From the NCBI RefSeq assembly GCF_004745575.1, contig NZ_RPEM01000001.1, positions 372,001-436,000 on the forward strand: DNA of 64,000 nucleotides, in the 5' to 3' direction. How positions within the stretch are numbered: the first letter of the stretch is position 1; each line of letters begins with the position of its first letter. Made by a program: the position numbers and the translations under genes. The stretch is from Pseudotabrizicola sediminis. Lineage in GTDB: Bacteria > Pseudomonadota > Alphaproteobacteria > Rhodobacterales > Rhodobacteraceae. Positions 1 to 64,000 of the stretch are shown one piece after another. The notes beneath the pieces were generated by a model. It made no database searches. It saw only the letters and a program-made list of their open reading frames with translations, and was not told the origin of the DNA.

Positions 1-15
1 GTCGATGCCGCTCAT
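1..15 (-). CDS. Start of next GTA tail gene (partial, tail assembly chaperone)
   Basis: An ATG at 15..13 on the minus strand overlaps the TGA of the preceding gene in an ATGA junction and reads M-S-G-I-D before the window ends. In R. capsulatus-type GTA clusters a small tail assembly chaperone follows gp10, so that identity is inferred from position and the five visible residues only. Confidence 0.45.
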
Positions 16-332
16 CCCTCACCCGGCAGGGCAAAGGCGCGCGCCAGCAGTTCCGCCGCCACCCGTGCGGCTTCCATCGGGCCGCCCCCGATCTCGACGC
101 TCCGCAGATCCGCCGCAGTGCCTTGCCAGCCGCCTCCCCGCAGCCCCGCCACAAGCAATGCGAGAACGTCGCGCGATGAAAACTGCCCGGCCTCAAACCG
201 CTGCACCAGATCAATCAGCGACCCCGCCGCCAACTGCTCTTCCAACTCGGCCAGAGACCCAAGGGTCAGCTTGGCCACATGGCGCTGCCCGTCCAACACC
301 ACTGCCACCTCGCCCGCCCAGGGGTTCGCCAT
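12..332 (-). CDS. GTA gp10-family tail tube / tail assembly chaperone
   Basis: This 106-residue protein matches the GTA-gp10 (Phage_TAC_11) family, small proteins believed to chaperone tail tube subunits during tail assembly. The N-terminus MANPWAGEVAVVLDG is characteristic of the family. The ATG at 332 overlaps the TGA of the major tail protein in a TGATG junction, so the two are probably translationally coupled. An in-frame GTG one codon upstream is a less likely start. It lies in the correct order after g9 and before the next chaperone, as in R. capsulatus GTA. The family assignment is from recognition and gene order; nothing looks broken. Confidence 0.85.
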   Translation of the reverse strand: MANPWAGEVAVVLDGQRHVAKLTLGSLAELEEQLAAGSLIDLVQRFEAGQFSSRDVLALLVAGLRGGGWQGTAADLRSVEIGGGPMEAARVAAELLARAFALPGEG

Positions 333-745
333 CACAGCGCCACGAAGCTGAGCGCGCCCGCCGACGCCAACGACATCTCATACGTCGCCTCGCCATTATG
401 GCTGCCCGCGTATTCAATGGCCGTGATCATGAAAGCCCCTTCCACCACGCCAAAATCGGGAATGATCACCTGAAAATCCGGCACTTCACCGTCGAAAAAG
501 ATCTGGCGCGCCCGTTCATCGGTGTTGGCATCCCGAAACACGCCCGACCCCGAAATCGCCGCCGATTTCACTCCGGCCCCCCCCAGCAACTCGCGCCAGC
601 CACCTGTGCTTTCCAAGCTGGTCACATCCACCGTTTCCGCATTGAAGCTGATCCGCGTCGCCCGCAGTCCCGCCACCGTCTCGAAGGTGCCATCCCCCGT
701 CAGATCCACTTTCAGCAACAGATCCTTGCCGCTTTGTACCGCCAT
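332..745 (-). CDS. GTA major tail protein (gp9, TP901-1 type)
   Basis: This 137-residue protein is the major tail tube subunit of the GTA particle. It opens with MAVQSGKDLLLKVD and carries the family pattern of an ETVDVTSLES stretch followed by a Gly-rich segment, typical of TP901-1-like major tail proteins. Length is normal. It is followed without a gap by the gp10 chaperone and preceded, 33 bases away, by the DUF3168 tail terminator gene. High-copy particle proteins like this are usually well expressed; no separate promoter is visible here. Complete and unremarkable. Confidence 0.9.
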   Translation of the reverse strand: MAVQSGKDLLLKVDLTGDGTFETVAGLRATRISFNAETVDVTSLESTGGWRELLGGAGVKSAAISGSGVFRDANTDERARQIFFDGEVPDFQVIIPDFGVVEGAFMITAIEYAGSHNGEATYEMSLASAGALSFVAL

Positions 746-778
746 GTCCGTCTCCAGAAATAATTGAAATTCAGATCG

Positions 779-1177
779 TCAGATCTCGACCCTCACACGG
801 AATGTCAGATCAATCCGGCGCACGTCGCCGTCCTCCAACCGCCTTGCGACTGCCCTCAGGAACTGGATGCTCACAACCCGCCCCGTGCTCAGGGTCGGCG
901 TGGCCCCGGTCAGGCATTCGGACACGCCGGACGCCAAGGCTTTGGCGGTCAGAAATCCCGCTGCCTCGCTGATCACGCTGACCACAATCCTGTGCTCGGC
1001 ACCGTCCCCGCTTTTGTCCGACTGATCCAGCACCTCTTCCGGCACGATCAGAACAAAGGTCGATGCCGCCGCTGATGGCGGAACTGCGTCCACCACCAGA
1101 ACCCCGCTCAGCGCCGGGGCCGAGGTCAACAAAGCATAGATGGCCGTCTGCAAGGCCGCCGCTGCGCCATAGCTCAT
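779..1177 (-). CDS. GTA gp8, DUF3168 tail terminator/completion protein
   Basis: This 132-residue protein belongs to the DUF3168 family, which in phages and GTAs joins the head-tail connector to the tail tube. Visible landmarks are the helical start SYGAAAALQTAIYALL, a central VPEEVLDQSDKS segment and the C-terminal basic pattern RRIDLTFRVRVEI. Its ATG overlaps the stop of the upstream adaptor gene (1174), suggesting coupled translation. The order adaptor - DUF3168 - major tail protein is the standard GTA order, which supports the call. Confidence 0.85.
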   Translation of the reverse strand: MSYGAAAALQTAIYALLTSAPALSGVLVVDAVPPSAAASTFVLIVPEEVLDQSDKSGDGAEHRIVVSVISEAAGFLTAKALASGVSECLTGATPTLSTGRVVSIQFLRAVARRLEDGDVRRIDLTFRVRVEI

Positions 1178-1512
1178 ACCGGTCCCTCCTCTTGCGCAAA
1201 GCAGGTCAGATAGTGCCCCGACGGATCCCGCTCGGTCACCGCCAGCACTTGAAAGCTGCGGCCTGTCTGCGTCATCCGCTGGCCGGGCACCGGCCGTTGC
1301 GGCGATCCGACAGGCGCCCCCCGCACCGTGATCCGGTAGGGCACCCTCGACACCGTAATCTCTTCGCCCGCAGCCTCACGCCCCGCCCCCGGGGCCACAT
1401 GTGCCCAGAGTGTGCCGACAGCCTGCCAGGTGGTTGCAAACCCTCCGGCACCGTCAGGCGTGAAGACCGATTGCTCCAAGGTCAGAAGCCGGTTCAACTG
1501 CAACGGCGTCAT
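1174..1512 (-). CDS. GTA gp7, head-tail adaptor protein
   Basis: This 112-residue protein is of the phage head-tail joining (closure/adaptor) family. It begins MTPLQLNRLLTLEQ and contains the family's pattern of a short N-terminal strand, a W-A-H-V motif near residue 36 and the Q-R-M-x-Q region near residue 80 preceding F-x-V-x-A-V-x-E. It would sit between the portal/connector ring and the tail terminator. The start overlaps the gp6 stop by four bases. It is complete; the main uncertainty is the precise structural role. Confidence 0.8.
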   Translation of the reverse strand: MTPLQLNRLLTLEQSVFTPDGAGGFATTWQAVGTLWAHVAPGAGREAAGEEITVSRVPYRITVRGAPVGSPQRPVPGQRMTQTGRSFQVLAVTERDPSGHYLTCFAQEEGPV

Positions 1513-2111
1513 GCGCTGCCCCCGCCCAGAACCCGCACCGTCCGCCAGCGCTCGATCAGCGCCTGAACGGCCAGCGGCAAGGCAGGCCCGCCGCGCCCGC
1601 CAGAATGGCGCGCCTCATAAAACTCCGCCGTCAGCAGAAATACCGCCTGCGCCAGATCTGCCGGAACAGCGGCCCAATCCGCCCCGAAGCCCGCGTCGAA
1701 CACGATCTCGACTGCGCCATCCTCCGGAATGCGCGGCAAAGCCCCGCCGATCCCTTTCAAACGGGGACGGGCGCTGTCCGGCTCCAGCATATAGCTCTCC
1801 CCTGGCAAAACGCTGATGCCCCCCACGGCATCCACCAGCGTCACAGAAACCATCGCTGCGACCGGTGCCATCGGCAGGGCCTGTGCGCCCCTGTCGTCGC
1901 GCCAGCGGTTCAGCCGCAGCAGAAACCGACGCGTCAACAGGGCCTTGCCGGTGCGGCCTTCGATGGTTGCAATTGCAGCCCGCAGGTGGGCCGCGACCAA
2001 CCCATCCTGCAATCCATCATCCGCAAAGCCTGTGCCCAGCCGCAGGTGGTCTTTCATTCCCTGCACGGGCAGCGCATCGGGCAGCACCGTGGTCAGCTCG
2101 GTCAGCATCAT
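1509..2111 (-). CDS. GTA gp6, head-tail connector
   Basis: This 200-residue protein resembles the GTA/phage gp6-like head-tail connector, an alpha-helical protein that docks under the portal. The N-terminal half has the family's K-x-H-L-R-L pattern followed by helices rich in Ala (AHLRAAIATIEGRTGKAL). Two consecutive ATG codons are possible starts (2111 and 2108). It overlaps gp7 by four bases downstream. A 157-base gap with a strong hairpin separates it from the capsid gene upstream in the transcript. Confidence 0.82.
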   Translation of the reverse strand: MMLTELTTVLPDALPVQGMKDHLRLGTGFADDGLQDGLVAAHLRAAIATIEGRTGKALLTRRFLLRLNRWRDDRGAQALPMAPVAAMVSVTLVDAVGGISVLPGESYMLEPDSARPRLKGIGGALPRIPEDGAVEIVFDAGFGADWAAVPADLAQAVFLLTAEFYEARHSGGRGGPALPLAVQALIERWRTVRVLGGGSA

Positions 2112-2228
2112 GTTCTTTCTCCGATTGCCCCGTCACCGCGTAAAGATCGGGCGCGCGCCCCACACCGCTCGGTCAGAGGGGGGGGAGCAGCTAGACGGCA
2201 TGGGTTTTTTCGCACGCGCCCGAAAGCT

Positions 2229-2254
2229 GGCCAGCCTGAAACAACAGGCCGGCC
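2229..2254 (-). other. Stem-loop downstream of the capsid gene
   Basis: Ten-base arms at 2229-2238 and 2245-2254 pair with a single G-U wobble and a six-base loop. The structure lies 15 bases past the capsid stop codon (minus strand), before the connector gene. No U-run follows, so it may be an mRNA stabiliser or partial terminator that lets capsid be made in excess of the connector. Function is inferred from position. Confidence 0.5.
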
Positions 2255-2268
2255 GTTGACCGTTTTTG

Positions 2269-3465
2269 TTACGACACCGCGACCTTCAGCAGCTTGATCG
2301 CCGCATAATCGGTGATATCGCCGCCCACGCGCTTGTTGGCGTAGAACAGCACATGCGGCTTGGCGCTGAACGGATCGCGCAGAATGCGCAGATCAGGGCG
2401 CTCGGCAACGGTGTAGCCCGAGGCAAAGTCGCCAAATACGATCGGATAGGCATTGGCCGCCACATCCGGCATATCTTCACAGATCAGCACCGCATAGCCC
2501 ATCAGGCGTGGCGGTTCACCCGCCTGCAAGCCGTCCGACCACATGAAGCGGCCATCGGCATCCTTCATCTTGCGCACCGCACCGGCCGTTTTCGAATTCA
2601 TCACAAAGGCCCCATTGGCCCGGTAATCCGCCCCCAACGCATAGACCAGATTGACGATGCAATCGGCCGCATTGCTCGACGCGAAATCGGCCGCAGCCCC
2701 GGTCGGCACATAGCCCAGGCTGCCCCAGGTCCAGGACGCATTCGCCACCTTCGCCGGCAGCAGAATGCCCCGCGGCTTGTCGATACCATCGCCATTGATG
2801 AACGCCGCCGCCTCGGCCCGGATAAAGCGCGTGGCGATCTTGCCGGCCAGCCAGCCTTCGACATCAAAGGCACTGTCATCCAGCAGCCGCTGGCTGGCCT
2901 TCGGCATCGCCGAAAGCTCGTGCAGCTTGATGGAAATCCGCTCGATGGCTGGGGTTGAGGTCTCGGCCTGCGCCGCCGCTTCGGTGGCCCAACCCGATCC
3001 CACTTCGGTCCGGTCGATCAGCACGTCGAAGGAAATTGCCTCCACCTGCACCACATTGGCGACAGACCGCAGCGATGAGGTCGACACCAGCAAGGACCGG
3101 ATCGTATCGGCGGTCTGTGGGTCCACCAGATAGCCACCCTCGGCTGCCACGGCGGTGCTCATGGCCTTGCCTTCCAGCACCAGCCCGCGCAGCCCATCAT
3201 CGTCGCCCGACCGCAGATAGGCATCAAACGCCTTCTGATGGGGTGCATCAAGATCCGCCGCCGCCGAAAGGGCCGGGCGGCCATAGCTCATGGTTTTTTG
3301 GTTCAACATGGTCAGTCGCTCTTCCTGATGTTGCAGAGATTGTTTCACTTCGGCTTGAAACACTTTGAGTTCATTCACAAATCCGGCCATTGCGGATCTG
3401 ACCTCCGCTCCCGGATGCAGGGCCGTGGGCAAACCTTCCCCGGCCCGAGCTTTTGTCTCGGTCAT
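2269..3465 (-). CDS. GTA major capsid protein (gp5, HK97 fold)
   Basis: This 398-residue HK97-type major capsid protein forms the GTA head. It has an N-terminal coiled-coil scaffold-like delta domain (to about residue 100), then the mature capsid beginning near AVAAEGGYLVDPQT, where the prohead protease is expected to cut. Conserved GTA capsid landmarks include the RTEVGSGWATEAAAQ segment and the C-terminal D-P-F-S-x-K-P-H-V-L-F-Y. I chose ATG 3465 because AGGAG lies five bases upstream and homologues start with a similar MxTETK; the longer reading to 3534 is not supported. The protease gene precedes it, as expected. Confidence 0.95.
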   Translation of the reverse strand: MTETKARAGEGLPTALHPGAEVRSAMAGFVNELKVFQAEVKQSLQHQEERLTMLNQKTMSYGRPALSAAADLDAPHQKAFDAYLRSGDDDGLRGLVLEGKAMSTAVAAEGGYLVDPQTADTIRSLLVSTSSLRSVANVVQVEAISFDVLIDRTEVGSGWATEAAAQAETSTPAIERISIKLHELSAMPKASQRLLDDSAFDVEGWLAGKIATRFIRAEAAAFINGDGIDKPRGILLPAKVANASWTWGSLGYVPTGAAADFASSNAADCIVNLVYALGADYRANGAFVMNSKTAGAVRKMKDADGRFMWSDGLQAGEPPRLMGYAVLICEDMPDVAANAYPIVFGDFASGYTVAERPDLRILRDPFSAKPHVLFYANKRVGGDITDYAAIKLLKVAVS

Positions 3466-3499
3466 CGTTACTCCTGATGTTTGAACGAAAGCCGGGGCG

Positions 3500-4048
3500 T
3501 TACCGCTCGGCCAGTTGCCGGCGCGCGTCGTCAAAGACCTGCACCATTTGCCGCCAGTGCAAGCCGTCGTCCGACTTTGCCTCCACCCGCGCTTCGGAAA
3601 GCATCGGAAAGGTCACCAAAGACACCTCCCAAAGCTCCAGCTCCGACAAAAGCCGCTGGCCCTTGCCATTGCGTTCGGCCTTTACCGTTCGGTAGCCGAT
3701 CGACAACCCGTCAATCGCCCCCGCCGCCAGCAGGGCCGCCGCCTCGCGGCCCCTGTCCACTTCGGTCAGGATGCGCCCCTTGACCCACAGGCCGCGCGCA
3801 TCCTCCCGCACCTCCTCCCAGACCCCGATAGGCTGCGCCGGGTCATGCTGCCACAGCATCTTAACCTTGGCCCCCGCACCGGCCAGTCGCTTCAGGCTGG
3901 CACCGTAGGCTCCGGCCAGAACCATATCGCCGCCCTGATCCTTCACCCCGAACAGGCTGGCATAGCCTTCGACCACCCGGCCATCCGTCACCGTCAACCC
4001 TTGCTCCGGTCGCAGATACTTGCGCTCCGGTGCCCCATAATCGTTCAT
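3500..4048 (-). CDS. GTA prohead protease (gp4, HK97 family)
   Basis: This 182-residue HK97-family prohead serine protease matures the capsid by cleaving the scaffold domain. The catalytic His is visible in the WQHDPAQPIG motif near residue 68 and the catalytic Ser in G-L-S-I-G-Y near residue 116; an E-V-S-L-V-T-F-P motif that usually completes the site follows at about residue 142. It lies immediately upstream of the capsid gene and four bases downstream of the g3.5 gene, as in other GTAs. All key residues are present, so activity is expected. Confidence 0.93.
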   Translation of the reverse strand: MNDYGAPERKYLRPEQGLTVTDGRVVEGYASLFGVKDQGGDMVLAGAYGASLKRLAGAGAKVKMLWQHDPAQPIGVWEEVREDARGLWVKGRILTEVDRGREAAALLAAGAIDGLSIGYRTVKAERNGKGQRLLSELELWEVSLVTFPMLSEARVEAKSDDGLHWRQMVQVFDDARRQLAER

Positions 4049-4052
4049 CCCG

Positions 4053-4295
4053 TCACCTCATCGCCGCCTGAAGAATGGCTTCGGCCCCCTGCGTCAGCAA
4101 AAAGGCCGCAACCCCGTACACGCCCAGCCAGATGCGCTTTTCCAACCGCTCCAGCACAGCATCAATCTGGCCCAACCGGTAATCCAGCGCGGCCCAACGC
4201 TCTTCGGCCACGCGCTCATTCGCCTCGATCCGCGCCGCCGCCGCGTCAAAGCTGTCGAACAGGAACCGTGACCCTTCGGTTTTGCGGATCGTCAT
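4053..4295 (-). CDS. GTA g3.5 head formation protein
   Basis: This 80-residue protein corresponds to the small GTA gene between portal and protease (g3.5, a head formation protein of the RCAP_rcc01685 type). The N-terminal half is a charged amphipathic helix (residues about 15-55) and the C-terminus ends with a hydrophobic segment, W-L-G-V-Y-G-V-A-A-F-L-L. ATG 4295 overlaps the portal stop as ATGA, which fixes the start; a longer reading upstream lies inside the portal gene and is rejected. Identity rests mainly on gene order and general sequence type. Confidence 0.75.
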   Translation of the reverse strand: MTIRKTEGSRFLFDSFDAAAARIEANERVAEERWAALDYRLGQIDAVLERLEKRIWLGVYGVAAFLLTQGAEAILQAAMR

Positions 4296-5482
4296 GCCTC
4301 GTCCGTCACCGCAGGCAGGCCCAGCAACCGGCGCTTTTCGGCCTGCGTCAGGAAGTCGGCCGCCCCAACCCGCGCCCATTGCTGGTCACGCTCTGCGGCC
4401 AGCGCCGGGATCTGGTCCAGATCGACCTTTACCTCCACTGCCTCACCGGTGAACCCGGCCAGCCAATGGCTGACATCCGCCATCACCTTCGCCGCCAGCG
4501 GCAGCACGGTCAGCCGGTAGAACGCCCGGTTCGCCTCCTGGTAATTGGCATAAGTTGCATCGCCCGGAATCCCCAGCAGCATCGGCGGAATGCCGAAGGC
4601 AATCGAGATTTCCCGCGCCGCCGCCTCCTTGGTCTTCTGAAACTCCATGTCAGACGGTGAAAACCCCATCGGCTTCCAGTCCAGGCCTCCTTCCAGCAGC
4701 ATTGGCCGCCCCGCATTGCGGGCCCCCTGATGGTTCGCCTCGATCTCGCCCACCAGCCGGTCATACTGGTCGTTTGACAAAGACCCCTGCCCGTCCACCC
4801 CCTTGTAGACAATTGCCCCCGAAGGCCGTGCGGCATTGTCGAGCAAGGCTTTCGACCAGAAGCTGGCCGCATTGTGCACATCGACCGCCACCGCCGCCGC
4901 CTGCATCGGAGACAACCCATAATGGTCATCCTGCGGATGAAACGCCTTGAGATGGCAGATCGGCTTGATATCGCCGCGCATGTCAAACCGGTGCGTCCGG
5001 CCGCCAACCGTATAGTCATAGGCCACCGGCCACCCATCCGGCCCCGGCACCAGCGACATCCGGTCGGACCGCAGCACGTGCAACTCGCCGGGCAAGGCAC
5101 CCGCCCCCGGCACCGCCTCCAGATAGGCACTGCCGCTCAGCAGAAAATGCCCGTAGACCGCCTCCAGAAACTCGGCCCGCCCCTGCGCGCCATTGGGGCG
5201 GTTGATCACCCCCAGCACCGGATGGCTGTCATACCGCCGCTCGGCATCCTGACACACCAGAGGCAGCGCCGCTGCCGCCTCGGCCACCAGCTTCACCGCG
5301 CGAAACCCCACCGGATTTGCCAGAAACCCGGTCCGCGTCAACGAGGCCGCATCGCGCGGGCTCCACTTCACCCGGCCCGACGATCCCCAGGCCGCCACCC
5401 GCCCGGACGCACTCGCCTTGGTTTCCGGCGCGGCAAGGGGGGCGGACGAAGCCTCGCCCCGCCGCAGAAAGTTGAACACCAT
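4292..5482 (-). CDS. GTA portal protein (gp3)
   Basis: This 396-residue protein is the HK97-family portal, the dodecameric ring at the capsid vertex through which DNA is pumped. It has the typical N-terminal S-P-R-D-A-A-S-L-T-R-T-G-F motif near residue 41, a central M-L-L-G-I-P-G-D-A-T-Y-A-N-Y-Q-E-A motif near residue 304 and the F-Y-R-L-T-V-L-P helix that follows. Length is normal for the family. It sits between terminase and g3.5 and overlaps g3.5 by four bases. Intact. Confidence 0.94.
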   Translation of the reverse strand: MVFNFLRRGEASSAPLAAPETKASASGRVAAWGSSGRVKWSPRDAASLTRTGFLANPVGFRAVKLVAEAAAALPLVCQDAERRYDSHPVLGVINRPNGAQGRAEFLEAVYGHFLLSGSAYLEAVPGAGALPGELHVLRSDRMSLVPGPDGWPVAYDYTVGGRTHRFDMRGDIKPICHLKAFHPQDDHYGLSPMQAAAVAVDVHNAASFWSKALLDNAARPSGAIVYKGVDGQGSLSNDQYDRLVGEIEANHQGARNAGRPMLLEGGLDWKPMGFSPSDMEFQKTKEAAAREISIAFGIPPMLLGIPGDATYANYQEANRAFYRLTVLPLAAKVMADVSHWLAGFTGEAVEVKVDLDQIPALAAERDQQWARVGAADFLTQAEKRRLLGLPAVTDEA

Positions 5483-5523
5483 GTTTTCAGATCTCCGTTT
5501 TTCGGGATTGCCCCCGACGCGCG

Positions 5524-6876
5524 CTAGCGCCGTTCCAGCACCCGCATCTGCGGATTGCCGCTATAGGCCTTGGCCGGTTCGATCATCGCCTCCTGCAAGG
5601 CCCAGACCAACGCATCCACCCGGTCCGGGCTGCCTGCACCTTTGAACCCGGCGCGGGTCATCAGACACATCTGGTCCTCCAGCTTGCGCAGATAGCCTGA
5701 ATGGACCACCCGGCCCTGTTCATACAAAGCCGCCACCGGCTCCGCCCGAAAGCTCTTGCCCTTGGATGCCGACAGCCCGCGATAGGCCACCAGCGCACCC
5801 TGTTGGCGGATCACCGATTCAATCAGATCACCGCCCTGATTGACCTCGGCCACCATCCGGTCGGCCCCGTGCCGCTCATAGGCAGATACCGCCGCCCGCG
5901 CCCAGTCGGTGGGGGTGCCGCTGATGCTGGCGTCTTCCAGCACCACCGCGCGCCAGTCGCGCGGATTGCCCTCGGTGTTCACCCCCACCACCACGATCCC
6001 GCATTCATCCGATGTGGCTTTGCTGGTTACCGGCGGGTCCACCGCCACCACAATCCGGCTCAGCCGGTCGGGCGACGGCCCACGCGCCGCCTCCAGCATC
6101 TCGGTGGTCCACAGGGCACCCTCGATATCCTCGATCAGCTCACCCTCCAGCTCCTGCCGCCCCAGCCGCTGCCCACCGTATCGGGTCTGCACCTCCTCCA
6201 GGAACGATTTGGCCAGATAGGCCCGGTTTGCATCGGTGGGCGCGTGGGTCATCACCGTGGACGGGTTCTTCAAAATGGCCTTCAGCACCGGAATGCTCTG
6301 CGGCGTCGTCGTCACCACCTGCTGCGGGTTGGCCCCCAGCCGCAGCGCAAACTGCAACTGGTCCCACGTCTCCTGCGCACGCCGCCACTTCGCCAGTTCA
6401 TCCACCCAGGCCGCATCAAACTGTGGCCCCCGCAGACTGTCCGGATCATGCGCTGAAAACACCTGCGCCACCGCCCCGTTCGGCCAGGTCAGCATCCGAC
6501 GCGACCCGTTCCATTCCGGCCTCCGGTCGGGGGGCGAGCAGGCCAGAATGCCGCTTTCGCCAAACACCATCACCTCGCGCGCCTGATCCAGCGTTTCCGC
6601 TACCAGCGCCACCCGCCCGGCCCGGCCGGGGTCCGACGGACGCGCACCTTCGACCTGCGCACGCACCCATTCGGCCCCGGCCCGCGTCTTGCCCGCACCC
6701 CGCCCCCCCATGATCACCCAGGATTTCCAGGCTCCCTCGGGCGGCAACTGATGCGGCAGCGCCCAGAACTCAAACATCCAGGGCAGCGCCAGCAGCGCCG
6801 CATCCGACAGACCGTTCAGAAAATCGTCAATCACCTCCGGCGTCGCGGAGGCAAGCCAGACGCCGCCCGATCTCAT
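5524..6876 (-). CDS. GTA terminase large subunit (gp2, TerL)
   Basis: This 450-residue DNA-packaging ATPase/nuclease drives headful packaging of host DNA into GTA particles. The Walker A motif GGRGAGKTRAG lies near residue 57, Walker B (A-W-V-D-E-L) near residue 145, the T-T-T-P-Q coupling motif near residue 185, and the nuclease domain begins at the V-A-V-D-P-P acidic motif. I chose ATG 6876, the first start consistent with family N-termini (xWLASATPEVIDDFL); an upstream reading to 6978 overlaps g1 too far. It overlaps the 3' end of g1 by about 50 bases. Confidence 0.94.
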   Translation of the reverse strand: MRSGGVWLASATPEVIDDFLNGLSDAALLALPWMFEFWALPHQLPPEGAWKSWVIMGGRGAGKTRAGAEWVRAQVEGARPSDPGRAGRVALVAETLDQAREVMVFGESGILACSPPDRRPEWNGSRRMLTWPNGAVAQVFSAHDPDSLRGPQFDAAWVDELAKWRRAQETWDQLQFALRLGANPQQVVTTTPQSIPVLKAILKNPSTVMTHAPTDANRAYLAKSFLEEVQTRYGGQRLGRQELEGELIEDIEGALWTTEMLEAARGPSPDRLSRIVVAVDPPVTSKATSDECGIVVVGVNTEGNPRDWRAVVLEDASISGTPTDWARAAVSAYERHGADRMVAEVNQGGDLIESVIRQQGALVAYRGLSASKGKSFRAEPVAALYEQGRVVHSGYLRKLEDQMCLMTRAGFKGAGSPDRVDALVWALQEAMIEPAKAYSGNPQMRVLERR

Positions 6877-7162
6877 CTCGCGCGGCCTGAAAGTCGAGCT
6901 CGCCGGTTCCGACAGCCCCGGCAAGCGTTTTGCGGAGTTTGTCAACTTTGTTCCTCTCATCCATAAACAGCCGGACAAAGCTGGTCAGGTTGTCCGCGAC
7001 ACGTTTTGCCTCGGCCAACTGATCGAACTTGCCTGCCTCTACCGCTTCAATCACCTGATGCAGCCTGACGACCGCGCGCCCCAATTGCTGTTCGGCCACC
7101 CACAACAGGGCCTCTGGCGCTTCGGTCTTGTCCGCTTCCGTTGCAATGAAGTTGATTGTCAT
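6827..7162 (-). CDS. GTA g1, small terminase subunit
   Basis: This 111-residue mostly helical protein occupies the g1 position. In R. capsulatus g1 has been identified as the small terminase (TerS), which recruits DNA to TerL; its weak sequence specificity is thought to explain random host-DNA packaging. The protein has a long central charged helix (residues about 30-75) and no recognisable HTH. No strong ribosome binding site lies directly before ATG 7162. It is the first gene of the GTA transcript here, with a predicted promoter about 110 bases upstream. Confidence 0.75.
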   Translation of the reverse strand: MTINFIATEADKTEAPEALLWVAEQQLGRAVVRLHQVIEAVEAGKFDQLAEAKRVADNLTSFVRLFMDERNKVDKLRKTLAGAVGTGELDFQAARDEIGRRLACLRDAGGD

Positions 7163-7208
7163 GCTGTGCTGCCACCCGCCTCGCTGTCCCTCCGGTCGAG
7201 CAGATGTG

Positions 7209-7242
7209 AAAAAGAGCGGTCAGGGGTATTACCCCGCCGCTC
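7209..7242 (-). terminator. Intrinsic terminator or attenuator upstream of GTA g1
   Basis: On the minus strand a hairpin with outer arms 7237-7242 / 7214-7219 (GAGCGG/CCGCTC) and inner GGGG/CCCC arms is followed directly by TTTTT (7213-7209). It lies 130 bases after the mltG stop and 47 bases before g1, and also downstream of the predicted g1 promoter. It could end mltG readthrough or act as an attenuator of the GTA operon. Confidence 0.65.
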
Positions 7243-7268
7243 TCGACACGTCTTCTAGCATGTCACAA

Positions 7269-7297
7269 GTGATACATCGGACCGCGCGGCAAGTCAA
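7269..7297 (-). promoter_or_regulatory. Predicted sigma-70 promoter for the GTA cluster
   Basis: On the minus strand TTGACT (7297-7292) is followed after exactly 17 bases by TATCAC (7274-7269), a good housekeeping-type promoter. Transcription would begin about 100 bases before the g1 start. Prediction only. Confidence 0.55.
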
Positions 7298-7371
7298 GCC
7301 GAAAACGAAGCGATACCAATGGGTTACCGTGCTCCGCGTTTACGGGTTGTTAACCCTGACCCCGCGGCAAC

Positions 7372-8550
7372 CTATTCCCCCTGCACGCCGGTCTGGCCTT
7401 CGGCACCTTGCGTCCGCTCAATCTCGCGCCAGCGCGCCACATTGGCGTTGTGCTCCTGCAGCGTCACCGCAAAGGCATGGCCCCCGGTGCCATCGGCGAC
7501 AAAGAAGATGTAATCCGTGCTGTCCGGGTTCAGCGCCGCCTCAATGCTCAGCCGCCCCGGGTTGGCGATCGGCGTGGGCGGCATGCCGTCGATAACATAG
7601 GTATTATAAGGCGTTGCACGCCGAAGTTCACTCTGCCGGATGCCACGCCCCAACACGCCCTGGCCCAGCGTGATCCCGTAAATCACCGTCGGGTCGGTCT
7701 GCAACCGCATCCCAAGTTCCAGCCGGTTGACGAACACACTTGCTACCTGGCGCCTTTCTTCCGCGACCCCAGTTTCCTTTTCCACGATCGATGCCATGAT
7801 CAGCGCCTTCTCGGGCGTGTCATAGGGCAGACCATCCGCCCGGGCCGCCCAAAGCTCGGCCAGAATGCGCTCCTGCGCCGTGGTCATCCGTGCCAGCAAC
7901 GCCGCGCGATCAGACCCTTTGTCCACCTCATAGCTGTCAGGGGCCAGAGACCCCTCGGGCGGCACCTCTGCCACCTCACCAGTCAGGAAATCAGCCCGCT
8001 TCAGCGCCTCAGTCACCTGCCAGCTGGTCACACCTTCGGCCAAGGTCACGCGGAACCGCAGATCGGGCTCTTCCACCACGTCGACATAGGCCTGCGGCAA
8101 AGCCTCCACCGCCGGATCGAACTTCACCACCTCGACATAGCGGTTGGTCGTCGCATCCAGCTCGCGCAACACCACATCAGCGGCATTTACCCCGATGCGG
8201 AAGTTCACCTCACGGCCACAGGTCGATTGTCCGCCCTCGGTCAGCGATGCCAGCACATCCACCATCGACGCGCCCGGCGGCAGCAGGTAACTGCCGAATT
8301 TCAACAGCTGCGCCTTTTCGGAGTAATCCGCGCCGATCCGGAAGATCCGCGCATCCGACACCGCGCCCTGCGCCTCCAGCGCCCGGCTCACCTGGCTCAA
8401 GGATGCCCCGCGTTCCACCCGGAAACAGATCGCATCGGTCAACGGCCCCGGCCCGGTATATTCCTCCCGCCCCCAGGCCAGAATCCCCGCCGCCACCACC
8501 AGCAGCACAATGAACAGCGTCAGCGCGTTCGAGGCTATGGACCGCCACAT
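7372..8550 (-). CDS. mltG: Endolytic murein transglycosylase MltG
   Basis: This 392-residue YceG/MltG-family enzyme cleaves nascent peptidoglycan glycan strands at the inner membrane and is thought to set their length. An N-terminal membrane anchor (residues about 8-27, LTLFIVLLVVAAGILAW) is followed by a LysM-like region and the catalytic domain with the active-site Glu in the I-V-E-K-E-T-G motif near residue 255. It starts three bases after the fabF stop, so the two are probably cotranscribed; fabF-mltG neighbourhoods are common in bacteria. Intact, normal length. Confidence 0.93.
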   Translation of the reverse strand: MWRSIASNALTLFIVLLVVAAGILAWGREEYTGPGPLTDAICFRVERGASLSQVSRALEAQGAVSDARIFRIGADYSEKAQLLKFGSYLLPPGASMVDVLASLTEGGQSTCGREVNFRIGVNAADVVLRELDATTNRYVEVVKFDPAVEALPQAYVDVVEEPDLRFRVTLAEGVTSWQVTEALKRADFLTGEVAEVPPEGSLAPDSYEVDKGSDRAALLARMTTAQERILAELWAARADGLPYDTPEKALIMASIVEKETGVAEERRQVASVFVNRLELGMRLQTDPTVIYGITLGQGVLGRGIRQSELRRATPYNTYVIDGMPPTPIANPGRLSIEAALNPDSTDYIFFVADGTGGHAFAVTLQEHNANVARWREIERTQGAEGQTGVQGE

Positions 8551-8553
8551 CTC

Positions 8554-9813
8554 TCAGCGCACCTTGCCGATGACAAGGCTGGCATTGGTGCCGCCAAAGC
8601 CAAACGAATTAGACAGCGCCACATCAATCTTGCGATGCCGTGCCACATTGGGTGCCAGATCCAGCTTTGGCGTGACCGCCGGGTTGTCCAGATTGATCGT
8701 CGGCGGAGCCACCTGATCACGAATGGCGAGGATACAGAAAATCGCTTCCACCGCCCCTGCCGCGCCCAGCAAATGGCCGATCGAGGATTTGGTCGAAGAC
8801 ATCGTCGCCCCCGCCGCCGCATCGCCCATCAACCGCTCGACCGCGCCCAGCTCGATGGTGTCGGCCATCGTGCTGGTGCCATGCGCGTTGATGTAATCCA
8901 CATCCGCAGGCACCAGCCCCGCGCGTTTCAGCGCCGCCGCCATGCTGCGATAACCGCCATCGCCATCCTCGGCCGGGGCGGTGATGTGATAGGCATCGCC
9001 CGACAACCCATAGCCCAGAACCTCGGCATAGATCTTTGCGCCACGCGACTTTGCGTGCTCGTATTCCTCCAGCACCACACAGCCGGCACCTTCGCCCATG
9101 ACAAAACCGTCGCGGTCGGCATCATACGGGCGGCTTGCCTTTGTCGGATCATCACCGCGCTTGGTCGACAGCGCCTTGCAGGCGTTGAACCCGGCGATCC
9201 CGATTTCCGAAATCGGGCTTTCGGCCCCGCCTGCCACCATCACATCGGCATCGTCCAGCATGATCAGCCGCGCCGCATCGCCAATCGCATGCGCCCCGGT
9301 GGAACAGGCCGTCACCACTGCATGGTTCGGCCCCTTGAAACCAAAGCGGATGCTCACCTGCCCCGACACCAGATTGATCAACGCGCCGGGGATGAAGAAG
9401 GGCGAGACCCGCTTGGGCCCCTTTTCCTTGATCAGCACGGCGGTTTCCGCAATCGTCGACAACCCGCCGATGCCCGACCCGATCATCACACCGGTGCGTT
9501 CGCGGTCTTCATCGGTCTGTGGCACCCAACCGGAATCGCGCACCGCCTGCGTTGCTGCCGCCATACCGTACAGGATGAAATCATCGACCTTGCGGCGGTC
9601 TTTCGGCTCCATCCAGTCGTCCGGGTTGAACGTGCCGTCTGTGCCATCGCCCAGCGGAATTTCGCAGGCATATTGCGTCACCACGTTGCTGGCATCAAAC
9701 CGCGTGATCGGCCCGGCCCCGGATTGCCCGGCGATCAGCCGGCTCCAGGTTTCCTCGACCCCGCAGGCCAAAGGCGTAACCATTCCCAGACCCGTCACCA
9801 CGACACGACGCAT
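8554..9813 (-). CDS. fabF: Beta-ketoacyl-ACP synthase II (FabF)
   Basis: This 419-residue condensing enzyme elongates acyl-ACP with malonyl-ACP in type II fatty acid synthesis. The Cys-His-His catalytic triad is visible: T-A-C-S-T-G near residue 168, N-A-H-G-T-S-T near residue 309 and S-S-I-G-H-L-L-G near residue 345. The N-terminus MRRVVVTGLGMVTPL is classic. The gene heads a probable fabF-mltG transcript. Acyl carrier protein, its usual upstream neighbour, is not adjacent here. Complete. Confidence 0.96.
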   Translation of the reverse strand: MRRVVVTGLGMVTPLACGVEETWSRLIAGQSGAGPITRFDASNVVTQYACEIPLGDGTDGTFNPDDWMEPKDRRKVDDFILYGMAAATQAVRDSGWVPQTDEDRERTGVMIGSGIGGLSTIAETAVLIKEKGPKRVSPFFIPGALINLVSGQVSIRFGFKGPNHAVVTACSTGAHAIGDAARLIMLDDADVMVAGGAESPISEIGIAGFNACKALSTKRGDDPTKASRPYDADRDGFVMGEGAGCVVLEEYEHAKSRGAKIYAEVLGYGLSGDAYHITAPAEDGDGGYRSMAAALKRAGLVPADVDYINAHGTSTMADTIELGAVERLMGDAAAGATMSSTKSSIGHLLGAAGAVEAIFCILAIRDQVAPPTINLDNPAVTPKLDLAPNVARHRKIDVALSNSFGFGGTNASLVIGKVR

Positions 9814-9910
9814 ACGATCTCTCCCAAGCTCCAGCAGGCTATCGCGCCTGATACACGCGGGCCATCATCAGCGCAACCGCCGGGGCAGTCGCGTAAGGTT
9901 TACCGGCGGA

Positions 9911-9950
9911 ATGGGGGGCCAGCCCCCACCCCCCGGAATATGTTTCGACT
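9911..9950. repeat. Rhodobacterales-type intergenic GC hairpin repeat (copy 1)
   Basis: A G6-CCA-G-C5 hairpin followed by a C-run and GGAATATG lies between fabF and the next gene. It has the same layout as the copy at 15209-15256 (G-run, short loop, C-run, C-run, GGATATTT). Such elements recur in intergenic DNA of this order; function is unknown. Confidence 0.55.
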
Positions 9951-9958
9951 GGACATGA

Positions 9959-11011
9959 TCAGACCGGCAGCACCAGCCCATCCCGCCGCGCACTTTCTTC
10001 GGCCCGGTCCAGCAGGCGCTGCAACACAGCACCGCGTGCAAAATCCGGGATCGCCGGCGCCCCTTCCCGGATCGCCGCGATGAACCGCTCATAAATCGAC
10101 GGTGTGGGAGGGCACTCCACCTCGGTCCAGCTTGCGGTCAGACGGTCTGTTCCGGTGCAGGCGTACAACCTGCTGACATGGTTATCCGACCGCACCTCCA
10201 GCCCCCCCAGATCGCCGAAAATCCGCAACCGAAGGTCGTTCAAATGACCACTGGCAAAGCGCGTCGCATGCACCACACCCAAGGCCCCGCCCTCCAGCCG
10301 GATCTGCATCGTGGCAGAGTCATTGGCATCCAGCGTATATTCACCGATCCGGCCATCCGGTACCTTGTCAAAGGTCGCCAGCCGGGCCGAGACATCCACC
10401 GCCGCCTCGCCCGCGATGAAGGTCGCAAAATCGAGGATATGTATCCCCACATCCCCCAGCACCCCTTTGGACCCATGCGCCGAAGACAGCCGCCACAGCC
10501 ATTGCGGTTCGGTCGACCATTCGCCCCAGGCGGGCTGCGTCAGCCAGCTTTGCAGGTAGGACGCCTCGAAATGGCGTATCTTGCCAATCGCCCCTTCGGC
10601 CACCATCTGCGCCGCCCGCTGCAGCGCCGCGCCGTTGCGATAGGTCAGGTTTACCATATTGACCACGCCCGCCCTCGCCGCCGCAAGGGCCATGGCCTCG
10701 GCATCCGCCGCATTGGTCGCCAGCGGCTTTTCGCACAGCACATGCTTGCCCGCCGCCAGCACCGGGATCGTGGTGGCAAAATGCGCGCCATCTGGTGTCA
10801 CATTGGTCACCGCATCGAACCCGCCCCAGGAAAGTGCATCAGCAACCGACGCAAAGCCATTGGCAATATTGTGTTTTTCGCAAAACGCGGCCAGCTGCGC
10901 GGGCCGTGTATCCACCCCCGCGACCAGGTCAACCCCGTCAATGGCGGCAAAGCCTTCGGCATGGTTGTTCGCCATGCCGCCGGTGCCGAGGATCAGCAGG
11001 CGGACCGTCAC
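9959..11011 (-). CDS. Gfo/Idh/MocA-family oxidoreductase (ThuB-like)
   Basis: This 350-residue NAD(P)-dependent sugar dehydrogenase has an N-terminal Rossmann fold (G-T-G-G-M-A near residue 9), the family's C-E-K-P-L motif with the conserved catalytic Lys near residue 94, and a C-terminal substrate domain with the G-V-L-G-D-V-G-I-H motif near residue 188. It overlaps the thuA-like gene by four bases (ATGA). In Sinorhizobium thuA and thuB together act in trehalose/related disaccharide catabolism via keto-sugars; the same pairing suggests a similar sugar or polyol pathway, but the substrate cannot be read from sequence. Confidence 0.85.
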   Translation of the reverse strand: MTVRLLILGTGGMANNHAEGFAAIDGVDLVAGVDTRPAQLAAFCEKHNIANGFASVADALSWGGFDAVTNVTPDGAHFATTIPVLAAGKHVLCEKPLATNAADAEAMALAAARAGVVNMVNLTYRNGAALQRAAQMVAEGAIGKIRHFEASYLQSWLTQPAWGEWSTEPQWLWRLSSAHGSKGVLGDVGIHILDFATFIAGEAAVDVSARLATFDKVPDGRIGEYTLDANDSATMQIRLEGGALGVVHATRFASGHLNDLRLRIFGDLGGLEVRSDNHVSRLYACTGTDRLTASWTEVECPPTPSIYERFIAAIREGAPAIPDFARGAVLQRLLDRAEESARRDGLVLPV

Positions 11012-11793
11012 CGGAACCCCTCCTCACCGTCATGATGCAGACGCGGCCCGCGCTCGGTAATCGGCTCCAGCGCGCGCTCCACCGGCACATTCGGAGCCGC
11101 CGACGCATCGGCCAGCCGCGCCGCCGGGTTGTGCGCCCATTTCACCGCGTTCAAGATCACCCGCTGCACATGCGCGTTGTGATAGGTCGGATAGGTTTCA
11201 TGCCCCGGGCGGAAGTAAAACACCGACCCCGCCCCGCGCTTGTAGGTCAGGCCAGAACGGAACACCTCGCCGCCCTGAAACCACGACACGAACACCGTTT
11301 CCATCGGTTCGGGCACGCCAAAAGGCTCGCCGTACATTTCCTCATTCTCAAGCTCGAAATGATCGGGCAGCCCCGCCGCAATCGGATGGTTGCGGCTGGT
11401 CAGCCAGATCCGCTCGCGCTCGCCCGCCTCGCGCCAGCTCAGGTTGCAGGGCGCGCCCATCAACCGCTTGAACGGCTTGGCGAAATGCGCCGAGTGCAGG
11501 AAAATCGCGCCCATGCCGGACCAGACCGCATCGCAGACTCGGTCGACCACAGCATCGGCCACATCGCCATGCGCCGCATGGCCCCACCAGATCAGCACAT
11601 CCGTCTCGGCCAGCTTGGCCGCCGTCAGCCCATGCTCGGGGTCTTGCAGCGTGACCGTCGTGGCCGTCACCTCCGCATCGGTGTTCAGCGCATCGGCAAT
11701 CGCCGCATGCATGCCGTTCGGGTATATCCCCGCCACGACCTTGTTTTCCCGCTCGTGTACGTTTTCACCCCAGACCGTCACCCGGATCGCCAT
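11008..11793 (-). CDS. ThuA-family protein (trehalose utilization)
   Basis: This 261-residue ThuA domain protein has a class I glutamine-amidotransferase-like fold. Landmarks are V-W-G-E-N-x-H-E near the N-terminus, the W-W-G-H-A-A-H-G-D-V motif near residue 69 and the Y-F-R-P-G-H-E-T-Y-P motif near residue 205. ATG 11793 follows a GGGAGG site six bases upstream; the longer reading to 11844 is rejected. It forms a two-gene operon with the oxidoreductase. A perfect LacI-type palindrome lies 48 bases upstream, so the operon is likely controlled by a sugar-responsive LacI-family repressor encoded elsewhere. Confidence 0.88.
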   Translation of the reverse strand: MAIRVTVWGENVHERENKVVAGIYPNGMHAAIADALNTDAEVTATTVTLQDPEHGLTAAKLAETDVLIWWGHAAHGDVADAVVDRVCDAVWSGMGAIFLHSAHFAKPFKRLMGAPCNLSWREAGERERIWLTSRNHPIAAGLPDHFELENEEMYGEPFGVPEPMETVFVSWFQGGEVFRSGLTYKRGAGSVFYFRPGHETYPTYHNAHVQRVILNAVKWAHNPAARLADASAAPNVPVERALEPITERGPRLHHDGEEGFR

Positions 11794-11840
11794 GGCGATT
11801 CCCTCCCTTGCATGCCTTGTCATCCGCGCCTTAGCACGTT

Positions 11841-11854
11841 CCAAAGCGCTTTGG
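11841..11854. promoter_or_regulatory. Predicted LacI-family operator
   Basis: CCAAAGCGCTTTGG is a perfect 14-base palindrome with the central CG and the AAGCGCTT core typical of LacI/GalR-family operators. It lies 48 bases before the thuA-like start, in the promoter region of the thuA-oxidoreductase pair. Confidence 0.7.
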
Positions 11855-12191
11855 CAGTGGGCTCCATCCGGTCTGCAATGCCTTGCTGCCTCAGATCGTC
11901 GGCTCAGCCAAGTCTAGCCAGCGGGCCAGCCATCGACACTGCGATACAGGGTTGCTACGCGTGCACCACATATCAGTCGCGCTACTGTCGGCCAGACTGG
12001 TGGCAGGCAGAGCCAGATCACGCCCGGACCCTGATGGCCCGGTTCTGACGCGACAGCAACACTGCCCCGCAAAAGGCGGTGCTGACTGCAGAAAGCCGGC
12101 AGGAACTTCCCTCGCGCCCCTTGCAATTTGCCACCGCACCCCAAAGTGATGGCCACGACAAAGGCCGCAAGGCACCAGCGAGGACGCCATT

Positions 12192-13106
12192 TTGACCTAC
12201 ATTTTGTTCTGCATCGGGCTTGTCGCCCTGTTTCTGGGCGGCGAATATCTGGTGCGTGGGGCATCCAACATTGCCCGCCACTTCAACCTTTCCCCGATGG
12301 TGATCGGCCTGACCATCGTGGGTTTCGGCACCTCGGCACCCGAGCTTCTGGTGTCCGTTCAGGCCGCCCTTGCCGGTCAGCCCGCCATTGCCATCGGCAA
12401 TGTGCTGGGATCGAACATCGCCAATATCCTGCTGATCCTTGGCACCTCGGCTGTCATTGCGGCGCTGATGATCCCTTTGGGCAAGGTCTGGCGCGACCTT
12501 GGCATCATGCTGGTGGCCACCGCCGCCCTGTGGGTCATGCTGCTGGATGGTGTGATCTCGCGCGTGGACGGGGTGATCCTGCTGGTGGGTCTGGCGATTT
12601 TCATGGTGATGGCCTTCGTGCTGGGCAAGGAAGAGCCCGATCTTGACGCCGCCCCCCCGGCAGGCATGCCGATGTCCATCGCGCAGACTCTGGGCGGTCT
12701 GGTGGTGCTGGTCATCGGCGCGCGGCTGCTGGTCGACAGCGCCACGCTGATCGCGCAATCCTTCGGCGTGTCCGAGGCGGTGATCGCCCTGACCGTCGTC
12801 GCCATCGGCACCAGCCTGCCGGAACTGGCCACCAGCGTGATCGCGGCCCTGCGCAAGCAGACCGAAATCGCGGTCGGCAACGTGATCGGGTCCAACATCT
12901 TCAACATCTTCTCGATCCTCGGCATCACCGCCCTGATCACCCCGATCCCCGCCGATCCGCGCTTTGCCAGTGCCGATATGCCATGGGTTGCGGGCACCGC
13001 GATCTTGCTGGTGCTGTTTGCTGTTGTGCTCAAGGGCATCCCCCGCATCGCAGGCGTGGCCTTGCTGGCAATCTATGCCGGATATGTTGGGCTGATGATG
13101 ACCTAA
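12192..13106 (+). CDS. Calcium/sodium antiporter (CaCA family, YrbG-like)
   Basis: This 304-residue inner membrane exchanger has two homologous halves, each carrying the CaCA alpha-repeat: G-F-G-T-S-A-P-E-L near residue 45 with G-N-V-L-G-S-N-I-A-N near residue 73, and A-I-G-T-S-L-P-E-L near residue 202 with G-N-V-I-G-S-N-I-F-N near residue 229. These form the ion sites for Na+/Ca2+ exchange. About ten membrane segments are visible. The best start is TTG 12192, preceded by GAGGA at a good distance; no in-frame ATG is available near. It stands alone, with a GC-rich hairpin after its stop. Confidence 0.92.
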   Translation: MTYILFCIGLVALFLGGEYLVRGASNIARHFNLSPMVIGLTIVGFGTSAPELLVSVQAALAGQPAIAIGNVLGSNIANILLILGTSAVIAALMIPLGKVWRDLGIMLVATAALWVMLLDGVISRVDGVILLVGLAIFMVMAFVLGKEEPDLDAAPPAGMPMSIAQTLGGLVVLVIGARLLVDSATLIAQSFGVSEAVIALTVVAIGTSLPELATSVIAALRKQTEIAVGNVIGSNIFNIFSILGITALITPIPADPRFASADMPWVAGTAILLVLFAVVLKGIPRIAGVALLAIYAGYVGLMMT

Positions 13107-13119
13107 GCCGTGCGACGGC

Positions 13120-13143
13120 CCGCGACTCAGCCCAAAGTCGCGG
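13120..13143 (+). terminator. Hairpin after the antiporter gene
   Basis: CCGCGAC (13120-13126) pairs with GTCGCGG (13137-13143) 14 bases after the antiporter stop. No T-run follows, so it may be a weak or Rho-assisted terminator. Confidence 0.4.
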
Positions 13144-13247
13144 CGGATTCCACTGAATATTTGCATTAGTTTCCCCCAAGCGGGGCAAAACGTAAGAAAA
13201 AACCAAATTTAGCCGGTCCCTGCGACATATTGTTTGTCTTTTTGCGG

Positions 13248-13276
13248 TTGACGCCCCCGGTGCGCCACCATAGTTT
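13248..13276 (+). promoter_or_regulatory. Predicted sigma-70 promoter of the ilvB leader
   Basis: TTGACG (13248-13253), 17 bases, TAGTTT (13271-13276). Transcription would start near 13283, about 20 bases before the leader peptide ATG. Confidence 0.6.
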
Positions 13277-13305
13277 GCCTTGCGTAGAGCTTTGAGGGGG
13301 CGGCC

Positions 13306-13353
13306 ATGCTGCACATTCTCGTACTTGGGGGTTTTTGGCGCATGGGCCGGTAA
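13306..13353 (+). CDS. ilvB leader peptide (attenuator control)
   Basis: A 15-residue open frame, MLHILVLGGFWRMGR, starts 8 bases after a GAGGGGG ribosome binding site. Five of the first seven residues are branched-chain amino acids (Leu, Ile, Leu, Val, Leu). It lies between a good promoter and a strong terminator, directly upstream of ilvB, which makes it a ribosome-stalling leader peptide reporting charged Leu/Ile/Val tRNA. Too short for gene finders. It is predicted, not shown to be translated. Confidence 0.8.
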   Translation: MLHILVLGGFWRMGR

Positions 13354-13405
13354 CGGTTGACCATAACAGGTTCCCATGCGCCCCCGGAAACCCCGGGGGC
13401 TTTTT
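13327..13405 (+). promoter_or_regulatory. ilvB transcription attenuator (antiterminator/terminator)
   Basis: Terminator: GCCCCCGG (13380-13387), loop AAACC, CCGGGGGC (13393-13400), then TTTTT. Competing antiterminator: GCGCATGGG (13338-13346) pairs perfectly with CCCATGCGC (13373-13381), extendable by GGGG (13327-13331) with the following C-run. A 1:2-type pairing of GGCCATGC (13302-13309) with GCATGGGCC (13340-13348, one bulge) is also present. Ribosome stalling at 13309-13326 would leave 13338-13346 free and favour readthrough. Confidence 0.82.
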
Positions 13406-13446
13406 GTTGCGATCAGGCCAGACTGGCACAGGCGGAGAAACAGACG

Positions 13447-15201
13447 ATGACACAGTCAATGACAGGCGCACGGATGGTGGTGCAAGCGCTCAAGGATCAG
13501 GGCGTCGAAGTGGTCTTTGGCTACCCCGGTGGCGCGGTTCTGCCGATCTATGACGAGATCTTTCAGCAAAACGATATCCGCCACATTCTGGTGCGCCACG
13601 AACAGGGTGCCATCCACATGGCCGAAGGCTATGCGCGCTCGACCGGTAAGGTCGGCGTGGCGCTGGTGACTTCGGGTCCCGGGGCCACCAATGCGGTGAC
13701 CGGCCTGGTCGATGCGCTGATGGACAGTATTCCCATCGTGGTGCTGACCGGTCAGGTGCCCACCTTCGCCATCGGCACCGATGCCTTTCAGGAGGCGGAT
13801 ACGGTAGGCATCACCCGGCCCTGCACCAAGATGAACTGGCTGGTGAAAGACACCGCCAAACTGTCGGAAACCATCCACCTGGCCTTTCACGTCGCCCGCT
13901 CGGGCCGCCCCGGCCCGGTGCTGATCGACATCCCCAAGGATGTGCAGTTCGCCGATGCCCATTATGTACCACGTGAGAAGATCAAGCCAAGCCATTACCA
14001 ACCCAAGGTAAAAGGCGATATCGAGCAGATCACCCGTCTGGTCGAAATGATCGAAACCGCTGAGCGTCCGGTGTTCTACACCGGCGGCGGCGTCATCAAC
14101 TCCGGCCCTGCCGCCAGCCAACTGTTGCGCGAACTGGCGGAAGCCACCGGCTTTCCCGTTACCTCGACCCTGATGGGTCTGGGCGCCTATCCGGCATCGG
14201 GCAAGAACTGGCTGGGCATGCTGGGGATGCACGGGTTGTATGAGGCAAACCTGGCGATGCACGGCTGCGACCTGATGATCAACATCGGCGCGCGGTTTGA
14301 CGACCGCATAACCGGCCGCATCAAGGATTTCAGCCCGAATTCTCGCAAGGCCCACATCGACATCGACGCATCATCAATCAACAAGGTGGTGCATGTCGAT
14401 GTGCCGATCCTGGGCGATGTCGGCCATGTGCTGGAAGACCTGCTGCGGATCTGGAAATCGCGGGGCCGTAAGGTCAACAAGGCGGGTCTGGCGACCTGGT
14501 GGAAGCAGATCAACGAATGGCGGGCAGTGAAATGCCTGACCTACAAGCCATCGTCCACAATCATCAAACCGCAATACGCGCTGGAACGTCTGGAAGCGCT
14601 GACCAAGGGGATGGACCGCTATATCACCACCGAGGTCGGCCAGCACCAGATGTGGGCGGCGCAGTTCCTGGGGTTCGAAGGGCCGAACCGCTGGATGACC
14701 AGCGGGGGCTTGGGCACCATGGGCTATGGCCTGCCTGCCAGCATCGGCGTGCAGATCGCGCATCCCGAGGCACTGGTGATCAATGTCGCCGGTGAGGCGT
14801 CATGGCTGATGAACATGCAGGAAATGGGCACCGCCATGCAGTTCCGCGCGCCCGTGAAACAGTTCATCCTGAACAACGAACGCCTTGGCATGGTGCGCCA
14901 GTGGCAGGAATTGCTGCACGGCGAGCGCTATTCGCAGTCTTGGTCCGAGTCGCTGCCCGATTTCGTCAAACTGGCCGAAGCCTTTGGCTGCAAGGGCATC
15001 AAGGTCAGCGACCCCAAGGATCTGGACGACGCCATCATGGAGATGATCCGCTATGATGGCCCGGTGATCTTTGACTGCATGGTCGAAAAGCACGAAAACT
15101 GCTTCCCGATGATCCCATCGGGCAAGCCGCATAACGAAATGCTGCTGGGGGATGATGACACCCAAGGTGTGATCAACGCCAAGGGCGCCGTGCTGGTGTG
15201 A
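13447..15201 (+). CDS. ilvB: Acetolactate synthase large subunit
   Basis: This 584-residue ThDP enzyme makes acetolactate/acetohydroxybutyrate, the first common step of Val, Leu and Ile synthesis. The N-terminal ThDP pyrimidine domain holds the catalytic Glu in R-H-E-Q-G-A near residue 55 and the G-P-G-A-T-N motif near residue 80; the central domain follows; the C-terminal ThDP/Mg domain reads G-E-A-S near residue 446 and N-N near residue 474. The usual G-D-G-S has Glu and Ala instead of Asp and Gly (see findings). A GGAG site precedes ATG 13447. Regulated by the upstream attenuator and cotranscribed with ilvN. Confidence 0.95.
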   Translation: MTQSMTGARMVVQALKDQGVEVVFGYPGGAVLPIYDEIFQQNDIRHILVRHEQGAIHMAEGYARSTGKVGVALVTSGPGATNAVTGLVDALMDSIPIVVLTGQVPTFAIGTDAFQEADTVGITRPCTKMNWLVKDTAKLSETIHLAFHVARSGRPGPVLIDIPKDVQFADAHYVPREKIKPSHYQPKVKGDIEQITRLVEMIETAERPVFYTGGGVINSGPAASQLLRELAEATGFPVTSTLMGLGAYPASGKNWLGMLGMHGLYEANLAMHGCDLMINIGARFDDRITGRIKDFSPNSRKAHIDIDASSINKVVHVDVPILGDVGHVLEDLLRIWKSRGRKVNKAGLATWWKQINEWRAVKCLTYKPSSTIIKPQYALERLEALTKGMDRYITTEVGQHQMWAAQFLGFEGPNRWMTSGGLGTMGYGLPASIGVQIAHPEALVINVAGEASWLMNMQEMGTAMQFRAPVKQFILNNERLGMVRQWQELLHGERYSQSWSESLPDFVKLAEAFGCKGIKVSDPKDLDDAIMEMIRYDGPVIFDCMVEKHENCFPMIPSGKPHNEMLLGDDDTQGVINAKGAVLV

Positions 15202-15208
15202 TTTCTTG

Positions 15209-15256
15209 CTGATAACCCCGGGGGCTTTGCCCCCGGACCCCCAGGATATTTGTGAA
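15209..15256. repeat. Rhodobacterales-type intergenic GC hairpin repeat (copy 2)
   Basis: CCGGGGGCTTTGCCCCCGG forms a perfect hairpin in the ilvB-ilvN gap, followed by ACCCCCAGGATATTT. It shares layout with the copy at 9911-9950. No T-run follows, so it should reduce rather than block readthrough into ilvN. Confidence 0.6.
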
Positions 15257-15275
15257 CAGATGAAAGGGCAGGCTC

Positions 15276-15836
15276 ATGTCGCCGCTCAATATCAAACAAG
15301 GCTCAAGCAGCCACTCCGCCTATGACCTGCGCGATCCTCATGCCGAGGTGATCGAGAGCCACACGTTGGCCGTGATCGTCGACAACGAAGCCGGGGTTCT
15401 GGCGCGAGTCATCGGGTTGTTTTCCGGGCGCGGCTACAACATCGACAGCCTGACCGTGGCCGAGGTAGACCATACCGGGCATCTGAGCCGGATCACCATT
15501 GTCACCCGGGGCACGCCACAGGTGATTGCGCAGATTAAGGCGCTGCTGGCCCGCATGGTGCCGGTGCATGATGTGCATGACCTGACCGAAGAAGGCCCAT
15601 CGGTGCAGCGCGAACTGGCGCTGTTCAAGGTAGCGGGCAAGGGCGAGCACCGGATCGAGGCGCTGCGTCTGGCCGAGATCTTCCGCGCGCATGTGGTGGA
15701 TTCGACGCTGGAATCCTTTGTGTTCGAGATGACCGGTACGCCGGAAAAAATCGACAGCTTTGCCGAGTTGATGCGCCCCCTGGGCCTGCGCGAAATCGCG
15801 CGGACCGGGGTGGCGGCGCTGTCACGCGGGGTCTGA
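15276..15836 (+). CDS. ilvN: Acetolactate synthase small (regulatory) subunit
   Basis: This 186-residue regulatory subunit activates IlvB and confers feedback inhibition by valine. The N-terminal ACT domain (residues about 27-100) carries the family pattern V-D-N-E-A-G-V-L-A-R-V-I-G-L-F near residue 34 and G-Y-N-I-D-S-L-T-V near residue 52; the C-terminal ACT-like domain follows. GAAAGGG precedes ATG 15276. It is 74 bases after ilvB. Its 3' end overlaps by 15 bases, convergently, the end of the broken fatty-acid synthase gene. Confidence 0.95.
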   Translation: MSPLNIKQGSSSHSAYDLRDPHAEVIESHTLAVIVDNEAGVLARVIGLFSGRGYNIDSLTVAEVDHTGHLSRITIVTRGTPQVIAQIKALLARMVPVHDVHDLTEEGPSVQRELALFKVAGKGEHRIEALRLAEIFRAHVVDSTLESFVFEMTGTPEKIDSFAELMRPLGLREIARTGVAALSRGV

Positions 15837-16533
15837 CGATGGATCGGCGCGGGGGCCGGGATAAAGGTAATCCCGGACCCGCGGCACCGCGCCCGGCTGC
15901 CGTGCGATCTGCATCTGGAACAGCACCATGCCCATATGGGTAAAGCTGACCTCGGCCGCGACCAGATACCACCACCACACCCGCACGAACCGATCATCGA
16001 ACATCGCCTGCACCTGCGGTTCATTCGCGCGGAACCGGTCCTGCCAGTGGCGCAGCGTGCGGTTATAACGGCCGCGCCAGACCTCCAGATCGGTGACGAC
16101 CAGATCTGCGCGTTCCACCCGTGGGATCACTTCGGAATAGGCGGGCGCATAGCCGCCGGGAAAGATGTATTTCTGAAACCACGGCGACAGCACGCGCGGC
16201 GGCGTGTGGCGCCCGATAAAATGGATCAGCCCGATGCCATCCTTGGCCAGTACCGCGTGGATCTTGTCGAAATAGGCCTGATACTGCGGCACACCGACAT
16301 GTTCCATCATCCCCACCGACACCACCCGGTCAAAGCGATCAGGGACATCCCGGTAATCCTGCAGCCGGAACTCCACCTTGCCCGACAGCCCCAGCGCCGC
16401 CGCACGGGCCTGTGCCGCCGGCAGGGCGGGGTCCGGCCCCATACGTCACGGCGCTGCCATCCGGAAACGTCACGCGCAGGCGCCCGGACCGGATGCCCCT
16501 GTGCAGAATGGCCTGCAACACCTTGATCCACAT
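15822..16533 (-). pseudogene. cfa: Cyclopropane-fatty-acyl-phospholipid synthase, internally deleted
   Basis: The N-terminal piece starts at ATG 16533 (MWIKVLQAILHRGIRSG, then V-T-F-P-D-G) and reaches about 16440. There the frame shifts and the sequence jumps to the late methyltransferase core: A-A-A-L-G-L-S-G-K-V-E-F-R-L-Q-D-Y-R-D, then G-M-M-E-H-V-G near the substrate site, continuing normally to the C-terminus. Family members have roughly 150 more residues between these points, including the SAM-binding V-L-D-I-G-C-G-W-G motif, which is absent here. The protein cannot bind SAM and is certainly nonfunctional. It is convergent with ilvN. Confidence 0.88.
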
Positions 16534-16600
16534 GCTCCCCACCCCGCCTGTGTCCCCTGACATCAGCGTAAGCACCGCAAGGCAAGGTTGAAAAGTGTTT

Positions 16601-17377
16601 TCAGCGCCCCTCGAACACCGCAGGGCGCTTGTCCAGAAAAGCCACGACGCCTTCCATGAAGTCACGGGTCTGCCCGCATTCGCCCTGCAACCGCGCCTCC
16701 AGCGCCAGCTGCGTGTCCAGATCATTGCTGGAACTTTGCCGCAGTGCCTGTTTCACACCGCGGTATGCCACCGTCGGGCCATTGGCCAGCGCCCCGGCCC
16801 GCGCGGAGATATGGGCGGCAAAATCCGCGTCCGGCACCGCTTCCCAGATCATGCCCCAGTCTGCGGCCTGCCGCGCGCTGATTTTGTCGGCAAACAGCAT
16901 GGCCCCCATCGCGCGGGCAAATCCCATCTGGCGTGGCAGCCAGTAAGTGCCCCCGGCATCTGGCATCAGGCCGATCCGGGTAAATGCCTGAATGAAATTG
17001 GCGCTTTCCGCCGCGATCACCACGTCGCAGGCCAGCGCCAGATTGGCCCCCGCCCCTGCCGCCGCGCCGTTGACCGCTGCAATCGTCGGCACCGGGCAAT
17101 CGATGATGGCCCGCAACAAGGGTTCGTATTCGTCGCGCAGCGTGCGTTCCAGATCAATCTCGGCGATTTTTGCGCGGTCGCCCAGATCCTGACCCGAGCA
17201 GAAGGCCCGGCCCATCCCGGTCAGCACGATCACCCGCGCGGTTTTGCCGGCATGGCGTACGGCGTCCAGCAATTCGGCCCGCATCTGTGTCGACAGCGCA
17301 TTCATCACATCGGGCCGGTTCAGCGCCAGTGTGGCGATGCCACCGTTTTCGGTCACGGAAAGTGTCTGGTACGTCAT
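16601..17377 (-). CDS. Enoyl-CoA hydratase/isomerase family protein (PaaG-like)
   Basis: This 258-residue crotonase-fold protein acts on acyl-CoA thioesters. The oxyanion-hole segments are visible: C-S-G-Q-D-L near residue 61 and G-A-A-A-G-A-G-A-N-L-A-L near residue 104. The G-L-M-P-D-A-G-G-T-Y motif near residue 136 has Asp where many hydratases have Glu, a pattern seen in PaaG/PaaB-type isomerases of phenylacetate degradation and related ring-opening pathways. No other paa gene is nearby, so the pathway is uncertain. The ATG at about 17377 (MTYQTLS) is preferred over an upstream TTG. Confidence 0.85.
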   Translation of the reverse strand: MTYQTLSVTENGGIATLALNRPDVMNALSTQMRAELLDAVRHAGKTARVIVLTGMGRAFCSGQDLGDRAKIAEIDLERTLRDEYEPLLRAIIDCPVPTIAAVNGAAAGAGANLALACDVVIAAESANFIQAFTRIGLMPDAGGTYWLPRQMGFARAMGAMLFADKISARQAADWGMIWEAVPDADFAAHISARAGALANGPTVAYRGVKQALRQSSSNDLDTQLALEARLQGECGQTRDFMEGVVAFLDKRPAVFEGR

Positions 17378-17444
17378 TCTGGCCCCCCTGAGATCCGGCG
17401 TCAGACTAACCGCCCTGCCGCACAAGAAAAGGCCAAACGCCGCG

Positions 17445-17912
17445 TCACTTGCCGATCAGGTCGCGCAGCCGGGCCTGCTCATCAGCGCTCAGCGCAACGT
17501 CCGGCGCAATCGGCTGCCCGCGCCTGCGGATATAGACAAAGGCCCCGGCTGCGCCCAGCAGAAACACGCTCGGCCCGGCCAGCCAGAGGATCAGGTTCGC
17601 GCCCTCGGCCTTTGGGTTGAACAGCACGAACTCGCCGTAGCGGCTGACCACGAAGTCGATCACCTGGGCATCCGTATCACCCGCCATGATCCGCTCACGC
17701 ACCACAAGCCGCAGGTCGCGGCTGATCGGCGCGTTTGAATCGTCAATCGACTCGCCCTGACAGACCGGGCAGCGCAGATCGCGGCTGATGGCGCGCGCCC
17801 GCGCCTCCAGCCCCGGATCGGCCAGCACCTCATCGGGCTGTACCGCATGAACCGGGGCCAGCGGGGCGGCGGCGAGCATCAGGGTCAGCAGGAAACGTTT
17901 CACCACAATCAT
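17445..17912 (-). CDS. ccmH: Cytochrome c maturation protein CcmH
   Basis: This 155-residue membrane-anchored thiol protein keeps apocytochrome c cysteines reduced for haem ligation. A signal/anchor segment (residues about 3-22) leads to the redox motif R-C-P-V-C-Q near residue 47, and a C-terminal membrane helix lies at about 107-127 (L-I-L-W-L-A-G-P-S-V-F-L-L-G). ATG 17912 overlaps the ccmF stop as ATGA, so it is cotranscribed and translationally coupled. Intact. Confidence 0.93.
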   Translation of the reverse strand: MIVVKRFLLTLMLAAAPLAPVHAVQPDEVLADPGLEARARAISRDLRCPVCQGESIDDSNAPISRDLRLVVRERIMAGDTDAQVIDFVVSRYGEFVLFNPKAEGANLILWLAGPSVFLLGAAGAFVYIRRRGQPIAPDVALSADEQARLRDLIGK

Positions 17913-19879
17913 TCCGCCGGAACCGCAGCAGAACGCCGGCTGGCCCCCGCCGCCACGCGGTAGCGCCGGTCGGTCAGGCTGAGCAGGCCACCGAAGGCCA
18001 TGATCAGACAGCCGCCCCACAGCCAGTTGGCAAAGGGCTCGATATAAGAGCGCACTGCATAACCGCCGCCATCCTGCGGATCACCGATCACCAGATAGAT
18101 GTCGCGCAGAAAGCCATAGTCGATGGCCGCTTCGGTCGTGGGCATCCCCTGCACCGGGTAGAACCGCTTTTCCGGGGTCAGCACCGTCACCTCGACCCCA
18201 TCGCGGCGCACCACCATGGTAGCCATTGTGCTTTGGTAATTCGGACCTTGCACCTCATCTACCGACGTCAGCGTCACCTCGTAAGGCCCCAGCGCATAGC
18301 TGCCACCTTCCCGCACGATGCGGATGTCCTCGGTCTTCCACGCCAGCATGGCGCAGACGGCAAAGACAGTGATCCCCATGCCGGCATGGGCCGTGGCCTT
18401 GCCCCAGTCTGCACGCGGCAACCGGCCCAGCCGCGCCACGCGGCCCGCAATGGCCCCGCGCCCCGTGCGGCTCCACAGGTCCACGATCGCGCCCAGCACG
18501 ACCCAGATCCCCAGCGCCACGCCCACCGGGCCAAGCGCCGTACGCCCGGTCTGCATCGCCCAGACCAGCGAACCGACCGCAAAGGCCAGCAGCATCGCCG
18601 GGATCAGCGGCCGCATCCCGCGCAGAATCTCGCCGCGTTTCCACGGCATCATTGCGCCAATCGGCAGGATCACCGCCAGCGCCACGGCAAACGGCGAAAA
18701 CGCCGCGTTGAAGAACGGCTCACCCACGCTGAGCGTGCGGCCAAAGAACAGCTCGGCCAGCAAGGGCCATATCGTGCCGATGAACACCACAAAGGCCGCG
18801 ACGGACAGCAGCAGGTTGTTGGCCACCAGCGCGGATTCGCGGCTGACCATGGCAAACAACCCCTTGGCCTCCATCGACCCTGCGCGGAAGGCGAACAGCG
18901 TCAGCGCCCCACCCATGAACACCGCAAGGATCATCAGAATATATACGCCGCGCTCGGGATCATTGGCAAAGGAATGGACCGAGGTGATCACGCCCGAGCG
19001 CACGATGAACGTGCCGATCAGCGAAAAGCCGAACGCCATGATCGCAAGCAAAATGGTCCACGCCTTCAGGCTTTCGCGTTTTTCCACCACGATGGCGCTG
19101 TGCAGCAAGGCAATCGACAACAGCCACGGCATGAACGACGCATTTTCCACCGGGTCCCAGAACCAGAACCCGCCCCAGCCCAGTTCATAATAGGCCCACC
19201 ACGACCCCAAGGCGATGCCAATGGTCAGGAATATCCATGCCGCAAGGGTCCATGGCCGCACCCAGCGGCCCCAGGCCGCATCGACCCGACCCTCGATCAG
19301 GGCCGCCACCGCAAAGGAAAACGCCATGCTCAGGCCCACATAGCCCAGATAGAGGAACGGCGGATGAAAAGCCAAACCGGGGTCTTGCAGCAGCGGGTTC
19401 AAGTCCATTCCGTCCAGGGGCGGCACCGCAAGCCGCAGAAACGGGTTCGAGGTGAACAGCATGAACATCAGGAACGCCACACCGATGGACCCCTGAACCG
19501 CAATCACCCGTGCCTTCAATGTCGGTGGCAGATTGCCGCCAAACCACGCCGCACAAGCCCCGAACAGCGCCAAAATCAGCGCCCAAAGCAGCAAAGACCC
19601 CTCATGGTTGCCCCAGACGCCCGAGATCTTGTAGAGCATCGGCTTGAGCGTATGGGAGTTCTGCACCACCAGAACCAACGAAAAGTCTGATGTGACAAAG
19701 GCATAGGTCAGCGCCGCGAAGCTGGCCGCGATCAGCACGAACTGGATCATCGCCGCCGGTTCCGCCACCGCCATCAGCGCGACATTGCGCCGGTACGCCC
19801 CCCACATCGGTACGGTCATCTGAACCACCGCAACCGCCAGTGCCAGAACCAAGGCAAAGTGACCAAATTCAACGATCAT
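17909..19879 (-). CDS. ccmF: Haem lyase CcmF
   Basis: This 656-residue multi-spanning protein is the core of the system I cytochrome c haem lyase; it takes haem from CcmE and attaches it to CxxCH motifs. The Trp-rich WWD domain is visible at about residues 226-252 (G-W-G-G-F-W-F-W-D-P-V-E-N-A). Conserved haem-ligand His residues occur in nearby loops (V-W-G-N-H-E-G-S near residue 91, F-H-P-P-F-L-Y near residue 174). ATG 19879 (MIVEFGHFAL) fits the family; longer readings are rejected. ccmE is not adjacent on this side. Confidence 0.95.
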   Translation of the reverse strand: MIVEFGHFALVLALAVAVVQMTVPMWGAYRRNVALMAVAEPAAMIQFVLIAASFAALTYAFVTSDFSLVLVVQNSHTLKPMLYKISGVWGNHEGSLLLWALILALFGACAAWFGGNLPPTLKARVIAVQGSIGVAFLMFMLFTSNPFLRLAVPPLDGMDLNPLLQDPGLAFHPPFLYLGYVGLSMAFSFAVAALIEGRVDAAWGRWVRPWTLAAWIFLTIGIALGSWWAYYELGWGGFWFWDPVENASFMPWLLSIALLHSAIVVEKRESLKAWTILLAIMAFGFSLIGTFIVRSGVITSVHSFANDPERGVYILMILAVFMGGALTLFAFRAGSMEAKGLFAMVSRESALVANNLLLSVAAFVVFIGTIWPLLAELFFGRTLSVGEPFFNAAFSPFAVALAVILPIGAMMPWKRGEILRGMRPLIPAMLLAFAVGSLVWAMQTGRTALGPVGVALGIWVVLGAIVDLWSRTGRGAIAGRVARLGRLPRADWGKATAHAGMGITVFAVCAMLAWKTEDIRIVREGGSYALGPYEVTLTSVDEVQGPNYQSTMATMVVRRDGVEVTVLTPEKRFYPVQGMPTTEAAIDYGFLRDIYLVIGDPQDGGGYAVRSYIEPFANWLWGGCLIMAFGGLLSLTDRRYRVAAGASRRSAAVPAE

Positions 19880-20104
19880 GCGCATCTCCCACATTCTGTC
19901 ATGATGATAGGCTGAAACTCCGCCACACACCATGGGATGTGCGCCCGTGTCGCGGTCACGGTTGCGCGGGGTTGGCACGGGCGACGGTTCCGCAGGCCAC
20001 CGACGCCATCACAGCGGTGCGTTGCAAAGCCGTAGACAGGGGCAGGCCTGCGCGCTGCGACACCTGAAGTTGAATTATATGCAACCTGTCAAGCCCGTGT
20101 GACC
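19880..20104. other. Intergenic, no gene seen
   Basis: Divergent spacer between ccmF and the gntR relic. I see no gene or clear promoter in it. Confidence 0.5.
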
Positions 20105-20685
20105 GTGAAACCCGCCACCAAGAAACCGACCGCCACGGAACGCATCGGCTCGACACTGGCGGATGAAATCGCGCGGGGTGATATCGACCCCGGCGTCATG
20201 CCGGACGAGGCCTCGCTGGCCGAGCGCTTTTCCGTGTCCCGCACCCCGGTGCGCGAAGCGATCCGCTAGCTGGAAGCCATCGGTTTTGCCGAGGCCCGTC
20301 CGCATCGCGGGGCCGTGGTGCCGCATTTCACCCCGGAAAAGCTGACCGAAATGTTCACCGTGATGGCCGAGATGGAGGCGCTGTGTGCCCGTTATGCCGC
20401 CGCCAATCAGGCAACGGCCATTTCCACGAAGCGGTCTAAGCCATGAGCGGCAATGTCTTTCTGGCTGAAGTCACGCGCGGCGGGCGCAACCGCCTTGCAC
20501 CGTTCCGGAAAGCGCAGTTCAACCACACTGACCGCTTGCTGGGGTCGATCAGCGAACACGAAATCATCGTGCAGGCGATCCTGAACGGTGACGGCGAGGC
20601 GGCAGCCCAGCACATGCGCGATCATCTGCGCGTGGTGCGCAATTCGGTCGGCAAGATCATGCAAGGCCTGGATGTTGACGACTGA
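20105..20685 (+). pseudogene. GntR-family regulator, degraded
   Basis: The frame starts at GTG 20105 and encodes a winged-helix DNA-binding domain (L-A-E-R-F-S-V-S-R-T-P-V-R-E-A-I-R), but the next codon is TAG where the family has Gln (R-Q-L-E-A-I-G). Reading continues past it for about 50 codons, then an internal deletion of part of the FCD ligand domain shifts the frame near 20415. A further in-frame TAA precedes the remaining C-terminal piece (M-S-G-N-V-F-L-A-E-V-T-R, 20443-20685). Three independent lesions make it a dead gene. It faces the decayed operon to its right, which it may once have regulated. Confidence 0.9.
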
Positions 20686-20702
20686 CCGGATTGGCGGGGG
20701 CC

Positions 20703-21131
20703 TCAGGCTGCCGTTTCACTGGTCACAAAGCTGCGCCAGCCGCCAAATCCGGTGATGTCGCGGGTGGTGGGTACGGCAACCGCCTCGACCAGAAACCCCT
20801 TGGCGCTGCTGGCATCTTCCAACAGCACCGCGCCGATGCCAAGCGGCTGCGGGATGGCGGCCACAAAGGCCACAAAGGCCGCAACGCCCAGCGACCACAC
20901 CTCGACCTCGATGGCGACCCCGCCTTAGGCCACGCGCAGCAGGCCCGGTTTGCGCGGTGTGCCTTCGGCCAACTGGTACAGCCGGTAGGCGGCCGCCGTC
21001 CGGGTTGTTGCCACCAACTGCCCGCCCAGGTCGACCAGTTCCCGGTTCAACGGCATCCCGGTCAGATGCGCGCCGACCACAATCAGGTCTATCTTTGCGT
21101 CAAAGGTCTTGTCCGCCACGGTCTGCCTCAT
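20703..21131 (-). pseudogene. Allophanate hydrolase C-terminal fragment
   Basis: The translation matches the C-terminal (AtzF/DUR1-type) domain of allophanate hydrolase: V-G-A-H-L-T-G-M-P-L-N-R-E-L, then P-R-K-P-G-L-L-R-V-A, then P-Q-P-L-G-I-G-A-V-L-L-E-D and G-F-G-G-W-R-S-F. A TAA at 20925-20927 interrupts the otherwise continuous frame, and the whole N-terminal amidase domain is missing. It once hydrolysed allophanate in urea or biuret breakdown. The ATG at 21131 is only the edge of the deletion. Confidence 0.88.
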
Positions 21132-21197
21132 GTTTTATGGTGTCTGATTGACCCTCCGGCCCGGCCCTGATGCCGGACCGGAGGGCAAGTTGATCGG

Positions 21198-21572
21198 TCA
21201 GGATGCCTTGGCCATGTCAATGTCCAGCCCGTCCCAGGCCTTGATCACGATCTCGTCGCTGAGCAGATCTGCCAGATCGACCGTTCCCTGCAGCGCTTTC
21301 TGCGCGCCTTCGCCCAGTTGCAGACAGGTCATGTAGATGTCCCAGTCCGCATTGCCGGCGGCAAGCTGGCGCGCGGCATCGGACGACCCTTTGGAGTAGT
21401 TCAGGGTCACGTCCAGCCCTTCTTCGGCACAGAGGCCCTTTTCCTGCGCCATGAAGATCTGGAATATCTGCGCGGTCGGCCCGCCTTGCGCGCGGCGGAC
21501 GGACCGGCAGGATCACGCGGCAGCGCCTGCGGCGCAGGCCCGTCAAGGGCGATGGGGTCGACATGTGCCATG
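21198..21572 (-). pseudogene. ABC permease start fused to substrate-binding protein remnants
   Basis: An ATG at 21572, just after the ATPase stop, opens a permease-like N-terminus (MAHVDPIALDGPAPQALPRD). After about 30 codons the sequence changes frame into an NMT1/THI5-type periplasmic binding protein core (Q-I-F-Q-I-F-M-A-Q-E-K-G-L-C-A-E-E-G-L-D, then Q-L-A-A-G-N-A-D-W), which in turn jumps to the C-terminal end V-I-K-A-W-D-G-L-D. Two internal deletions thus removed most of the permease and the middle of the binding protein. No function remains. Confidence 0.8.
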
Positions 21573-21592
21573 GGTATAGTGTCCTTCCAAAG

Positions 21593-21925
21593 TCAGTGAT
21601 CGACGTCCAACATGCGCCGAATGTCGAAAACCAGTTCGGAATAGCGCGGGTCGCGCATCACCGAGGTTGTGCGCGGGCGCGGCAGATCGACCTCGACAAT
21701 CCCCTCCAGCCGCCCGGGGCGTGGCGTCATCACAAAGACCCGGTCCGACAGGAACACGGCCTCGCCGATGTTGTGGGTCACGAAAATCACCGTCTTGCGG
21801 GTTTTTTCCCAGATCCGCAGCTGTTCAAGGTTCATCGTCTCGCGCGTGACCTGATCCAAGCCGCCAAAGGGTTCATCCATCAACAGGATGTCACGGCGTG
21901 CAAGCGGCGCGCTGCGCCCTGACCT
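21593..21925 (-). pseudogene. ABC transporter ATP-binding protein, 5' truncated
   Basis: Only the C-terminal half of a nitrate/taurine/HMP-type ABC ATPase remains: Walker B and D-loop (I-L-L-M-D-E-P-F-G-G-L-D), the H-loop (V-I-F-V-T-H-N-I-G-E-A) and the tail. Walker A and the signature motif are missing, and sequence upstream of about 21925 is unrelated. It belongs to the same decayed operon as the binding-protein and permease pieces. Confidence 0.88.
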
Positions 21926-22120
21926 TGCCGTGAAAACCGCAGGACACTGACTGTATGCTCTGCCCCCCGCGCCGTGACGGCTGCGGCGCGTCGCGGGGTA
22001 TACCGTAAAATATCGCCTGAAGGCTGGAACCAAACCTGCGATCTTGCGTTATGCGCCCGGCACGAGCGCATTTGAGCGCCGAGTGTTCGATTTACAAAAA
22101 AGAAAAATGGGCAGCCCGAC

Positions 22121-25100
22121 ATGCGGACCGATCTGGACACACGTTTCACACTTTCGGATCCGCGTGCATTCGTTTCCATAATGGTCGCCGTCTCACTGGT
22201 CGCGGTCTTTGTACTTGATCTCATGTTCCCATTGGGAACAGCGGTCTGGCTGGGGTACTTCCTTCCCCTCGTCCTCAGTTTCGCCTCTTCGCGGCCTTGG
22301 ATGCCGGTGGCAATTTCGGTGGCCGTCGCGACAGGGTTGCTGGTGGGGTTCGGACTGGACCAGTTGGGCAGCGATCCCGCCAATATCGATTCAACCGTGG
22401 CGGCGTCGAACCGCACCATGGCCGCCGCCGTGGGGTTCATCCTTGGCGTGGCTGGGCGCTATCTGATCAACAGCCGCAATCGTCTGGACGCGGCAGATTG
22501 GGTGCAGCAGGGTCAGGTGAAGTTGGCAAGGGCGGTGCAGGGTGATCTGACACTGGAAAAGTTGGGCGCACAGGTGCTTGGCAATCTGGCCGAAAAGCTC
22601 GGCGCGCGGGCGGGCGTCATCTATGTCCGGCAGGGGCGCGGGTTCGAACGGATCGGCCATTGGGGCGGCGACGGGCTGGCCCTGCCCCAAACCATTGCCG
22701 AAGACGAAGGTCATCTGTCGCGCGCGACGCAGACTAACAGCATCATCAGCCTGACGGCACCGCCGGAAACCGCCCTCGGCTGGGGTTCGGGGCTGGTGCG
22801 GGGCAAGGCCGCCCACACGATCATCATCCCGACCCATGATGGCATCTCCTGCAACGGGGTAATCGAGATCGGGTTGGACCATCCCCTGCCCGACGCCCGG
22901 CACCATTTGCTGGAGCGGGTCGGTGACAAGGTTGGCGTGGCCATCCGTTCGGCCCAGTACCGGACCCAGTTGCAGCAGCTGCTGGAAGAAAGCCGTCGTC
23001 AGACCGAGGAGCTGCGCAGCTACAGCGAAGAACTGGCCTCCACCAATGAAGAGCTGGAAGAACAGACCCGCGCGCTACAGGAAAGCCAGCAGCTTCTGGA
23101 ACATCAGCAGGCCGAACTGGAAGGCCAGAACGCCCAGCTTGAAAACCAGACCCAACTGCTGGAAGAGCAGCGCAGTGCCTTGGTTCAGTCGCGCAAGTCG
23201 CTGGAGGAACAGGCCAAGGTGCTGGAACGCGAAAGCCGGTACAAATCGGAATTCGTCGCCAATATGTCGCATGAGTTGCGCACCCCGCTGAATGCATTGC
23301 TGATCATGTCACGGCTTCTGGCGGAAAACCGGGGCCGGACGCTGACCGGCGAACAGGTGCGCTGGGCCCAGACCATCGAAAGCTCGGGTCAGGATCTGCT
23401 GACGCTGATCAACGACATTCTGGACCTGTCCAAGATCGAGGCCGGCAAGCTGGATGTGATCCGCGCCGAAGTGGACCCGCAATCGGTGGTGCGCAAACTC
23501 TTGCGCGGGTTCGAGGTGCAGGCACGGTCCAAGGGCCTGCACCTGACGGCAGAGGTCGCACCGGGTATCGGGACATTCTTCACCGACATCAACCGTCTGG
23601 AACAGGTCTTGCGCAATTTCCTGTCAAACGCGTTGAAATTCACCGATCGTGGCCGGGTGTCCCTGCACATTACGCCCGCAGCTGACGGTATCGCCTTTTC
23701 CGTTCAGGACACTGGCATCGGGATCGCCGAGACCGAGCAGGAGGCGGTGTTCGACGCCTTCCGTCAGGCGGATGGCACGATTTCGCGCCGCTATGGCGGC
23801 ACCGGCCTTGGCCTGTCCATCTCGCGTGAGCTGGCGGATCTGCTGGGCGGCAGCATCTCTCTGGCCAGCACCCCCGGTCAGGGCAGCACCTTCACGCTGA
23901 CCATTCCGCGGGATCTGCCGGCCCGCGGGGAACAAACCCGTCGCGTCAGCACCACCGAAGCGCACAGCATGCCGGCCCCGTCGTTTGCGCCCGCCACGGC
24001 GAAAGGTGTCACAAAGGCCCCGATGCTGACGCCCCTGCCCGGCGTCACCGACGACCGTGACGCACTTTCCCCCGGCGACCGGATCATGCTGGTGGTCGAA
24101 GACGATCCGGCCTTTGCGCAGGTGATGACCGACCTTGCAGCCGAGCTTGGCTTTAAATGCCTGTGTGTGGGCCGCGCGGATGAGGCCGTTGCGGCGGCAC
24201 GTTTCTACCTGCCCCATGCCATTGTGCTGGACGTGGGCCTGCCCGATCATTCCGGCCTGTCCGTGCTTGATCAGCTCAAGCGCGATCTGGCGACTCGCCA
24301 CATCCCGGTGCATATGGTGTCCGCCGAGGATTATACGCTGGAAGCCATGTCCCAGGGGGCCATCAGTTATATGATGAAACCGGTGCAGCGCGACGAGCTG
24401 GCACTGGCCATTCAGCGCCTGGAACAACGGCTGGAACAGCGCGTGCGCCGCGTGCTGATCGTCGAAGACGATCCGGCACAGCTGGAAGGGCTGAAGGCCC
24501 TGCTGGGCAACAACGAGGTCGAAACTGTCGGTGCCCCGACCGCCGCCGAGGCTTTGGCAGTGTTCCGCAGCCAGCCGGTGGATTGCATCGTGCTGGACAT
24601 GACCCTGCCGGATGCGACGGGGTTTGACCTGCTGGAAATGCTCGATTCCGATGACGACCCCAGCTTTCCGCCGGTCATCGTCTACACCGCCCGCTCGCTG
24701 TCCGAGGCCGAGGAACAGCGTCTGCGACGGCATTCCAAATCCATCATCATCAAGGGCGCGAAATCGCCCGAACGGCTGATCGACGAGGTGACGCTGTTCC
24801 TTCATCAGGTGGTGTCGGACCTGCCGGAACGGCAGCGCGAAATGCTGGCCGCGTCGCTGAACCGCGATTCCATGCTTGAGGGGCGCCGTATTCTGGTGGT
24901 TGAGGATGACATCCGCAACGTCTATGCCCTGACCGGCATTTTCGAGCCGCATGGCGCCACCGTGCAGATCGCGCGCAACGGGCGCGAGGCGCTGGATGTG
25001 CTGGGCCGGATCGCCGATGGCGCGCAGCCCAAGATCGATCTGGTGCTGATGGATGTGATGATGCCCGAAATGGACGGCATGACCGCCACGCGCGAAATCC

Positions 25101-25264
25101 GCAAGATCGACCGCTGGAAACACCTGCCGATCATTATGCTGACCGCCAAGGCCATGGCGGATGACCCGAACCAGTGCCTTGCCGCCGGGGCCAATGACTA
25201 TTTGTCCAAGCCGCTGGATGTGGACAAGCTGTTGTCGCTGACCCGGGTATGGATGCCGCGATGA
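22121..25264 (+). CDS. Hybrid sensor histidine kinase with three receiver domains
   Basis: This 1047-residue protein has three to four N-terminal membrane segments (residues about 17-114), a GAF domain (about 130-290), a long Glu/Gln-rich coiled coil (about 290-375), the HisKA H-box M-S-H-E-L-R-T-P-L-N near residue 383, an HATPase (N-A-L-K-F near 503, G-T-G-L-G-L-S near 560) and three receivers with phospho-acceptor Asp in I-V-L-D-V (~702), I-V-L-D-M (~823) and L-V-L-M-D-V (~975). It would sense a signal at the membrane and phosphorylate several receivers in series. The next gene, cheR, overlaps its stop by four bases. Target unknown; resembles sensory hubs of the BarA/chemotaxis-hybrid type. 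Confidence 0.9.
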   Translation: MRTDLDTRFTLSDPRAFVSIMVAVSLVAVFVLDLMFPLGTAVWLGYFLPLVLSFASSRPWMPVAISVAVATGLLVGFGLDQLGSDPANIDSTVAASNRTMAAAVGFILGVAGRYLINSRNRLDAADWVQQGQVKLARAVQGDLTLEKLGAQVLGNLAEKLGARAGVIYVRQGRGFERIGHWGGDGLALPQTIAEDEGHLSRATQTNSIISLTAPPETALGWGSGLVRGKAAHTIIIPTHDGISCNGVIEIGLDHPLPDARHHLLERVGDKVGVAIRSAQYRTQLQQLLEESRRQTEELRSYSEELASTNEELEEQTRALQESQQLLEHQQAELEGQNAQLENQTQLLEEQRSALVQSRKSLEEQAKVLERESRYKSEFVANMSHELRTPLNALLIMSRLLAENRGRTLTGEQVRWAQTIESSGQDLLTLINDILDLSKIEAGKLDVIRAEVDPQSVVRKLLRGFEVQARSKGLHLTAEVAPGIGTFFTDINRLEQVLRNFLSNALKFTDRGRVSLHITPAADGIAFSVQDTGIGIAETEQEAVFDAFRQADGTISRRYGGTGLGLSISRELADLLGGSISLASTPGQGSTFTLTIPRDLPARGEQTRRVSTTEAHSMPAPSFAPATAKGVTKAPMLTPLPGVTDDRDALSPGDRIMLVVEDDPAFAQVMTDLAAELGFKCLCVGRADEAVAAARFYLPHAIVLDVGLPDHSGLSVLDQLKRDLATRHIPVHMVSAEDYTLEAMSQGAISYMMKPVQRDELALAIQRLEQRLEQRVRRVLIVEDDPAQLEGLKALLGNNEVETVGAPTAAEALAVFRSQPVDCIVLDMTLPDATGFDLLEMLDSDDDPSFPPVIVYTARSLSEAEEQRLRRHSKSIIIKGAKSPERLIDEVTLFLHQVVSDLPERQREMLAASLNRDSMLEGRRILVVEDDIRNVYALTGIFEPHGATVQIARNGREALDVLGRIADGAQPKIDLVLMDVMMPEMDGMTATREIRKIDRWKHLPIIMLTAKAMADDPNQCLAAGANDYLSKPLDVDKLLSLTRVWMPR

Positions 25265-26124
25265 CCCCTGTTCCCGTGCCCGTACCCGCCCCGGAAGAGG
25301 TGGAGCTGGATCTGTTTCTGGAAGCGCTTTACCGGCTCTATCACTATGACTTCCGCTCTTATTCCCGCGTGTCGCTGCACCGGCGCGCCGATCTTGCGCG
25401 CGAACGTCTGGACTGCGCCACGCTGTCAGACCTGCAACGACGTCTGTTGCGCGAACCCGATGTGCTGCCCGCAGTCATCGACGCCATGACCGTGCAGGTC
25501 AGCGAGGTGTTTCGCGACCCGGCCTATTATCTGGCGCTGCGCCGAGAGGTCATCCCGCATCTGAGCACCTTCCCGTCGCTCAAGGTCTGGGTCGCCGGCT
25601 GCGCGGATGGCGAAGAATTATATTCGCTGGCGATCCTGTTTCGCGAAGAAGGGCTTTTCGACCGCACCCTGTTCTATGCCACCGAAATCAACCGCCGCGC
25701 CTTGGCCAAGGCGGAAGGTGGCGTTTATGACATGGCCCGCATGGCCCATTTTTCGCAGAATTATCAGCAATCCGGCGGCCGGGCCTCGCTGTCCGATTAC
25801 TACACCGCCGCCTATGGCCGTGCCGCCTTTGACCGCAGCCTGCGCCGCAAGACCGTGTTCACCGAACACAACCTTGCGACCGATCAGGTGTTCTCCGAAG
25901 TGCACCTTGTGTCGTGCCGCAATGTCCTGATCTATTTCGACGCCACCTTGCAGGACCGGGCGCTTGGACTGTTCGCAGGCTCATTGGCGCGCGGCGGATT
26001 TCTTGGCCTCGGGTCGCATGAAACGCTGCGCTTCTCAGCTTATTCCCATTTGTTCTCTGCGTTTGACGAATCTCAACGCATTTGGCGCCGCACCGCGCGG
26101 CAAGAGGGTGATCATGCCAGGTAA
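25261..26124 (+). CDS. CheR-type protein-glutamate methyltransferase
   Basis: This 287-residue protein has the CheR all-alpha N-terminal domain and the SAM-dependent methyltransferase core. Visible motifs are V-S-E-V-F-R-D-P near residue 80, V-W-V-A-G-C-A-D-G-E-E-L-Y-S near residue 110 (canonical CheR has C-S-T-G-E-E-P-Y-S) and C-R-N-V-L-I-Y-F near residue 219. No methyl-accepting receptor or CheB lies nearby, so it probably modifies the neighbouring sensor kinases or another protein rather than a classical chemoreceptor. ATG 25261 overlaps the hybrid kinase stop (ATGA) and its 3' end overlaps the next gene by 11 bases. Confidence 0.88.
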   Translation: MTPVPVPVPAPEEVELDLFLEALYRLYHYDFRSYSRVSLHRRADLARERLDCATLSDLQRRLLREPDVLPAVIDAMTVQVSEVFRDPAYYLALRREVIPHLSTFPSLKVWVAGCADGEELYSLAILFREEGLFDRTLFYATEINRRALAKAEGGVYDMARMAHFSQNYQQSGGRASLSDYYTAAYGRAAFDRSLRRKTVFTEHNLATDQVFSEVHLVSCRNVLIYFDATLQDRALGLFAGSLARGGFLGLGSHETLRFSAYSHLFSAFDESQRIWRRTARQEGDHAR

Positions 26125-27946
26125 CGACGTCCGCTTCCTGCTTGTCGATGACATCAGGGAAAATCTGGTGGCACTCGAGGCGCTGCTGCGCCGCGATGGT
26201 CTGGAAATCCACACGGCACAATCCGCCGCTCAGGCATTGGAACTGATGCTGGTGAACGACTATGCCCTGGCCTTTCTCGATGTGCATATGCCCGAAACCG
26301 ACGGCTATGAACTGGCCGAGCTGATGCGGGGGGCTGAACGGACCCGGCGGCTGCCGATCATCTTCGTGACCGCCGCAGACATGGACGAAACCCGCCGCTT
26401 TCGCGGATATGAGGCGGGGGCGGTCGATTTCATCTTCAAGCCGATTGATCCCGTCATCCTGAAATCAAAGTCCGAAGTGTTCTTCCAGCTTGGATGCCAG
26501 GCACGCGATCTGGCGCGGCAACGCGACGAGATGCGCGCAATGGCCCTGCACCGCGATCAGGCCATGGCGCGGCTGAAAGCCCATGCCGACAATTCACCGC
26601 TTGCCACTGTCGAGCTGGATTGTGATCTGAACCTGCGGGTCTGGTCGCAGGGCGCCGAGCGGATCTTTGGCCACAAGACACGCGACATGCTGGGGAGACC
26701 GGTTGCCGGAACCCGATGGCTTTCAGAGGAAACCATCCACCTTTTGCGCGGCTGGATTGCGGATGATGAAGGTCAGGACTCCGCCCCCCGCTATACCACC
26801 GAAGCCATAGCCTTTCACGCCGGTGGCCACGAAATTGCCTGCGAGCTTTATGCATCGTCGCTGTGCGAACCCGAAGGACAACACCGGTCGCTGACGCTGC
26901 AGGTTCTGGACATCTCTGAACGGCGTCAGGCCGAAGCCATGCGATCGCTGCTGATCGGCGAGCTGAACCACCGCATCAAGAACACGTTGGCCAATGTGCA
27001 GGCCATCGCCCGCCAGACCCTGCGCCAGTCGACCGGGCTGGAGGATTTTGACCGCAGCTTTTCCGGCAGGCTTCAGGCCTTGTCCCGCGCGCATTCCATC
27101 CTGTCCGACGCCACATGGTCCAGCGCGCCGCTGGACGATCTGATAGCTGATCAGATCAAGGCCGGAACGCTGGATGGCGACAGGTTGCGCCAGTCCGGGC
27201 CGAAGGTGCAGATCTCACCGGAAAACATGCTGCGCCTTGCGCTCACCCTGCATGAGCTTGGCACAAACGCGCAAAAATACGGCGCGCTGTCGCGGTCGGG
27301 CGGCGAAGTGCATCTGTCTTGGCGCTGCGAAGGCGAAGGGCTGGTTCTGCAATGGCAGGAACGCGGCGGGCCGCACGTCACCCCCCCTGTCCGCACAGGC
27401 TTTGGCCATACCCTAATCGGCGCAAGTGCGGGCGGTCAGGACGGCAGCGTTGACGTTGACTGGCAGCCCGAAGGTGTCATCTGGACCATCCGCCTGACCC
27501 AAGGGGTGACGCCCGTCAGCGGGGACGCGCCTGTCCAGAAGGCTCTGACTTCCGTCACCGTAACCGAGGAGTCGCTGGTGGGGCGGCGGATTCTGATGAT
27601 CGAAGACGAACCCCTTGTCGCGCTTGATCTGACCTTCGAGCTGGAAGATGTCGGGGCCGAGGTGGTCGCGGTGGCGCGCACCCTGCGCGACGCGCTGCGC
27701 GAAGCAGCGGATCAGATGGTGGATCTTGCCTTGCTCGACGGCAACCTTGGCGGCGAAAAGGTGGATGCTGTCGCCGAAATCCTTAGCCGGCGTGGGATTC
27801 CCTTCTGCTTTGTGTCAGGCTATGGCCCGGAACACCTGCCCGCCGGCTTCCGGACCGTCCCGATTGTCCAAAAGCCGGTCGATCCGGCGCGACTGCTGTC
27901 TGTGCTGCATCAGATCAGCGTCACACCTGTCGCAGAGACCCTCTGA
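26114..27946 (+). CDS. Receiver-PAS-HWE histidine kinase-receiver protein
   Basis: This 610-residue soluble protein has an N-terminal receiver (Asp near residue 56 in A-F-L-D-V-H-M-P), a PAS domain (about 155-265), an HWE-family kinase core with E-L-N-H-R-I-K-N-T-L-A-N-V-Q near residue 282 and the H-E-L-G-T-N-A-Q-K-Y-G-A-L-S ATP-binding motif near residue 379, and a C-terminal receiver (Asp near 541 in L-L-D-G-N). HWE kinases often feed PhyR in the alphaproteobacterial general stress response. The start ATG 26114 lies inside the end of cheR; the three genes form one operon. Confidence 0.9.
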   Translation: MPGNDVRFLLVDDIRENLVALEALLRRDGLEIHTAQSAAQALELMLVNDYALAFLDVHMPETDGYELAELMRGAERTRRLPIIFVTAADMDETRRFRGYEAGAVDFIFKPIDPVILKSKSEVFFQLGCQARDLARQRDEMRAMALHRDQAMARLKAHADNSPLATVELDCDLNLRVWSQGAERIFGHKTRDMLGRPVAGTRWLSEETIHLLRGWIADDEGQDSAPRYTTEAIAFHAGGHEIACELYASSLCEPEGQHRSLTLQVLDISERRQAEAMRSLLIGELNHRIKNTLANVQAIARQTLRQSTGLEDFDRSFSGRLQALSRAHSILSDATWSSAPLDDLIADQIKAGTLDGDRLRQSGPKVQISPENMLRLALTLHELGTNAQKYGALSRSGGEVHLSWRCEGEGLVLQWQERGGPHVTPPVRTGFGHTLIGASAGGQDGSVDVDWQPEGVIWTIRLTQGVTPVSGDAPVQKALTSVTVTEESLVGRRILMIEDEPLVALDLTFELEDVGAEVVAVARTLRDALREAADQMVDLALLDGNLGGEKVDAVAEILSRRGIPFCFVSGYGPEHLPAGFRTVPIVQKPVDPARLLSVLHQISVTPVAETL

Positions 27947-28004
27947 AACCAACCCAGGTCACACAGGCCGGGCCTTGTGTTCGCGAAGCGGGACCATGGG
28001 CGCG

Positions 28005-28229
28005 TCAGCTGTCCGGCTGCTCTGATTCGGGTGACAGTGCCGACCGCTGGCGATCCATCGGCGCAAGCGACTGCAGGGCGATGTCGAGGTCTGACTGGAA
28101 CACAGATTGCAGCCGTGCCGCATTGCTTTTGGCATGTGTCGAAAGGCTTATCTTGCCGATCATTGAATTGCCTTCCAGCGCTTGGGCAAGCTGCTGAATG
28201 AATGGATCTGGCGGGGCCATTTTGGGCAT
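28005..28229 (-). CDS. Small hypothetical protein
   Basis: This 74-residue hydrophilic protein starts at ATG 28229 behind GGGAGAG, a good ribosome binding site. I do not recognise a family. It is predicted to be helical (D-P-F-I-Q-Q-L-A-Q-A-L-E near the N-terminus) with a disordered, acidic C-terminus. It is convergent with the HWE kinase gene. The site and codon use make it plausible; it could still be spurious. Confidence 0.5.
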   Translation of the reverse strand: MPKMAPPDPFIQQLAQALEGNSMIGKISLSTHAKSNAARLQSVFQSDLDIALQSLAPMDRQRSALSPESEQPDS

Positions 28230-28609
28230 CTTACTCTCCCATAACTCATAAAAAACTGTTCATTTTCACGCAAACAGCAGAACAACAGATGCCTTTCAAA
28301 CCAAGACACCATGCGACGGCACGACTGCCCCCGCAAAAATGACCGAAGAAACGGGGGATGTTGATGCGACGCACCATCACAGGAAAATGGGACACTTACC
28401 TCTGAATACGCGCCAACCCGGCTCTCCAGTCTTCCAATGCACCAGTCGTCTTAACAGCTGGTAACCAATTTATACGATTCAGAAGCCTGTGCGAACAGGT
28501 TCGGAAACTACCTAAGAAAAAAGCATTCCGCCCACCTCATCGTCAACAGGAAACCTCCGCAACGCCCGTCTGACATCGACCAAAGTTCCAGATCACCCCC
28601 GCCATCCGG
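28230..28609. other. Intergenic, no gene seen
   Basis: About 380 bases between two divergent small genes. AT content is above the surroundings. No gene or RNA is recognisable; the right edge adjoins the EcfG-type promoter. Confidence 0.5.
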
Positions 28610-28634
28610 GGAACGCAACCTTGCGACGTTCGTT
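28610..28634 (+). promoter_or_regulatory. Predicted EcfG (general stress response) promoter
   Basis: GGAAC (28610-28614), exactly 16 bases, CGTT (28631-28634): an exact match to the EcfG-type consensus of alphaproteobacteria. It ends 25 bases before the ATG of a small hydrophilic protein gene that heads a five-gene run. Confidence 0.75.
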
Positions 28635-28659
28635 GATGCAGCAGGAAACGGAGAGTGCC

Positions 28660-28845
28660 ATGACACAGAAGATGCCATCGAATGAGGCCCTGCGAAACAA
28701 GGGTGGGGTCATCGACCAGCGCAAGCAGCAGATCGACCCTGCGGGAAAGCATCGCGACGATCCGAACGACCTGGCAAAACGCTCGCAGAAGCAACCGGGG
28801 CAGGATCTGCGCGATCCGCAAAAGGACACCGGCAATGCCGAATGA
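28660..28845 (+). CDS. Small hydrophilic stress-type protein
   Basis: This 61-residue protein (starting MTQKMPSNEALRNKGG) is very hydrophilic, rich in Lys, Asp, Gln and Pro, and has no hydrophobic core, suggesting intrinsic disorder. GGAG precedes ATG 28660. It is first behind the predicted EcfG promoter, and proteins of this composition are common in general-stress regulons, so a stress-protection role is inferred. Its stop overlaps the next gene start. Confidence 0.65.
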   Translation: MTQKMPSNEALRNKGGVIDQRKQQIDPAGKHRDDPNDLAKRSQKQPGQDLRDPQKDTGNAE

Positions 28846-29020
28846 ACCGAAAGCCGCCAAACAAAAGCGCCCGCCGCCACCGGATCGTCAGAATGCACAG
28901 GATGATCACGAAGGGTCGGCGCATAGCCCGGACGAATTTGATGTGATGAACCCGCAAAAGCAGGGGGTGGGGGACGGACAAGCCGATCAGGCGGCCCCGA
29001 AACCTGCGACCAAACGCTGA
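28836..29020 (+). CDS. Small hydrophilic protein, second of stress operon
   Basis: This 61-residue protein starts at ATG 28836, ten bases inside the previous gene, and reads MPNEPKAAKQKRPPPPDRQN, continuing with a highly charged, Pro/Gln-rich sequence. No family is recognised. Like its neighbour it is likely disordered. The tight overlap and the downstream flavoprotein gene 19 bases later support a real gene in the same transcript. Confidence 0.55.
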
Positions 29021-29039
29021 CGTGACATCGCAGGTGAAG

Positions 29040-29984
29040 ATGCGGGATTGCGTCATTGTCGGCGGCGGGCCCGCAGGCCTGACCGCCGCGCTTTATCTTG
29101 CCCGGTTCCTGCGCAGTGTCACCGTGATTGACGCGCAGGACGGGCGGGCGCAACTGATCCCGAAAACCCACAACCTTGCCCCGTTTCCCGACGGCATTTC
29201 AGGTCTTGATCTTCTTGGCCGGATGCGGGGGCACGCGTGCCAATATGGGGCAGTCATTGAACCCGGCACTGTCCGCAGCGTTGCAAAGCAAGACGGCGTG
29301 TTTCACATCACGACCGACAGCCGAACCCTTATGGCCCGCACGGTCATCTTCGCCACAGGCGTTTTCAACCATCGGCCGCCCCTGTCCTCCGGGCAACATG
29401 CGCAGGGTCTGGCGCTTGGGCTGATCCGCTATTGTCCGGTGTGCGATGCCTATGAGGTGCGTGACAAGCGTATTGCGGTGCTTGGACACGGTGACCACGG
29501 CACCAAAGAGGCGCGCTTTATCAGCCATTATTCCCCTTTTGTGACCTTGATCCCGCCAGACGGATCAGTGGGCGTCCCGCAAACCGGCATCGCTGCCCTG
29601 TCGGCACCCATGCAGCGCATTTCCCTGTCAGAAACCGAGGTGATCGTCACCTTGGGGACCGGCGCGTCCCACCATTTTGATACGCTTTACGTCGCCCTTG
29701 GCACCACGGCACGGTCAGATCTGGCGGATGGGCTGGGGCTGCGTCTGGACGCAGGCCACATTGCCGTCGATTCCCGGCAGCGGACCAGCCTCGACGGCGC
29801 CTATGCCATCGGGGATGTCACCGACGGTCTGGACCAGATCGCGGCGGCCATGGGCCAGGGGGCCATCGCAGCCGCCGCGCTCCACAACAGCCTGACTGAA
29901 AAAGCGTCCCGTGCTCTGACCCACAGCACAGCGCCGCACACCGATGGTCCCGCTGCCACCGAACCCCGTCTGGAGGTTTCCTGA
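29040..29984 (+). CDS. Thioredoxin-reductase-like FAD/NAD(P) oxidoreductase
   Basis: This 314-residue flavoprotein has the N-terminal FAD Rossmann motif V-I-V-G-G-G-P-A-G-L-T-A near residue 5, a redox pair in C-P-V-C-D near residue 134, an NAD(P) loop (V-L-G-H-G-D-H-G near residue 152) in which the usual third Gly is substituted, and the C-terminal A-I-G-D-V-T-D FAD motif near residue 264. It would reduce a disulfide partner or another small electron acceptor. ATG 29040 with AGGTGA upstream is preferred over GTG 29022. It is in the predicted stress operon and its stop overlaps the deaminase start (TGATG). Confidence 0.85.
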   Translation: MRDCVIVGGGPAGLTAALYLARFLRSVTVIDAQDGRAQLIPKTHNLAPFPDGISGLDLLGRMRGHACQYGAVIEPGTVRSVAKQDGVFHITTDSRTLMARTVIFATGVFNHRPPLSSGQHAQGLALGLIRYCPVCDAYEVRDKRIAVLGHGDHGTKEARFISHYSPFVTLIPPDGSVGVPQTGIAALSAPMQRISLSETEVIVTLGTGASHHFDTLYVALGTTARSDLADGLGLRLDAGHIAVDSRQRTSLDGAYAIGDVTDGLDQIAAAMGQGAIAAAALHNSLTEKASRALTHSTAPHTDGPAATEPRLEVS

Positions 29985-30460
29985 TGCCGCCTTCCCCTTC
30001 GCCGCCGGTCAGCCCGGCAGAGCACTCTGCCATTGTAGACGCAATCCATCGCGCGCTCGCCGCCCGGCAGGAAAGCGGCAAGTCCGGCATCGCGGCATCC
30101 GTGCTTTGCAACGGCCAGACCGTCGCCAAGGCAGAGAACGAGGTTCACCTGCACTGCGACCCCACCCGACATGCCGAAATGGTCGCCATCACGCGCGCGG
30201 CAGAGGCGCTTGGCACAACCGATCTCAAGCAGTGTGTGATGATCTCTACCCTGCAACCCTGTGAAATGTGTCTGGCGGCGATGCGCTTTGCCGGAATACG
30301 CCGCGTGATTTTTGCGGCCACCCAAGGCCGTGTGGCGGGCAAATACTTTGCGTTCCCGCACCTGAGCCTCGACGACTTCCGTCATGGCAACGACTTCGAC
30401 GCCATCGGCGGGATCTGTGAGGATCTGGTGCTGCACCTTTACGCCACCGGAGAAGAATAA
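29984..30460 (+). CDS. Nucleoside/base deaminase family protein
   Basis: This 158-residue zinc-dependent CDA-fold deaminase shows the H-A-E motif (R-H-A-E-M) near residue 65 and the second zinc motif P-C-E-M-C near residue 91. The layout resembles guanine deaminases and TadA-like enzymes; the length and the tail (A-G-K-Y-F-A-F) do not decide the substrate. Translationally coupled to the upstream flavoprotein and followed immediately by the VOC gene. In a stress operon it may clear damaged or unwanted bases, which is inference. Confidence 0.8.
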   Translation: MPPSPSPPVSPAEHSAIVDAIHRALAARQESGKSGIAASVLCNGQTVAKAENEVHLHCDPTRHAEMVAITRAAEALGTTDLKQCVMISTLQPCEMCLAAMRFAGIRRVIFAATQGRVAGKYFAFPHLSLDDFRHGNDFDAIGGICEDLVLHLYATGEE

Positions 30461-30883
30461 ATGCCCGCACCCAAATTGCTGAGGATTCTTGAAAGCTCGC
30501 TTTATGTCAGTGATCTTGGCAGGGCCGCCGCGTTTTACGAGGGCGTCATGGGCCTGTCGTGCCTGCACGCGGATGACCGGATGCGCGCGTATAAGGTGAA
30601 TGGGGTCAGCGTTCTGCTGCTGTTCCTGCGCGGTGCCACGACACAGCCGGTTCAGACGGGTGGCGGACTGATCCCACCCCATGATGCCACCGGCCAGATC
30701 CACATGGCCTTTGCCATCACACCAGAAACGCTGCAGGCGTGGCGCGACCATCTGGCCCAACACGCAGTGGAAATTGAAGGCACGTCAGACTGGCAGCGCG
30801 GCGGACACAGCCTGTATTTCCGCGACCCGGACGCCAACATGCTGGAAGTGGCAACCACACCGGGGCTCTGGCAGGGCTTCTGA
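30461..30883 (+). CDS. VOC-family (glyoxalase/bleomycin resistance-type) protein
   Basis: This 140-residue protein has the paired beta-alpha-beta units of the vicinal oxygen chelate fold. The first metal-ligand region lies near residue 15 (S-S-L-Y-V-S-D-L), H-M-A-F-A near residue 80, and the C-terminal G-H-S-L-Y-F-R-D-P-D-A-N-M-L-E-V metal/substrate motif near residue 108. The Glu of L-E-V is the expected metal ligand. It may act on methylglyoxal-type or aromatic substrates; the substrate is not readable. ATG directly follows the deaminase TAA. Confidence 0.85.
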   Translation: MPAPKLLRILESSLYVSDLGRAAAFYEGVMGLSCLHADDRMRAYKVNGVSVLLLFLRGATTQPVQTGGGLIPPHDATGQIHMAFAITPETLQAWRDHLAQHAVEIEGTSDWQRGGHSLYFRDPDANMLEVATTPGLWQGF

Positions 30884-31002
30884 CCGATGCATCCGGCGCG
30901 CAGCCTTCCCTGAAGCGCAGATCTACGGTCGCACGCAGATGGTCGAGACCGAAAGCGCAGGCCCGGACGTCCATTCCCGAAACCCCATCAGGAAACTGAC
31001 CA

Positions 31003-31554
31003 ATGCCCCCCGACACGCCTTCCACAGACCAGTTACCGCCGCGCACCCCTGTTCAGGTCGTCGCTCAGGAAACGCTGATCGCTAATCTGCGCAATGCACA
31101 TGCCTTGGAAAAGCAGGTGATCGCGGTGCTGGAACCGCAGCTGAAGCTGTTGGACGACTACGCTGACCTGCACGCCAGACTTACCCGCCACATCGCCGAG
31201 ACCCGCGAACAGGCAGAGCGGCTTGAGGCCGCATTAGCCTCCTGCGGCACATCGCCCTCCATGATCAAGGATGCGGTGCTGAGTGTGATGGGGCTTGGAC
31301 AATCTTCGGCGCAGGGCTTCAGTTCCGACGCAGTGCTGAAGGCCGTGGTCGCCGACATGATGACGGAACATCTGGAAATCGCGACCTATCGCACGCTGAT
31401 CGTGCTTGCCGAAATGGCGGGTCGGTCAGAGCTTGTCCCTGCACTGGAGGCATCCCTGCGCGAAGAGGAAGCGATGGCAGACTGGTTCAACCAGAACCTC
31501 GAACTGCTTGCGCGGCGGTTTGTCGAGCTCGAGACGGCACAGAGACGTCAGTAA
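31003..31554 (+). CDS. DUF892 / YciE-family ferritin-like protein
   Basis: This 183-residue four-helix ferritin-like protein belongs to the YciE/DUF892 family of stress-induced proteins. It has the family features of a helix beginning L-R-N-A-H-A-L-E-K-Q near residue 30, a second helix with H-I-A-E-T-R-E-Q near residue 63, the D-M-M-T-E-H-L-E-I-A-T-Y motif near residue 116 and L-R-E-E-E-A-M-A-D-W near residue 152, supplying acidic/His metal ligands. Members are commonly in general-stress regulons. It follows the EcfG-type operon after a 119-base gap. No promoter of its own was recognised. Confidence 0.85.
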   Translation: MPPDTPSTDQLPPRTPVQVVAQETLIANLRNAHALEKQVIAVLEPQLKLLDDYADLHARLTRHIAETREQAERLEAALASCGTSPSMIKDAVLSVMGLGQSSAQGFSSDAVLKAVVADMMTEHLEIATYRTLIVLAEMAGRSELVPALEASLREEEAMADWFNQNLELLARRFVELETAQRRQ

Positions 31555-31617
31555 AATCAAGCCGCGTAGGGTTAACCCGGATGGCACACCGGCCCGGCAT
31601 GGAACCTGCCAAGCATA

Positions 31618-33279
31618 TCAGGGCCGGGTTTCAATCGCCTGCGCCGCGACGGGCAACATATGTTTGCGCACTGCGCGGGTGATTTCGCCCATCTGGATCG
31701 GCTTGCAGATCACATCGTCAAAGCCGCTGTTGCGGTAAGAGTTTATCTGTCCGGGCTGCGTGTTTGCGGTCACCGCGATCAGCGGAAGGGGCGGTATGCC
31801 CCTGCCCTGTTCGGCGGTACGGATGGCCAGTGCCGCCGTGACGCCATCCATCCGTGGCATGGAAATATCCATGAACACCGCAGTGAGCGCCCCTTCCCGC
31901 ACCTTCGTCAACGCTTCCAGCCCATCGCGCGCTGTCTCCACACCCAGCCCGAGCAGCTCCAGCATCGCCTTGATGACAGCCAGGTTGGCCGCATTGTCAT
32001 CCACGGCCAGCACCACCATACCAGCCACCGCATCCAGCGTCGGGGGATCTTGCGGAGCCACCGGCTCATCCACCGTTTGCAAGGGCAGCTCGACCTTGAA
32101 CTCCGTGCCCCTGCCCTCCATGCTGCTGACGGTGATGGCACCGCCCATGCCCGTGACCAAATGCTTGACGATCGACAGTCCAAGACCGGTGCCGCCAAAG
32201 CGATGCGAAATGGTCGCATCCGCCTGACCGAAGGCCGTGAACAATGACTCCGCTGCCTCTGGGGTCATGCCAATTCCGGTATCGCTGACCGTCACCCGGA
32301 ACGGACGGCCCGGAACACAGCTGAACCTGACCGAGACAGTTCCCGCTTCGGTGAATTTGATCGCATTGCTGACAAGGTTTTGCAGGATCTGGTTGATCCG
32401 CATCTCGTCGCCCCGCCACAACGCCCTCGCCCCCGGATTGGTCATCACCTCAAACGTCAGACCCTTTTGCTCCGCCACGTCGAAGTACAACGTGTCAAGC
32501 CTGTTGGCCAAATCAATCGGCCGGAACGGCACGGGGTTGAACTCCAGCTTGCCGGCTTCGATCTTGGACAGGTCGAGCAGGTCATTCAGGAGCTGCAGCA
32601 TTACGTCACCGGACTCGATGATCGCCTGAACCCGGGTCTGATGCACCGGATCGACCAGATCCTGTGCCAACACCTGGGCCAGCCCCATGACGCCGTTCAG
32701 CGGCGTGCGCACCTCATGCCCGACCGAAGCCACGAATTTTGCCCGGGCATCCGATTCCCGTGTGGCCGCCGCCATGGCCACGTCCCTGTCCTGAACGGCT
32801 TTGATCAGCAGGATCTGTTCGTCCACCATTGCGGCCAGCTCTTCGATCAGGGACTTTTCTTCCCGTGTCCAGTTGCGCGGCGCGCTGTTGAACACGCACA
32901 GCGACCCGATCGGCGCACCGGACGGCTCGTGAATCGGTACACCCAGATATGAGATGATCCCAAGTTGCCTCACCGCAGGGTGCTCCATGACACGGTCATC
33001 GGTGCGGGCGTCAGCAATGACCAACGGTGCATCCGCGTCGCGTACCAGCTTGCAAAACGAATGACTGAGCGGAGTTGCGCGTTCGGTCTGCAGGGGTTCG
33101 GCGACACCGTTTGTGCTGCGAAAGAACTGGCGGTCGGCCTCATCGTCGATAACCGACATAACCGATGCCTCGGCACACAGAATAAGTCGTGCCAGACGGG
33201 TCTGACGGTCAAATCCGTCATGGGATGTTCCGTTCAGCAACCCAAGCGATGCCAGAGTATTGCTTGTGATATGCAGCAT
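31618..33279 (-). CDS. GAF hybrid histidine kinase with receiver
   Basis: This 553-residue soluble protein has an N-terminal GAF domain (about 20-155, with L-G-V-P-I-H-E-P-S-G typical of GAF sensor kinases), a HisKA H-box G-H-E-V-R-T-P-L-N near residue 190, an HATPase with N-A-I-K-F near residue 312 and G-T-G-L-G-L-S-I near residue 371, and a C-terminal receiver with the phospho-acceptor in F-M-D-I-S-M-P near residue 470. It is convergent with the DUF892 gene. An EcfG-type motif lies about 250 bases upstream on its strand. Signal and target unknown. Confidence 0.9.
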   Translation of the reverse strand: MLHITSNTLASLGLLNGTSHDGFDRQTRLARLILCAEASVMSVIDDEADRQFFRSTNGVAEPLQTERATPLSHSFCKLVRDADAPLVIADARTDDRVMEHPAVRQLGIISYLGVPIHEPSGAPIGSLCVFNSAPRNWTREEKSLIEELAAMVDEQILLIKAVQDRDVAMAAATRESDARAKFVASVGHEVRTPLNGVMGLAQVLAQDLVDPVHQTRVQAIIESGDVMLQLLNDLLDLSKIEAGKLEFNPVPFRPIDLANRLDTLYFDVAEQKGLTFEVMTNPGARALWRGDEMRINQILQNLVSNAIKFTEAGTVSVRFSCVPGRPFRVTVSDTGIGMTPEAAESLFTAFGQADATISHRFGGTGLGLSIVKHLVTGMGGAITVSSMEGRGTEFKVELPLQTVDEPVAPQDPPTLDAVAGMVVLAVDDNAANLAVIKAMLELLGLGVETARDGLEALTKVREGALTAVFMDISMPRMDGVTAALAIRTAEQGRGIPPLPLIAVTANTQPGQINSYRNSGFDDVICKPIQMGEITRAVRKHMLPVAAQAIETRP

Positions 33280-34060
33280 GGTATTCCTCTTGCCCTGAGC
33301 GGCGGGCTGCGCCAGTCAGGTCCGTTTCCGGTAATAAATCATTCTGGCGTGAACATCCGATCGATATTCAGCACAATCGCCCAACAACACCTTAATGCCA
33401 TCGAGTATTTCGTCAGCAGACAGGCTGCCTTTTGCTGTCCCGGAGCTGTATCGACCCGCTGGCGCTTGCGGCGTCTCTATTGATAAAACGCGGAAAGGTC
33501 CAAGCGCGCCCAGTTTGCCGGCTACCACAAACGCAAAAAACGATGCATTGTTCCCACACAATTTTCACGTATGCGTGACCTCTCCATCTCCTTCACTTGG
33601 CCATCAAGGCGCAAGGTCAGCGTCTATACCCTTGGAAAAAGGTGGATTTCTCTGAGAGATCGCGCGCGCACTGGCCTTCGACCAATCCGCACAGTCACGC
33701 CGCGATCCGGTTTTAGCCTTGCACGAAGCCCCGAAACACCTGTTGGCGGGTACAAGTCCCATGAGGGCAGGCCCGTCCCACTCGGTGAGTGCAGTGGCAC
33801 GGTTGGCCTACTCAAACAGGTATAGTCCGACAGAGCCATACACAGAAGTCCTGAGACTCTCAGCGCAGGCGGACCCAGACAGGGGCCGACTTCTGGCATC
33901 TTACTTCTAATCGTTCGACCGCCTCATCAGTGGGAGACACGGGCAGCGCACCTCCGGGTCAGTTGTGCTGCACTGTGCCCCATTTTTGTCTAATTAAGGA
34001 TGTAATTACCGACGTCAATCCTCCGTGATGGAGGCAAATCATAGGAGCCATGAGAACGTC
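33280..34060. other. Intergenic, no convincing gene
   Basis: About 780 bases without a supported gene. It contains an EcfG-type motif (33530-33554, minus strand). A short minus-strand reading at 33316-33561 would need a TTG start lacking a binding site and is not called. Other frames show no family resemblance. Confidence 0.5.
33530..33554 (-). promoter_or_regulatory. Candidate EcfG-type promoter
   Basis: On the minus strand GGAAC (33554-33550), 16 bases, CGTT (33533-33530): exact consensus and spacing. The nearest recognisable downstream gene is the GAF hybrid kinase, 250 bases away, so the leader would be long. Confidence 0.45.
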
Positions 34061-35224
34061 ATGCACCCATTCTTGAAAGCCAGCATCGCAACGATCGCTC
34101 TTTCTGCATTTGCTGCAGTGCCAGTCGCTGTCGTTCTCGCTCCTGATTCTGCTTATGCCAAAGGAGGCAACGGGGGTGGCGGCGGCGGTAACGGTGGCGG
34201 TAACGGCGGCGGTGGCGGTAAAGGCGGCGGTGGCGGTAACGGCGGCGGTGGCGCTGACAAAAGCAACAGGGACGGCCAGGACAAAACCAGCACTGCAAAG
34301 TCCAGCAATGGCGCATCGAAAGCCAAGGCCGCACAATCGTCACGCGGGTCTGACGGTGCACCGACACGCGCCTCGAAGAAAGCTACAGTCAAAACGTCCA
34401 AAAACGCCGGCGTCGCGAAACAATTTGCAAAGACGGCCGTGAAAGTATCGCCAAAGCCGATGCCAAGGCCGAAAGACAAGGTTTTGGATGTGCTGCATCC
34501 AAGCAACCTTGGCAAGCTGAACGGAGCTATCAACGCGAGCGCAAACGCAAAGCTTGCCCAAATCCGCAATGGCAATTTCACCGGTCCAGTTGGGATGGCC
34601 GCAGCGTTGGCACTGGCCGATTACAATTTCAGCACTCAAAATGAGGCTTTTTTGTCGGCGAGCAGAGCGTTGGAACTGGCTGCCGCATTTGCTGTCATAG
34701 ATGGCGCACCCAGTGAAGAGGAACTTGCTGCGGCAAGCGCTTTGATCGCAGGATCTGATCGTCCGACAGAGGATGAGATTCTGGCCGCCGAAGCTTTCGT
34801 CGCGACAGCAACTGACGACACGGACGCAGGTGCCCTCGCCGCAGCTCAGGAAACGTTGCAACTTGCGGCGGCCTATAATGTGGTAACGAGCGCGCCGAGT
34901 GAGGAAGAGCTTGCAGCCGCGTCCGCGATTATTGAAGGAGCTGAACGGCCGACAGAAGAAGAATTCGCGGCAGCCCAAGCTATTGTCGATGCCGGGGAGC
35001 CGACGAATGCCGGAGTCATTGATGCCGAGAGCGCCCTTCTCGCCTCTTACAAGGGCACACTCGACGAAGACGCGAAAGCCCGGCTTCTTGAAGCCCTAAA
35101 GATATCGCTTCCGAGCCCGGAACAGATCTCGGAAGCAATACGCGCCAGCGATATTGTTGAAGAACCGGCACTGGTTCAAGAACCGGATATCCTGATCGAA
35201 GATACTGCATCTCTTTCAGAGTAA
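34061..35224 (+). CDS. Secreted Gly-rich protein with 62-residue repeats
   Basis: This 387-residue protein has a Sec signal peptide (residues 1-33, ending A-Y-A before K-G-G), a low-complexity Gly/Asn/Lys stretch (about 34-65), a basic Ser/Lys/Ala-rich linker (to about 140), a short globular region and two tandem acidic helical repeats of 62 residues (about 203-326), each holding A-P-S-E-E-E-L-A-A-A-S-A and R-P-T-E-x-E. The C-terminus is acidic. I recognise no family. Architecture suggests a cell-surface or extracellular matrix protein. AGGAG stands rather far before ATG 34061. Confidence 0.7.
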   Translation: MHPFLKASIATIALSAFAAVPVAVVLAPDSAYAKGGNGGGGGGNGGGNGGGGGKGGGGGNGGGGADKSNRDGQDKTSTAKSSNGASKAKAAQSSRGSDGAPTRASKKATVKTSKNAGVAKQFAKTAVKVSPKPMPRPKDKVLDVLHPSNLGKLNGAINASANAKLAQIRNGNFTGPVGMAAALALADYNFSTQNEAFLSASRALELAAAFAVIDGAPSEEELAAASALIAGSDRPTEDEILAAEAFVATATDDTDAGALAAAQETLQLAAAYNVVTSAPSEEELAAASAIIEGAERPTEEEFAAAQAIVDAGEPTNAGVIDAESALLASYKGTLDEDAKARLLEALKISLPSPEQISEAIRASDIVEEPALVQEPDILIEDTASLSE

Positions 35225-35433
35225 AAACGACCTACAAGTCAGTCCGGCCGCCGCCAAATGTTTGCGGCGGTCGTATGAACTGCCTTTGATGGGCGGTTGC
35301 CTCAAACAGCGATCCTGCCCAGGAGACTTTGTAAAGCGTTGCCATCCGCAGTGCTTCGGGTTGAGCATGATCGTGACAAGGTGACAGAAAAATTCCCATG
35401 CCAGACGCGGAACAATCCGATGAAAGAGCTGTG

Positions 35434-36369
35434 ATGAAGAAATATAAAACTTACCGCACTCTGGTGTGTTTGGCTGTTCTGAGCGGGTGTGGTGGCGGTG
35501 ATGATGCAAACAGTATCGCGAAAACTATCGGCGCATACTATTCCTGGATGAGTTCTGAAATTCAAGAGGCGTGGGCTTCTGACTATTTTGGACAGGGAAC
35601 AAGAATAACAATCGTTGATGCATTTAGGGAAAGCATTTCAAACAAACCATTCTCGGGAAACTTAGGAGATGGAGAGAAACTTCAACTTCACGGCGAATGG
35701 GTTTCTGACCAGATTGCGATGCTCGCGCCGCTCTCTTCTCAGAATCTTCATGATCTTTCAAATAATCAAGCGGTATCTCTGGAGGCGGGAAAGCTTAATA
35801 TAATCAATCTCAGCTATGGCATGATAGGTGAGCCTGACGTGAACGGGAACCCCTATGAGGATCTTAATTGGTCCAAGAGAGAGCAATCAATTATTGACTA
35901 CGCGAGCAACAATTTGGCACTTGTTGTAAAAGCTGCAGGTAATGATGGAGTTGCCATCGATGAAATCAACCAGAGTGGAAATTTTGAATATCTTAATCTA
36001 GACTTAATTGGCGCACAGGCTGCGATCTTTGTTGGCGCACTGAACGCCCATGGAACGATAGACAATCCGGCAAAACTCGCCAATTATTCAAACTATGCCG
36101 GAGACAATGTCGTTGCCCAAGATCAATTCATCGTTGTCGGGGTGACTGGAAACATAACTGACCTCTACGGGACCTCATTTGCTGCGCCCATTATTTCAGG
36201 CTATGCGGCTGTTCTCGGAAGTAAATTCACATCAGCCTCACCTGATATCATAAAGAGTCGACTGTTGGAGACTGCGAGAACTGACACAATAGCAGGTTAC
36301 AACAAAGGTATCCACGGAAAGGGAGAAGCAAGCTTGTCGCGCGCTTTGGCACCTGACTCAATTGATTAG
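35434..36369 (+). CDS. Divergent subtilisin-like (S8) lipoprotein
   Basis: This 311-residue protein has a lipoprotein signal with the lipobox L-S-G-C (Cys19). The S8 triad is readable: Asp62 in I-T-I-V-D-A-F, His86 in L-H-G-E-W-V-S-D, oxyanion Asn170 in A-A-G-N-D-G, and Ser248 in G-T-S-F-A-A-P. Surroundings of Asp and His depart from the canonical D-T-G and H-G-T-H-V-A-G, and the Asp-His distance is short, so substrate range is probably unusual. It is anchored to a membrane facing the periplasm or outside. Base use is AT-richer than the chromosome, suggesting transfer. Confidence 0.8.
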   Translation: MKKYKTYRTLVCLAVLSGCGGGDDANSIAKTIGAYYSWMSSEIQEAWASDYFGQGTRITIVDAFRESISNKPFSGNLGDGEKLQLHGEWVSDQIAMLAPLSSQNLHDLSNNQAVSLEAGKLNIINLSYGMIGEPDVNGNPYEDLNWSKREQSIIDYASNNLALVVKAAGNDGVAIDEINQSGNFEYLNLDLIGAQAAIFVGALNAHGTIDNPAKLANYSNYAGDNVVAQDQFIVVGVTGNITDLYGTSFAAPIISGYAAVLGSKFTSASPDIIKSRLLETARTDTIAGYNKGIHGKGEASLSRALAPDSID

Positions 36370-37014
36370 TCGGATGACGAACAGGGTTTCCATTCACACG
36401 GCTAGTCCCAGATGACATGCAGATAAGCGGCGGAAAGTCATTGACGCCCCATTTCTATAACCGGCGAAAAGGTACCATTCGCATTTTTTTGCAGTCAAAT
36501 GAAGGCATTCACGAAGAAATCCTCAAGTTCGCCATTACCACCGGCTTTCTGTAATCATCCGACCTGACCGCCTTGCCGCGCGCTGAGAGGCAATTAGTAC
36601 ACTATTGATAATAGACACTACGGTGATGGCGTTGCGTGGCGGACAAATGAACTTTGGACACATGAGGAGAAGCAGTCGACTCGTTTCCAGACGGATGCGT
36701 CGCGCGTTTAAGTTGCCCAGGTGGCGCGACGCAATGCTGCCAACTCTACCCTGATTTTCAATTGGCTTCGCAATTCCCGCTATACTCCTGACTTCGTGAC
36801 GATGTTGTCGCGCGCGATAAATCCTCGCTTTGTACCAGTGGAGGTCGTCGTGAAGATGACGACACCGGCGCTATGCCTGCTGTCGTTGCGAACCGCATTG
36901 AGGTCGAGCTGGCGAGCGGGTATCACGCGCTACCCAGGGTCGCCGAACGCTTCCTAGCTTAAATCGAAATCGCGCAGATCCCATTCATCCCTTGCCACTC
37001 AACAGGTTACATCA
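36370..37014. other. Intergenic with IS66 relic
   Basis: 645 bases between the S8 lipoprotein and the barrel gene. Apart from the degraded IS66 tnpA at 36721-36957 it shows no gene. Confidence 0.5.
36721..36957 (+). pseudogene. IS66-family accessory protein TnpA, remnant
   Basis: The reading V-A-R-R-N-A-A-N-S-T-L-I-F-N-W-L-R, then F-V-P-V-E-V-V, matches the short IS66 TnpA (HTH-type) protein. After about 36880 the family match moves to another frame (R-I-E-V-E-L-A-S-G-Y-H). The start lacks a codon context and IS66 tnpB/tnpC are absent, so this is a degraded trace of an IS66-type insertion. Confidence 0.65.
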
Positions 37015-37593
37015 TCAAAAAGAGAACCTAAAATTAATTCCCACTTTTGCATCAGCCTCTCCTCGAACCTTGACAAGATAGTCCAAAGAGGTCTCGGGCG
37101 GAATTAGGCTTGCAGCCAACCTGCAGTTCACATTCTGAATTCCTCCTAAAGAACCATAATTTGCGATACATGCTTTCTCAGTCATTTTTCCAAAAAACGG
37201 ATATGTTGCACTAATTGACGCCACAGCGTTTTCAAATGGAGTAAATCGGTAGACAAACCCGAGTTGCAAGGCGGGAGCAATTTTGTACTTTTCTCCCCTC
37301 TCGCCTGTGCTGAAACCCCAAATAATGCCGAAATCCGGTGAAACCTGCCTCAACAGAAGAACTGTAGAATCTGGAAAATTTGGAGTGTACCAGTCTTGAA
37401 AATCAATAAGGTCGCCTCCTGAAAGTTCGTAACCGCCATTGCTCAGATCTCTGGCGAGGCTGGAGCGATGAGATCCGATATACACATCCAAAAGAAAGGT
37501 GTCTGCCCATATCTCTTGCGCCAGGACAGATTTGCTGGAAGTCGCAAGCAGGGCAAGCGCTAGCAAAGATTTATTCCAGCGGGAGAGAGACAT
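37015..37593 (-). CDS. Putative small outer membrane beta-barrel protein
   Basis: This 192-residue protein has a signal peptide (residues 1-25, ending V-L-A before Q-E-I-W), alternating amphipathic strands and a C-terminal Phe (N-F-R-F-S-F), the usual outer-membrane-barrel end signature. Segments such as P-A-L-Q-L-G-F-V-Y-R-F and V-A-S-I-S-A-T-Y resemble barrel strands. Two Cys residues lie near 138 and 152. No family is recognised. It is AT-rich like the S8 lipoprotein and on the opposite strand. Confidence 0.65.
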   Translation of the reverse strand: MSLSRWNKSLLALALLATSSKSVLAQEIWADTFLLDVYIGSHRSSLARDLSNGGYELSGGDLIDFQDWYTPNFPDSTVLLLRQVSPDFGIIWGFSTGERGEKYKIAPALQLGFVYRFTPFENAVASISATYPFFGKMTEKACIANYGSLGGIQNVNCRLAASLIPPETSLDYLVKVRGEADAKVGINFRFSF

Positions 37594-37922
37594 TTATTTG
37601 CACTGATCCTGATAGAACGGAGCAAAGTTATTCTTTGCACACAGTCTATAACCTGTGGCGAATCTTCGCGACAGGTGGGCCACTCCCCGATCCTTGAAAA
37701 AACTTTCGGCTGTTTCAAGCTACCCTGTGCAAACTTCTGAAATCACCATCGATGCGCTGAGCATCCGACTTTCCCGAATTGCACTTTGGGAATTGCGTGC
37801 CGGACGACCCACCGCCCCCCGGTGATCGAGACATTGAAGGCCGATGCACCCGTAGATGAACTGTCACCCTCCGGCCGACCAAGGTGTATTGCGCCGCCTC
37901 ACGGCGGCGCAAAGGGATGGGC
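37594..37922. other. Intergenic, no gene seen
   Basis: 330 bases upstream of the barrel gene and downstream of the PQQ-type dehydrogenase. No feature recognised. Confidence 0.5.
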
Positions 37923-39224
37923 TCATTCGCCCGGAGTGAGCTTGTGAATCATGCCCTCATCCACGGCAGCGTAAAGGCTGCCATCTGGCCCCATGACAAG
38001 CGAGCGGAATCGTCCCGCTTCCATTGGAAGTGTCATTTCTGTGACATCGACGACCGCAATGCCATCTTGGCCATTGGACATCTCAATCACGTCGATGCGC
38101 TGACCGATTGGCGTGCCGCCAAATCCGATGCCCATTAGTCCGATGACCATGGCGCCGTCCCAGGTGCCCCAAGCCTCACCTTCAAGGAAAGCAGCGGAGG
38201 AACTGCCCTGCGACCAGCCGTTGTTGGTCCAGATCGAGGGCATTGCATCAGGATAGGTCACCAGGTCGGTCATGGGCATGTATTGCGCCCGTTCATACCG
38301 GTTCATCCCATCCATCTGGTTGGGTTCATAGCCGCAATAGCCATCGGGGCAATTGTCTTCACGACCCGCCATGCCCGGTCGAGGATCCCAACCGGCGTTG
38401 CCGCCGTTTTTCAGCACCGTCGTTTCGTCTGAGTGCCAGGGGCCATGCTCGACAGTGATCGCATCACCCGTTTCCGGGTGGAAAGCGATGCCCTGAACGT
38501 TTCTGTGCCCATAGGTGAAGGTTCGCAAATCAAAGCCCTCGGGTGGCGCGTTGCCTTCGACGGCATTGCCATCGGTGTCAATGCGCAGAACCTTGCTGCC
38601 CATCAATGTCGGGCTTTGCGGAACCTCAGGATTGTGATTGTCACCGGTGGTCAGGAACAGATGGCCTTCGGGACCGAACCGCACGCGACCGCCATTGTGA
38701 GCACCCGGTCCCCCAAACGGCTGGTCCGAAGCGTTCATCTTGTAGGGCACGTCATCCACAATGTCAGTCCGGTTGGAGACAGCCGTGAAATCCTCGTTTA
38801 CTTCCAGCCGGATCAGCCGGTTGGTATGCGGATCGGACATATTCGATGTCGCGTAGACGTAGATCCGGCGGTTCGCTTCGAAATCGGGATCGACTGCAAC
38901 CCCCATCATACCCGCCTGTCCTTCGCAGAACAGATCGTCGGCAGTGGTGGCATAGCCATCGGTGCCTTCCATGCCAAGAAGCGCGTTGACCTCGCCCGAC
39001 GGCATGAGCACGGAAAGGCCGTCGCATTTTTCAGTGAAAAACATCGTGCCTTCATCGAAGAAGGCCATGTCCCACGGTTCATCAAGACCTTCCAGCACAA
39101 CGCTGTGCTGAAGGCTACTGGTGTTGGTGCCGGTCTGCGAGAAAGCCGGGGCACCAAACGCGACGGCGGATGCGGCAACGGCGATCAATGATATCTCGGT
39201 ACGACCGTTCTTTCGGAAATTCAT
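37923..39224 (-). CDS. PQQ-dependent sugar dehydrogenase (soluble, YliI/Asd-like)
   Basis: This 433-residue periplasmic protein has a signal peptide (residues 1-30, ending A-F-S) and the six-bladed propeller of the GSDH/YliI family. Landmarks are L-D-E-P-W-D-M-A-F near residue 47, H-N-G-G-R-V-R-F near residue 177, Y-G-H-R-N-V-Q-G-I near residue 238 with the His-Arg-Asn of the PQQ site, and E-H-G-P near residue 259. It oxidises sugars or similar aldehydes with PQQ. GGGAGGAAC lies before ATG 39224. A cytochrome c gene upstream on the same strand could accept its electrons. Confidence 0.88.
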   Translation of the reverse strand: MNFRKNGRTEISLIAVAASAVAFGAPAFSQTGTNTSSLQHSVVLEGLDEPWDMAFFDEGTMFFTEKCDGLSVLMPSGEVNALLGMEGTDGYATTADDLFCEGQAGMMGVAVDPDFEANRRIYVYATSNMSDPHTNRLIRLEVNEDFTAVSNRTDIVDDVPYKMNASDQPFGGPGAHNGGRVRFGPEGHLFLTTGDNHNPEVPQSPTLMGSKVLRIDTDGNAVEGNAPPEGFDLRTFTYGHRNVQGIAFHPETGDAITVEHGPWHSDETTVLKNGGNAGWDPRPGMAGREDNCPDGYCGYEPNQMDGMNRYERAQYMPMTDLVTYPDAMPSIWTNNGWSQGSSSAAFLEGEAWGTWDGAMVIGLMGIGFGGTPIGQRIDVIEMSNGQDGIAVVDVTEMTLPMEAGRFRSLVMGPDGSLYAAVDEGMIHKLTPGE

Positions 39225-39554
39225 GATGTTCCTCCCTCATATCAATCTTGCCGGATGTCTTATTGTATGACTCCTGCCCAGATTGAACGCATCGAAAGCC
39301 CGGAAGGTTCCCAGATGACGGCAAACTCGCAGCTGGCAAGGGCCTATTCCACTGGCCAACGGGTTTTGGCCATCCCAACAACGCATTCTACACATGGGTC
39401 TCTTGCTGAAATCTCGTTGGCGTATGGCCAAATCAGTAAGGCCTTGGCCGGCCAAGCTTTAAGACGGACGAGCCCGGCGTGAACCGTGGGTTATGCTGAA
39501 CCCTGCCATGGCAGCTTTCCTTCCCCGCGCCGGTGCGATCCCAGCAGTCGCAGG
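39225..39554. other. Intergenic, no gene seen
   Basis: 330 bases between the cytochrome c gene and the dehydrogenase gene on the same strand. No open frame or clear promoter was recognised. Confidence 0.45.
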
Positions 39555-40034
39555 CTACTCAACGACGGGTTCGGTCGAACCAGACTCTTCATTTGGAGCA
39601 GACTGTATCGACAGATAGGCAAAAATGTCGCGGGCATCTGCTTCGTTGCGAAGACGATAGGACATCTTGCTGCGCGCGCGGGGATCGCCCAGTTCATCGC
39701 GCAGGTGACCGTTGGGGTTTTGAAGGAACGCAATGGTGTTGTCTTCGGCCCAGATCGCACCGGTGTCGCCATAGGCGGCAAGAGCATCACTATAGCCCTG
39801 ATAATCCTCCTGCGTGCCGGGCGTAGAGCCGCTGACGCCGAATAGATTGGGCCCCATGCCTGCGCGGCTTCCCGCTACGACGTTGCCTTCATGATCTGCA
39901 ATGACATGACAGGCTACGCACAGACGGGCGAACAATTTCTCACCTTCTGCGGCATCGCCCTGCCCGTCTTGAGCCGCAAGCTGCGTTGAGAAAGCCAGAA
40001 CACCGGCAATTGCATACAGAGATTTCTTGATCAT
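39555..40034 (-). CDS. Class I c-type cytochrome
   Basis: This 159-residue periplasmic cytochrome c has a signal peptide (residues 1-21, ending L-A-A-Q), one haem motif C-V-A-C-H (Cys39 to His43), and an axial Met in K-M-S-Y near residue 123. The acidic tail is disordered. Start ATG 40034 with GGGAAG upstream is preferred over a longer reading. It resembles cytochrome c-550/552-type single-haem proteins. Placed upstream of the PQQ-type dehydrogenase on the same strand, it may be its electron acceptor. Confidence 0.87.
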   Translation of the reverse strand: MIKKSLYAIAGVLAFSTQLAAQDGQGDAAEGEKLFARLCVACHVIADHEGNVVAGSRAGMGPNLFGVSGSTPGTQEDYQGYSDALAAYGDTGAIWAEDNTIAFLQNPNGHLRDELGDPRARSKMSYRLRNEADARDIFAYLSIQSAPNEESGSTEPVVE

Positions 40035-40208
40035 GGTCTTCCCGAATTTGTGCAAACCTACCAGCTTGGTCCGGTGTGCGTTCCATCATTTATCCTTGCC
40101 ACAGCAGTCAACTTTCAAACGTGGCACCGGCATGGGACAACCCCGCTGGGAGGCAAGAGTTCCGGGCGACCTGCCATGGGCGCGCCTCTGAACGCAGTCA
40201 CGCCTTCT

Positions 40209-40766
40209 TCATCGTTCGTTCCTAGCTTGGCTCAAACCCAATCGCAGAAGCGCGGATCCTGTCTGTGCCTCGCTGCCGGAATTCCAGCGCCAGGTCACGC
40301 CAGTCATATCCATCGCCTTGCCATCGGCCCAGACACGGCCAAAGCCGGTGATCGGGCCTTCGCAGAGCGCCACGGCGAAGCTGGCATAGTAGAGGTATTC
40401 GGTGGTCTTTACCTTGCCGCCCCCGCCACCCTTGCCGCCGCCTTGGGCGGTGGTCTTCGTCTCCTCGCGGAAGTCGGTGGCCCAGATGATGTCGCCGCCG
40501 ATCCGCATCCGGCCATAAAGCCGCCGGATCACCGCCCCTTCGGTGGCCTAGGTGATGCGCAGGGTGTCGAGCCGCGCGCATTCGATCCGCTGCGCCGGGG
40601 CCAGCGAGGACACGATCCAACTGTCGACGACCGAACCCACGGTCGAGCCGATGAAGCCACCGATGGCAGCTCCGGAAAAACCGAGGATCGCGCCGCCAAA
40701 GGCCCCGCCGATGGCAGTGCCGACGGCGCCGAGGACAACCCCAGCTGCGTAGCGGCCATCATCCAT
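40209..40766 (-). pseudogene. GTA g15-like / phage tail tip protein, N-terminal fragment
   Basis: The translation from 40766 shows the Gly/Ala-rich hydrophobic N-terminus of the large GTA g15 / host-specificity tail protein (V-L-G-A-V-G-T-A-I-G-G-A-F-G-G), then L-D-T-L-R-I-T followed by TAG at 40550-40548 where Glu is expected, then A-T-E-G-A-V-I-R-R-L-Y-G-R-M-R-I-G-G and G-R-V-W-A-D-G. The match stops near 40260, after about 160 residues of a protein that is normally over 1000. It is a broken fragment, detached from the GTA cluster at the window start by 33 kb. Confidence 0.85.
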
Positions 40767-41115
40767 TGGTGTTTCCAGTAGTCAACGGCATCGGTCTGAG
40801 AGGCACAGATAACGGAAGCGATCTCCCCAGTTTCACGCTTCAGCAAAGAATTTCGCTCCCAGTCGCAGAAAATCCAAAAGCGACAGATGCAAAACCTTAA
40901 CGCCTTGGCCGAAAAGATGGTTATTTTTCATTATGTCACAGAACTTCACCAAAATCGCACAGTCATCAGCTTCGGAGAATTGCTGCCCCAAGAGAAGACT
41001 TCCCGCCCACCTGGCGCAGGGACAAGTGCTCAGCCCTTCCCGCATGACCCCCGAAAACAACGGAAAAATCCGGCCGAAACCGAATCTGGAGAACGCATTC
41101 GCGAGGGGAAGTGGC
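40767..41115. other. Intergenic, no gene seen
   Basis: 350 bases between the tail protein fragment and the IS6-family element. Short frames exist but none resembles a known protein or has a good start. Confidence 0.45.
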
Positions 41116-41935
41116 GGTGCTGTCAGACAAATGCGAACCAGTCTCCGTTACCCCTACCCTGGCCGGATTTCAGGCAGCCAGAAGTCCGCGCCACTCTGCG
41201 AGAGCGGCGGCACGGGTCTGCTTGTAGATGTTGCGGTTCTGGAGGTGGCGCTCCGTTGGAAAGTGGTTGTGGACTGAGGCATGGACTGAGGTGAACTTTT
41301 GCAACGTTCGCATGCGCCGGAACCGCAACATTGCCCGCTCACGTCGTCGGAATGGCAAGTACGAGTTCTCCGCCCGGTTATTGAGCCAGCGCCCCATCTC
41401 GCGGTCATCGCCTCGACCAAGGTCCTTCAAGGCGGCACCGTATGAGCGAAGTTTATCGGTGACGATCGTCTCGGGTCGACCGTGCCGCTTCATCGATTTT
41501 CTGAGAAATTTCAGTGCTGCTTTGCGATCCCGCGTCTTGGTGACGACGCTTCCAAGCACCTCGCCCTCGTGGTCAACCGCCCGCCAGAGATAATGCGTGG
41601 CACCGTTGATCTTCACGTAGACCTCGTCCAAGTGCCAACGCCAGTGTCGGCAAGCGCGCATTCTGTCGACCCGTCTTCGTCGGATTTCGGCGGCGAACAT
41701 AGGGCCGAACCGGTTCCACCGGTACCGCACCGTCTCATGGCTGATCTCGATCCCCCGCTCGTGCAGCAGATCCTCGACGTTGCGGAGCGACAGCGGAAAC
41801 CGGATGTAAAGCATCACCGCCAGGCGGATGATCTCTGGACTCGTCTTGAAGTAGCGGAATGGGGAGCGTTTGGTCATGGCGGCAGGCTAGCGAACCACCC
41901 TGCCCCGCTGCAAGCAACTTTCCTCTGACAACGCC
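41116..41935 (-). mobile_element. IS6-family insertion sequence (complete copy)
   Basis: About 820 bases with one transposase gene. Imperfect terminal inverted repeats are seen: GGTGCTGTCAGACAA at 41116-41130 and, on the minus strand from 41935, GGCGTTGTCAGAGGA (11 of 15 identical). The length is normal for IS6. It interrupts an IS3-family element on its right. No 8-base target duplication was found, consistent with past rearrangement. Confidence 0.8.
41170..41877 (-). CDS. IS6-family transposase
   Basis: This 235-residue DDE transposase of the IS6/IS26 family has the N-terminal HTH region (Y-I-R-F-P-L-S-L-R-N-V-E-D-L-L-H-E-R-G-I), the catalytic triad in L-D-E-V-Y-V-K-I, V-T-D-K-L-R-S-Y and R-A-E-N-S-Y-L-P-F-R-R-R-E-R, and the usual W-R-A-V-D-H segment. 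All residues needed for replicative transposition are present, so the copy may be active. A near-identical truncated copy lies at 53497-54087 in the same orientation. Confidence 0.93.
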   Translation of the reverse strand: MTKRSPFRYFKTSPEIIRLAVMLYIRFPLSLRNVEDLLHERGIEISHETVRYRWNRFGPMFAAEIRRRRVDRMRACRHWRWHLDEVYVKINGATHYLWRAVDHEGEVLGSVVTKTRDRKAALKFLRKSMKRHGRPETIVTDKLRSYGAALKDLGRGDDREMGRWLNNRAENSYLPFRRRERAMLRFRRMRTLQKFTSVHASVHNHFPTERHLQNRNIYKQTRAAALAEWRGLLAA

Positions 41936-41936
41936 C

Positions 41937-42622
41937 TTGTGACCCTTCGCGGGCTTGCTGGTATTGGGTTTTTGGTAGATCGGCATCAATCGCATAAGGC
42001 GCATCAGCCGCCGAATGCGCTTTTCGTTCACGGCATGGCCTTCGTTCTGCAGATGCCACGTCATTTGCCGGACGCCGTAAAACGGAGTGTCCAGGAACTG
42101 CTTGTCGACCTTCAGCATCAGGTCAAGGTTCATCGCCGTCTCACCCTGCGGCGTGTAATAGAACGACGACCGTGAGATCGAGAGCAATTGGCACTGCGCC
42201 CCGACCGACAGCTTGGGATGGGTTCTTTCGATCATGCCCCGCCTCACTTCCCGATCCAGGGCTTGAGCTTTCGTGACAAAAAATCGTTGGCCACAGCCAG
42301 CTCTCCGATCTTGGCATGCAGATCACGGACCGTTTCCTCAGCGATCTCGGCGGTGGCCACAGCCTGACCTCCACGCTCAAAAATCCCCGCAGCACCTTCC
42401 AGAACAGCCTTCTTCCACTGATGGATCATGGTCGGATGAACCTCATAAGCGGCTGCCAGCTCCGACACTGTGCGTTCGCCCTTCAGCCCTCCAGCGCAAC
42501 ACGGGCCTTGAACGCCGCATCGTGGTTCCTGCGTTTCGACATGTTCTGATCTCCTCGAATTGGGGATCAGCAGACCTCAGATCGTAGCTTCCGTCACTGT
42601 CCGATTTTCGGGGGGTAGCTCA
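41937..42622 (-). mobile_element. IS3-family element, truncated and frameshifted
   Basis: The 5' end near 42598-42622 (minus strand: T-G-A-G-C-T-A-C-C-C-C-C-C-G then AAAATCGGACA) is an IS3-type terminal repeat. OrfA (from about 42541) loses one base near 42490, which brings a stop after V-A-L-E; its second half (M-S-E-L-A-A-A-Y-E-V-H-P-T) continues in another frame. OrfB (from about 42229) runs through S-I-S-R-S-S-F-Y-Y and the G-V-R-Q-M-T motif to S-K-P-A-K-G-H-K, where the IS6 element cuts it. It has no functional transposase. Confidence 0.85.
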
Positions 42623-43111
42623 CTATTGCAGGATCCTTTCGGCATCAATCAGCATTGCGGCGGCCGGATGCAGAAGTCCGGCCATCGCGATCGACAGCCC
42701 CATTGGAAATCCCGTGCTGCCCGAGATCGACTTCCAGCCGAGCCGGTGCGCCGCCGGTAAACGCCTGAGGCCGAGGACGATGGCAATGCCAGCCAGCATT
42801 GATGCCGAGAAGACAAGCGCAAAAAGCGGCATCGTCGGCACCGGCACGAATAGCAGCAGCGCCGAGAGCATCTTTACGTCCCCGCCGCCTAAGATGCGCA
42901 GGCAGAACGCCGCGAAGCCGAGCGCGAAGACAGATCCTGCTACGACGATCCGCGCCACCAGATCGTCCGGGGGCGCGATCAGCGCCGCCAGCCCGAAGAC
43001 CGCTAGCGCGATGAGGCAGAGCACGTTCGGAATCCGCATATGGTTCAGGTCCGAATAGGCCATCGCCACCAGAAGCGGCGCGATCAGCACAAGCGGGAGC
43101 AAGGGCACCAT
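42623..43111 (-). CDS. cpaA: Prepilin peptidase CpaA/TadV
   Basis: This 162-residue membrane aspartic protease removes the leader of the Flp pilin. The two catalytic Asp are visible in M-A-Y-S-D-L-N near residue 20 and G-G-G-D-V-K-M-L near residue 76. About five membrane segments are seen, as in the short TadV/CpaA type lacking the N-methylase domain. It is separated by three bases from the luxR-type gene and ends right at the edge of the IS3-family repeat, so its last residues may derive from the insertion. It belongs to the Tad locus. Confidence 0.88.
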   Translation of the reverse strand: MVPLLPLVLIAPLLVAMAYSDLNHMRIPNVLCLIALAVFGLAALIAPPDDLVARIVVAGSVFALGFAAFCLRILGGGDVKMLSALLLFVPVPTMPLFALVFSASMLAGIAIVLGLRRLPAAHRLGWKSISGSTGFPMGLSIAMAGLLHPAAAMLIDAERILQ

Positions 43112-43114
43112 GGC

Positions 43115-43975
43115 TCAGGCACAACGCAGCTCGGACATGGCCGACGCTTCGAGCTTTGTCCGAAGCAGGTTGACGACCAGTTCCGCCAGTCCAGAGGTTT
43201 CGGTCTTGGCATAGATGCTGCGAAGATGTGACCGGACCGTCGATTCAGACACCGCGAGTTCGTTAGCGACGCCCATAGCCGACAGCCCCCTGCTGAGAAG
43301 CAGGCAGACCCGGAATTCGGCACGGCTCAGCCGTGCCGGATTGGTGGCACCAAGAAGCGCCCTTTGCCCCGGCTGCACCTGACCGGTGTCTTGGGCGGCA
43401 CGGTGATTGACCACCGTCCGCGTCACCAGCCCGACCTGACGGCTCGCCCACGTGCGCGACATTGTCGGCAGGATGACACTCAGCGAAGACTGCATCGCTT
43501 CCGAAACGCGGCCGCCGAAATGCAGTTCGATATGGTCGCGCGTCGTCGGCCCTGAGCCGAGCACCAGCACCGCGAAATCCACCATCCCGCGCCGCGCCTG
43601 CCAGGTTTCTAGAGCTGGATCGGCGTCCCCCTCGCTGTCGTGCGCCGAGGCGAGCCAGACCGAAGCCGGCCGCGGCCGAGCCAGATGACGGCCAAAATAT
43701 CCGTCCGCGTAAGATACCCTCAGCGGCAGGCAACTGCGTGTGTCCAGTTGGTCCCAGACCGCGATCCGGATCGGACGAAGATCGCTCAGATGGGTTCGAA
43801 CCAGCATCCCGGCGCTGGCGCCGAGACCGTTCGCAAGTGCACCAAATGCGTCTTTGAGGGAAAGGTCACCATGAAGGGCATCGCACCAGTCGGCGATCGC
43901 CTCTATAACCTTCGATTCCAGAAAGCTAGGAGCCACCGGCGATCCACACAGCTCTTCGAAATACGCCCGTTGCAT
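43115..43975 (-). CDS. LuxR-family transcriptional regulator in Tad locus
   Basis: This 286-residue protein has a C-terminal LuxR/NarL-type HTH (L-S-R-A-E-F-R-V-C-L-L-L-S-R-G-L-S near residue 215, then E-L-A-V-S-E-S-T-V-R-S-H-L near residue 238). The N-terminal 200 residues lack a receiver phospho-site and show no clear ligand domain, so the signal is unknown. It sits between tadC and the prepilin peptidase in the same direction and likely controls the pilus genes; a 300-base AT-rich gap upstream probably holds its promoter. Confidence 0.85.
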   Translation of the reverse strand: MQRAYFEELCGSPVAPSFLESKVIEAIADWCDALHGDLSLKDAFGALANGLGASAGMLVRTHLSDLRPIRIAVWDQLDTRSCLPLRVSYADGYFGRHLARPRPASVWLASAHDSEGDADPALETWQARRGMVDFAVLVLGSGPTTRDHIELHFGGRVSEAMQSSLSVILPTMSRTWASRQVGLVTRTVVNHRAAQDTGQVQPGQRALLGATNPARLSRAEFRVCLLLSRGLSAMGVANELAVSESTVRSHLRSIYAKTETSGLAELVVNLLRTKLEASAMSELRCA

Positions 43976-44275
43976 TTGCTATTCCCCCTTATAGCTCAAG
44001 GACCAGCCATCCCAATAAAATACGAAGTTATCGGAACGTGTCCCGACGCAAATTTATTTTTTTGAAAGGCCGCCATGCCTCCCCTCTAAGAAAGTGTCAG
44101 CAATTGCCGCTGTTTAGTCAATAAATTGCCCCAATTTTCGCGCTTGGCGGCCAATAATACAACCACGGGCGGAAATATCGTCCTTGACCGGATACGAATT
44201 CGAAAAGATCAGTCCAGATTGGCGCTATTTGTTCGGGAATCATCACCAGCGCCCCCCCGGACCAGTTCAAGAAGT
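43976..44275. other. Intergenic, AT-rich, probable promoter region
   Basis: 300 bases between tadC and the luxR-type gene. AT-rich compared with the neighbours. No gene is visible; it is likely to contain the promoter of the luxR-cpaA pair. Confidence 0.5.
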
Positions 44276-45274
44276 TCATCCCGCGAAAAAGCGCAGGTAT
44301 CGGATGACGACAGGGCCAAGGGTCAGAAGCAGAAGCGCGGGCAGCATCAGCGACGCCATGACGACGGACATCTTGACCGGCAGCTTGTTAGCCATTTCTT
44401 GGGCGCAAAATTCGCGGTTGCGGCGCATCTCGCTGGCGTGGGTGGTCAGGGTTTCCGAGATGCTGGTGCCGAACTGCATCGATTGCAGCACCACATTGGC
44501 GAAGGCCGTGACCTCATCCACGCCCGTCCGGGCAGCCATGTCGAGCAGCGCGCGGTCGCGTGACTTGCCGGCTTGGATTTCGCGCTGCGCCGCAAGCATC
44601 TCCTCGGCAATCCCGGGCGCTGTCTTTTCCAGCTCATTGCCGACGCGGATCATCGACGCGTCGAAGCCGAGCCCGGCCTCGACCGAAATCTGGATGAGGT
44701 CCAGCGCGTTGGGAAAGCTTTCTTCGATCGCCCGCCGGCGTTCCTGCACACGCGATCTAAGGCCGATCGACGGGCCAAAGAACCCGATGGCCACAAGCGC
44801 GCTGAGGATCTGGAAGACGTGCAACTGACTCCAGCCGCCGATCCGCGTGTCGAGCGCTTGGGGCAGTACGACGATCCCGGCTCGTGTCGCCCAGATCAGT
44901 GCGAGCAGAACAGTCGGCAGCACGATCCCGAGGCCGAGCCGCAGAAGGTAATAATTGCGCACGGAATGCGGCCCGGTGAACCCGGCCAAAGCCAACTGAC
45001 GCTCCACCTCGGAGCGTTGCTTGCGGTCGGCGGGGATCAAAGTCTTCATCATCCCCTTCGGATCTGCGCTCTTGTAGCGCAGCAGCCCGCGATCCTCGAC
45101 CATCGGTCGGCGGCGACCCTGCGCCGCCATCCGCCGCAGCACCGGGTCCCTTCCGGCCAACGTTCCGGAGAGACCGAAGACGACCAGCATCGCGCCGATG
45201 CCGGCGCCCAGAATGATCAGCATCTGCGGCGTCAGGCCGGCGGTTTGCAGGTGGGTCGCGAGCGCTTCGAACAT
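44276..45274 (-). CDS. tadC: Tad pilus inner membrane protein TadC
   Basis: This 332-residue GspF-type inner membrane platform protein works with TadB. It has an N-terminal membrane helix (residues about 16-38), two further helices near 110-165, a cytoplasmic T2SSF domain (E-E-S-F-P-N-A-L-D-L-I-Q-I-S-V-E-A-G near residue 175) and C-terminal helices (L-M-L-P-A-L-L-L-L-T-L-G-P). It follows tadB by 16 bases. Intact. Confidence 0.92.
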   Translation of the reverse strand: MFEALATHLQTAGLTPQMLIILGAGIGAMLVVFGLSGTLAGRDPVLRRMAAQGRRRPMVEDRGLLRYKSADPKGMMKTLIPADRKQRSEVERQLALAGFTGPHSVRNYYLLRLGLGIVLPTVLLALIWATRAGIVVLPQALDTRIGGWSQLHVFQILSALVAIGFFGPSIGLRSRVQERRRAIEESFPNALDLIQISVEAGLGFDASMIRVGNELEKTAPGIAEEMLAAQREIQAGKSRDRALLDMAARTGVDEVTAFANVVLQSMQFGTSISETLTTHASEMRRNREFCAQEMANKLPVKMSVVMASLMLPALLLLTLGPVVIRYLRFFAG

Positions 45275-45290
45275 GGTCGTCCCTCCGGGG

Positions 45291-46259
45291 TCAGATCCTG
45301 AAATTCACGAGCCGGCGCATGATCAGGAAATTGGCAACGACCAACACGGCGACGACGATCGCGAACGGTCGGAAAAGCGGATCACCGCTGACATCGACAT
45401 AGTAGCCGGGCGCAGTGATCGAGGTGGCGCCAAGGATCACCAGCGGCAGACACGACAGGAAGATTGAGGTCAGCCGCCCTTCCGCCGAGATCGCCTTGAT
45501 CCGCCGCCGCATGGCCATGCGGTCGCGGATGACCTTTGCGAGCGTGTCGAGCACTCGGGCGAGGTTGCCGCCAGTGCCGTGCTGGATTGCCACCGCGACC
45601 GCCAGATAGCGCGCGTCCTCAAGCCCGGTCCGCTCGGCTAGGTCCATGACCGCGTCAACCAGATCGTCGCCGTAGCTGATCTGGTCGATCATCACGCCAA
45701 ATTCAGTGGCGACCGGGTCCTTCATGTCCGAGGCGACCGAGGCGATCGTCGCGTTCAGAGGATGCCCGACCGTCAGTCCCCGCGCCATGAGGTCGAGCGC
45801 CTCGGGCAGTTGAGCGACAAGCGCCGCCATCCGTCGGTCGCGCAAGACGCGGACCCAGATCACCGGGGCGACGATACAAAGCAGCAGGGCAGGCCCTGCG
45901 GCCAGCCAGGCCGGAAGGGCGGTCGAAGTGGCCAATGCCAGGACAGCCGCGCCGCCGCCCGCCAACATCATGAAAAGCCCCGGTCGGATCATCAGCCCCG
46001 CCTTGCGCAGATCGGCCGGCAGGGTGCCGAAGAACGGCAGCCCTTGCAGTTGCCAGCGCTCCCTGCCGGGCTTCAGCAGGCGCAGAAGCTCTTCCGTCGA
46101 TGTTCCTGCCGCGATCATCCGCATCCGCCGGTTGCGCGCCTCCGAGAGGCTTTCACTGCGTGAGACAAGCTGGCGAATGCCTTCAAAGGTCATGAGAACG
46201 CCAAGGAAGACGCCGACGTAGACCAGCGATGACCAGTCGAATTCGGTTAGCCGGGTCAT
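45291..46259 (-). CDS. tadB: Tad pilus inner membrane protein TadB
   Basis: This 322-residue GspF-type platform protein pairs with TadC to organise pilin assembly at the inner membrane. The T2SSF domain is visible (Q-L-P-E-A-L-D-L-M-A-R-G-L-T-V-G-H near residue 150). N-terminal, two central and C-terminal membrane segments are seen. ATG 46259 overlaps the cpaF stop (ATGA), which fixes the start and shows coupling. Intact. Confidence 0.93.
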   Translation of the reverse strand: MTRLTEFDWSSLVYVGVFLGVLMTFEGIRQLVSRSESLSEARNRRMRMIAAGTSTEELLRLLKPGRERWQLQGLPFFGTLPADLRKAGLMIRPGLFMMLAGGGAAVLALATSTALPAWLAAGPALLLCIVAPVIWVRVLRDRRMAALVAQLPEALDLMARGLTVGHPLNATIASVASDMKDPVATEFGVMIDQISYGDDLVDAVMDLAERTGLEDARYLAVAVAIQHGTGGNLARVLDTLAKVIRDRMAMRRRIKAISAEGRLTSIFLSCLPLVILGATSITAPGYYVDVSGDPLFRPFAIVVAVLVVANFLIMRRLVNFRI

Positions 46260-47638
46260 TTGCGTGCTCCGTCGTTCAGGAAGAGGTCGCCATTGATCTC
46301 GACCCCAGCCTGGATCAGCCGTTCGAAGCATTTCGGTCGGATGCCGGTGGCAATGAACTCGCCAGTGACTGCGCCGGTTTCGGACAGCCCGGTTTTGCGG
46401 AAGATGTAGATGTCCTGCATAGTGATAGTGTTTCCTTCCATCCCCGTGATCTCGGAAATGCTCATCACCCGGCGCGAGCCGTCACTGAGACGGTTAAGTT
46501 GCACCACCATGTCAAGGCCTGAGGCGATCTGCGAGCGGATCGCTGAGATCGGGAAATCGAGGCCGATCATCGTCACCATCTGTTCGATCCGGCCAAGCGC
46601 GTCGCGCGCGGTATTGGCGTGGACGGTGGTCATGGATCCTTCGTGGCCGGTATTCATCGCCTGCAGCATATCGAAGGTCTCTGCCCCGCGGACTTCGCCG
46701 ACGATGATCCGATCCGGCCGCATTCGGAGAGCGTTGCGCACAAGGTCGCGCTGGGTGACGACGCCGGAGCCTGTGGGGCTTGCCGGTCGTGTCTCCAGCC
46801 GCACAACATGGTCCTGCTGAAGCTGCAGTTCGGCCGCGTCCTCTATCGTCACCACCCGCTCGCGCCCGCCGATATGGGAGGACAGCGCATTGAGCATCGT
46901 CGTCTTGCCGGAACCGGTGCCGCCTGAGATCAGCACGTTCACCCGAGCCTGTACGAGCGCCTTCAGAAGCGCCGCGGCCTGCAGATTCAGCGTGCCGAGT
47001 TCCACCATGCGCTCGACCGTCAGCGGATGGCGGGAGAATTTGCGGATCGAGACCGACGGCCCGTCGATCGCGCAGGGCCGGATGATTGCGTTGACGCGGC
47101 TGCCATCCTCAAGCCGCGCATCGACCCAGGGCGTGGATTCGTCCACCCGCCGCCCGATGCGGCTGACGATCTTGTCAATGATGCGCAGAAGGTGGCGTTC
47201 GTCCCGGAAGCGGACGTTGCTCTTTTCGAGGACCCCGAAGCGTTCCACATAAACGCTGCGGTGCGAGTTCACGAGGATGTCGCTTATCGTGGGATCGGCC
47301 AGCAACGGCTCCAGCGGGCCAAAACCGAGAACCTCGTCGAGCAGTTCGTCCACCAGCTGCTTGAATTCTTCGGCCCGCATCGGACGGCCTTCCTCACTCA
47401 GGACCTGCGACACCAGTGTTGCCACCTCGCGGCGCAATTCCTCGGGCTGGACCTTGTCGATCACTGCGAGGTTCAGCCGGTCGAGCAGCACATTGTGCAA
47501 ATGGCTTTTCAGTTCGAGACGGGCGGTCAGCTCGGTCTCCTGTGGAGTCGGTTCGGGCGCGACAGCCACGGGATGGGCAACCTTGGCACCAAGTTCGACG
47601 ACATTGGATCCTGACGGCTTTTTGAATTGCCTGAACAC
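46256..47638 (-). CDS. cpaF: Tad secretion ATPase CpaF/TadA
   Basis: This 460-residue PilT/VirB11-type ATPase powers pilus assembly. Walker A reads [12 protein letters not shown] near residue 242; the Asp box/Walker B (V-T-I-E-D-A-A-E-L near residue 265) and the [13 protein letters not shown] motif near residue 332 follow. The N-terminal region carries the family's [14 protein letters not shown] motif. All catalytic parts are present. Confidence 0.96.
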
Positions 47639-47650
47639 TGCCGATTCTCC

Positions 47651-48841
47651 TTATTCCGTCGGCTGCTGAATTCTGGCCGCAAGACCGCTGCGCGTCGATT
47701 TGGCCAGTTGCGTCATTGCCTTGCCAAGAGATGAGCGCGGCGCCGCGCGCGACAGGGGCTGACCCCGGTCGGAGGCGGCCGCGGCCGACTGCGGATCGTG
47801 CGGCAACCAGTGGTCAAGTCGACGGCCGAGCACCTTCGCCGCTTCGCGCTGAAGCTGTGATTGCAGCAGGGGCCGGCGCTGGCGGTTTACGATGATTTCG
47901 ACCGATATGGCCGGGTTGTCCTGGGTAAAGAAGTCGATCAGCCGTCGGCAATGCCGGATCGAGGACACCGAGATGTCGGTGACGATCATGAATTCGTCGG
48001 CACGCGCGACGATTGGTTCGATCCAACTGACAAGGGCGCGCGGCAGATCCACGATGACATAGTCCTGCGTCTGGCGCAGCGTATCGAGGATCGCGGCCAC
48101 CTGATCGCTCCTGAGCGAATCGAGCGGCGCGAATTTCGAGGGTGCCGCAAGAACCGACAGCCCGTTCGAAGTCACTGCCATCGATTGTTCGAGGAAATTT
48201 GCGTCCGGAATTGTGCCGTCGAGGGCAAGCTGCATGAGCGTGTCCTGCTCGCCAAGGTCGAGGAATGATCCGATCGTGCCGAACTGAAGGTCGAAATCGA
48301 CGATCGCCACCTTGGGTCGCGGGTCGCGCCGACTGAGGCCGGCACCGGAGGCGAGCTGGTCGGCGAGGTTAACCGCGACCGTGGTCGATCCGGCACCGCC
48401 CCGAGCCTGTGCCACCGCAATGATCCGGCCGGTACGGTTTCCGACGGTTGACGGCCGCCGGCCAAGCTGCGCGACCTGACGGTCGACGTCGCCGGTTGCG
48501 GTCGGCAGTGGCAAAACCTCGTCCACTCCGGCGTTCGCCAGTGCCCGTGCCTGGGTCAGCGAGATGTTGCCATCGGCGAGTGCCACCAGCTTCGTGCCGC
48601 TCCGCCGGTGCGCGACGAGTTCGCGGATCGCGGAGAGGTCGGCCTGATCGTCAGGGCTCGTCTGAAAGAGGACGACATCGTAGTCCGCCATCGCCTTCAC
48701 CGCCCGCCCGTTCATCCCGGCAAGTGTAGAGCTTTGGGTATCCACCCGCACGCCGGGTTCGGCTGCCAGAGTGCGTCCGATCGTTTCGGAAACGCTGGCC
48801 TCGGACGCGATCACGAGCATGGTTTTGGTTGTAACGGTCAT
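47651..48841 (-). CDS. cpaE: Tad localisation ATPase CpaE/TadZ
   Basis: This 396-residue MinD/ParA-type protein places the pilus machine, often at a cell pole. It has an N-terminal receiver-like domain (residues about 8-120) and a ParA-like domain with a deviant Walker A, A-R-G-G-A-G-S-T-T near residue 146, and I-V-D-F-D-L-Q-F near residue 178. ATG 48841 is preceded by GGAAGGA; an upstream reading to 48895 is rejected. It lies between the tadE-like genes and cpaF. Confidence 0.9.
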   Translation of the reverse strand: MTVTTKTMLVIASEASVSETIGRTLAAEPGVRVDTQSSTLAGMNGRAVKAMADYDVVLFQTSPDDQADLSAIRELVAHRRSGTKLVALADGNISLTQARALANAGVDEVLPLPTATGDVDRQVAQLGRRPSTVGNRTGRIIAVAQARGGAGSTTVAVNLADQLASGAGLSRRDPRPKVAIVDFDLQFGTIGSFLDLGEQDTLMQLALDGTIPDANFLEQSMAVTSNGLSVLAAPSKFAPLDSLRSDQVAAILDTLRQTQDYVIVDLPRALVSWIEPIVARADEFMIVTDISVSSIRHCRRLIDFFTQDNPAISVEIIVNRQRRPLLQSQLQREAAKVLGRRLDHWLPHDPQSAAAASDRGQPLSRAAPRSSLGKAMTQLAKSTRSGLAARIQQPTE

Positions 48842-48878
48842 CTTGTCATCCTTCCGGTGGTCGGCAGGCCACGTTCCC

Positions 48879-49553
48879 TCATCCGTTCTCACCATGGTCG
48901 AGGTCTTCTCCAGGCAGCGAAGTGCTCATTGCGGGGAATGGCAGCGAAGGGCCGGGAACCGAGGGGTTGCCCGACCCGGCAAGTGCCGCCAGCCCCGACA
49001 AGGGCGTGACGAAGGTGAATTGCAGGTTCACCAGATCGACCGTCACCATCGGAACATAGGGACCGCCTAGAAACCCAAGTTGCAGATCGTTCGGGTCGTT
49101 GGGGTCGTCAGGGTCGTAGCGAAAACTCAGATTGGCCTCGGTAGCTCCGGCCGGCAGCAGGGGCGCGATCGCACCCCAAATCTCGTCCACCGTCGGGTTG
49201 CCGGCGGCCCCGGTGCAGATCATCGCGGCGGGAGCGGCACATACCGTCCCGCTGGCTCCGGCCGAGCAAATCGTGCCGAATTTCGGCACCGATGGGCTGG
49301 TGCCGCGCGCGTTGAAGGACGGCAGAGTCCCCGGGCAGGCCGGCGGCCGCACGACTGCGATCCGCGCCGCGATCTGCATCGCCTTGTCAGCCATCACGTA
49401 TTCCGCGCCCATCCGGCCGAAATCAATCAACGCGAAGAGGAGCAGTAGAAAGACCGGGATCACGATCGTCAGCTCGACCAGCGTGGTGCCGTCCTCGTCG
49501 CGCCCGAAGCGGCGAACAATCGTGATCGTGCGAAGAGAGGGGCGACGCGTCAT
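48879..49553 (-). CDS. TadE-family pseudopilin (second)
   Basis: This 224-residue protein has the TadE/TadF N-terminal domain: a basic leader, then D-G-T-T-L-V-E-L-T-I-V-I-P-V-F-L-L-L-L-F-A, a pilin-like transmembrane helix with the E5-type Glu, followed by a periplasmic domain with two Cys-rich segments. A basic leader before the helix could be cut by CpaA. ATG 49553 overlaps the stop of the preceding tadE by four bases. It probably forms a minor pilin with its neighbour. Confidence 0.85.
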   Translation of the reverse strand: MTRRPSLRTITIVRRFGRDEDGTTLVELTIVIPVFLLLLFALIDFGRMGAEYVMADKAMQIAARIAVVRPPACPGTLPSFNARGTSPSVPKFGTICSAGASGTVCAAPAAMICTGAAGNPTVDEIWGAIAPLLPAGATEANLSFRYDPDDPNDPNDLQLGFLGGPYVPMVTVDLVNLQFTFVTPLSGLAALAGSGNPSVPGPSLPFPAMSTSLPGEDLDHGENG

Positions 49554-50080
49554 GATCCGAACACTCGCGACCGATCGGTGACGCTGGTGGTCAGCGGCGT
49601 CGTCCCGAAGCTCGATCCGAACAGGGTAAAGATGCCGGAGAAGGGGAATGTGATATCGACAAGTGCGGTCACCGAGACGACTGGCGCCGGATTGACCCGA
49701 TAGCTGCCGGGCACACAGGCCAGCGCTGGGGCTACGCCGCCCGCTTGGACCGTGACGCCGCCGGGAAAGATCGAGCCTCCGGTCAGGCTTTGCGCGACGA
49801 TGGTCTGAAGCTGCGGCGTATAGCCCGCAACCCCGCCGCCAGTGGTGCAAATGTTGACCGGCACGATCCGTGACAGATAGCGCGTGGCGTCGCGCACCCC
49901 GGCGATAGCGCTCTGATAGCCAATCATCAGCCGGCTCCCTTCGACGATGATGGCGAAGACCAGCAGCATCATCGGCAGCACCAACGCGAACTCGATCAGT
50001 GCGACGCCGGCCTCGTCGCGCGCCAGACGACTGCCGTGGCGGCTCAGTCTTTTCAGTCGGTGATAAATGTGCTTGCCCAT
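49550..50080 (-). CDS. TadE-family pseudopilin (first)
   Basis: This 176-residue TadE-like protein has a basic cytoplasmic leader, the D-E-A-G-V-A-L-I-E-F-A-L-V-L-P-M-M helix (residues about 22-50) and a periplasmic domain with a likely disulfide pair. It is the first of a tandem tadE pair between tadG and cpaE, five bases after tadG. It is expected to be processed by the prepilin peptidase and to act as a minor pilin in Flp pilus assembly. Confidence 0.87.
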   Translation of the reverse strand: MGKHIYHRLKRLSRHGSRLARDEAGVALIEFALVLPMMLLVFAIIVEGSRLMIGYQSAIAGVRDATRYLSRIVPVNICTTGGGVAGYTPQLQTIVAQSLTGGSIFPGGVTVQAGGVAPALACVPGSYRVNPAPVVSVTALVDITFPFSGIFTLFGSSFGTTPLTTSVTDRSRVFGS

Positions 50081-50085
50081 GATCC

Positions 50086-51588
50086 TTACCGGTAAAGCTG
50101 CACGACATCGTGGAAGATCGCGCCCGAGCCGACCGTCCCGGTGCCAGGACTGTCTGCGCGGCCGATGACCTCGGCGTAGATATCGAGACCGTTGGTTGAC
50201 CCGTTTGCGACGACCGGCTCGGTGATGAACATCTTCACCATCTGATGGACCGGCACCCCGGTAGAGCTCCCCGAGATCGAGGTGCCACCGTTATTGGGGT
50301 CGCAGTTGACGCCGGCGACGATGATCACGCGGCGGTCGGGATCGGAGCTCTGATTGGGTGAACACATCGGCCGCCCGGTCTCGGAAAGGCCCGAAAGGAT
50401 TGGCATTGCCGCGCCGCCACCGCCGGCCGCAGCAATCTCGGCCAGATAATATTGATAGCGGGTCGTCGCCGAGGGATGCGGATCGGCGCCGGCGTAATTT
50501 GCCGCGATATACGTCGTGCGCCCCGCCGCCCAGTTGCCGTCTCCGTAGGGCGCGCAGCCGGGATAGCAGTCGTCGTGCGGTAGGGCGGCGGTATCTGCCG
50601 TCGGCTGCGGGTTGTTCCAGCTGCACGCGTTGCCGCCATTTGGCTGGATCCCCTTTATGACGTTCGGCGCCGGGGCGTAGATCGGATTGTTCTTCTCGCT
50701 GTTCATCGCGCCCGACCACATGTCGAACCGGGTATTCAGCGCGTCATTGGTGATGCCGACCTTCTGGCCCGGTTCCGTATCGACGCCGCGCACCGCAAAG
50801 CACTGGGTGATGTTGCCGACAGCCCCGAGGACACAGCGCAGCATCGGGCCTGTGCCGCGCGATCCGGCGCAGCTGCCGTTTGCGTCCAGAGCCAGGGTCG
50901 AGGGTTCGAGAAATCCGAAGTTGCCCGGCCCCCAGGCTGCCCCGTTCCCGCCCGAGCGCAACCGGATCAGGTCGCCAATGGTGGCGGCATTGTCGGCGTC
51001 GAAACTTGGATCGGGGATGCAGAACATCATCGGTGTGATGTCGCAGGCATACTGGGTGAAACCCGCAACTGCCGTTGCACCGACTTCCGGATCAACCCGT
51101 GCCCCGCCAGTCAGCACCTGCAGAGCTGCTCCGAAGGTATAGGGCACGGACTTCGGCGTCAGCGTGACGCGGGCATAGACCGCTTCCTCAGGGCTCGGCT
51201 GGTTCGGATTTGGGGGTGGAGCAAGGGCCAAGATATCGTTGCTCGGCAGAGTGGCAAAAAAATCGAGCGTGAAGTCAGCAGAAGAAAGCGCCTGCCCGCC
51301 CAAACCGAAGGTCTGGCTGTCGCTGATCAGCGCCGCGGCAGCACCTTGTGCGCGGGTGATCGAGTCGGTCTTGCCGTCAAGCTCGCCCGCCGCCGCCAGG
51401 GCGACGTGATCGGCATAGGAGTGCAGTTCCGACTGGGTCGAGGCGACGCGGCCGATATCGAAGGAAATCGCCACCATCCCAAGCACCGCCGTCAGCGCGA
51501 AGGCCCAAAAAAGCAGGATCGCGCCATCTTCTTCGCGGGCAAGGCGGATGATCGGGCGAAGGGCCGGGTTACTGGTCGGGCGAGTCAT
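50086..51588 (-). CDS. tadG: TadG-family pilus assembly protein
   Basis: This 500-residue membrane-anchored periplasmic protein has an N-terminal TadE-like helix (D-G-A-I-L-L-F-W-A-F-A-L-T-A-V-L-G-M near residue 21) followed by the TadG motif D-I-G-R-V-A-S-T-Q-S-E-L near residue 44. The long periplasmic domain contains several Cys and Gly/Asn-rich loops. It follows cpaB by 24 bases and precedes the tadE pair. TadG is thought to anchor or modify the pilus. Intact. Confidence 0.88.
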   Translation of the reverse strand: MTRPTSNPALRPIIRLAREEDGAILLFWAFALTAVLGMVAISFDIGRVASTQSELHSYADHVALAAAGELDGKTDSITRAQGAAAALISDSQTFGLGGQALSSADFTLDFFATLPSNDILALAPPPNPNQPSPEEAVYARVTLTPKSVPYTFGAALQVLTGGARVDPEVGATAVAGFTQYACDITPMMFCIPDPSFDADNAATIGDLIRLRSGGNGAAWGPGNFGFLEPSTLALDANGSCAGSRGTGPMLRCVLGAVGNITQCFAVRGVDTEPGQKVGITNDALNTRFDMWSGAMNSEKNNPIYAPAPNVIKGIQPNGGNACSWNNPQPTADTAALPHDDCYPGCAPYGDGNWAAGRTTYIAANYAGADPHPSATTRYQYYLAEIAAAGGGGAAMPILSGLSETGRPMCSPNQSSDPDRRVIIVAGVNCDPNNGGTSISGSSTGVPVHQMVKMFITEPVVANGSTNGLDIYAEVIGRADSPGTGTVGSGAIFHDVVQLYR

Positions 51589-51612
51589 GGCGTGTTCTCC
51601 TTGCTGCCCGGC

Positions 51613-52416
51613 CTACTTGACCTCGACCAACTCGACCGTGTTGGCCCTACGCACCCGGATCGTGGTTGTGGCGACGACCTTGGTCACCGGCGACTTCTCG
51701 CGCAGGATGTCCGACAGCCGGATCGAGTCCATCGGTTGGTCGACAGCGTTGTCGAGCGAGCGGAGCGAGAGGCTCAACGTGCCGGCTTTCTGCGCCAGCG
51801 CCAACGTCTGGCCCTGTTCGGGCGTGACCTCGACCGTGACGGTCTGGGCGACGAGCGGCTGGTCACTTTGCCGGTTCGCGTCCTGGTCGACGCCTAGGAC
51901 ATGGATGTTCTGGAGAATCGTCACCGCCCGCAGGCCGTCGTCGCGGCCCTGGGTCAGCACGATGTCGACGCTGTCGCCGGGGGTAACAAAGCCGCCGACG
52001 GCGGTCTCGGCCTCGACCTTGATTGCCATCGCGCGAGTGTTCTTGCCAAGGCTCTGGACGATGGTCACCTTCTCGCCGAAGTCGGAGATCTTGGAGGCCA
52101 GAACGAGTTCGCCTTGCGCCATTTCACGGGTGGCGCGGCGCGGCGGCATCCCGGGGGCAGGGACGAGAGTGTCAAGCTCGGTAATCGCACCTGGCGGCAG
52201 CGCAGTGCGCGGCCAAGGCATGATTTGAAGCATCTGAGGCTGGATCGCCTGACCGAAGGGAATGTCGCGTCCCGCAACAATTACCGAGACGAGCGCGGCC
52301 TCAGGATCGGTCGCGGCGACGGCGCGGCTACGGTCGAGATATTCACGTGCACCGAAGGCCGACCCTCCGGCAACGACTACGCCGAGCATGGCGACGAGGA
52401 TGGAACGAGCTCCCAC
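51613..52416 (-). CDS. cpaB: Tad pilus protein CpaB/RcpC
   Basis: This 267-residue protein has an N-terminal membrane anchor (residues about 5-24), an SAF domain (about 44-115, with A-G-R-D-I-P-F-G-Q-A-I) and the RcpC C-terminal region (V-T-P-G-D-S-V-D-I-V-L-T near residue 145). It is periplasmic and normally works with the secretin RcpA/CpaC. Here no secretin gene follows: the next gene is tadG. A strong hairpin lies between it and the pilin gene. Confidence 0.92.
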   Translation of the reverse strand: MGARSILVAMLGVVVAGGSAFGAREYLDRSRAVAATDPEAALVSVIVAGRDIPFGQAIQPQMLQIMPWPRTALPPGAITELDTLVPAPGMPPRRATREMAQGELVLASKISDFGEKVTIVQSLGKNTRAMAIKVEAETAVGGFVTPGDSVDIVLTQGRDDGLRAVTILQNIHVLGVDQDANRQSDQPLVAQTVTVEVTPEQGQTLALAQKAGTLSLSLRSLDNAVDQPMDSIRLSDILREKSPVTKVVATTTIRVRRANTVELVEVK

Positions 52417-52491
52417 GGTGTTTCTCCTGGCTACTTGTCAAAACGGAGTGAAGTGCGCGTCAATCCCGGATCGCGCGTGGAGTGAAGATGA

Positions 52492-52535
52492 TTTATGCAG
52501 GCCGGTATTCGCATATGCGATCCGGCCTGCATAAA
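52492..52535 (-). other. Strong stem-loop between flp and cpaB
   Basis: TTTATGCAGGCCGG (52492-52505) and CCGGCCTGCATAAA (52522-52535) form a perfect 14-bp stem; the 16-base loop itself contains the palindrome CGCATATGCG. It begins 12 bases after the pilin stop. Such a structure would protect the short pilin mRNA and limit transcription into the assembly genes. Confidence 0.75.
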
Positions 52536-52547
52536 GCCGCTGGTTGC

Positions 52548-52724
52548 TTACGGCATCGCAGCGCCGGCAACACCGAGCGAGGTGTTGATTTGAGTCCCCA
52601 ATGCCAGAAGCGCACCGGTTCCGACGGCGACGGCGAGCGCGATGGCGATGCCGTATTCGACGAGCGTCACGCCCTCATCGTTGTGGCGGAATGCGATCCA
52701 TTTCATCAGAAGATAGTCGCGCAT
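52548..52724 (-). CDS. flp: Flp-family type IVb pilin
   Basis: This 58-residue major pilin has a basic leader, the processing site after Gly18 (D-E-G then V-T-L-V-E-Y-G) with the Glu-Tyr pair diagnostic of Flp pilins, and a hydrophobic helix (I-A-I-A-L-A-V-A-V-G-T-G-A-L-L). CpaA should cleave it. GAGGAG sits six bases before ATG 52724. It is first in the Tad transcript; the hairpin downstream likely secures high pilin expression. Confidence 0.94.
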   Translation of the reverse strand: MRDYLLMKWIAFRHNDEGVTLVEYGIAIALAVAVGTGALLALGTQINTSLGVAGAAMP

Positions 52725-53496
52725 TTGATTCTCCTCACATGTGATCAAACTGGTCCCGGATTGCCGGGGTTGAAAGAGACGAACCGGAAGAACGGGCTTG
52801 CGGCTCACCCTCAGAATTGCGGCAGAAATTGGGCGGCGCATCGTCTGAAAAGATGAAAGAATCCCGCTAGGATTGTTTTTTAGCGTCTTCGGCGCGGTTC
52901 TGGGGCGGACCTTGCGCGAAGACGCCCCTACGGTCGTCGCGGCGGGCTCGGGCAGATGCAACTCGCAAGGCACCGCGACGGCCGCGCATGCTGAGCAGCG
53001 AGGACGGTTTTTCGCCCAAGGGCCACCCGAAAACCGTATCGCGCCAAATGCCAAACAGAGATTGGCCCCTTTCTGGGCGGCTATTTCGCGTGGGATGCAT
53101 GCCAAAACCGAGGAACCCAACCTCCCGTACCGCCGCCTCGAACGCTACGCCGTTGGTGATCATGCGGACGGCGGTCTGCATCGCGGTGCGGCGCACCAGC
53201 CGGCTGCAGTTCAAGGGTGCTGTCATGTGTGGACGGCTACGTTTGTGCAAGGATTGATTTGAGCTGCTTTTGATCGTTGCGGGGTGCGGTCATGTGTCCG
53301 GCCTGTTGGCGCGGGACATGTGACCGCTGGCCCTGATGAAGCCCGCGAACCAAGTCCCGATCAGACGAGCGAGCCTTGAAGCCCTGACAGCACCTCGGGG
53401 TGTCTTGGCAGTGGTCCCGTTAGATCATCATCACTCACATCTGCCCTTGCATTCAGGAGCGGCAGCCGATGGCTGCCGCTGTTCGGGTAGGTTCTG
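52725..53496. other. Intergenic region upstream of flp, no convincing gene
   Basis: About 770 bases. The flp promoter should be near its left end. Arg-rich frames at 52867-53226 have no family resemblance and are not called. An inverted repeat at 53286-53327 and a related sequence at 53215-53237 suggest an old mobile element edge. Confidence 0.5.
53286..53327. repeat. Imperfect inverted repeat, probable mobile element edge
   Basis: GCGGTCATGTGTCC (53286-53299) and GGACATGTGACCGC (53314-53327) are inverted copies differing at two central bases. A direct partial copy, GGTGCTGTCATGTGTGGAC, lies about 70 bases to the left. No transposase is adjacent. Confidence 0.45.
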
Positions 53497-54087
53497 CTCG
53501 TAGATGTTGCGGTTCTGGAGGTGGCGCTCCGTCGGAAAGTGGTTGTGGACTGAGGCATGGACTGAGGTGAACTTTTGCAACGTTCGCATGCGCCGGAACC
53601 GCAACATTGCCCGCTCACGTCGTCGGAATGGCAAGTACGAGTTCTCCGCCCGGTTGTTGAGCCAGCGCCCCATCTCGCGGTCATCGCCTCGACCAAGGTC
53701 CTTCAAGGCGGCACCGTATGAGCGAAGTTTATCGGTGACGATCGTCTCGGGTCGACCGTGCCGCTTCATCGATTTTCTGAGAAATTTCAGTGCTGCTTTG
53801 CGATCCCGCGTCTTGGTGACGACGCTTTCAAGCACCTCGCCCTCGTGGTCAACCGCCCGCCAGAGATAATGCGTGGCACCGTTGATCTTCACGTAGACCT
53901 CGTCCAAGTGCCAACGCCAGTGTCGGCAAGCGCGCATTCTGTCGACCCGTCTTCGTCGTATTTCGGCGGCGAACATAGGGCCGAACCGGTTCCACCAGTA
54001 CCGCACCGTCTCATGGCTGATCTCGATCCCCCGCTCGTGCAGCAGACCCTCGACGTTGCGGAGCGACAGCGGAAACCGGATGTAAAG
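53497..54087 (-). pseudogene. IS6-family transposase fragment (second copy)
   Basis: Nearly identical to the element at 41116-41935 over about 590 bases, covering the transposase from L-Y-I-R-F-P-L-S to H-L-Q-N-R-N-I-Y. Both ends are missing: the start codon region and 3' end are replaced by unrelated sequence at 54087 and 53497, so neither terminal repeat survives. It has the same orientation as the complete copy and stands on the other side of the Tad locus. Confidence 0.9.
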
Positions 54088-54281
54088 ATCAGCCGTAAGT
54101 AAGCCTACCGCGAGGGCCGTCTTGAGTGGGTTTCTCGCGGTCGGCTATCGTGTGTCCTTATGGACGCACACGAAGACATGCCGTGGGCTGATCCATGCAG
54201 GCCGACCGGGATGCGTTACTGGTCATGGACATCGTGTTGATGCCAGCTGGCGATGCGGAGATGCCGACGCGGTGCACAACG

Positions 54282-55586
54282 CTACTCTACTAGCCGGAAA
54301 TACTCCGCGTGGAAGTTATTCTCCATACCACCGTCGCAATACCCGAAAGTCATGTTTGATGTCCCTGATATCTCTCCTCCAGCAACCAGCGCTGCGCCTT
54401 GCAACCCTTCCGCATTAGCAGAAAATGTAATATTGTTAGCGGCTATCAACTGCGCGTTGTGCAGGCTAAGACCGGATGGAAAGTCCATGGATCCGAGAGT
54501 TAAAAGTTGTGCATCACCTCCATCCATGCAGTTATCCATTTTCCCTACCTGCAGGCCAGACGAACTCGACATGGACTTAGAACCAGAAGAGGTTGTAGCA
54601 ATAATCGCATCTTCAATCTTTACATTTGCTTCAAACTTGATGTCGCAGTCTGAAATGATCACAACTTCAGATACGACTACATCATTTTTAACAGTTGCCG
54701 CAGCTCCACCCCTACAGCTGATGACATGAACACTCCCGCTCCTAAGATCTTCCTGATAAATGTTACGATTTGTTAGATTTCTAACGGTAGGATTTGAAAT
54801 GTAACTTGGCGTGAACTCTGGATTCAAATACCTCAATCCGGCGATGATTTCAGTTAGTTGAGATAAGATCCTTATGTTCCATGAGCCTTGGCGGAGTGAC
54901 TGCTGCAATCCTTCATTTGACTCATATCCAGAGGCTGGAAGGTCTATTTTTGAAAGGTCAGACATTGACACAACAGTTCCTGGTTCAAAATAATTGTTCG
55001 AGTTGAGTGAAACATACTCATTCGAATGAACACAGAAACCATCTGTGAAGGTGTTGTTGCTGCGCAGATCTACTTTACCTTGAGCGACAAAGCCTTCCCG
55101 AAGACAGGTGGGATGATAAGTCTCGAATGTTGAAACAACGTTTACATCAAAAGAATCTACGCCCACCAAGCCGTAGAGATATGTTTTATGAGCATTTTCA
55201 TAGTATTCGCTCATGCTGCCAGTTACCCTTACAGCTGCATTAGACGATTGATCAGGCGCAAAGCTGTCAGTGTTCGGATTCCACCTACCAAAGACTACAT
55301 TTTCGGGCCTAACAACGATACCGAACTTATCGGCTGGCATCATTGCTTGGGCGAGACTTGTTGCCTTTGCAACAGCCTCCCCCTGGGTATGCCGTTCCCG
55401 TGTCAAAAGTGCCGCATGTGCCGCTGCGTCAGCAGTGATTTGAAGCTGGGTACGAGAATGTGTAACGCTGCTCGAGTCGAGGCCGTACGCTCCTAACATG
55501 AGCATAACCAACAGCATGAGGATCGAAAACTCGTTAGCCGCACCATTTTCTTCGGAGGCAAAGTCGGTCAATGTAGTTTTATTCAT
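54282..55586 (-). CDS. TadG-like protein with divergent periplasmic domain (AT-rich)
   Basis: This 434-residue protein has an N-terminal TadG-type anchor (E-N-G-A-A-N-E-F-S-I-L-M-L-L-V-M-L near residue 13, then D-S-S-S-V-T-H-S-R-T-Q-L-Q near residue 37). The C-terminal part (about 165-430) has irregular N/D/S/G-rich repeats such as V-D-L-R-S-N-N-T-F-T-D-G and V-S-L-N-S-N-N-Y-F that resemble right-handed beta-helix or surface proteins rather than ordinary TadG. It is AT-rich relative to the chromosome, suggesting transfer. It is paired with a TadE-like gene five bases away. Confidence 0.75.
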   Translation of the reverse strand: MNKTTLTDFASEENGAANEFSILMLLVMLMLGAYGLDSSSVTHSRTQLQITADAAAHAALLTRERHTQGEAVAKATSLAQAMMPADKFGIVVRPENVVFGRWNPNTDSFAPDQSSNAAVRVTGSMSEYYENAHKTYLYGLVGVDSFDVNVVSTFETYHPTCLREGFVAQGKVDLRSNNTFTDGFCVHSNEYVSLNSNNYFEPGTVVSMSDLSKIDLPASGYESNEGLQQSLRQGSWNIRILSQLTEIIAGLRYLNPEFTPSYISNPTVRNLTNRNIYQEDLRSGSVHVISCRGGAAATVKNDVVVSEVVIISDCDIKFEANVKIEDAIIATTSSGSKSMSSSSGLQVGKMDNCMDGGDAQLLTLGSMDFPSGLSLHNAQLIAANNITFSANAEGLQGAALVAGGEISGTSNMTFGYCDGGMENNFHAEYFRLVE

Positions 55587-55591
55587 CGTAA

Positions 55592-56023
55592 TTAGCCTTC
55601 TGCAAGGTGTTGCGAAGTCACAATGACATTGCCATCTACTAAGCGCGACAGGAAACCCAAACTTGTCAATTCAATGAGTGGCACAGTCACAGTGCTGATA
55701 ATGACGCCATTTTCAACAATTGCCGTAACATTCGCGCCAGGAGCAACTGTCGCAAGCTTCTGCTTTATCTCGGTTTCTGCCACATACATGTCGGTTATTT
55801 TTCCAACCGAAATGGCTCTGTTCGTGTCTTGGACTACTCTTAGTATGGTCGATCGCTTCCCGAATGCCAAAGATGCATCAGCAACAAGTGCAAAAACCAT
55901 CATGAATATTGGTAGCCAAAGTACAAACGAAACAGTTGTGGTTCCAGATTGGTCCAAACAAAATCTATGTCGCAGAATTTTGATCATCGACGACTGGAAA
56001 ATTCGAGACATGTGATGCGACAT
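55592..56023 (-). CDS. TadE-like pseudopilin (AT-rich)
   Basis: This 143-residue protein has a basic leader, then D-Q-S-G-T-T-T-V-S-F-V-L-W-L-P-I-F-M-M-V-F-A-L, a TadE-type helix with Ser in place of the usual Glu after the Val, and a periplasmic beta-rich domain. Alternative starts exist at 56011 (M-S-R-I) and 56023. It precedes the TadG-like gene and shares its low GC. Together they may form a minor pilin pair for the Tad machine or a separate surface structure. Confidence 0.7.
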   Translation of the reverse strand: MSHHMSRIFQSSMIKILRHRFCLDQSGTTTVSFVLWLPIFMMVFALVADASLAFGKRSTILRVVQDTNRAISVGKITDMYVAETEIKQKLATVAPGANVTAIVENGVIISTVTVPLIELTSLGFLSRLVDGNVIVTSQHLAEG

Positions 56024-56388
56024 TTACCAAGACCTCATGTTTCATCACTGATCTGCGATAAATTGGTGAAAAGAGCAGCGAAATCGTGGCAATTTTGGGG
56101 CTGATGGAGAAAGAAACGTGCCAAAAAAAGCGACGGTGTAAACGACGCCCACAGTGCTCTTGATACGCTAAGGTGGGTGATGAGCGCATCCCGGATGACA
56201 GCGGGATGATAATTGCCAGATAACCCCCATGAGACGGCGATTGACCTACTCCCCAGCATGCCCTCTTTCAGAGGTTAATTCTGTTTAGCATCTGGTGCTG
56301 AAAGCCTCCAAGCCGGTCCCACATAGGCTGAACAGGCCGCGGAATCCAGAGGCGGGCAAATCTTGGATCTCGTTAGCTGCTTTGCTGG
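56024..56388. other. Intergenic, no gene seen
   Basis: 365 bases between the AT-rich TadE-like gene and the truncated SRAP gene. It likely contains the promoter of the TadE/TadG-like pair. No gene recognised. Confidence 0.45.
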
Positions 56389-56874
56389 TCAGTTCCGTGC
56401 GCACATCGCCTTCGCCCGTTTGATCGGTTCCTCCAGCATCCCTAGCGCGCCGTCCGGCAAGGGTCGTTGCAGCTTGGCGGCAATCTCAAAAGGTGCCGAC
56501 AGCCATATCTCCCATGCAGCAGGCTCGGTCAGGATGGCGGGCATAGCCTTGGGATGCACCGCGCCCACCTCGGCATTGGGCATGCACGTCAGAAACGCGA
56601 AAAGGTCGTCCGTCGTGGGACCGTCTTTTACCTTGCGCAGCGATTGCCAGCCCCGAACCTCGATGCCGGCGAAGAACATGGGCTTGTCCGGTTCCGTAGG
56701 GCCGAACCACTGGTTGCCCCCCTTTTTCGACTCGGCAAACGATGTCACCGGCACGAGACAGCGGTGCGCCGGGCCAAGCCAGCGCCGCCAGTGCGGAGAT
56801 GCTAACACCGGGGTCAGGTTTCGCGGGGGTTTGGTGTTCGACAAGGCGCAGTCAGACCTTGAGGCTTCCACCAT
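56389..56874 (-). pseudogene. SRAP (YedK/HMCES) family protein, N-terminally truncated
   Basis: The reading A-S-P-H-W-R-R-W-L-G-P-A-H-R-C-L-V-P-V-T-S-F-A-E and H-P-K-A-M-P-A-I-L-T-E-P matches SOS-response-associated peptidases, which crosslink to abasic sites through Cys2. That N-terminal part (MCG/MCN and the Asn-rich region) is absent; the first 20 residues here are unrelated. The protein therefore lacks its catalytic Cys and is probably dead. Truncation seems to result from recombination near 56840. Confidence 0.8.
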
Positions 56875-57176
56875 GAGCTACAGCATGCGCAGGTTTCGAT
56901 CAAACCGTAGCGATTGCGCGAGGCCGTGACTTCTATCAACTGCTCCATGGATTTTGGCGCACAGTTTGCAAAAGCGACTGAACGGCGCTTCGGCAACCGG
57001 GCGTGCCCCCGCTAGAAATGGGGGGAATACCCATCCACGCTTGATCAGGTTATCGAGCCGCATCACTTTCGACTGGTAAATCTCTCGACCCCAGATGGCA
57101 TCGTCCGGCGCGGGCTCGCTATGGACCCTCTCATCGACGCTGAACTGGTACAGTTGATAGTTTTCACATGGCATGA
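56875..57176. other. Intergenic, no convincing gene
   Basis: About 300 bases upstream of the truncated SRAP gene. Short frames overlap each other on the minus strand; none resembles the missing SRAP N-terminus. Confidence 0.4.
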
Positions 57177-57464
57177 CGGCCTTGCCAAGCTCACGGCCCT
57201 GCTCCGCAAAGCCGCCGCTCGAACTACAATGAACTTTGGAAAGCCATCGGGGCCGTCTGCGACCTCTTCACCGAACCTCTTCCCGTGCAGGCGACGCCCG
57301 TCAAGGAAGACGACCTTCTTACCCGAGCATCCCAGAGTTTCTTCTGGACCCGGTTGGACAAGTCGGACAAGTCGGACAAAACTTCGCCCAACGCCCCTGA
57401 CACCGACGAGCCGCGCCAGCCAAAGCATCTGCCGTCCGGTTTGTCCGACTTGTCCGGGCGGTAG
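57177..57464 (+). pseudogene. C-terminal fragment of an unrecognised mobile-element gene
   Basis: A frame without a start reads Q-S-R-R-S-N-Y-N-E-L-W-K-A-I-G-A-V-C-D-L-F-T-E-P, then D-K-S-D-K-S-D-K and L-S-D-L-S-G-R before TAG. It looks like the carboxyl end of a replication or mobile element protein; the family is not recognised. The Asp-Lys-Ser repeats are encoded by iteron-like DNA. Confidence 0.4.
57356..57455. repeat. Iteron-like 9-base repeats with inverted copy
   Basis: GGACAAGTC at 57356-57364 and 57365-57373, then GGACAAAAC at 57374-57382. The sequence 57440-57455 is the exact reverse complement of 57365-57380 (16 bases). Confidence 0.6.
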
Positions 57465-57841
57465 AATTCAGATGAGAAGTGCAATGCCCAAACAACCTCG
57501 GGTCTCCGTCAACGGCGTACACCAGCACCATCGAAAATTGTGGACAACGGGATGACGCAAGCGACTTCGAAGATCATCTTGCAGCCAGCACGAGACGCCG
57601 CTTGAGAGAAGTAAAGCATGCCCCACCATACGACTGACACGCGCAATGCGCCTGCGACGAGTGATCTGATCCGCGTCGAACCCGGAGCCCAGCATGAAGA
57701 CGAGCAGCCACATGCCTCTGAGGATCAAGGCTTCCTGACGGCGATGATGACAGAGCTGCCGGCCGGATGCTGTTTTTTCCCGGATACCAACCTGATGTCA
57801 ACGGCAGAGCAAAAGTGAGCCGAAGGGCAGCGCAAAATTCG
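57465..57841. other. Intergenic, no convincing gene
   Basis: A 66-codon frame (57618-57818, plus) begins M-P-H-H-T-T-D-T-R-N-A-P but has no known relatives and no clear binding site. Nothing else seen. Confidence 0.4.
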
Positions 57842-58594
57842 AAGATTTCCAAGGATGCGTTCGGCTGCTCTGCCGCGCGCAACAAGGGCCGGGCGGTCTG
57901 CACCAACACGGCGGTGATCAAACAGAGCGATCTTGAGGCCCGGGTGCTGGATGCGCTGGTCCACAACCTGATGGATCCGGATGCCGTGGCGGCCTTCTGC
58001 GAAGCCTATACCTCCGAGCGCAACCGCCTCGCTGCGGCGGTCGCCCAAGGAAGGGGCAGCTTGCAAAAGGAACTGGCGCAGGTTTTGCGCGATCATGCCA
58101 AACTGGTGGATGCGATCATCGCGGGCGTCCCGGCGGCGCAGGTGAAGGACAAGATGATCAGCCTCGACACCCGGCGGCAAGAGATCGAAGCCCAGCTGTC
58201 AGCGGCAGACGCGACCCCTGCCCCGGTCCGGTTTCATCCGAAGATGTCTGAGACCTATCGGCACCGGGTTGCCGCACTAATCCGCGGCTTGGGCGAAGGC
58301 GATGCAACGGAGGAGGCGCGTGAGGCGCTGCGCGGGCTGATCGAGAAGATCGTGCTGACGCCTGCGCCGGATGGCGGCGGGCTTGCGATTGACCTTCACG
58401 GGGCGCTGGCGAGCCTGCTGCGTCTGGCGACAGGAGCGTCGGCGCTCATGGCGGCAATCCCGGGTCCGAACGCCGGAATGCGCAAAAGCTCCGCGGGCGC
58501 GGAGCTTCAAGGCGTTGATACTATTGAAGAATTAGTGTTGGTTGCGGGGACGCGCAACCGCTGTAACCTACCTGACCTTAGGTGCGCTGTGTAA
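57842..58594 (+). pseudogene. Large serine recombinase, orphan C-terminal half
   Basis: The translation from about 57842 (I-S-K-D-A-F-G-C-S-A-A-R-N-K-G, the zinc ribbon) runs through D-L-E-A-R-V-L-D-A-L-V-H-N-L-M-D, a coiled coil (about 58010-58150, L-Q-K-E-L-A-Q-V-L-R-D-H) and the terminal beta domain (I-E-K-I-V-L-T-P). This is the C-terminal end of a large serine recombinase of the type that starts at 63228. The catalytic resolvase domain is missing, so it is inactive. Confidence 0.85.
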
Positions 58595-58715
58595 CCCACG
58601 ACCTTCTGGTTATGAGCCGCTATTCTCACACAGCACATCGATGGGCAGCGCGAAGAATTGACTTATGCGGTGCCTTAACCTTCAGGCGCGATTACCGGCT
58701 CAAAGGTTCCATTTT

Positions 58716-59456
58716 CTACCCCGCCTCCCCCAGCGCACGGCCGATGATCTTGAGCACCTTCGCAGTTTGCGCCATATCATCCTTGATGAAGGCGATTTCG
58801 TTTTCGTCAGTTGCGTCTTCAAGCATCTGCTGAAGTTCCTCCAATTCAGCCTCAAAATCTGCCCGGCGCTCGACCCATTTGTCCCACTCGGCCTTCTCCT
58901 CCCGCGTGGCAGGTCCGATGATGTTTGCGGTGCCTTCCCGAAGATTGATCACCACGTGATCTGGATGCGGCAGCGGTTCTGGGGCGTTGATTATCCCCTG
59001 GCGTTTGCGGCGTGCCAGTTCCCGCTCCCACTCGATCTTATATTCTATCGCGGTCTCCAGCCATTCATCATGCTTCGCCCGGTTCGCGGTCTCGACGCTG
59101 GCCAGAAGTTCGGAGAAGAGGCGCTGCGACCGATGCTGACCCTTGACGGCATTGACGGCCAAGGATCGCAGTACGGCCCGTGCGATTGGAACGGTGACAT
59201 TACGCGCGCCGTCACGCACCGTTATGGTGCGGTAGGCTTCCTCAAGGATGATCGCCTTCATTCGCTCCTCGCTCAGCGCCGGGAGCTTGTTCTTCGCCCC
59301 CTTCGGCCGACCGCGCGGGTTACCAGAAACTCCCTTGCGGAACTTGCTCCCCTCGGGCGGCTTGGCATAGCCCACATCATAGCCAGGTCGGGACATTAGG
59401 GACCCGGTCCGCTCAGAGCTGGTTCCACCCTGTCCCAGTTTACGCCGCCCGGTCAT
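58716..59456 (-). CDS. DUF5681 domain-containing protein
   Basis: This 246-residue protein has the DUF5681 N-terminus: Y-D-V-G-Y-A-K-P-P-E-G-S-K-F-R-K-G, then S-G-N-P-R-G-R-P-K-G-A-K-N-K, a basic Gly/Pro-rich segment. The rest is helical and charged (E-L-E-E-L-Q-Q-M-L-E-D). The family is found near phage-type and mobile genes; its role is unknown. ATG 59456 overlaps the methyltransferase stop (ATGA); ATG 59396 is an alternative. Paired with the methyltransferase. Confidence 0.85.
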   Translation of the reverse strand: MTGRRKLGQGGTSSERTGSLMSRPGYDVGYAKPPEGSKFRKGVSGNPRGRPKGAKNKLPALSEERMKAIILEEAYRTITVRDGARNVTVPIARAVLRSLAVNAVKGQHRSQRLFSELLASVETANRAKHDEWLETAIEYKIEWERELARRKRQGIINAPEPLPHPDHVVINLREGTANIIGPATREEKAEWDKWVERRADFEAELEELQQMLEDATDENEIAFIKDDMAQTAKVLKIIGRALGEAG

Positions 59457-60769
59457 TCCGCGGCCTCCAGAGCGTCAACACCATTCATCCCCCCGGCGCG
59501 CGGCCATCCACAGACCTCCTGAATCGCCGCGTCCTTCGCCAGTTGCTCCCAGCGAGCAAGAATACGATCGCAATAGATCGGATCAAGTTCGACCAGCCTT
59601 GCCAAGCGACCGGCTTTCTCTGCGGCGATCAAGGTGGAGCCGGATCCCCCAAACGCATCGAGAACAATCTCACCCCGGCCAGACACGTCCTTGATTGCAT
59701 CAATGATCATCTGCACCGGCTTCACCGTTGGATGAAGCTGCAATTCCTGCATCCGCCCGGCTCGCATCGTATTTACTCCGCGGTAGTTCCAGACATTCGT
59801 GCGGTACCTGCCATACTGGCCAAGCTCAAAGCTGTTCACATGTGGCGCAGTGCCTTTCTTGAACGCAAAGACCAGTTCATGACGGGAGCGGTAGAAGGTC
59901 CCCATGCCGCCATTGTCCTTGGCCCAGACGATCAGGTTCTTCAATTCGTCGTAAACCGCGTTCCCTGCTGCCATCATTTCCTGCATGTGGCGCCAGTCCA
60001 TACAGATGAAGTGGATCGAGCCGTCGATGCTGTGGTCCGCCATGTTGGTCAAAGCGCAGGTAAGGAAGGCCGTGAACTCGCCCTCGTTCATCTCGCCGGA
60101 GGCCATCGCGAACTCTCGGTGCTTGGTCTTGCCCGAGCCGCCGACATGGCCGTCGATCTTCACGTTGTAGGGCGGGTCCGTAAAGACCATCCGGGCAACG
60201 TCTCCGTTCATCACATCGGTCAACACCCGGGGGTCCAATGCGTCACCGCAGGCCAGCCGATGCCCACCCAACTGCCAGATGTCTCCAGGGTGCACCCTGC
60301 GGGGCGCATCCTGCGGCAGAAGGTCATCTTCCGGGTTTCCCGGCTCGACTGGGATCAGACCTTCGACAAGGGTGTCGATTTCCGCCACCTCGAACCCGAT
60401 CACGCCGATGTCGAAGCCAATGTTCTCGGTGGCAAGAAGGCCCTGCAATTCTTGGGCGAGCATTTCCTCATCCCAGCCCGCGTTCAGTGCAAGCTTGTTG
60501 TCAGCAATGACATAGGCCCGTTTCTCAGCCTCGGTCATGTGCTCAATCCGCAGACAAGGAACCGTCCCCATCTCCAGGCTCTTGGCCGCTTCTACCCGGC
60601 CGTGGCCAGCAAGAATGGCGTTCGATTGGTCGATCAGGACAGGATTGGTAAAACCGAAGGTTCGGATCGACTCAGCAATTTGGCGGAGCTGCTTTTTCGA
60701 ATGGGTCCGTGCATTGCGCGCCCAAGGCCGAAGGATTGCTGGGTCGAGGTGTTCGATGCTCTTGGTCAT
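59453..60769 (-). CDS. ParB-domain N6-adenine DNA methyltransferase
   Basis: This 438-residue protein fuses an N-terminal ParB/Srx-like nuclease-type domain (residues about 5-95; G-F-T-N-P-V-L-I-D near 38, A-G-H-G-R-V-E-A-A near 54) to a beta-class adenine methyltransferase. The catalytic D-P-P-Y lies near residue 197 and the SAM-binding F-G-G-S-G-S near residue 382, in the beta-class order, as in CcrM. Such enzymes are common in phages and mobile islands and methylate short DNA motifs. ATG 60769 with GGAAG upstream is preferred over the long reading to 61150, which overlaps the XRE gene. Confidence 0.92.
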   Translation of the reverse strand: MTKSIEHLDPAILRPWARNARTHSKKQLRQIAESIRTFGFTNPVLIDQSNAILAGHGRVEAAKSLEMGTVPCLRIEHMTEAEKRAYVIADNKLALNAGWDEEMLAQELQGLLATENIGFDIGVIGFEVAEIDTLVEGLIPVEPGNPEDDLLPQDAPRRVHPGDIWQLGGHRLACGDALDPRVLTDVMNGDVARMVFTDPPYNVKIDGHVGGSGKTKHREFAMASGEMNEGEFTAFLTCALTNMADHSIDGSIHFICMDWRHMQEMMAAGNAVYDELKNLIVWAKDNGGMGTFYRSRHELVFAFKKGTAPHVNSFELGQYGRYRTNVWNYRGVNTMRAGRMQELQLHPTVKPVQMIIDAIKDVSGRGEIVLDAFGGSGSTLIAAEKAGRLARLVELDPIYCDRILARWEQLAKDAAIQEVCGWPRAGGMNGVDALEAAE

Positions 60770-60821
60770 AAGGGCTTCCTTCTGATGTGGCATGGGTGTC
60801 TGGCAAAGCGCCTTGGGTCGT

Positions 60822-60873
60822 AAGATACATCTACCCTCTTGCGCCGTCAATCCTGCCGGCATACTGTCGGTAG
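60822..60873. promoter_or_regulatory. Back-to-back promoters with palindromic operator
   Basis: Minus-strand promoter for the methyltransferase: TTGACG (60850-60845), 17 bases, TATCTT (60827-60822). Plus-strand promoter for the XRE gene: TTGCGC (60839-60844), 17 bases, TACTGT (60862-60867). An imperfect palindrome, CTGCCGGCA-TAC-TGTCGGTAG (60853-60873), overlaps the plus-strand -10 and could be the XRE operator. Confidence 0.6.
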
Positions 60874-60910
60874 ATAAATCATACGATTTGCAGAGAGAGG
60901 AGTGTTGGCC

Positions 60911-61243
60911 ATGAGTCTGAGCGAACGCCTGTTTGAACTGCGTCAAGGGTCCAACACATCCCTCCAGAAGCTTGCCGACGCCGTCGGTGTCTCCAAGGCG
61001 CATATCTGGGAGTTGGAGAAAGGCCGCACCGCCAATCCATCCTTTGAACTCGTCCAGAAATTGGCAGCGCATTTCGGGGTGACGCCAGAGGCCCTGACCG
61101 GAGCCACAGATGTGCCGCACCCTGCAGAGCAGCAAATCGAGCGCATTCACCGCGATTTGAAAGACCTGTCAGATCGGGACCGCAGTTTGATCGAAGAGAT
61201 GGTACGATCAATGCGTCGTGACCGTACCGCATCGGAGGCTTAG
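60911..61243 (+). CDS. XRE-family transcriptional regulator
   Basis: This 110-residue protein has an HTH_XRE (Cro/CI-type) domain: L-Q-K-L-A-D-A-V-G-V-S-K-A-H-I-W-E-L-E-K-G near residue 20. The C-terminal part is a short helix pair. AGGAG lies eight bases before ATG 60911; the longer GTG reading is not needed. It is divergent from the methyltransferase and followed by an ImmA/IrrE peptidase, the usual repressor-antirepressor pair of mobile elements. Confidence 0.9.
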   Translation: MSLSERLFELRQGSNTSLQKLADAVGVSKAHIWELEKGRTANPSFELVQKLAAHFGVTPEALTGATDVPHPAEQQIERIHRDLKDLSDRDRSLIEEMVRSMRRDRTASEA

Positions 61244-61296
61244 TTTTTCTGGACCTCGACCGCCTCGATCTCGCCGACATCCATGACCCGCAACGC

Positions 61297-62082
61297 TTGG
61301 CAAAGGCAGTCCACCGGCAGATCGGGCCGCTGTGCTGCGCTGTGCCAGTCGACGAGATTGCGCTCAAGCTGGGGATCACCGAGATCCGCCAAGAAGAATT
61401 GGATGGCTGCGAGGGCGTTCTGCTCACCGACCGGGTCAGGAGCGCGGGCAAGATACTTGTCAATACCGGCCGCGGACCGCAAGCCGCGCGGTTCGGCATC
61501 GCCCATGAGTTGGGACATTTCTTGCTGGAGCGCCATGTCCTGGGCCTCAGCGGGGCTTTCACGTGCAGCCTCACTGACATGCGCGAGACGCGCACGGCCC
61601 GACAGCATGAGCGTCAGGAAGGCGAAGCCAATGCTTTTGCAATCGGGCTTCTTGTGCCTGACAATCAACTGTTGCCCTTTTTAAAGGAGCAGCCGGAGAT
61701 CTCTTCGGCAGTCACAATGCGAAGCAGCCTGAACATCAGTCTCGAGGCTGCGGCGCGCTGTCTGGTGGATCGCCATGCGGAGCCCATTGCCGCAGTATGG
61801 ACGAAGGGCGGAAAGATCCGCTATGCCGTCCGTGGCAAGTCGTTCCCGTGGATCACGCGAAGTACCGGAGACAGGGTGTCCTCACTCAGCCAGACCTCGC
61901 GTGCGTTGGGAATGGCCAAGTCAGGCACCACGACGATGCGCGAGGTGCCAGCCGCTGCATGGACATCAGCGGATATTCCGGAACTCTTTGAACAGGTCCG
62001 TGTCGGCAAGGACGGCCATACCCTGACGCTCCTTTGGGCCACCTTGCCAGATCGTGGCGCGCAGGACGACGAGGAAGACTGA
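61297..62082 (+). CDS. ImmA/IrrE-family metallopeptidase
   Basis: This 261-residue protein carries the M78 zinc motif A-H-E-L-G-H-F-L-L near residue 69, as in ImmA, which cleaves an XRE-type repressor to induce mobile elements. The best conventional start is TTG 61297, but the frame upstream (D-I-H-D-P-Q-R-L-A-K-A-V-H) looks coding, so translation may start at CTG 61249, six bases after the XRE stop. No ATG is available. The C-terminal domain (about 150-261) is of unknown role. Confidence 0.88.
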   Translation: MAKAVHRQIGPLCCAVPVDEIALKLGITEIRQEELDGCEGVLLTDRVRSAGKILVNTGRGPQAARFGIAHELGHFLLERHVLGLSGAFTCSLTDMRETRTARQHERQEGEANAFAIGLLVPDNQLLPFLKEQPEISSAVTMRSSLNISLEAAARCLVDRHAEPIAAVWTKGGKIRYAVRGKSFPWITRSTGDRVSSLSQTSRALGMAKSGTTTMREVPAAAWTSADIPELFEQVRVGKDGHTLTLLWATLPDRGAQDDEED

Positions 62083-62251
62083 CACGTCTGGTCCATGCTG
62101 TAGATACCGTTTCATTCGCACCAATCGCTTCGACAAATCAGTGGACTTCGCCGCCAACCGGAGCGTTGCTATGATCCATGCCCGGCACCGTCCGGGCTCG
62201 GATGGGTACTGGGTGTGGCACTTCGCCCGCCCGCATGAACCGGAGCCCAAG

Positions 62252-62761
62252 ATGACCAAAGCCAAAACCCCGATGATCCTCGACGCTGTCGCACACGCAG
62301 ATGTGGCCAATTCGCCGTCAACCTTGCCCACCAAAAGTCACCGCACGTCGGCCAAGCCTGCGGCAGAAGGTCCGGCGTTCCGCCACATGACGCAATCCGA
62401 ACCAATCTCCGCGCTTCTTCCTCGGCAGCCGCGTCAGACCAAGGCTGCCCTACTTCGTGCCCGCCTGGCAGAGCCCGGCGGCGTGTCGCTCGCCGCGTTG
62501 ATAGAGGCAACCGGCTGGCAGGCCCACACCCTGCGCGCAGCCCTCAGCGGGTTGCGCAAAACCGGTTTAAAAATAGCCTGTCACCGCGAGGGTGATGACA
62601 CGATCTATGCCATTGATGCTGAAGCGACGATCGCAGCGCAGCCGTCCGACAGACCATATTCAAATGGCGTTGATCCAGACCCGGCAGCAACTCTGGTGGT
62701 GGCTGAGGCAGCCGCCTGTCCCGTGGCCAATCGCGCGCCTGTCATCAGGGCCGACACATGA
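62252..62761 (+). CDS. DUF3489 domain-containing protein
   Basis: This 169-residue protein has a C-terminal DUF3489 winged-helix-like domain (residues about 70-130; V-S-L-A-A-L-I-E-A-T-G-W-Q-A-H-T-L-R-A-A-L). The N-terminal part is basic and Ala/Pro-rich. GGAG lies before ATG 62252; a longer reading to 62054 is less likely. It is coupled to DUF2924 by an ATGA overlap. DUF3489-DUF2924-recombinase is a recurring module in alphaproteobacteria; the role of the two small proteins is unknown. Confidence 0.82.
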   Translation: MTKAKTPMILDAVAHADVANSPSTLPTKSHRTSAKPAAEGPAFRHMTQSEPISALLPRQPRQTKAALLRARLAEPGGVSLAALIEATGWQAHTLRAALSGLRKTGLKIACHREGDDTIYAIDAEATIAAQPSDRPYSNGVDPDPAATLVVAEAAACPVANRAPVIRADT

Positions 62762-63228
62762 CGTCGCTCGCCGATCTCCACACCATGGACCGCGTGGGTC
62801 TGGCGAAACTCTGGTCAGACCTCCTCGGTGGCGAGGTCCCCGCCTGCATGAGCCAGCCAATGCAGCGCCGTTTTCTTGCCTTCGAACTGCAAGCAAGGGT
62901 TGAGGGCGACCTACCCGCCGCATTGCGCGCCCGGCTCGACCGCATCGCTGCTGGCGAGGAGCGCAAGCCATCGCCCTCCCTCCAGCCCGGGGCCCGGCTC
63001 CTGCGCGAATGGAATGGCACGACCCATGTCGTTGATGCCTTGCCTGAGGGCTTCCTGTGGAACGGCACGCGTCATCACTCGCTCTCCGCGATCGCCCGCG
63101 CAATTACCGGTACGCGCTGGTCGGGGCCACGCTTCTTCGGGCTTAAGCGTGCAGGCAACGCGGGCGATGGCAAGTCAAACAAGGACAAATCGCGGAAGAC
63201 GGGCAGACAGCGCCGGGATCGTGCGTGA
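62758..63228 (+). CDS. DUF2924 domain-containing protein
   Basis: This 156-residue protein has the DUF2924 pattern: L-W-S-D-L-L-G-G-E-V-P near residue 18, P-M-Q-R-R-F-L-A-F-E-L near residue 34, P-G-A-R-L-L-R-E-W-N-G near residue 78 and A-I-T-G-T-R-W-S-G-P-R-F-F-G near residue 115, with a basic tail. The last motif is DNA-binding-like. It overlaps the recombinase start (TGATG), which strongly couples the two, so it likely assists the recombinase. Function not established. Confidence 0.85.
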   Translation: MTSLADLHTMDRVGLAKLWSDLLGGEVPACMSQPMQRRFLAFELQARVEGDLPAALRARLDRIAAGEERKPSPSLQPGARLLREWNGTTHVVDALPEGFLWNGTRHHSLSAIARAITGTRWSGPRFFGLKRAGNAGDGKSNKDKSRKTGRQRRDRA

Positions 63229-64000
63229 TGACCCAGAAGCCGATGATCCGTTGTGCGATTTATACCCGCAAGTCGAGCGATGAAGGTCTGGAGCAAGCCT
63301 TCAATTCGCTCGACGCCCAGCACGAGGCCTGTGCCGCCTACATCGCAAGCCAGCGCCATGAGGGCTGGAAGCTTGTTCCGGACCGGTTTGATGATGGTGG
63401 GCTGTCAGGCGGCTCGCTCGATCGTCCCGCCTTGCAACGCCTTCTCGCCGAGATCGATGCCGGGCGCATCGGCATGGTCGTGGTCTACAAGATCGACCGG
63501 CTGACCCGCTCGCTTGTCGATTTTGGACGGCTGGTCGAGAGGCTGGACGCAAACGGATGCTCCTTCGTTTCGGTGACGCAGGCCTTCAACACCGCAAGCT
63601 CGATGGGGCGGCTGACCCTGAATGTCCTTCTCTCCTTTGCCCAGTTCGAGCGTGAGGTCACGTCCGAGCGCATCCGCGACAAGATCGCCGCCTCAAAGAA
63701 GAAGGGGCTCTGGATGGGTGGCACCTTGCCGCTGGGCTACGACAGCCATCCCGATCCGCAGCGCCGCGAGTTGACGGTCAATCCGGCCGAGGCCGAGGTG
63801 GTCCGCACACTTTTTGGCCTTTACGGTGATCTCGGCAACCTTCGACTGGTCGAAGTCGAGGCCGCGCGACTGGGTCTGCGCCCCAAATCTGTCGTCACGC
63901 CCTCGGGCCGTGTCCGGGGCGGATCGCCCTTCACCCGAGGGCAGTTGCACTACCTTTTAACCAACCCGATCTACATCGGCCGCATCCGGCACAAGGACCA
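63228..64000 (+). CDS. Large serine recombinase (partial, runs off window)
   Basis: The first 257 residues of a large serine recombinase are visible. The resolvase domain starts I-R-C-A-I-Y-T-R-K-S-S, where the catalytic Ser follows the Arg-Lys, and continues with V-Y-K-I-D-R-L-T-R-S near residue 86 and the E-R-E-V-T-S-E-R-I-R-D-K motif near residue 143. The recombinase domain begins near residue 180 (R-E-L-T-V-N-P-A-E-A). ATG 63228 overlaps the DUF2924 stop. Such enzymes integrate and excise mobile elements. It is open-ended because the window stops. Confidence 0.92.
   Translation, partial: MTQKPMIRCAIYTRKSSDEGLEQAFNSLDAQHEACAAYIASQRHEGWKLVPDRFDDGGLSGGSLDRPALQRLLAEIDAGRIGMVVVYKIDRLTRSLVDFGRLVERLDANGCSFVSVTQAFNTASSMGRLTLNVLLSFAQFEREVTSERIRDKIAASKKKGLWMGGTLPLGYDSHPDPQRRELTVNPAEAEVVRTLFGLYGDLGNLRLVEVEAARLGLRPKSVVTPSGRVRGGSPFTRGQLHYLLTNPIYIGRIRHKD

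Follow-up and report, generated by a model that had tools for sequence, protein, structure and literature searches.

The gene run that begins at position 28660 of the analysed DNA (the window, a stretch of 64,000 nucleotides from Pseudotabrizicola sediminis) is most probably a new unit of the known EcfG regulon that includes a small-protein family not described before, and not a new kind of system. This assignment was made because the cognate regulators are encoded in the genome, the EcfG motif is enriched upstream of genes, the promoter site is kept in Pseudotabrizicola formosa and the motif recurs before 16 of 29 homologues of P1, the first protein of the run. Alphaproteobacteria have the EcfG response as their master stress switch, which, to our knowledge, has been little studied in Rhodobacteraceae. 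Judged from sequence, the promoter at 28610-28634 is very probably EcfG-dependent, with a probability of about 0.92 that covers the promoter only and not the functions of the proteins behind it. The features are as follows:

28610-28634, + strand: EcfG-type promoter, an exact match (-35 box GGAAC at 28610-28614, 16-base spacer, -10 box CGTT at 28631-28634)
28660-28845, + strand: P1, 61 aa, predicted disordered, core DQRxQQIDPAGxHR, with homologues in Rhodobacteraceae
28835-29020, + strand: P2, 61 aa, predicted disordered, with homologues; overlaps the end of P1
29022 (GTG) or 29040 (ATG) to 29984, + strand: thioredoxin reductase-like flavoprotein (Pyr_redox_2, 4e-28)
29984-30460, + strand: zinc-dependent nucleoside deaminase-like protein (HAE and PCEMC motifs; dCMP_cyt_deam_1/MafB19-deam)
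30461-30883, + strand: VOC/glyoxalase-superfamily protein (Pfam Glyoxalase)
31003-31554, + strand: DUF892 ferritin-like protein (121.8 bits, above the Pfam gathering threshold of 23.7)
L001:917-1492, - strand: EcfG, in the canonical nepR-ecfG/phyR locus of the genome
L001:1489-1650, - strand: NepR (57 bits to Pfam NepR)
L001:1740-2549, + strand: PhyR (351 bits to the NCBIfam PhyR model, cut-off 240)

The first-pass annotation had placed a GGAAC-N16-CGTT promoter 25 bases before the gene run, and its coordinates proved exact: the ATG of the first gene (28660) lies 25 bases past the end of the CGTT box (28634), which is promoter distance. Transcription would be expected to start at about 28640-28642, some seven bases past 28634. 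An in-frame ATG at 28636 was rejected as the start of P1, as it lies ahead of this predicted transcription start and P. formosa has no equivalent of it; there, the P1 homologue begins at the ATG corresponding to 28660. The window gave no match to Rfam and no tRNA. The motif count alone was rejected as evidence: the window held five matches (spacing 15-18) against 1.96 expected, only marginally above shuffled sequences, 5 of 100 of which reached five, and the genome total fell below that of the reversed pattern (83 against 144 matches), a deficit probably explained by codon composition. What gives the promoter weight is where it lies, that it is conserved and that the genome encodes the cognate sigma factor, and not the motif alone.

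The 83 exact genome matches to GGAAC-N16/17-CGTT, many of them within genes, were analysed by calling genes around every site. In total, 43 sites were upstream-intergenic, defined as outside genes and -30 to 200 bases from the downstream start, compared to 9.5% (49/515) for permuted motifs (p 1.9e-22). The permuted motifs had the same letters and were scored in the same stretches as the real sites; because these stretches had been picked around real sites, the control is conservative. The genes behind motif sites included phyR, nepR-ecfG, and those for Dps-like ferritin, CsbD, Ku, PRC-barrel, DUF2383 and PLDc_N proteins, OmpA with a glycine zipper, a pyridoxamine-oxidase-like protein and an entericidin-like peptide just below its Pfam cut-off. 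Across the genome, the motif was enriched upstream of recognisable general-stress genes. The EcfG regulon of Sphingopyxis granuli comprises csbD, ecnAB, ku-ligD, nepR-ecfG and phyR among others (PMC7083833). The system described here resembles the EcfG regulon in its GGAAC-N16/17-CGTT promoter, in the divergent arrangement of nepR-ecfG and phyR with an exact motif on each strand in between, and in having CsbD, Ku, the entericidin-like peptide and a ferritin-like protein among its targets; it differs in the P1-P2 operon, which is not among the known units in the cited literature. Exact motifs in stretches L009, L017, L021, L028, L078, L095, L098 and L120 had no gene called downstream, and these stretches are candidates for small RNAs or missed small ORFs.

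In P. formosa, the nearest named relative (G135, locus L048), the promoter GGAACGTAACCCTGCGCCGTTCGTT also lies 25 bases ahead of the start of the P1 homologue, which is 84% identical. The motif region matched the window at 22 of 25 positions, whereas the adjacent upstream sequence aligned poorly and with gaps. A 20-kb P. formosa stretch contained three GGAAC-N16/17-[CGT]GTT sites, all at the positions of window sites (22026+, 28610+ and 33530-); many spacer bases had changed in the counterparts of 22026+ and 33530-. Further upstream, the block GAACAGGTTCGGAA-N2-TACCT at 28492-28512 was kept in P. formosa, and we take it to resemble a near-match to the GTTC-N7-GTTC LexA box; a genome-wide search for it returned a single occurrence and hence no identifiable regulon motif. 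Between the HWE kinase described below and P1, positions 28005-28229 (- strand) encode a 74-aa protein of no known family that is 86% identical in P. formosa.

When one genome per species was scanned with the pattern [DN]Q[RT]xQQIDP, 30 P1 loci were found, in Rhodobacteraceae wherever the record named a family or genus; one was labelled only Alphaproteobacteria. With one near-duplicate left out and at most one mismatch allowed 10-60 bases before the start, GGAAC-N16/17-CGTT preceded the 16 of 29 homologues mentioned above, compared to an average of 0.37 for 319 permuted motifs, which reached 7 at most. The other 13 had no recognisable promoter 10-60 bases ahead. GGAAC was intact in all 16, and most changes were from CGTT to GGTT or TGTT, both of which are reported -10 boxes of EcfG-dependent promoters (PMC7083833). 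P2 in genome G150 (L145) had an exact EcfG motif of its own.

In a sample of 295 Rhodobacteraceae genomes, confident P1/P2 matches were found in 12 (11 genera), all of them NepR-positive against a NepR background of 139/295 (47%), giving a hypergeometric p of 2e-4 for the association. P1 itself was patchy, occurring in about 3% of Rhodobacteraceae genomes. A class-wide search for P1 (385 genomes) gave one borderline match besides the window's own genome, and the family looks confined to Rhodobacteraceae at the search sensitivity used. Borderline P1/P2 matches in G268, G116, G184 and G216 were discarded as chance. The reading of the site as an EcfG-type promoter is supported by the regulators in the genome, the enrichment at stress genes, the synteny with P. 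formosa and the conservation before P1 homologues. Membership of the EcfG regulon is indicated by the motif at promoter distance, the cognate EcfG, NepR and PhyR, and conservation against a diverged background.

The two small proteins had been annotated as belonging to no recognised family, and P1 and P2 indeed gave no family match in Pfam, NCBIfam or PHROGs. Both were classed as disordered by the charge-hydropathy criterion, with GRAVY values of -1.76 (P1) and -1.70 (P2), and the predicted model of P1 was of low confidence (pLDDT 64, pTM 0.23). The definition of hydrophilins includes glycine above 6% and a hydrophilicity index above 1 (PMC7448490). The glycine contents of 8.2% (P1) and 6.6% (P2) exceed the first limit; the hydrophilicity of P1/P2 is scale-dependent with respect to the second, at 1.76/1.70 on the sign-reversed Kyte-Doolittle scale and 0.86/0.76 on that of Hopp-Woods. 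P1 and P2 resemble hydrophilins (YciG/KGG, CsbD, LEA-like) in being small, above 6% in glycine, predicted disordered, linked to a general-stress sigma factor and, on the Kyte-Doolittle scale, very hydrophilic, but differ in lacking a KGG or CsbD motif and, for P1, in a specific invariant core and in fusions to SDR and catalase.

P1 is defined by more than its composition. The core, DQRxQQIDPAGxHR, was near-invariant among the P1 homologues while the remainder varied, and its codons differed synonymously, which argues for selection on the P1 protein. This conservation is partly built in by the recruitment pattern, with the trailing A, G, H and R lying outside it. The core was also present at the N-terminus of SDR proteins (L053, L059 and L060) and of a KatE-type catalase (L071), each fused frame coming from one assembly. 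In L063, P1 lies directly ahead of KatE, and a cluster of sigma factor, DUF892, P1 and SDR genes near Ku recurred in Tabrizicola-type genomes. Long forms of P1 (L072, L074, L075 and L076) exhibited a C-terminal DESFPASDPP-type motif, which is shared by other small proteins in the neighbourhood (L053 and L059).

These features allow, as a minority reading, that P1 carries a short docking motif recruiting stress enzymes to a shared partner and is not a general protectant; such a role for P1 would not conflict with EcfG control. The near-invariant core with its synonymous codon variation and the SDR and catalase fusions point that way, but recruitment by pattern biases the core positions (other than the trailing four) and the fused frames come from single assemblies. 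Fairly unlikely is the wider version, in which the core would be a portable EcfG-stress docking tag in Rhodobacteraceae, free or N-terminal on catalase and SDR, that gathers enzymes on a common partner. P1 represents an undescribed, stress-linked family of tiny, predicted disordered proteins; P1 and P2 probably serve in protection or docking, and their designation as new stress-protection proteins, suggested earlier, is plausible.

For the four larger genes, Pfam agreed with each of the first-pass assignments (flavoprotein, deaminase, VOC and DUF892). The flavoprotein resembles thioredoxin reductase in its FAD/NAD(P) fold match and its CxxC motif, CPVC (within YCPVCDAYE), and its closest solved chains were thioredoxin reductases; unlike that enzyme, it scored 155.4 bits against TIGR01292, far under the equivalog cut-off of 343.45. 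The DUF892 protein is like the YciE/YciF type in its domain and in that, in related stress islands, such genes are often neighbours of P1 or SDR genes, but is divergent, at 122 bits compared to 214 for the Tabrizicola copy. As a low-confidence guess, the deaminase might remove damaged nucleosides and the VOC protein reactive or modified small molecules.

Overlapping or abutting genes had been described, and the coordinates agree: P1 overlaps P2, the flavoprotein and deaminase genes share one base at 29984, and the VOC gene abuts that of the deaminase. From P1 to VOC, no second EcfG motif and no + strand terminator was found. A gap of 119 bases separates VOC from DUF892; it contained no EcfG motif and no + strand terminator-like site, and DUF892 is a possible distal member of the operon.

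Gene content behind P1-P2 differs among genomes. P. formosa has no flavoprotein, with 143 bases in place of about 990 in the window, and its 8-kb locus gave no match for DUF892; its deaminase and VOC protein are 84% and 90% identical, respectively. In L050, P1 and P2 are fused in one frame and the flavoprotein is retained. In G301 and other congeners, deaminase-VOC is separate from P1, and in G301 it has its own exact EcfG motif (L127) near a second EcfG-like sigma factor and NepR; a flavoprotein relative in the same genome has as its neighbour a DUF892 gene with a GGAAC-N16-GGTT site. The comparison indicates that what stays constant is the promoter with P1-P2, and that the enzymes form a changing set. 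The second sigma factor beside deaminase-VOC was located at L127:2524-3309, where NepR follows, and at L128:2614-3126, where an exact EcfG motif lies upstream.

The variable gene content, the separate deaminase-VOC with its own motif in G301 and the 119-base gap before DUF892 would suit an arrangement in which EcfG drives P1-P2 only, perhaps with the flavoprotein, and deaminase-VOC or DUF892 is transcribed separately. This is rather improbable for the window, where the genes from P1 to VOC overlap or abut with neither an internal EcfG motif nor a + strand terminator found. Least probable by far is that the match arose by chance, with the operon depending solely on an upstream housekeeping promoter such as TTAACA-N16-TACGAT at 28451-28478: the 83 genome matches, many inside genes, this weak 9-of-12 sigma-70-like site and the CAATTTATA around it common to P. 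formosa could be cited in favour, but the motif is conserved exactly and in place in P. formosa and recurs before P1 homologues, and the sigma-70-like match does not stand out from chance (2 found, 1.0 expected).

For EcfG control of the operon, the following mechanism is proposed, in which we infer EcfG dependence, the transcription start, the operon extent and all protein functions. In the unstressed cell, EcfG would be bound by NepR; upon stress, a kinase would phosphorylate PhyR, and PhyR~P would take NepR off EcfG. This partner switch, up to the release of EcfG, is established (summarized in PMC5830050). Freed EcfG with RNA polymerase would then transcribe from about 28641, giving one polycistronic message for P1, P2, the thioredoxin reductase-like flavoprotein, the deaminase and the VOC protein, with DUF892 probably transcribed by read-through. 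The enzymes would most likely serve redox and damage clean-up, and P1 and P2 would most likely act as hydrophilin-like disordered protectants, the invariant core of P1 suggesting a fixed partner too. The PhyR study in R. sphaeroides, which its authors call the first for the order, assigned PhyR a narrow role in membrane and UV stress and not a general one (PMC5830050), which may mean that the stimulus in Pseudotabrizicola, also of the Rhodobacteraceae, is different.

Other EcfG motifs were located in the window. The one at 22026-22050 (+ strand), with a syntenic P. formosa counterpart at L151:3670-3694, precedes an operon at 22121-27946 encoding a hybrid kinase, a CheR-like protein and an HWE kinase; if these kinases feed PhyR, a feed-forward loop is possible. 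The C-terminal receiver of the HWE kinase (26114-27946, + strand) matched the receiver part of the PhyR-family NCBIfam model at 73 bits, in two stretches and below the cut-off. The motif at 33530-33554 (- strand), kept in place in P. formosa (L151:13646-13670), is followed after about 250 bases by the gene of a GAF histidine kinase that has a receiver domain (31618-33279, - strand), and the long leader in between might contain a small RNA or small ORF. A third, with a 17-base spacer (39286-39311, - strand), lies 61 bases before a gene at 37923-39224 (- strand) that by eye appears PQQ-type sugar dehydrogenase-like; a similar gene elsewhere (L006) also bears a motif.

These results should be of interest to specialists on alphaproteobacterial stress. 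The approximately 40 candidate EcfG promoters in one Pseudotabrizicola genome constitute a testable set, and the conserved core of the P1 family, together with its enzyme fusions, offers a route to its function.
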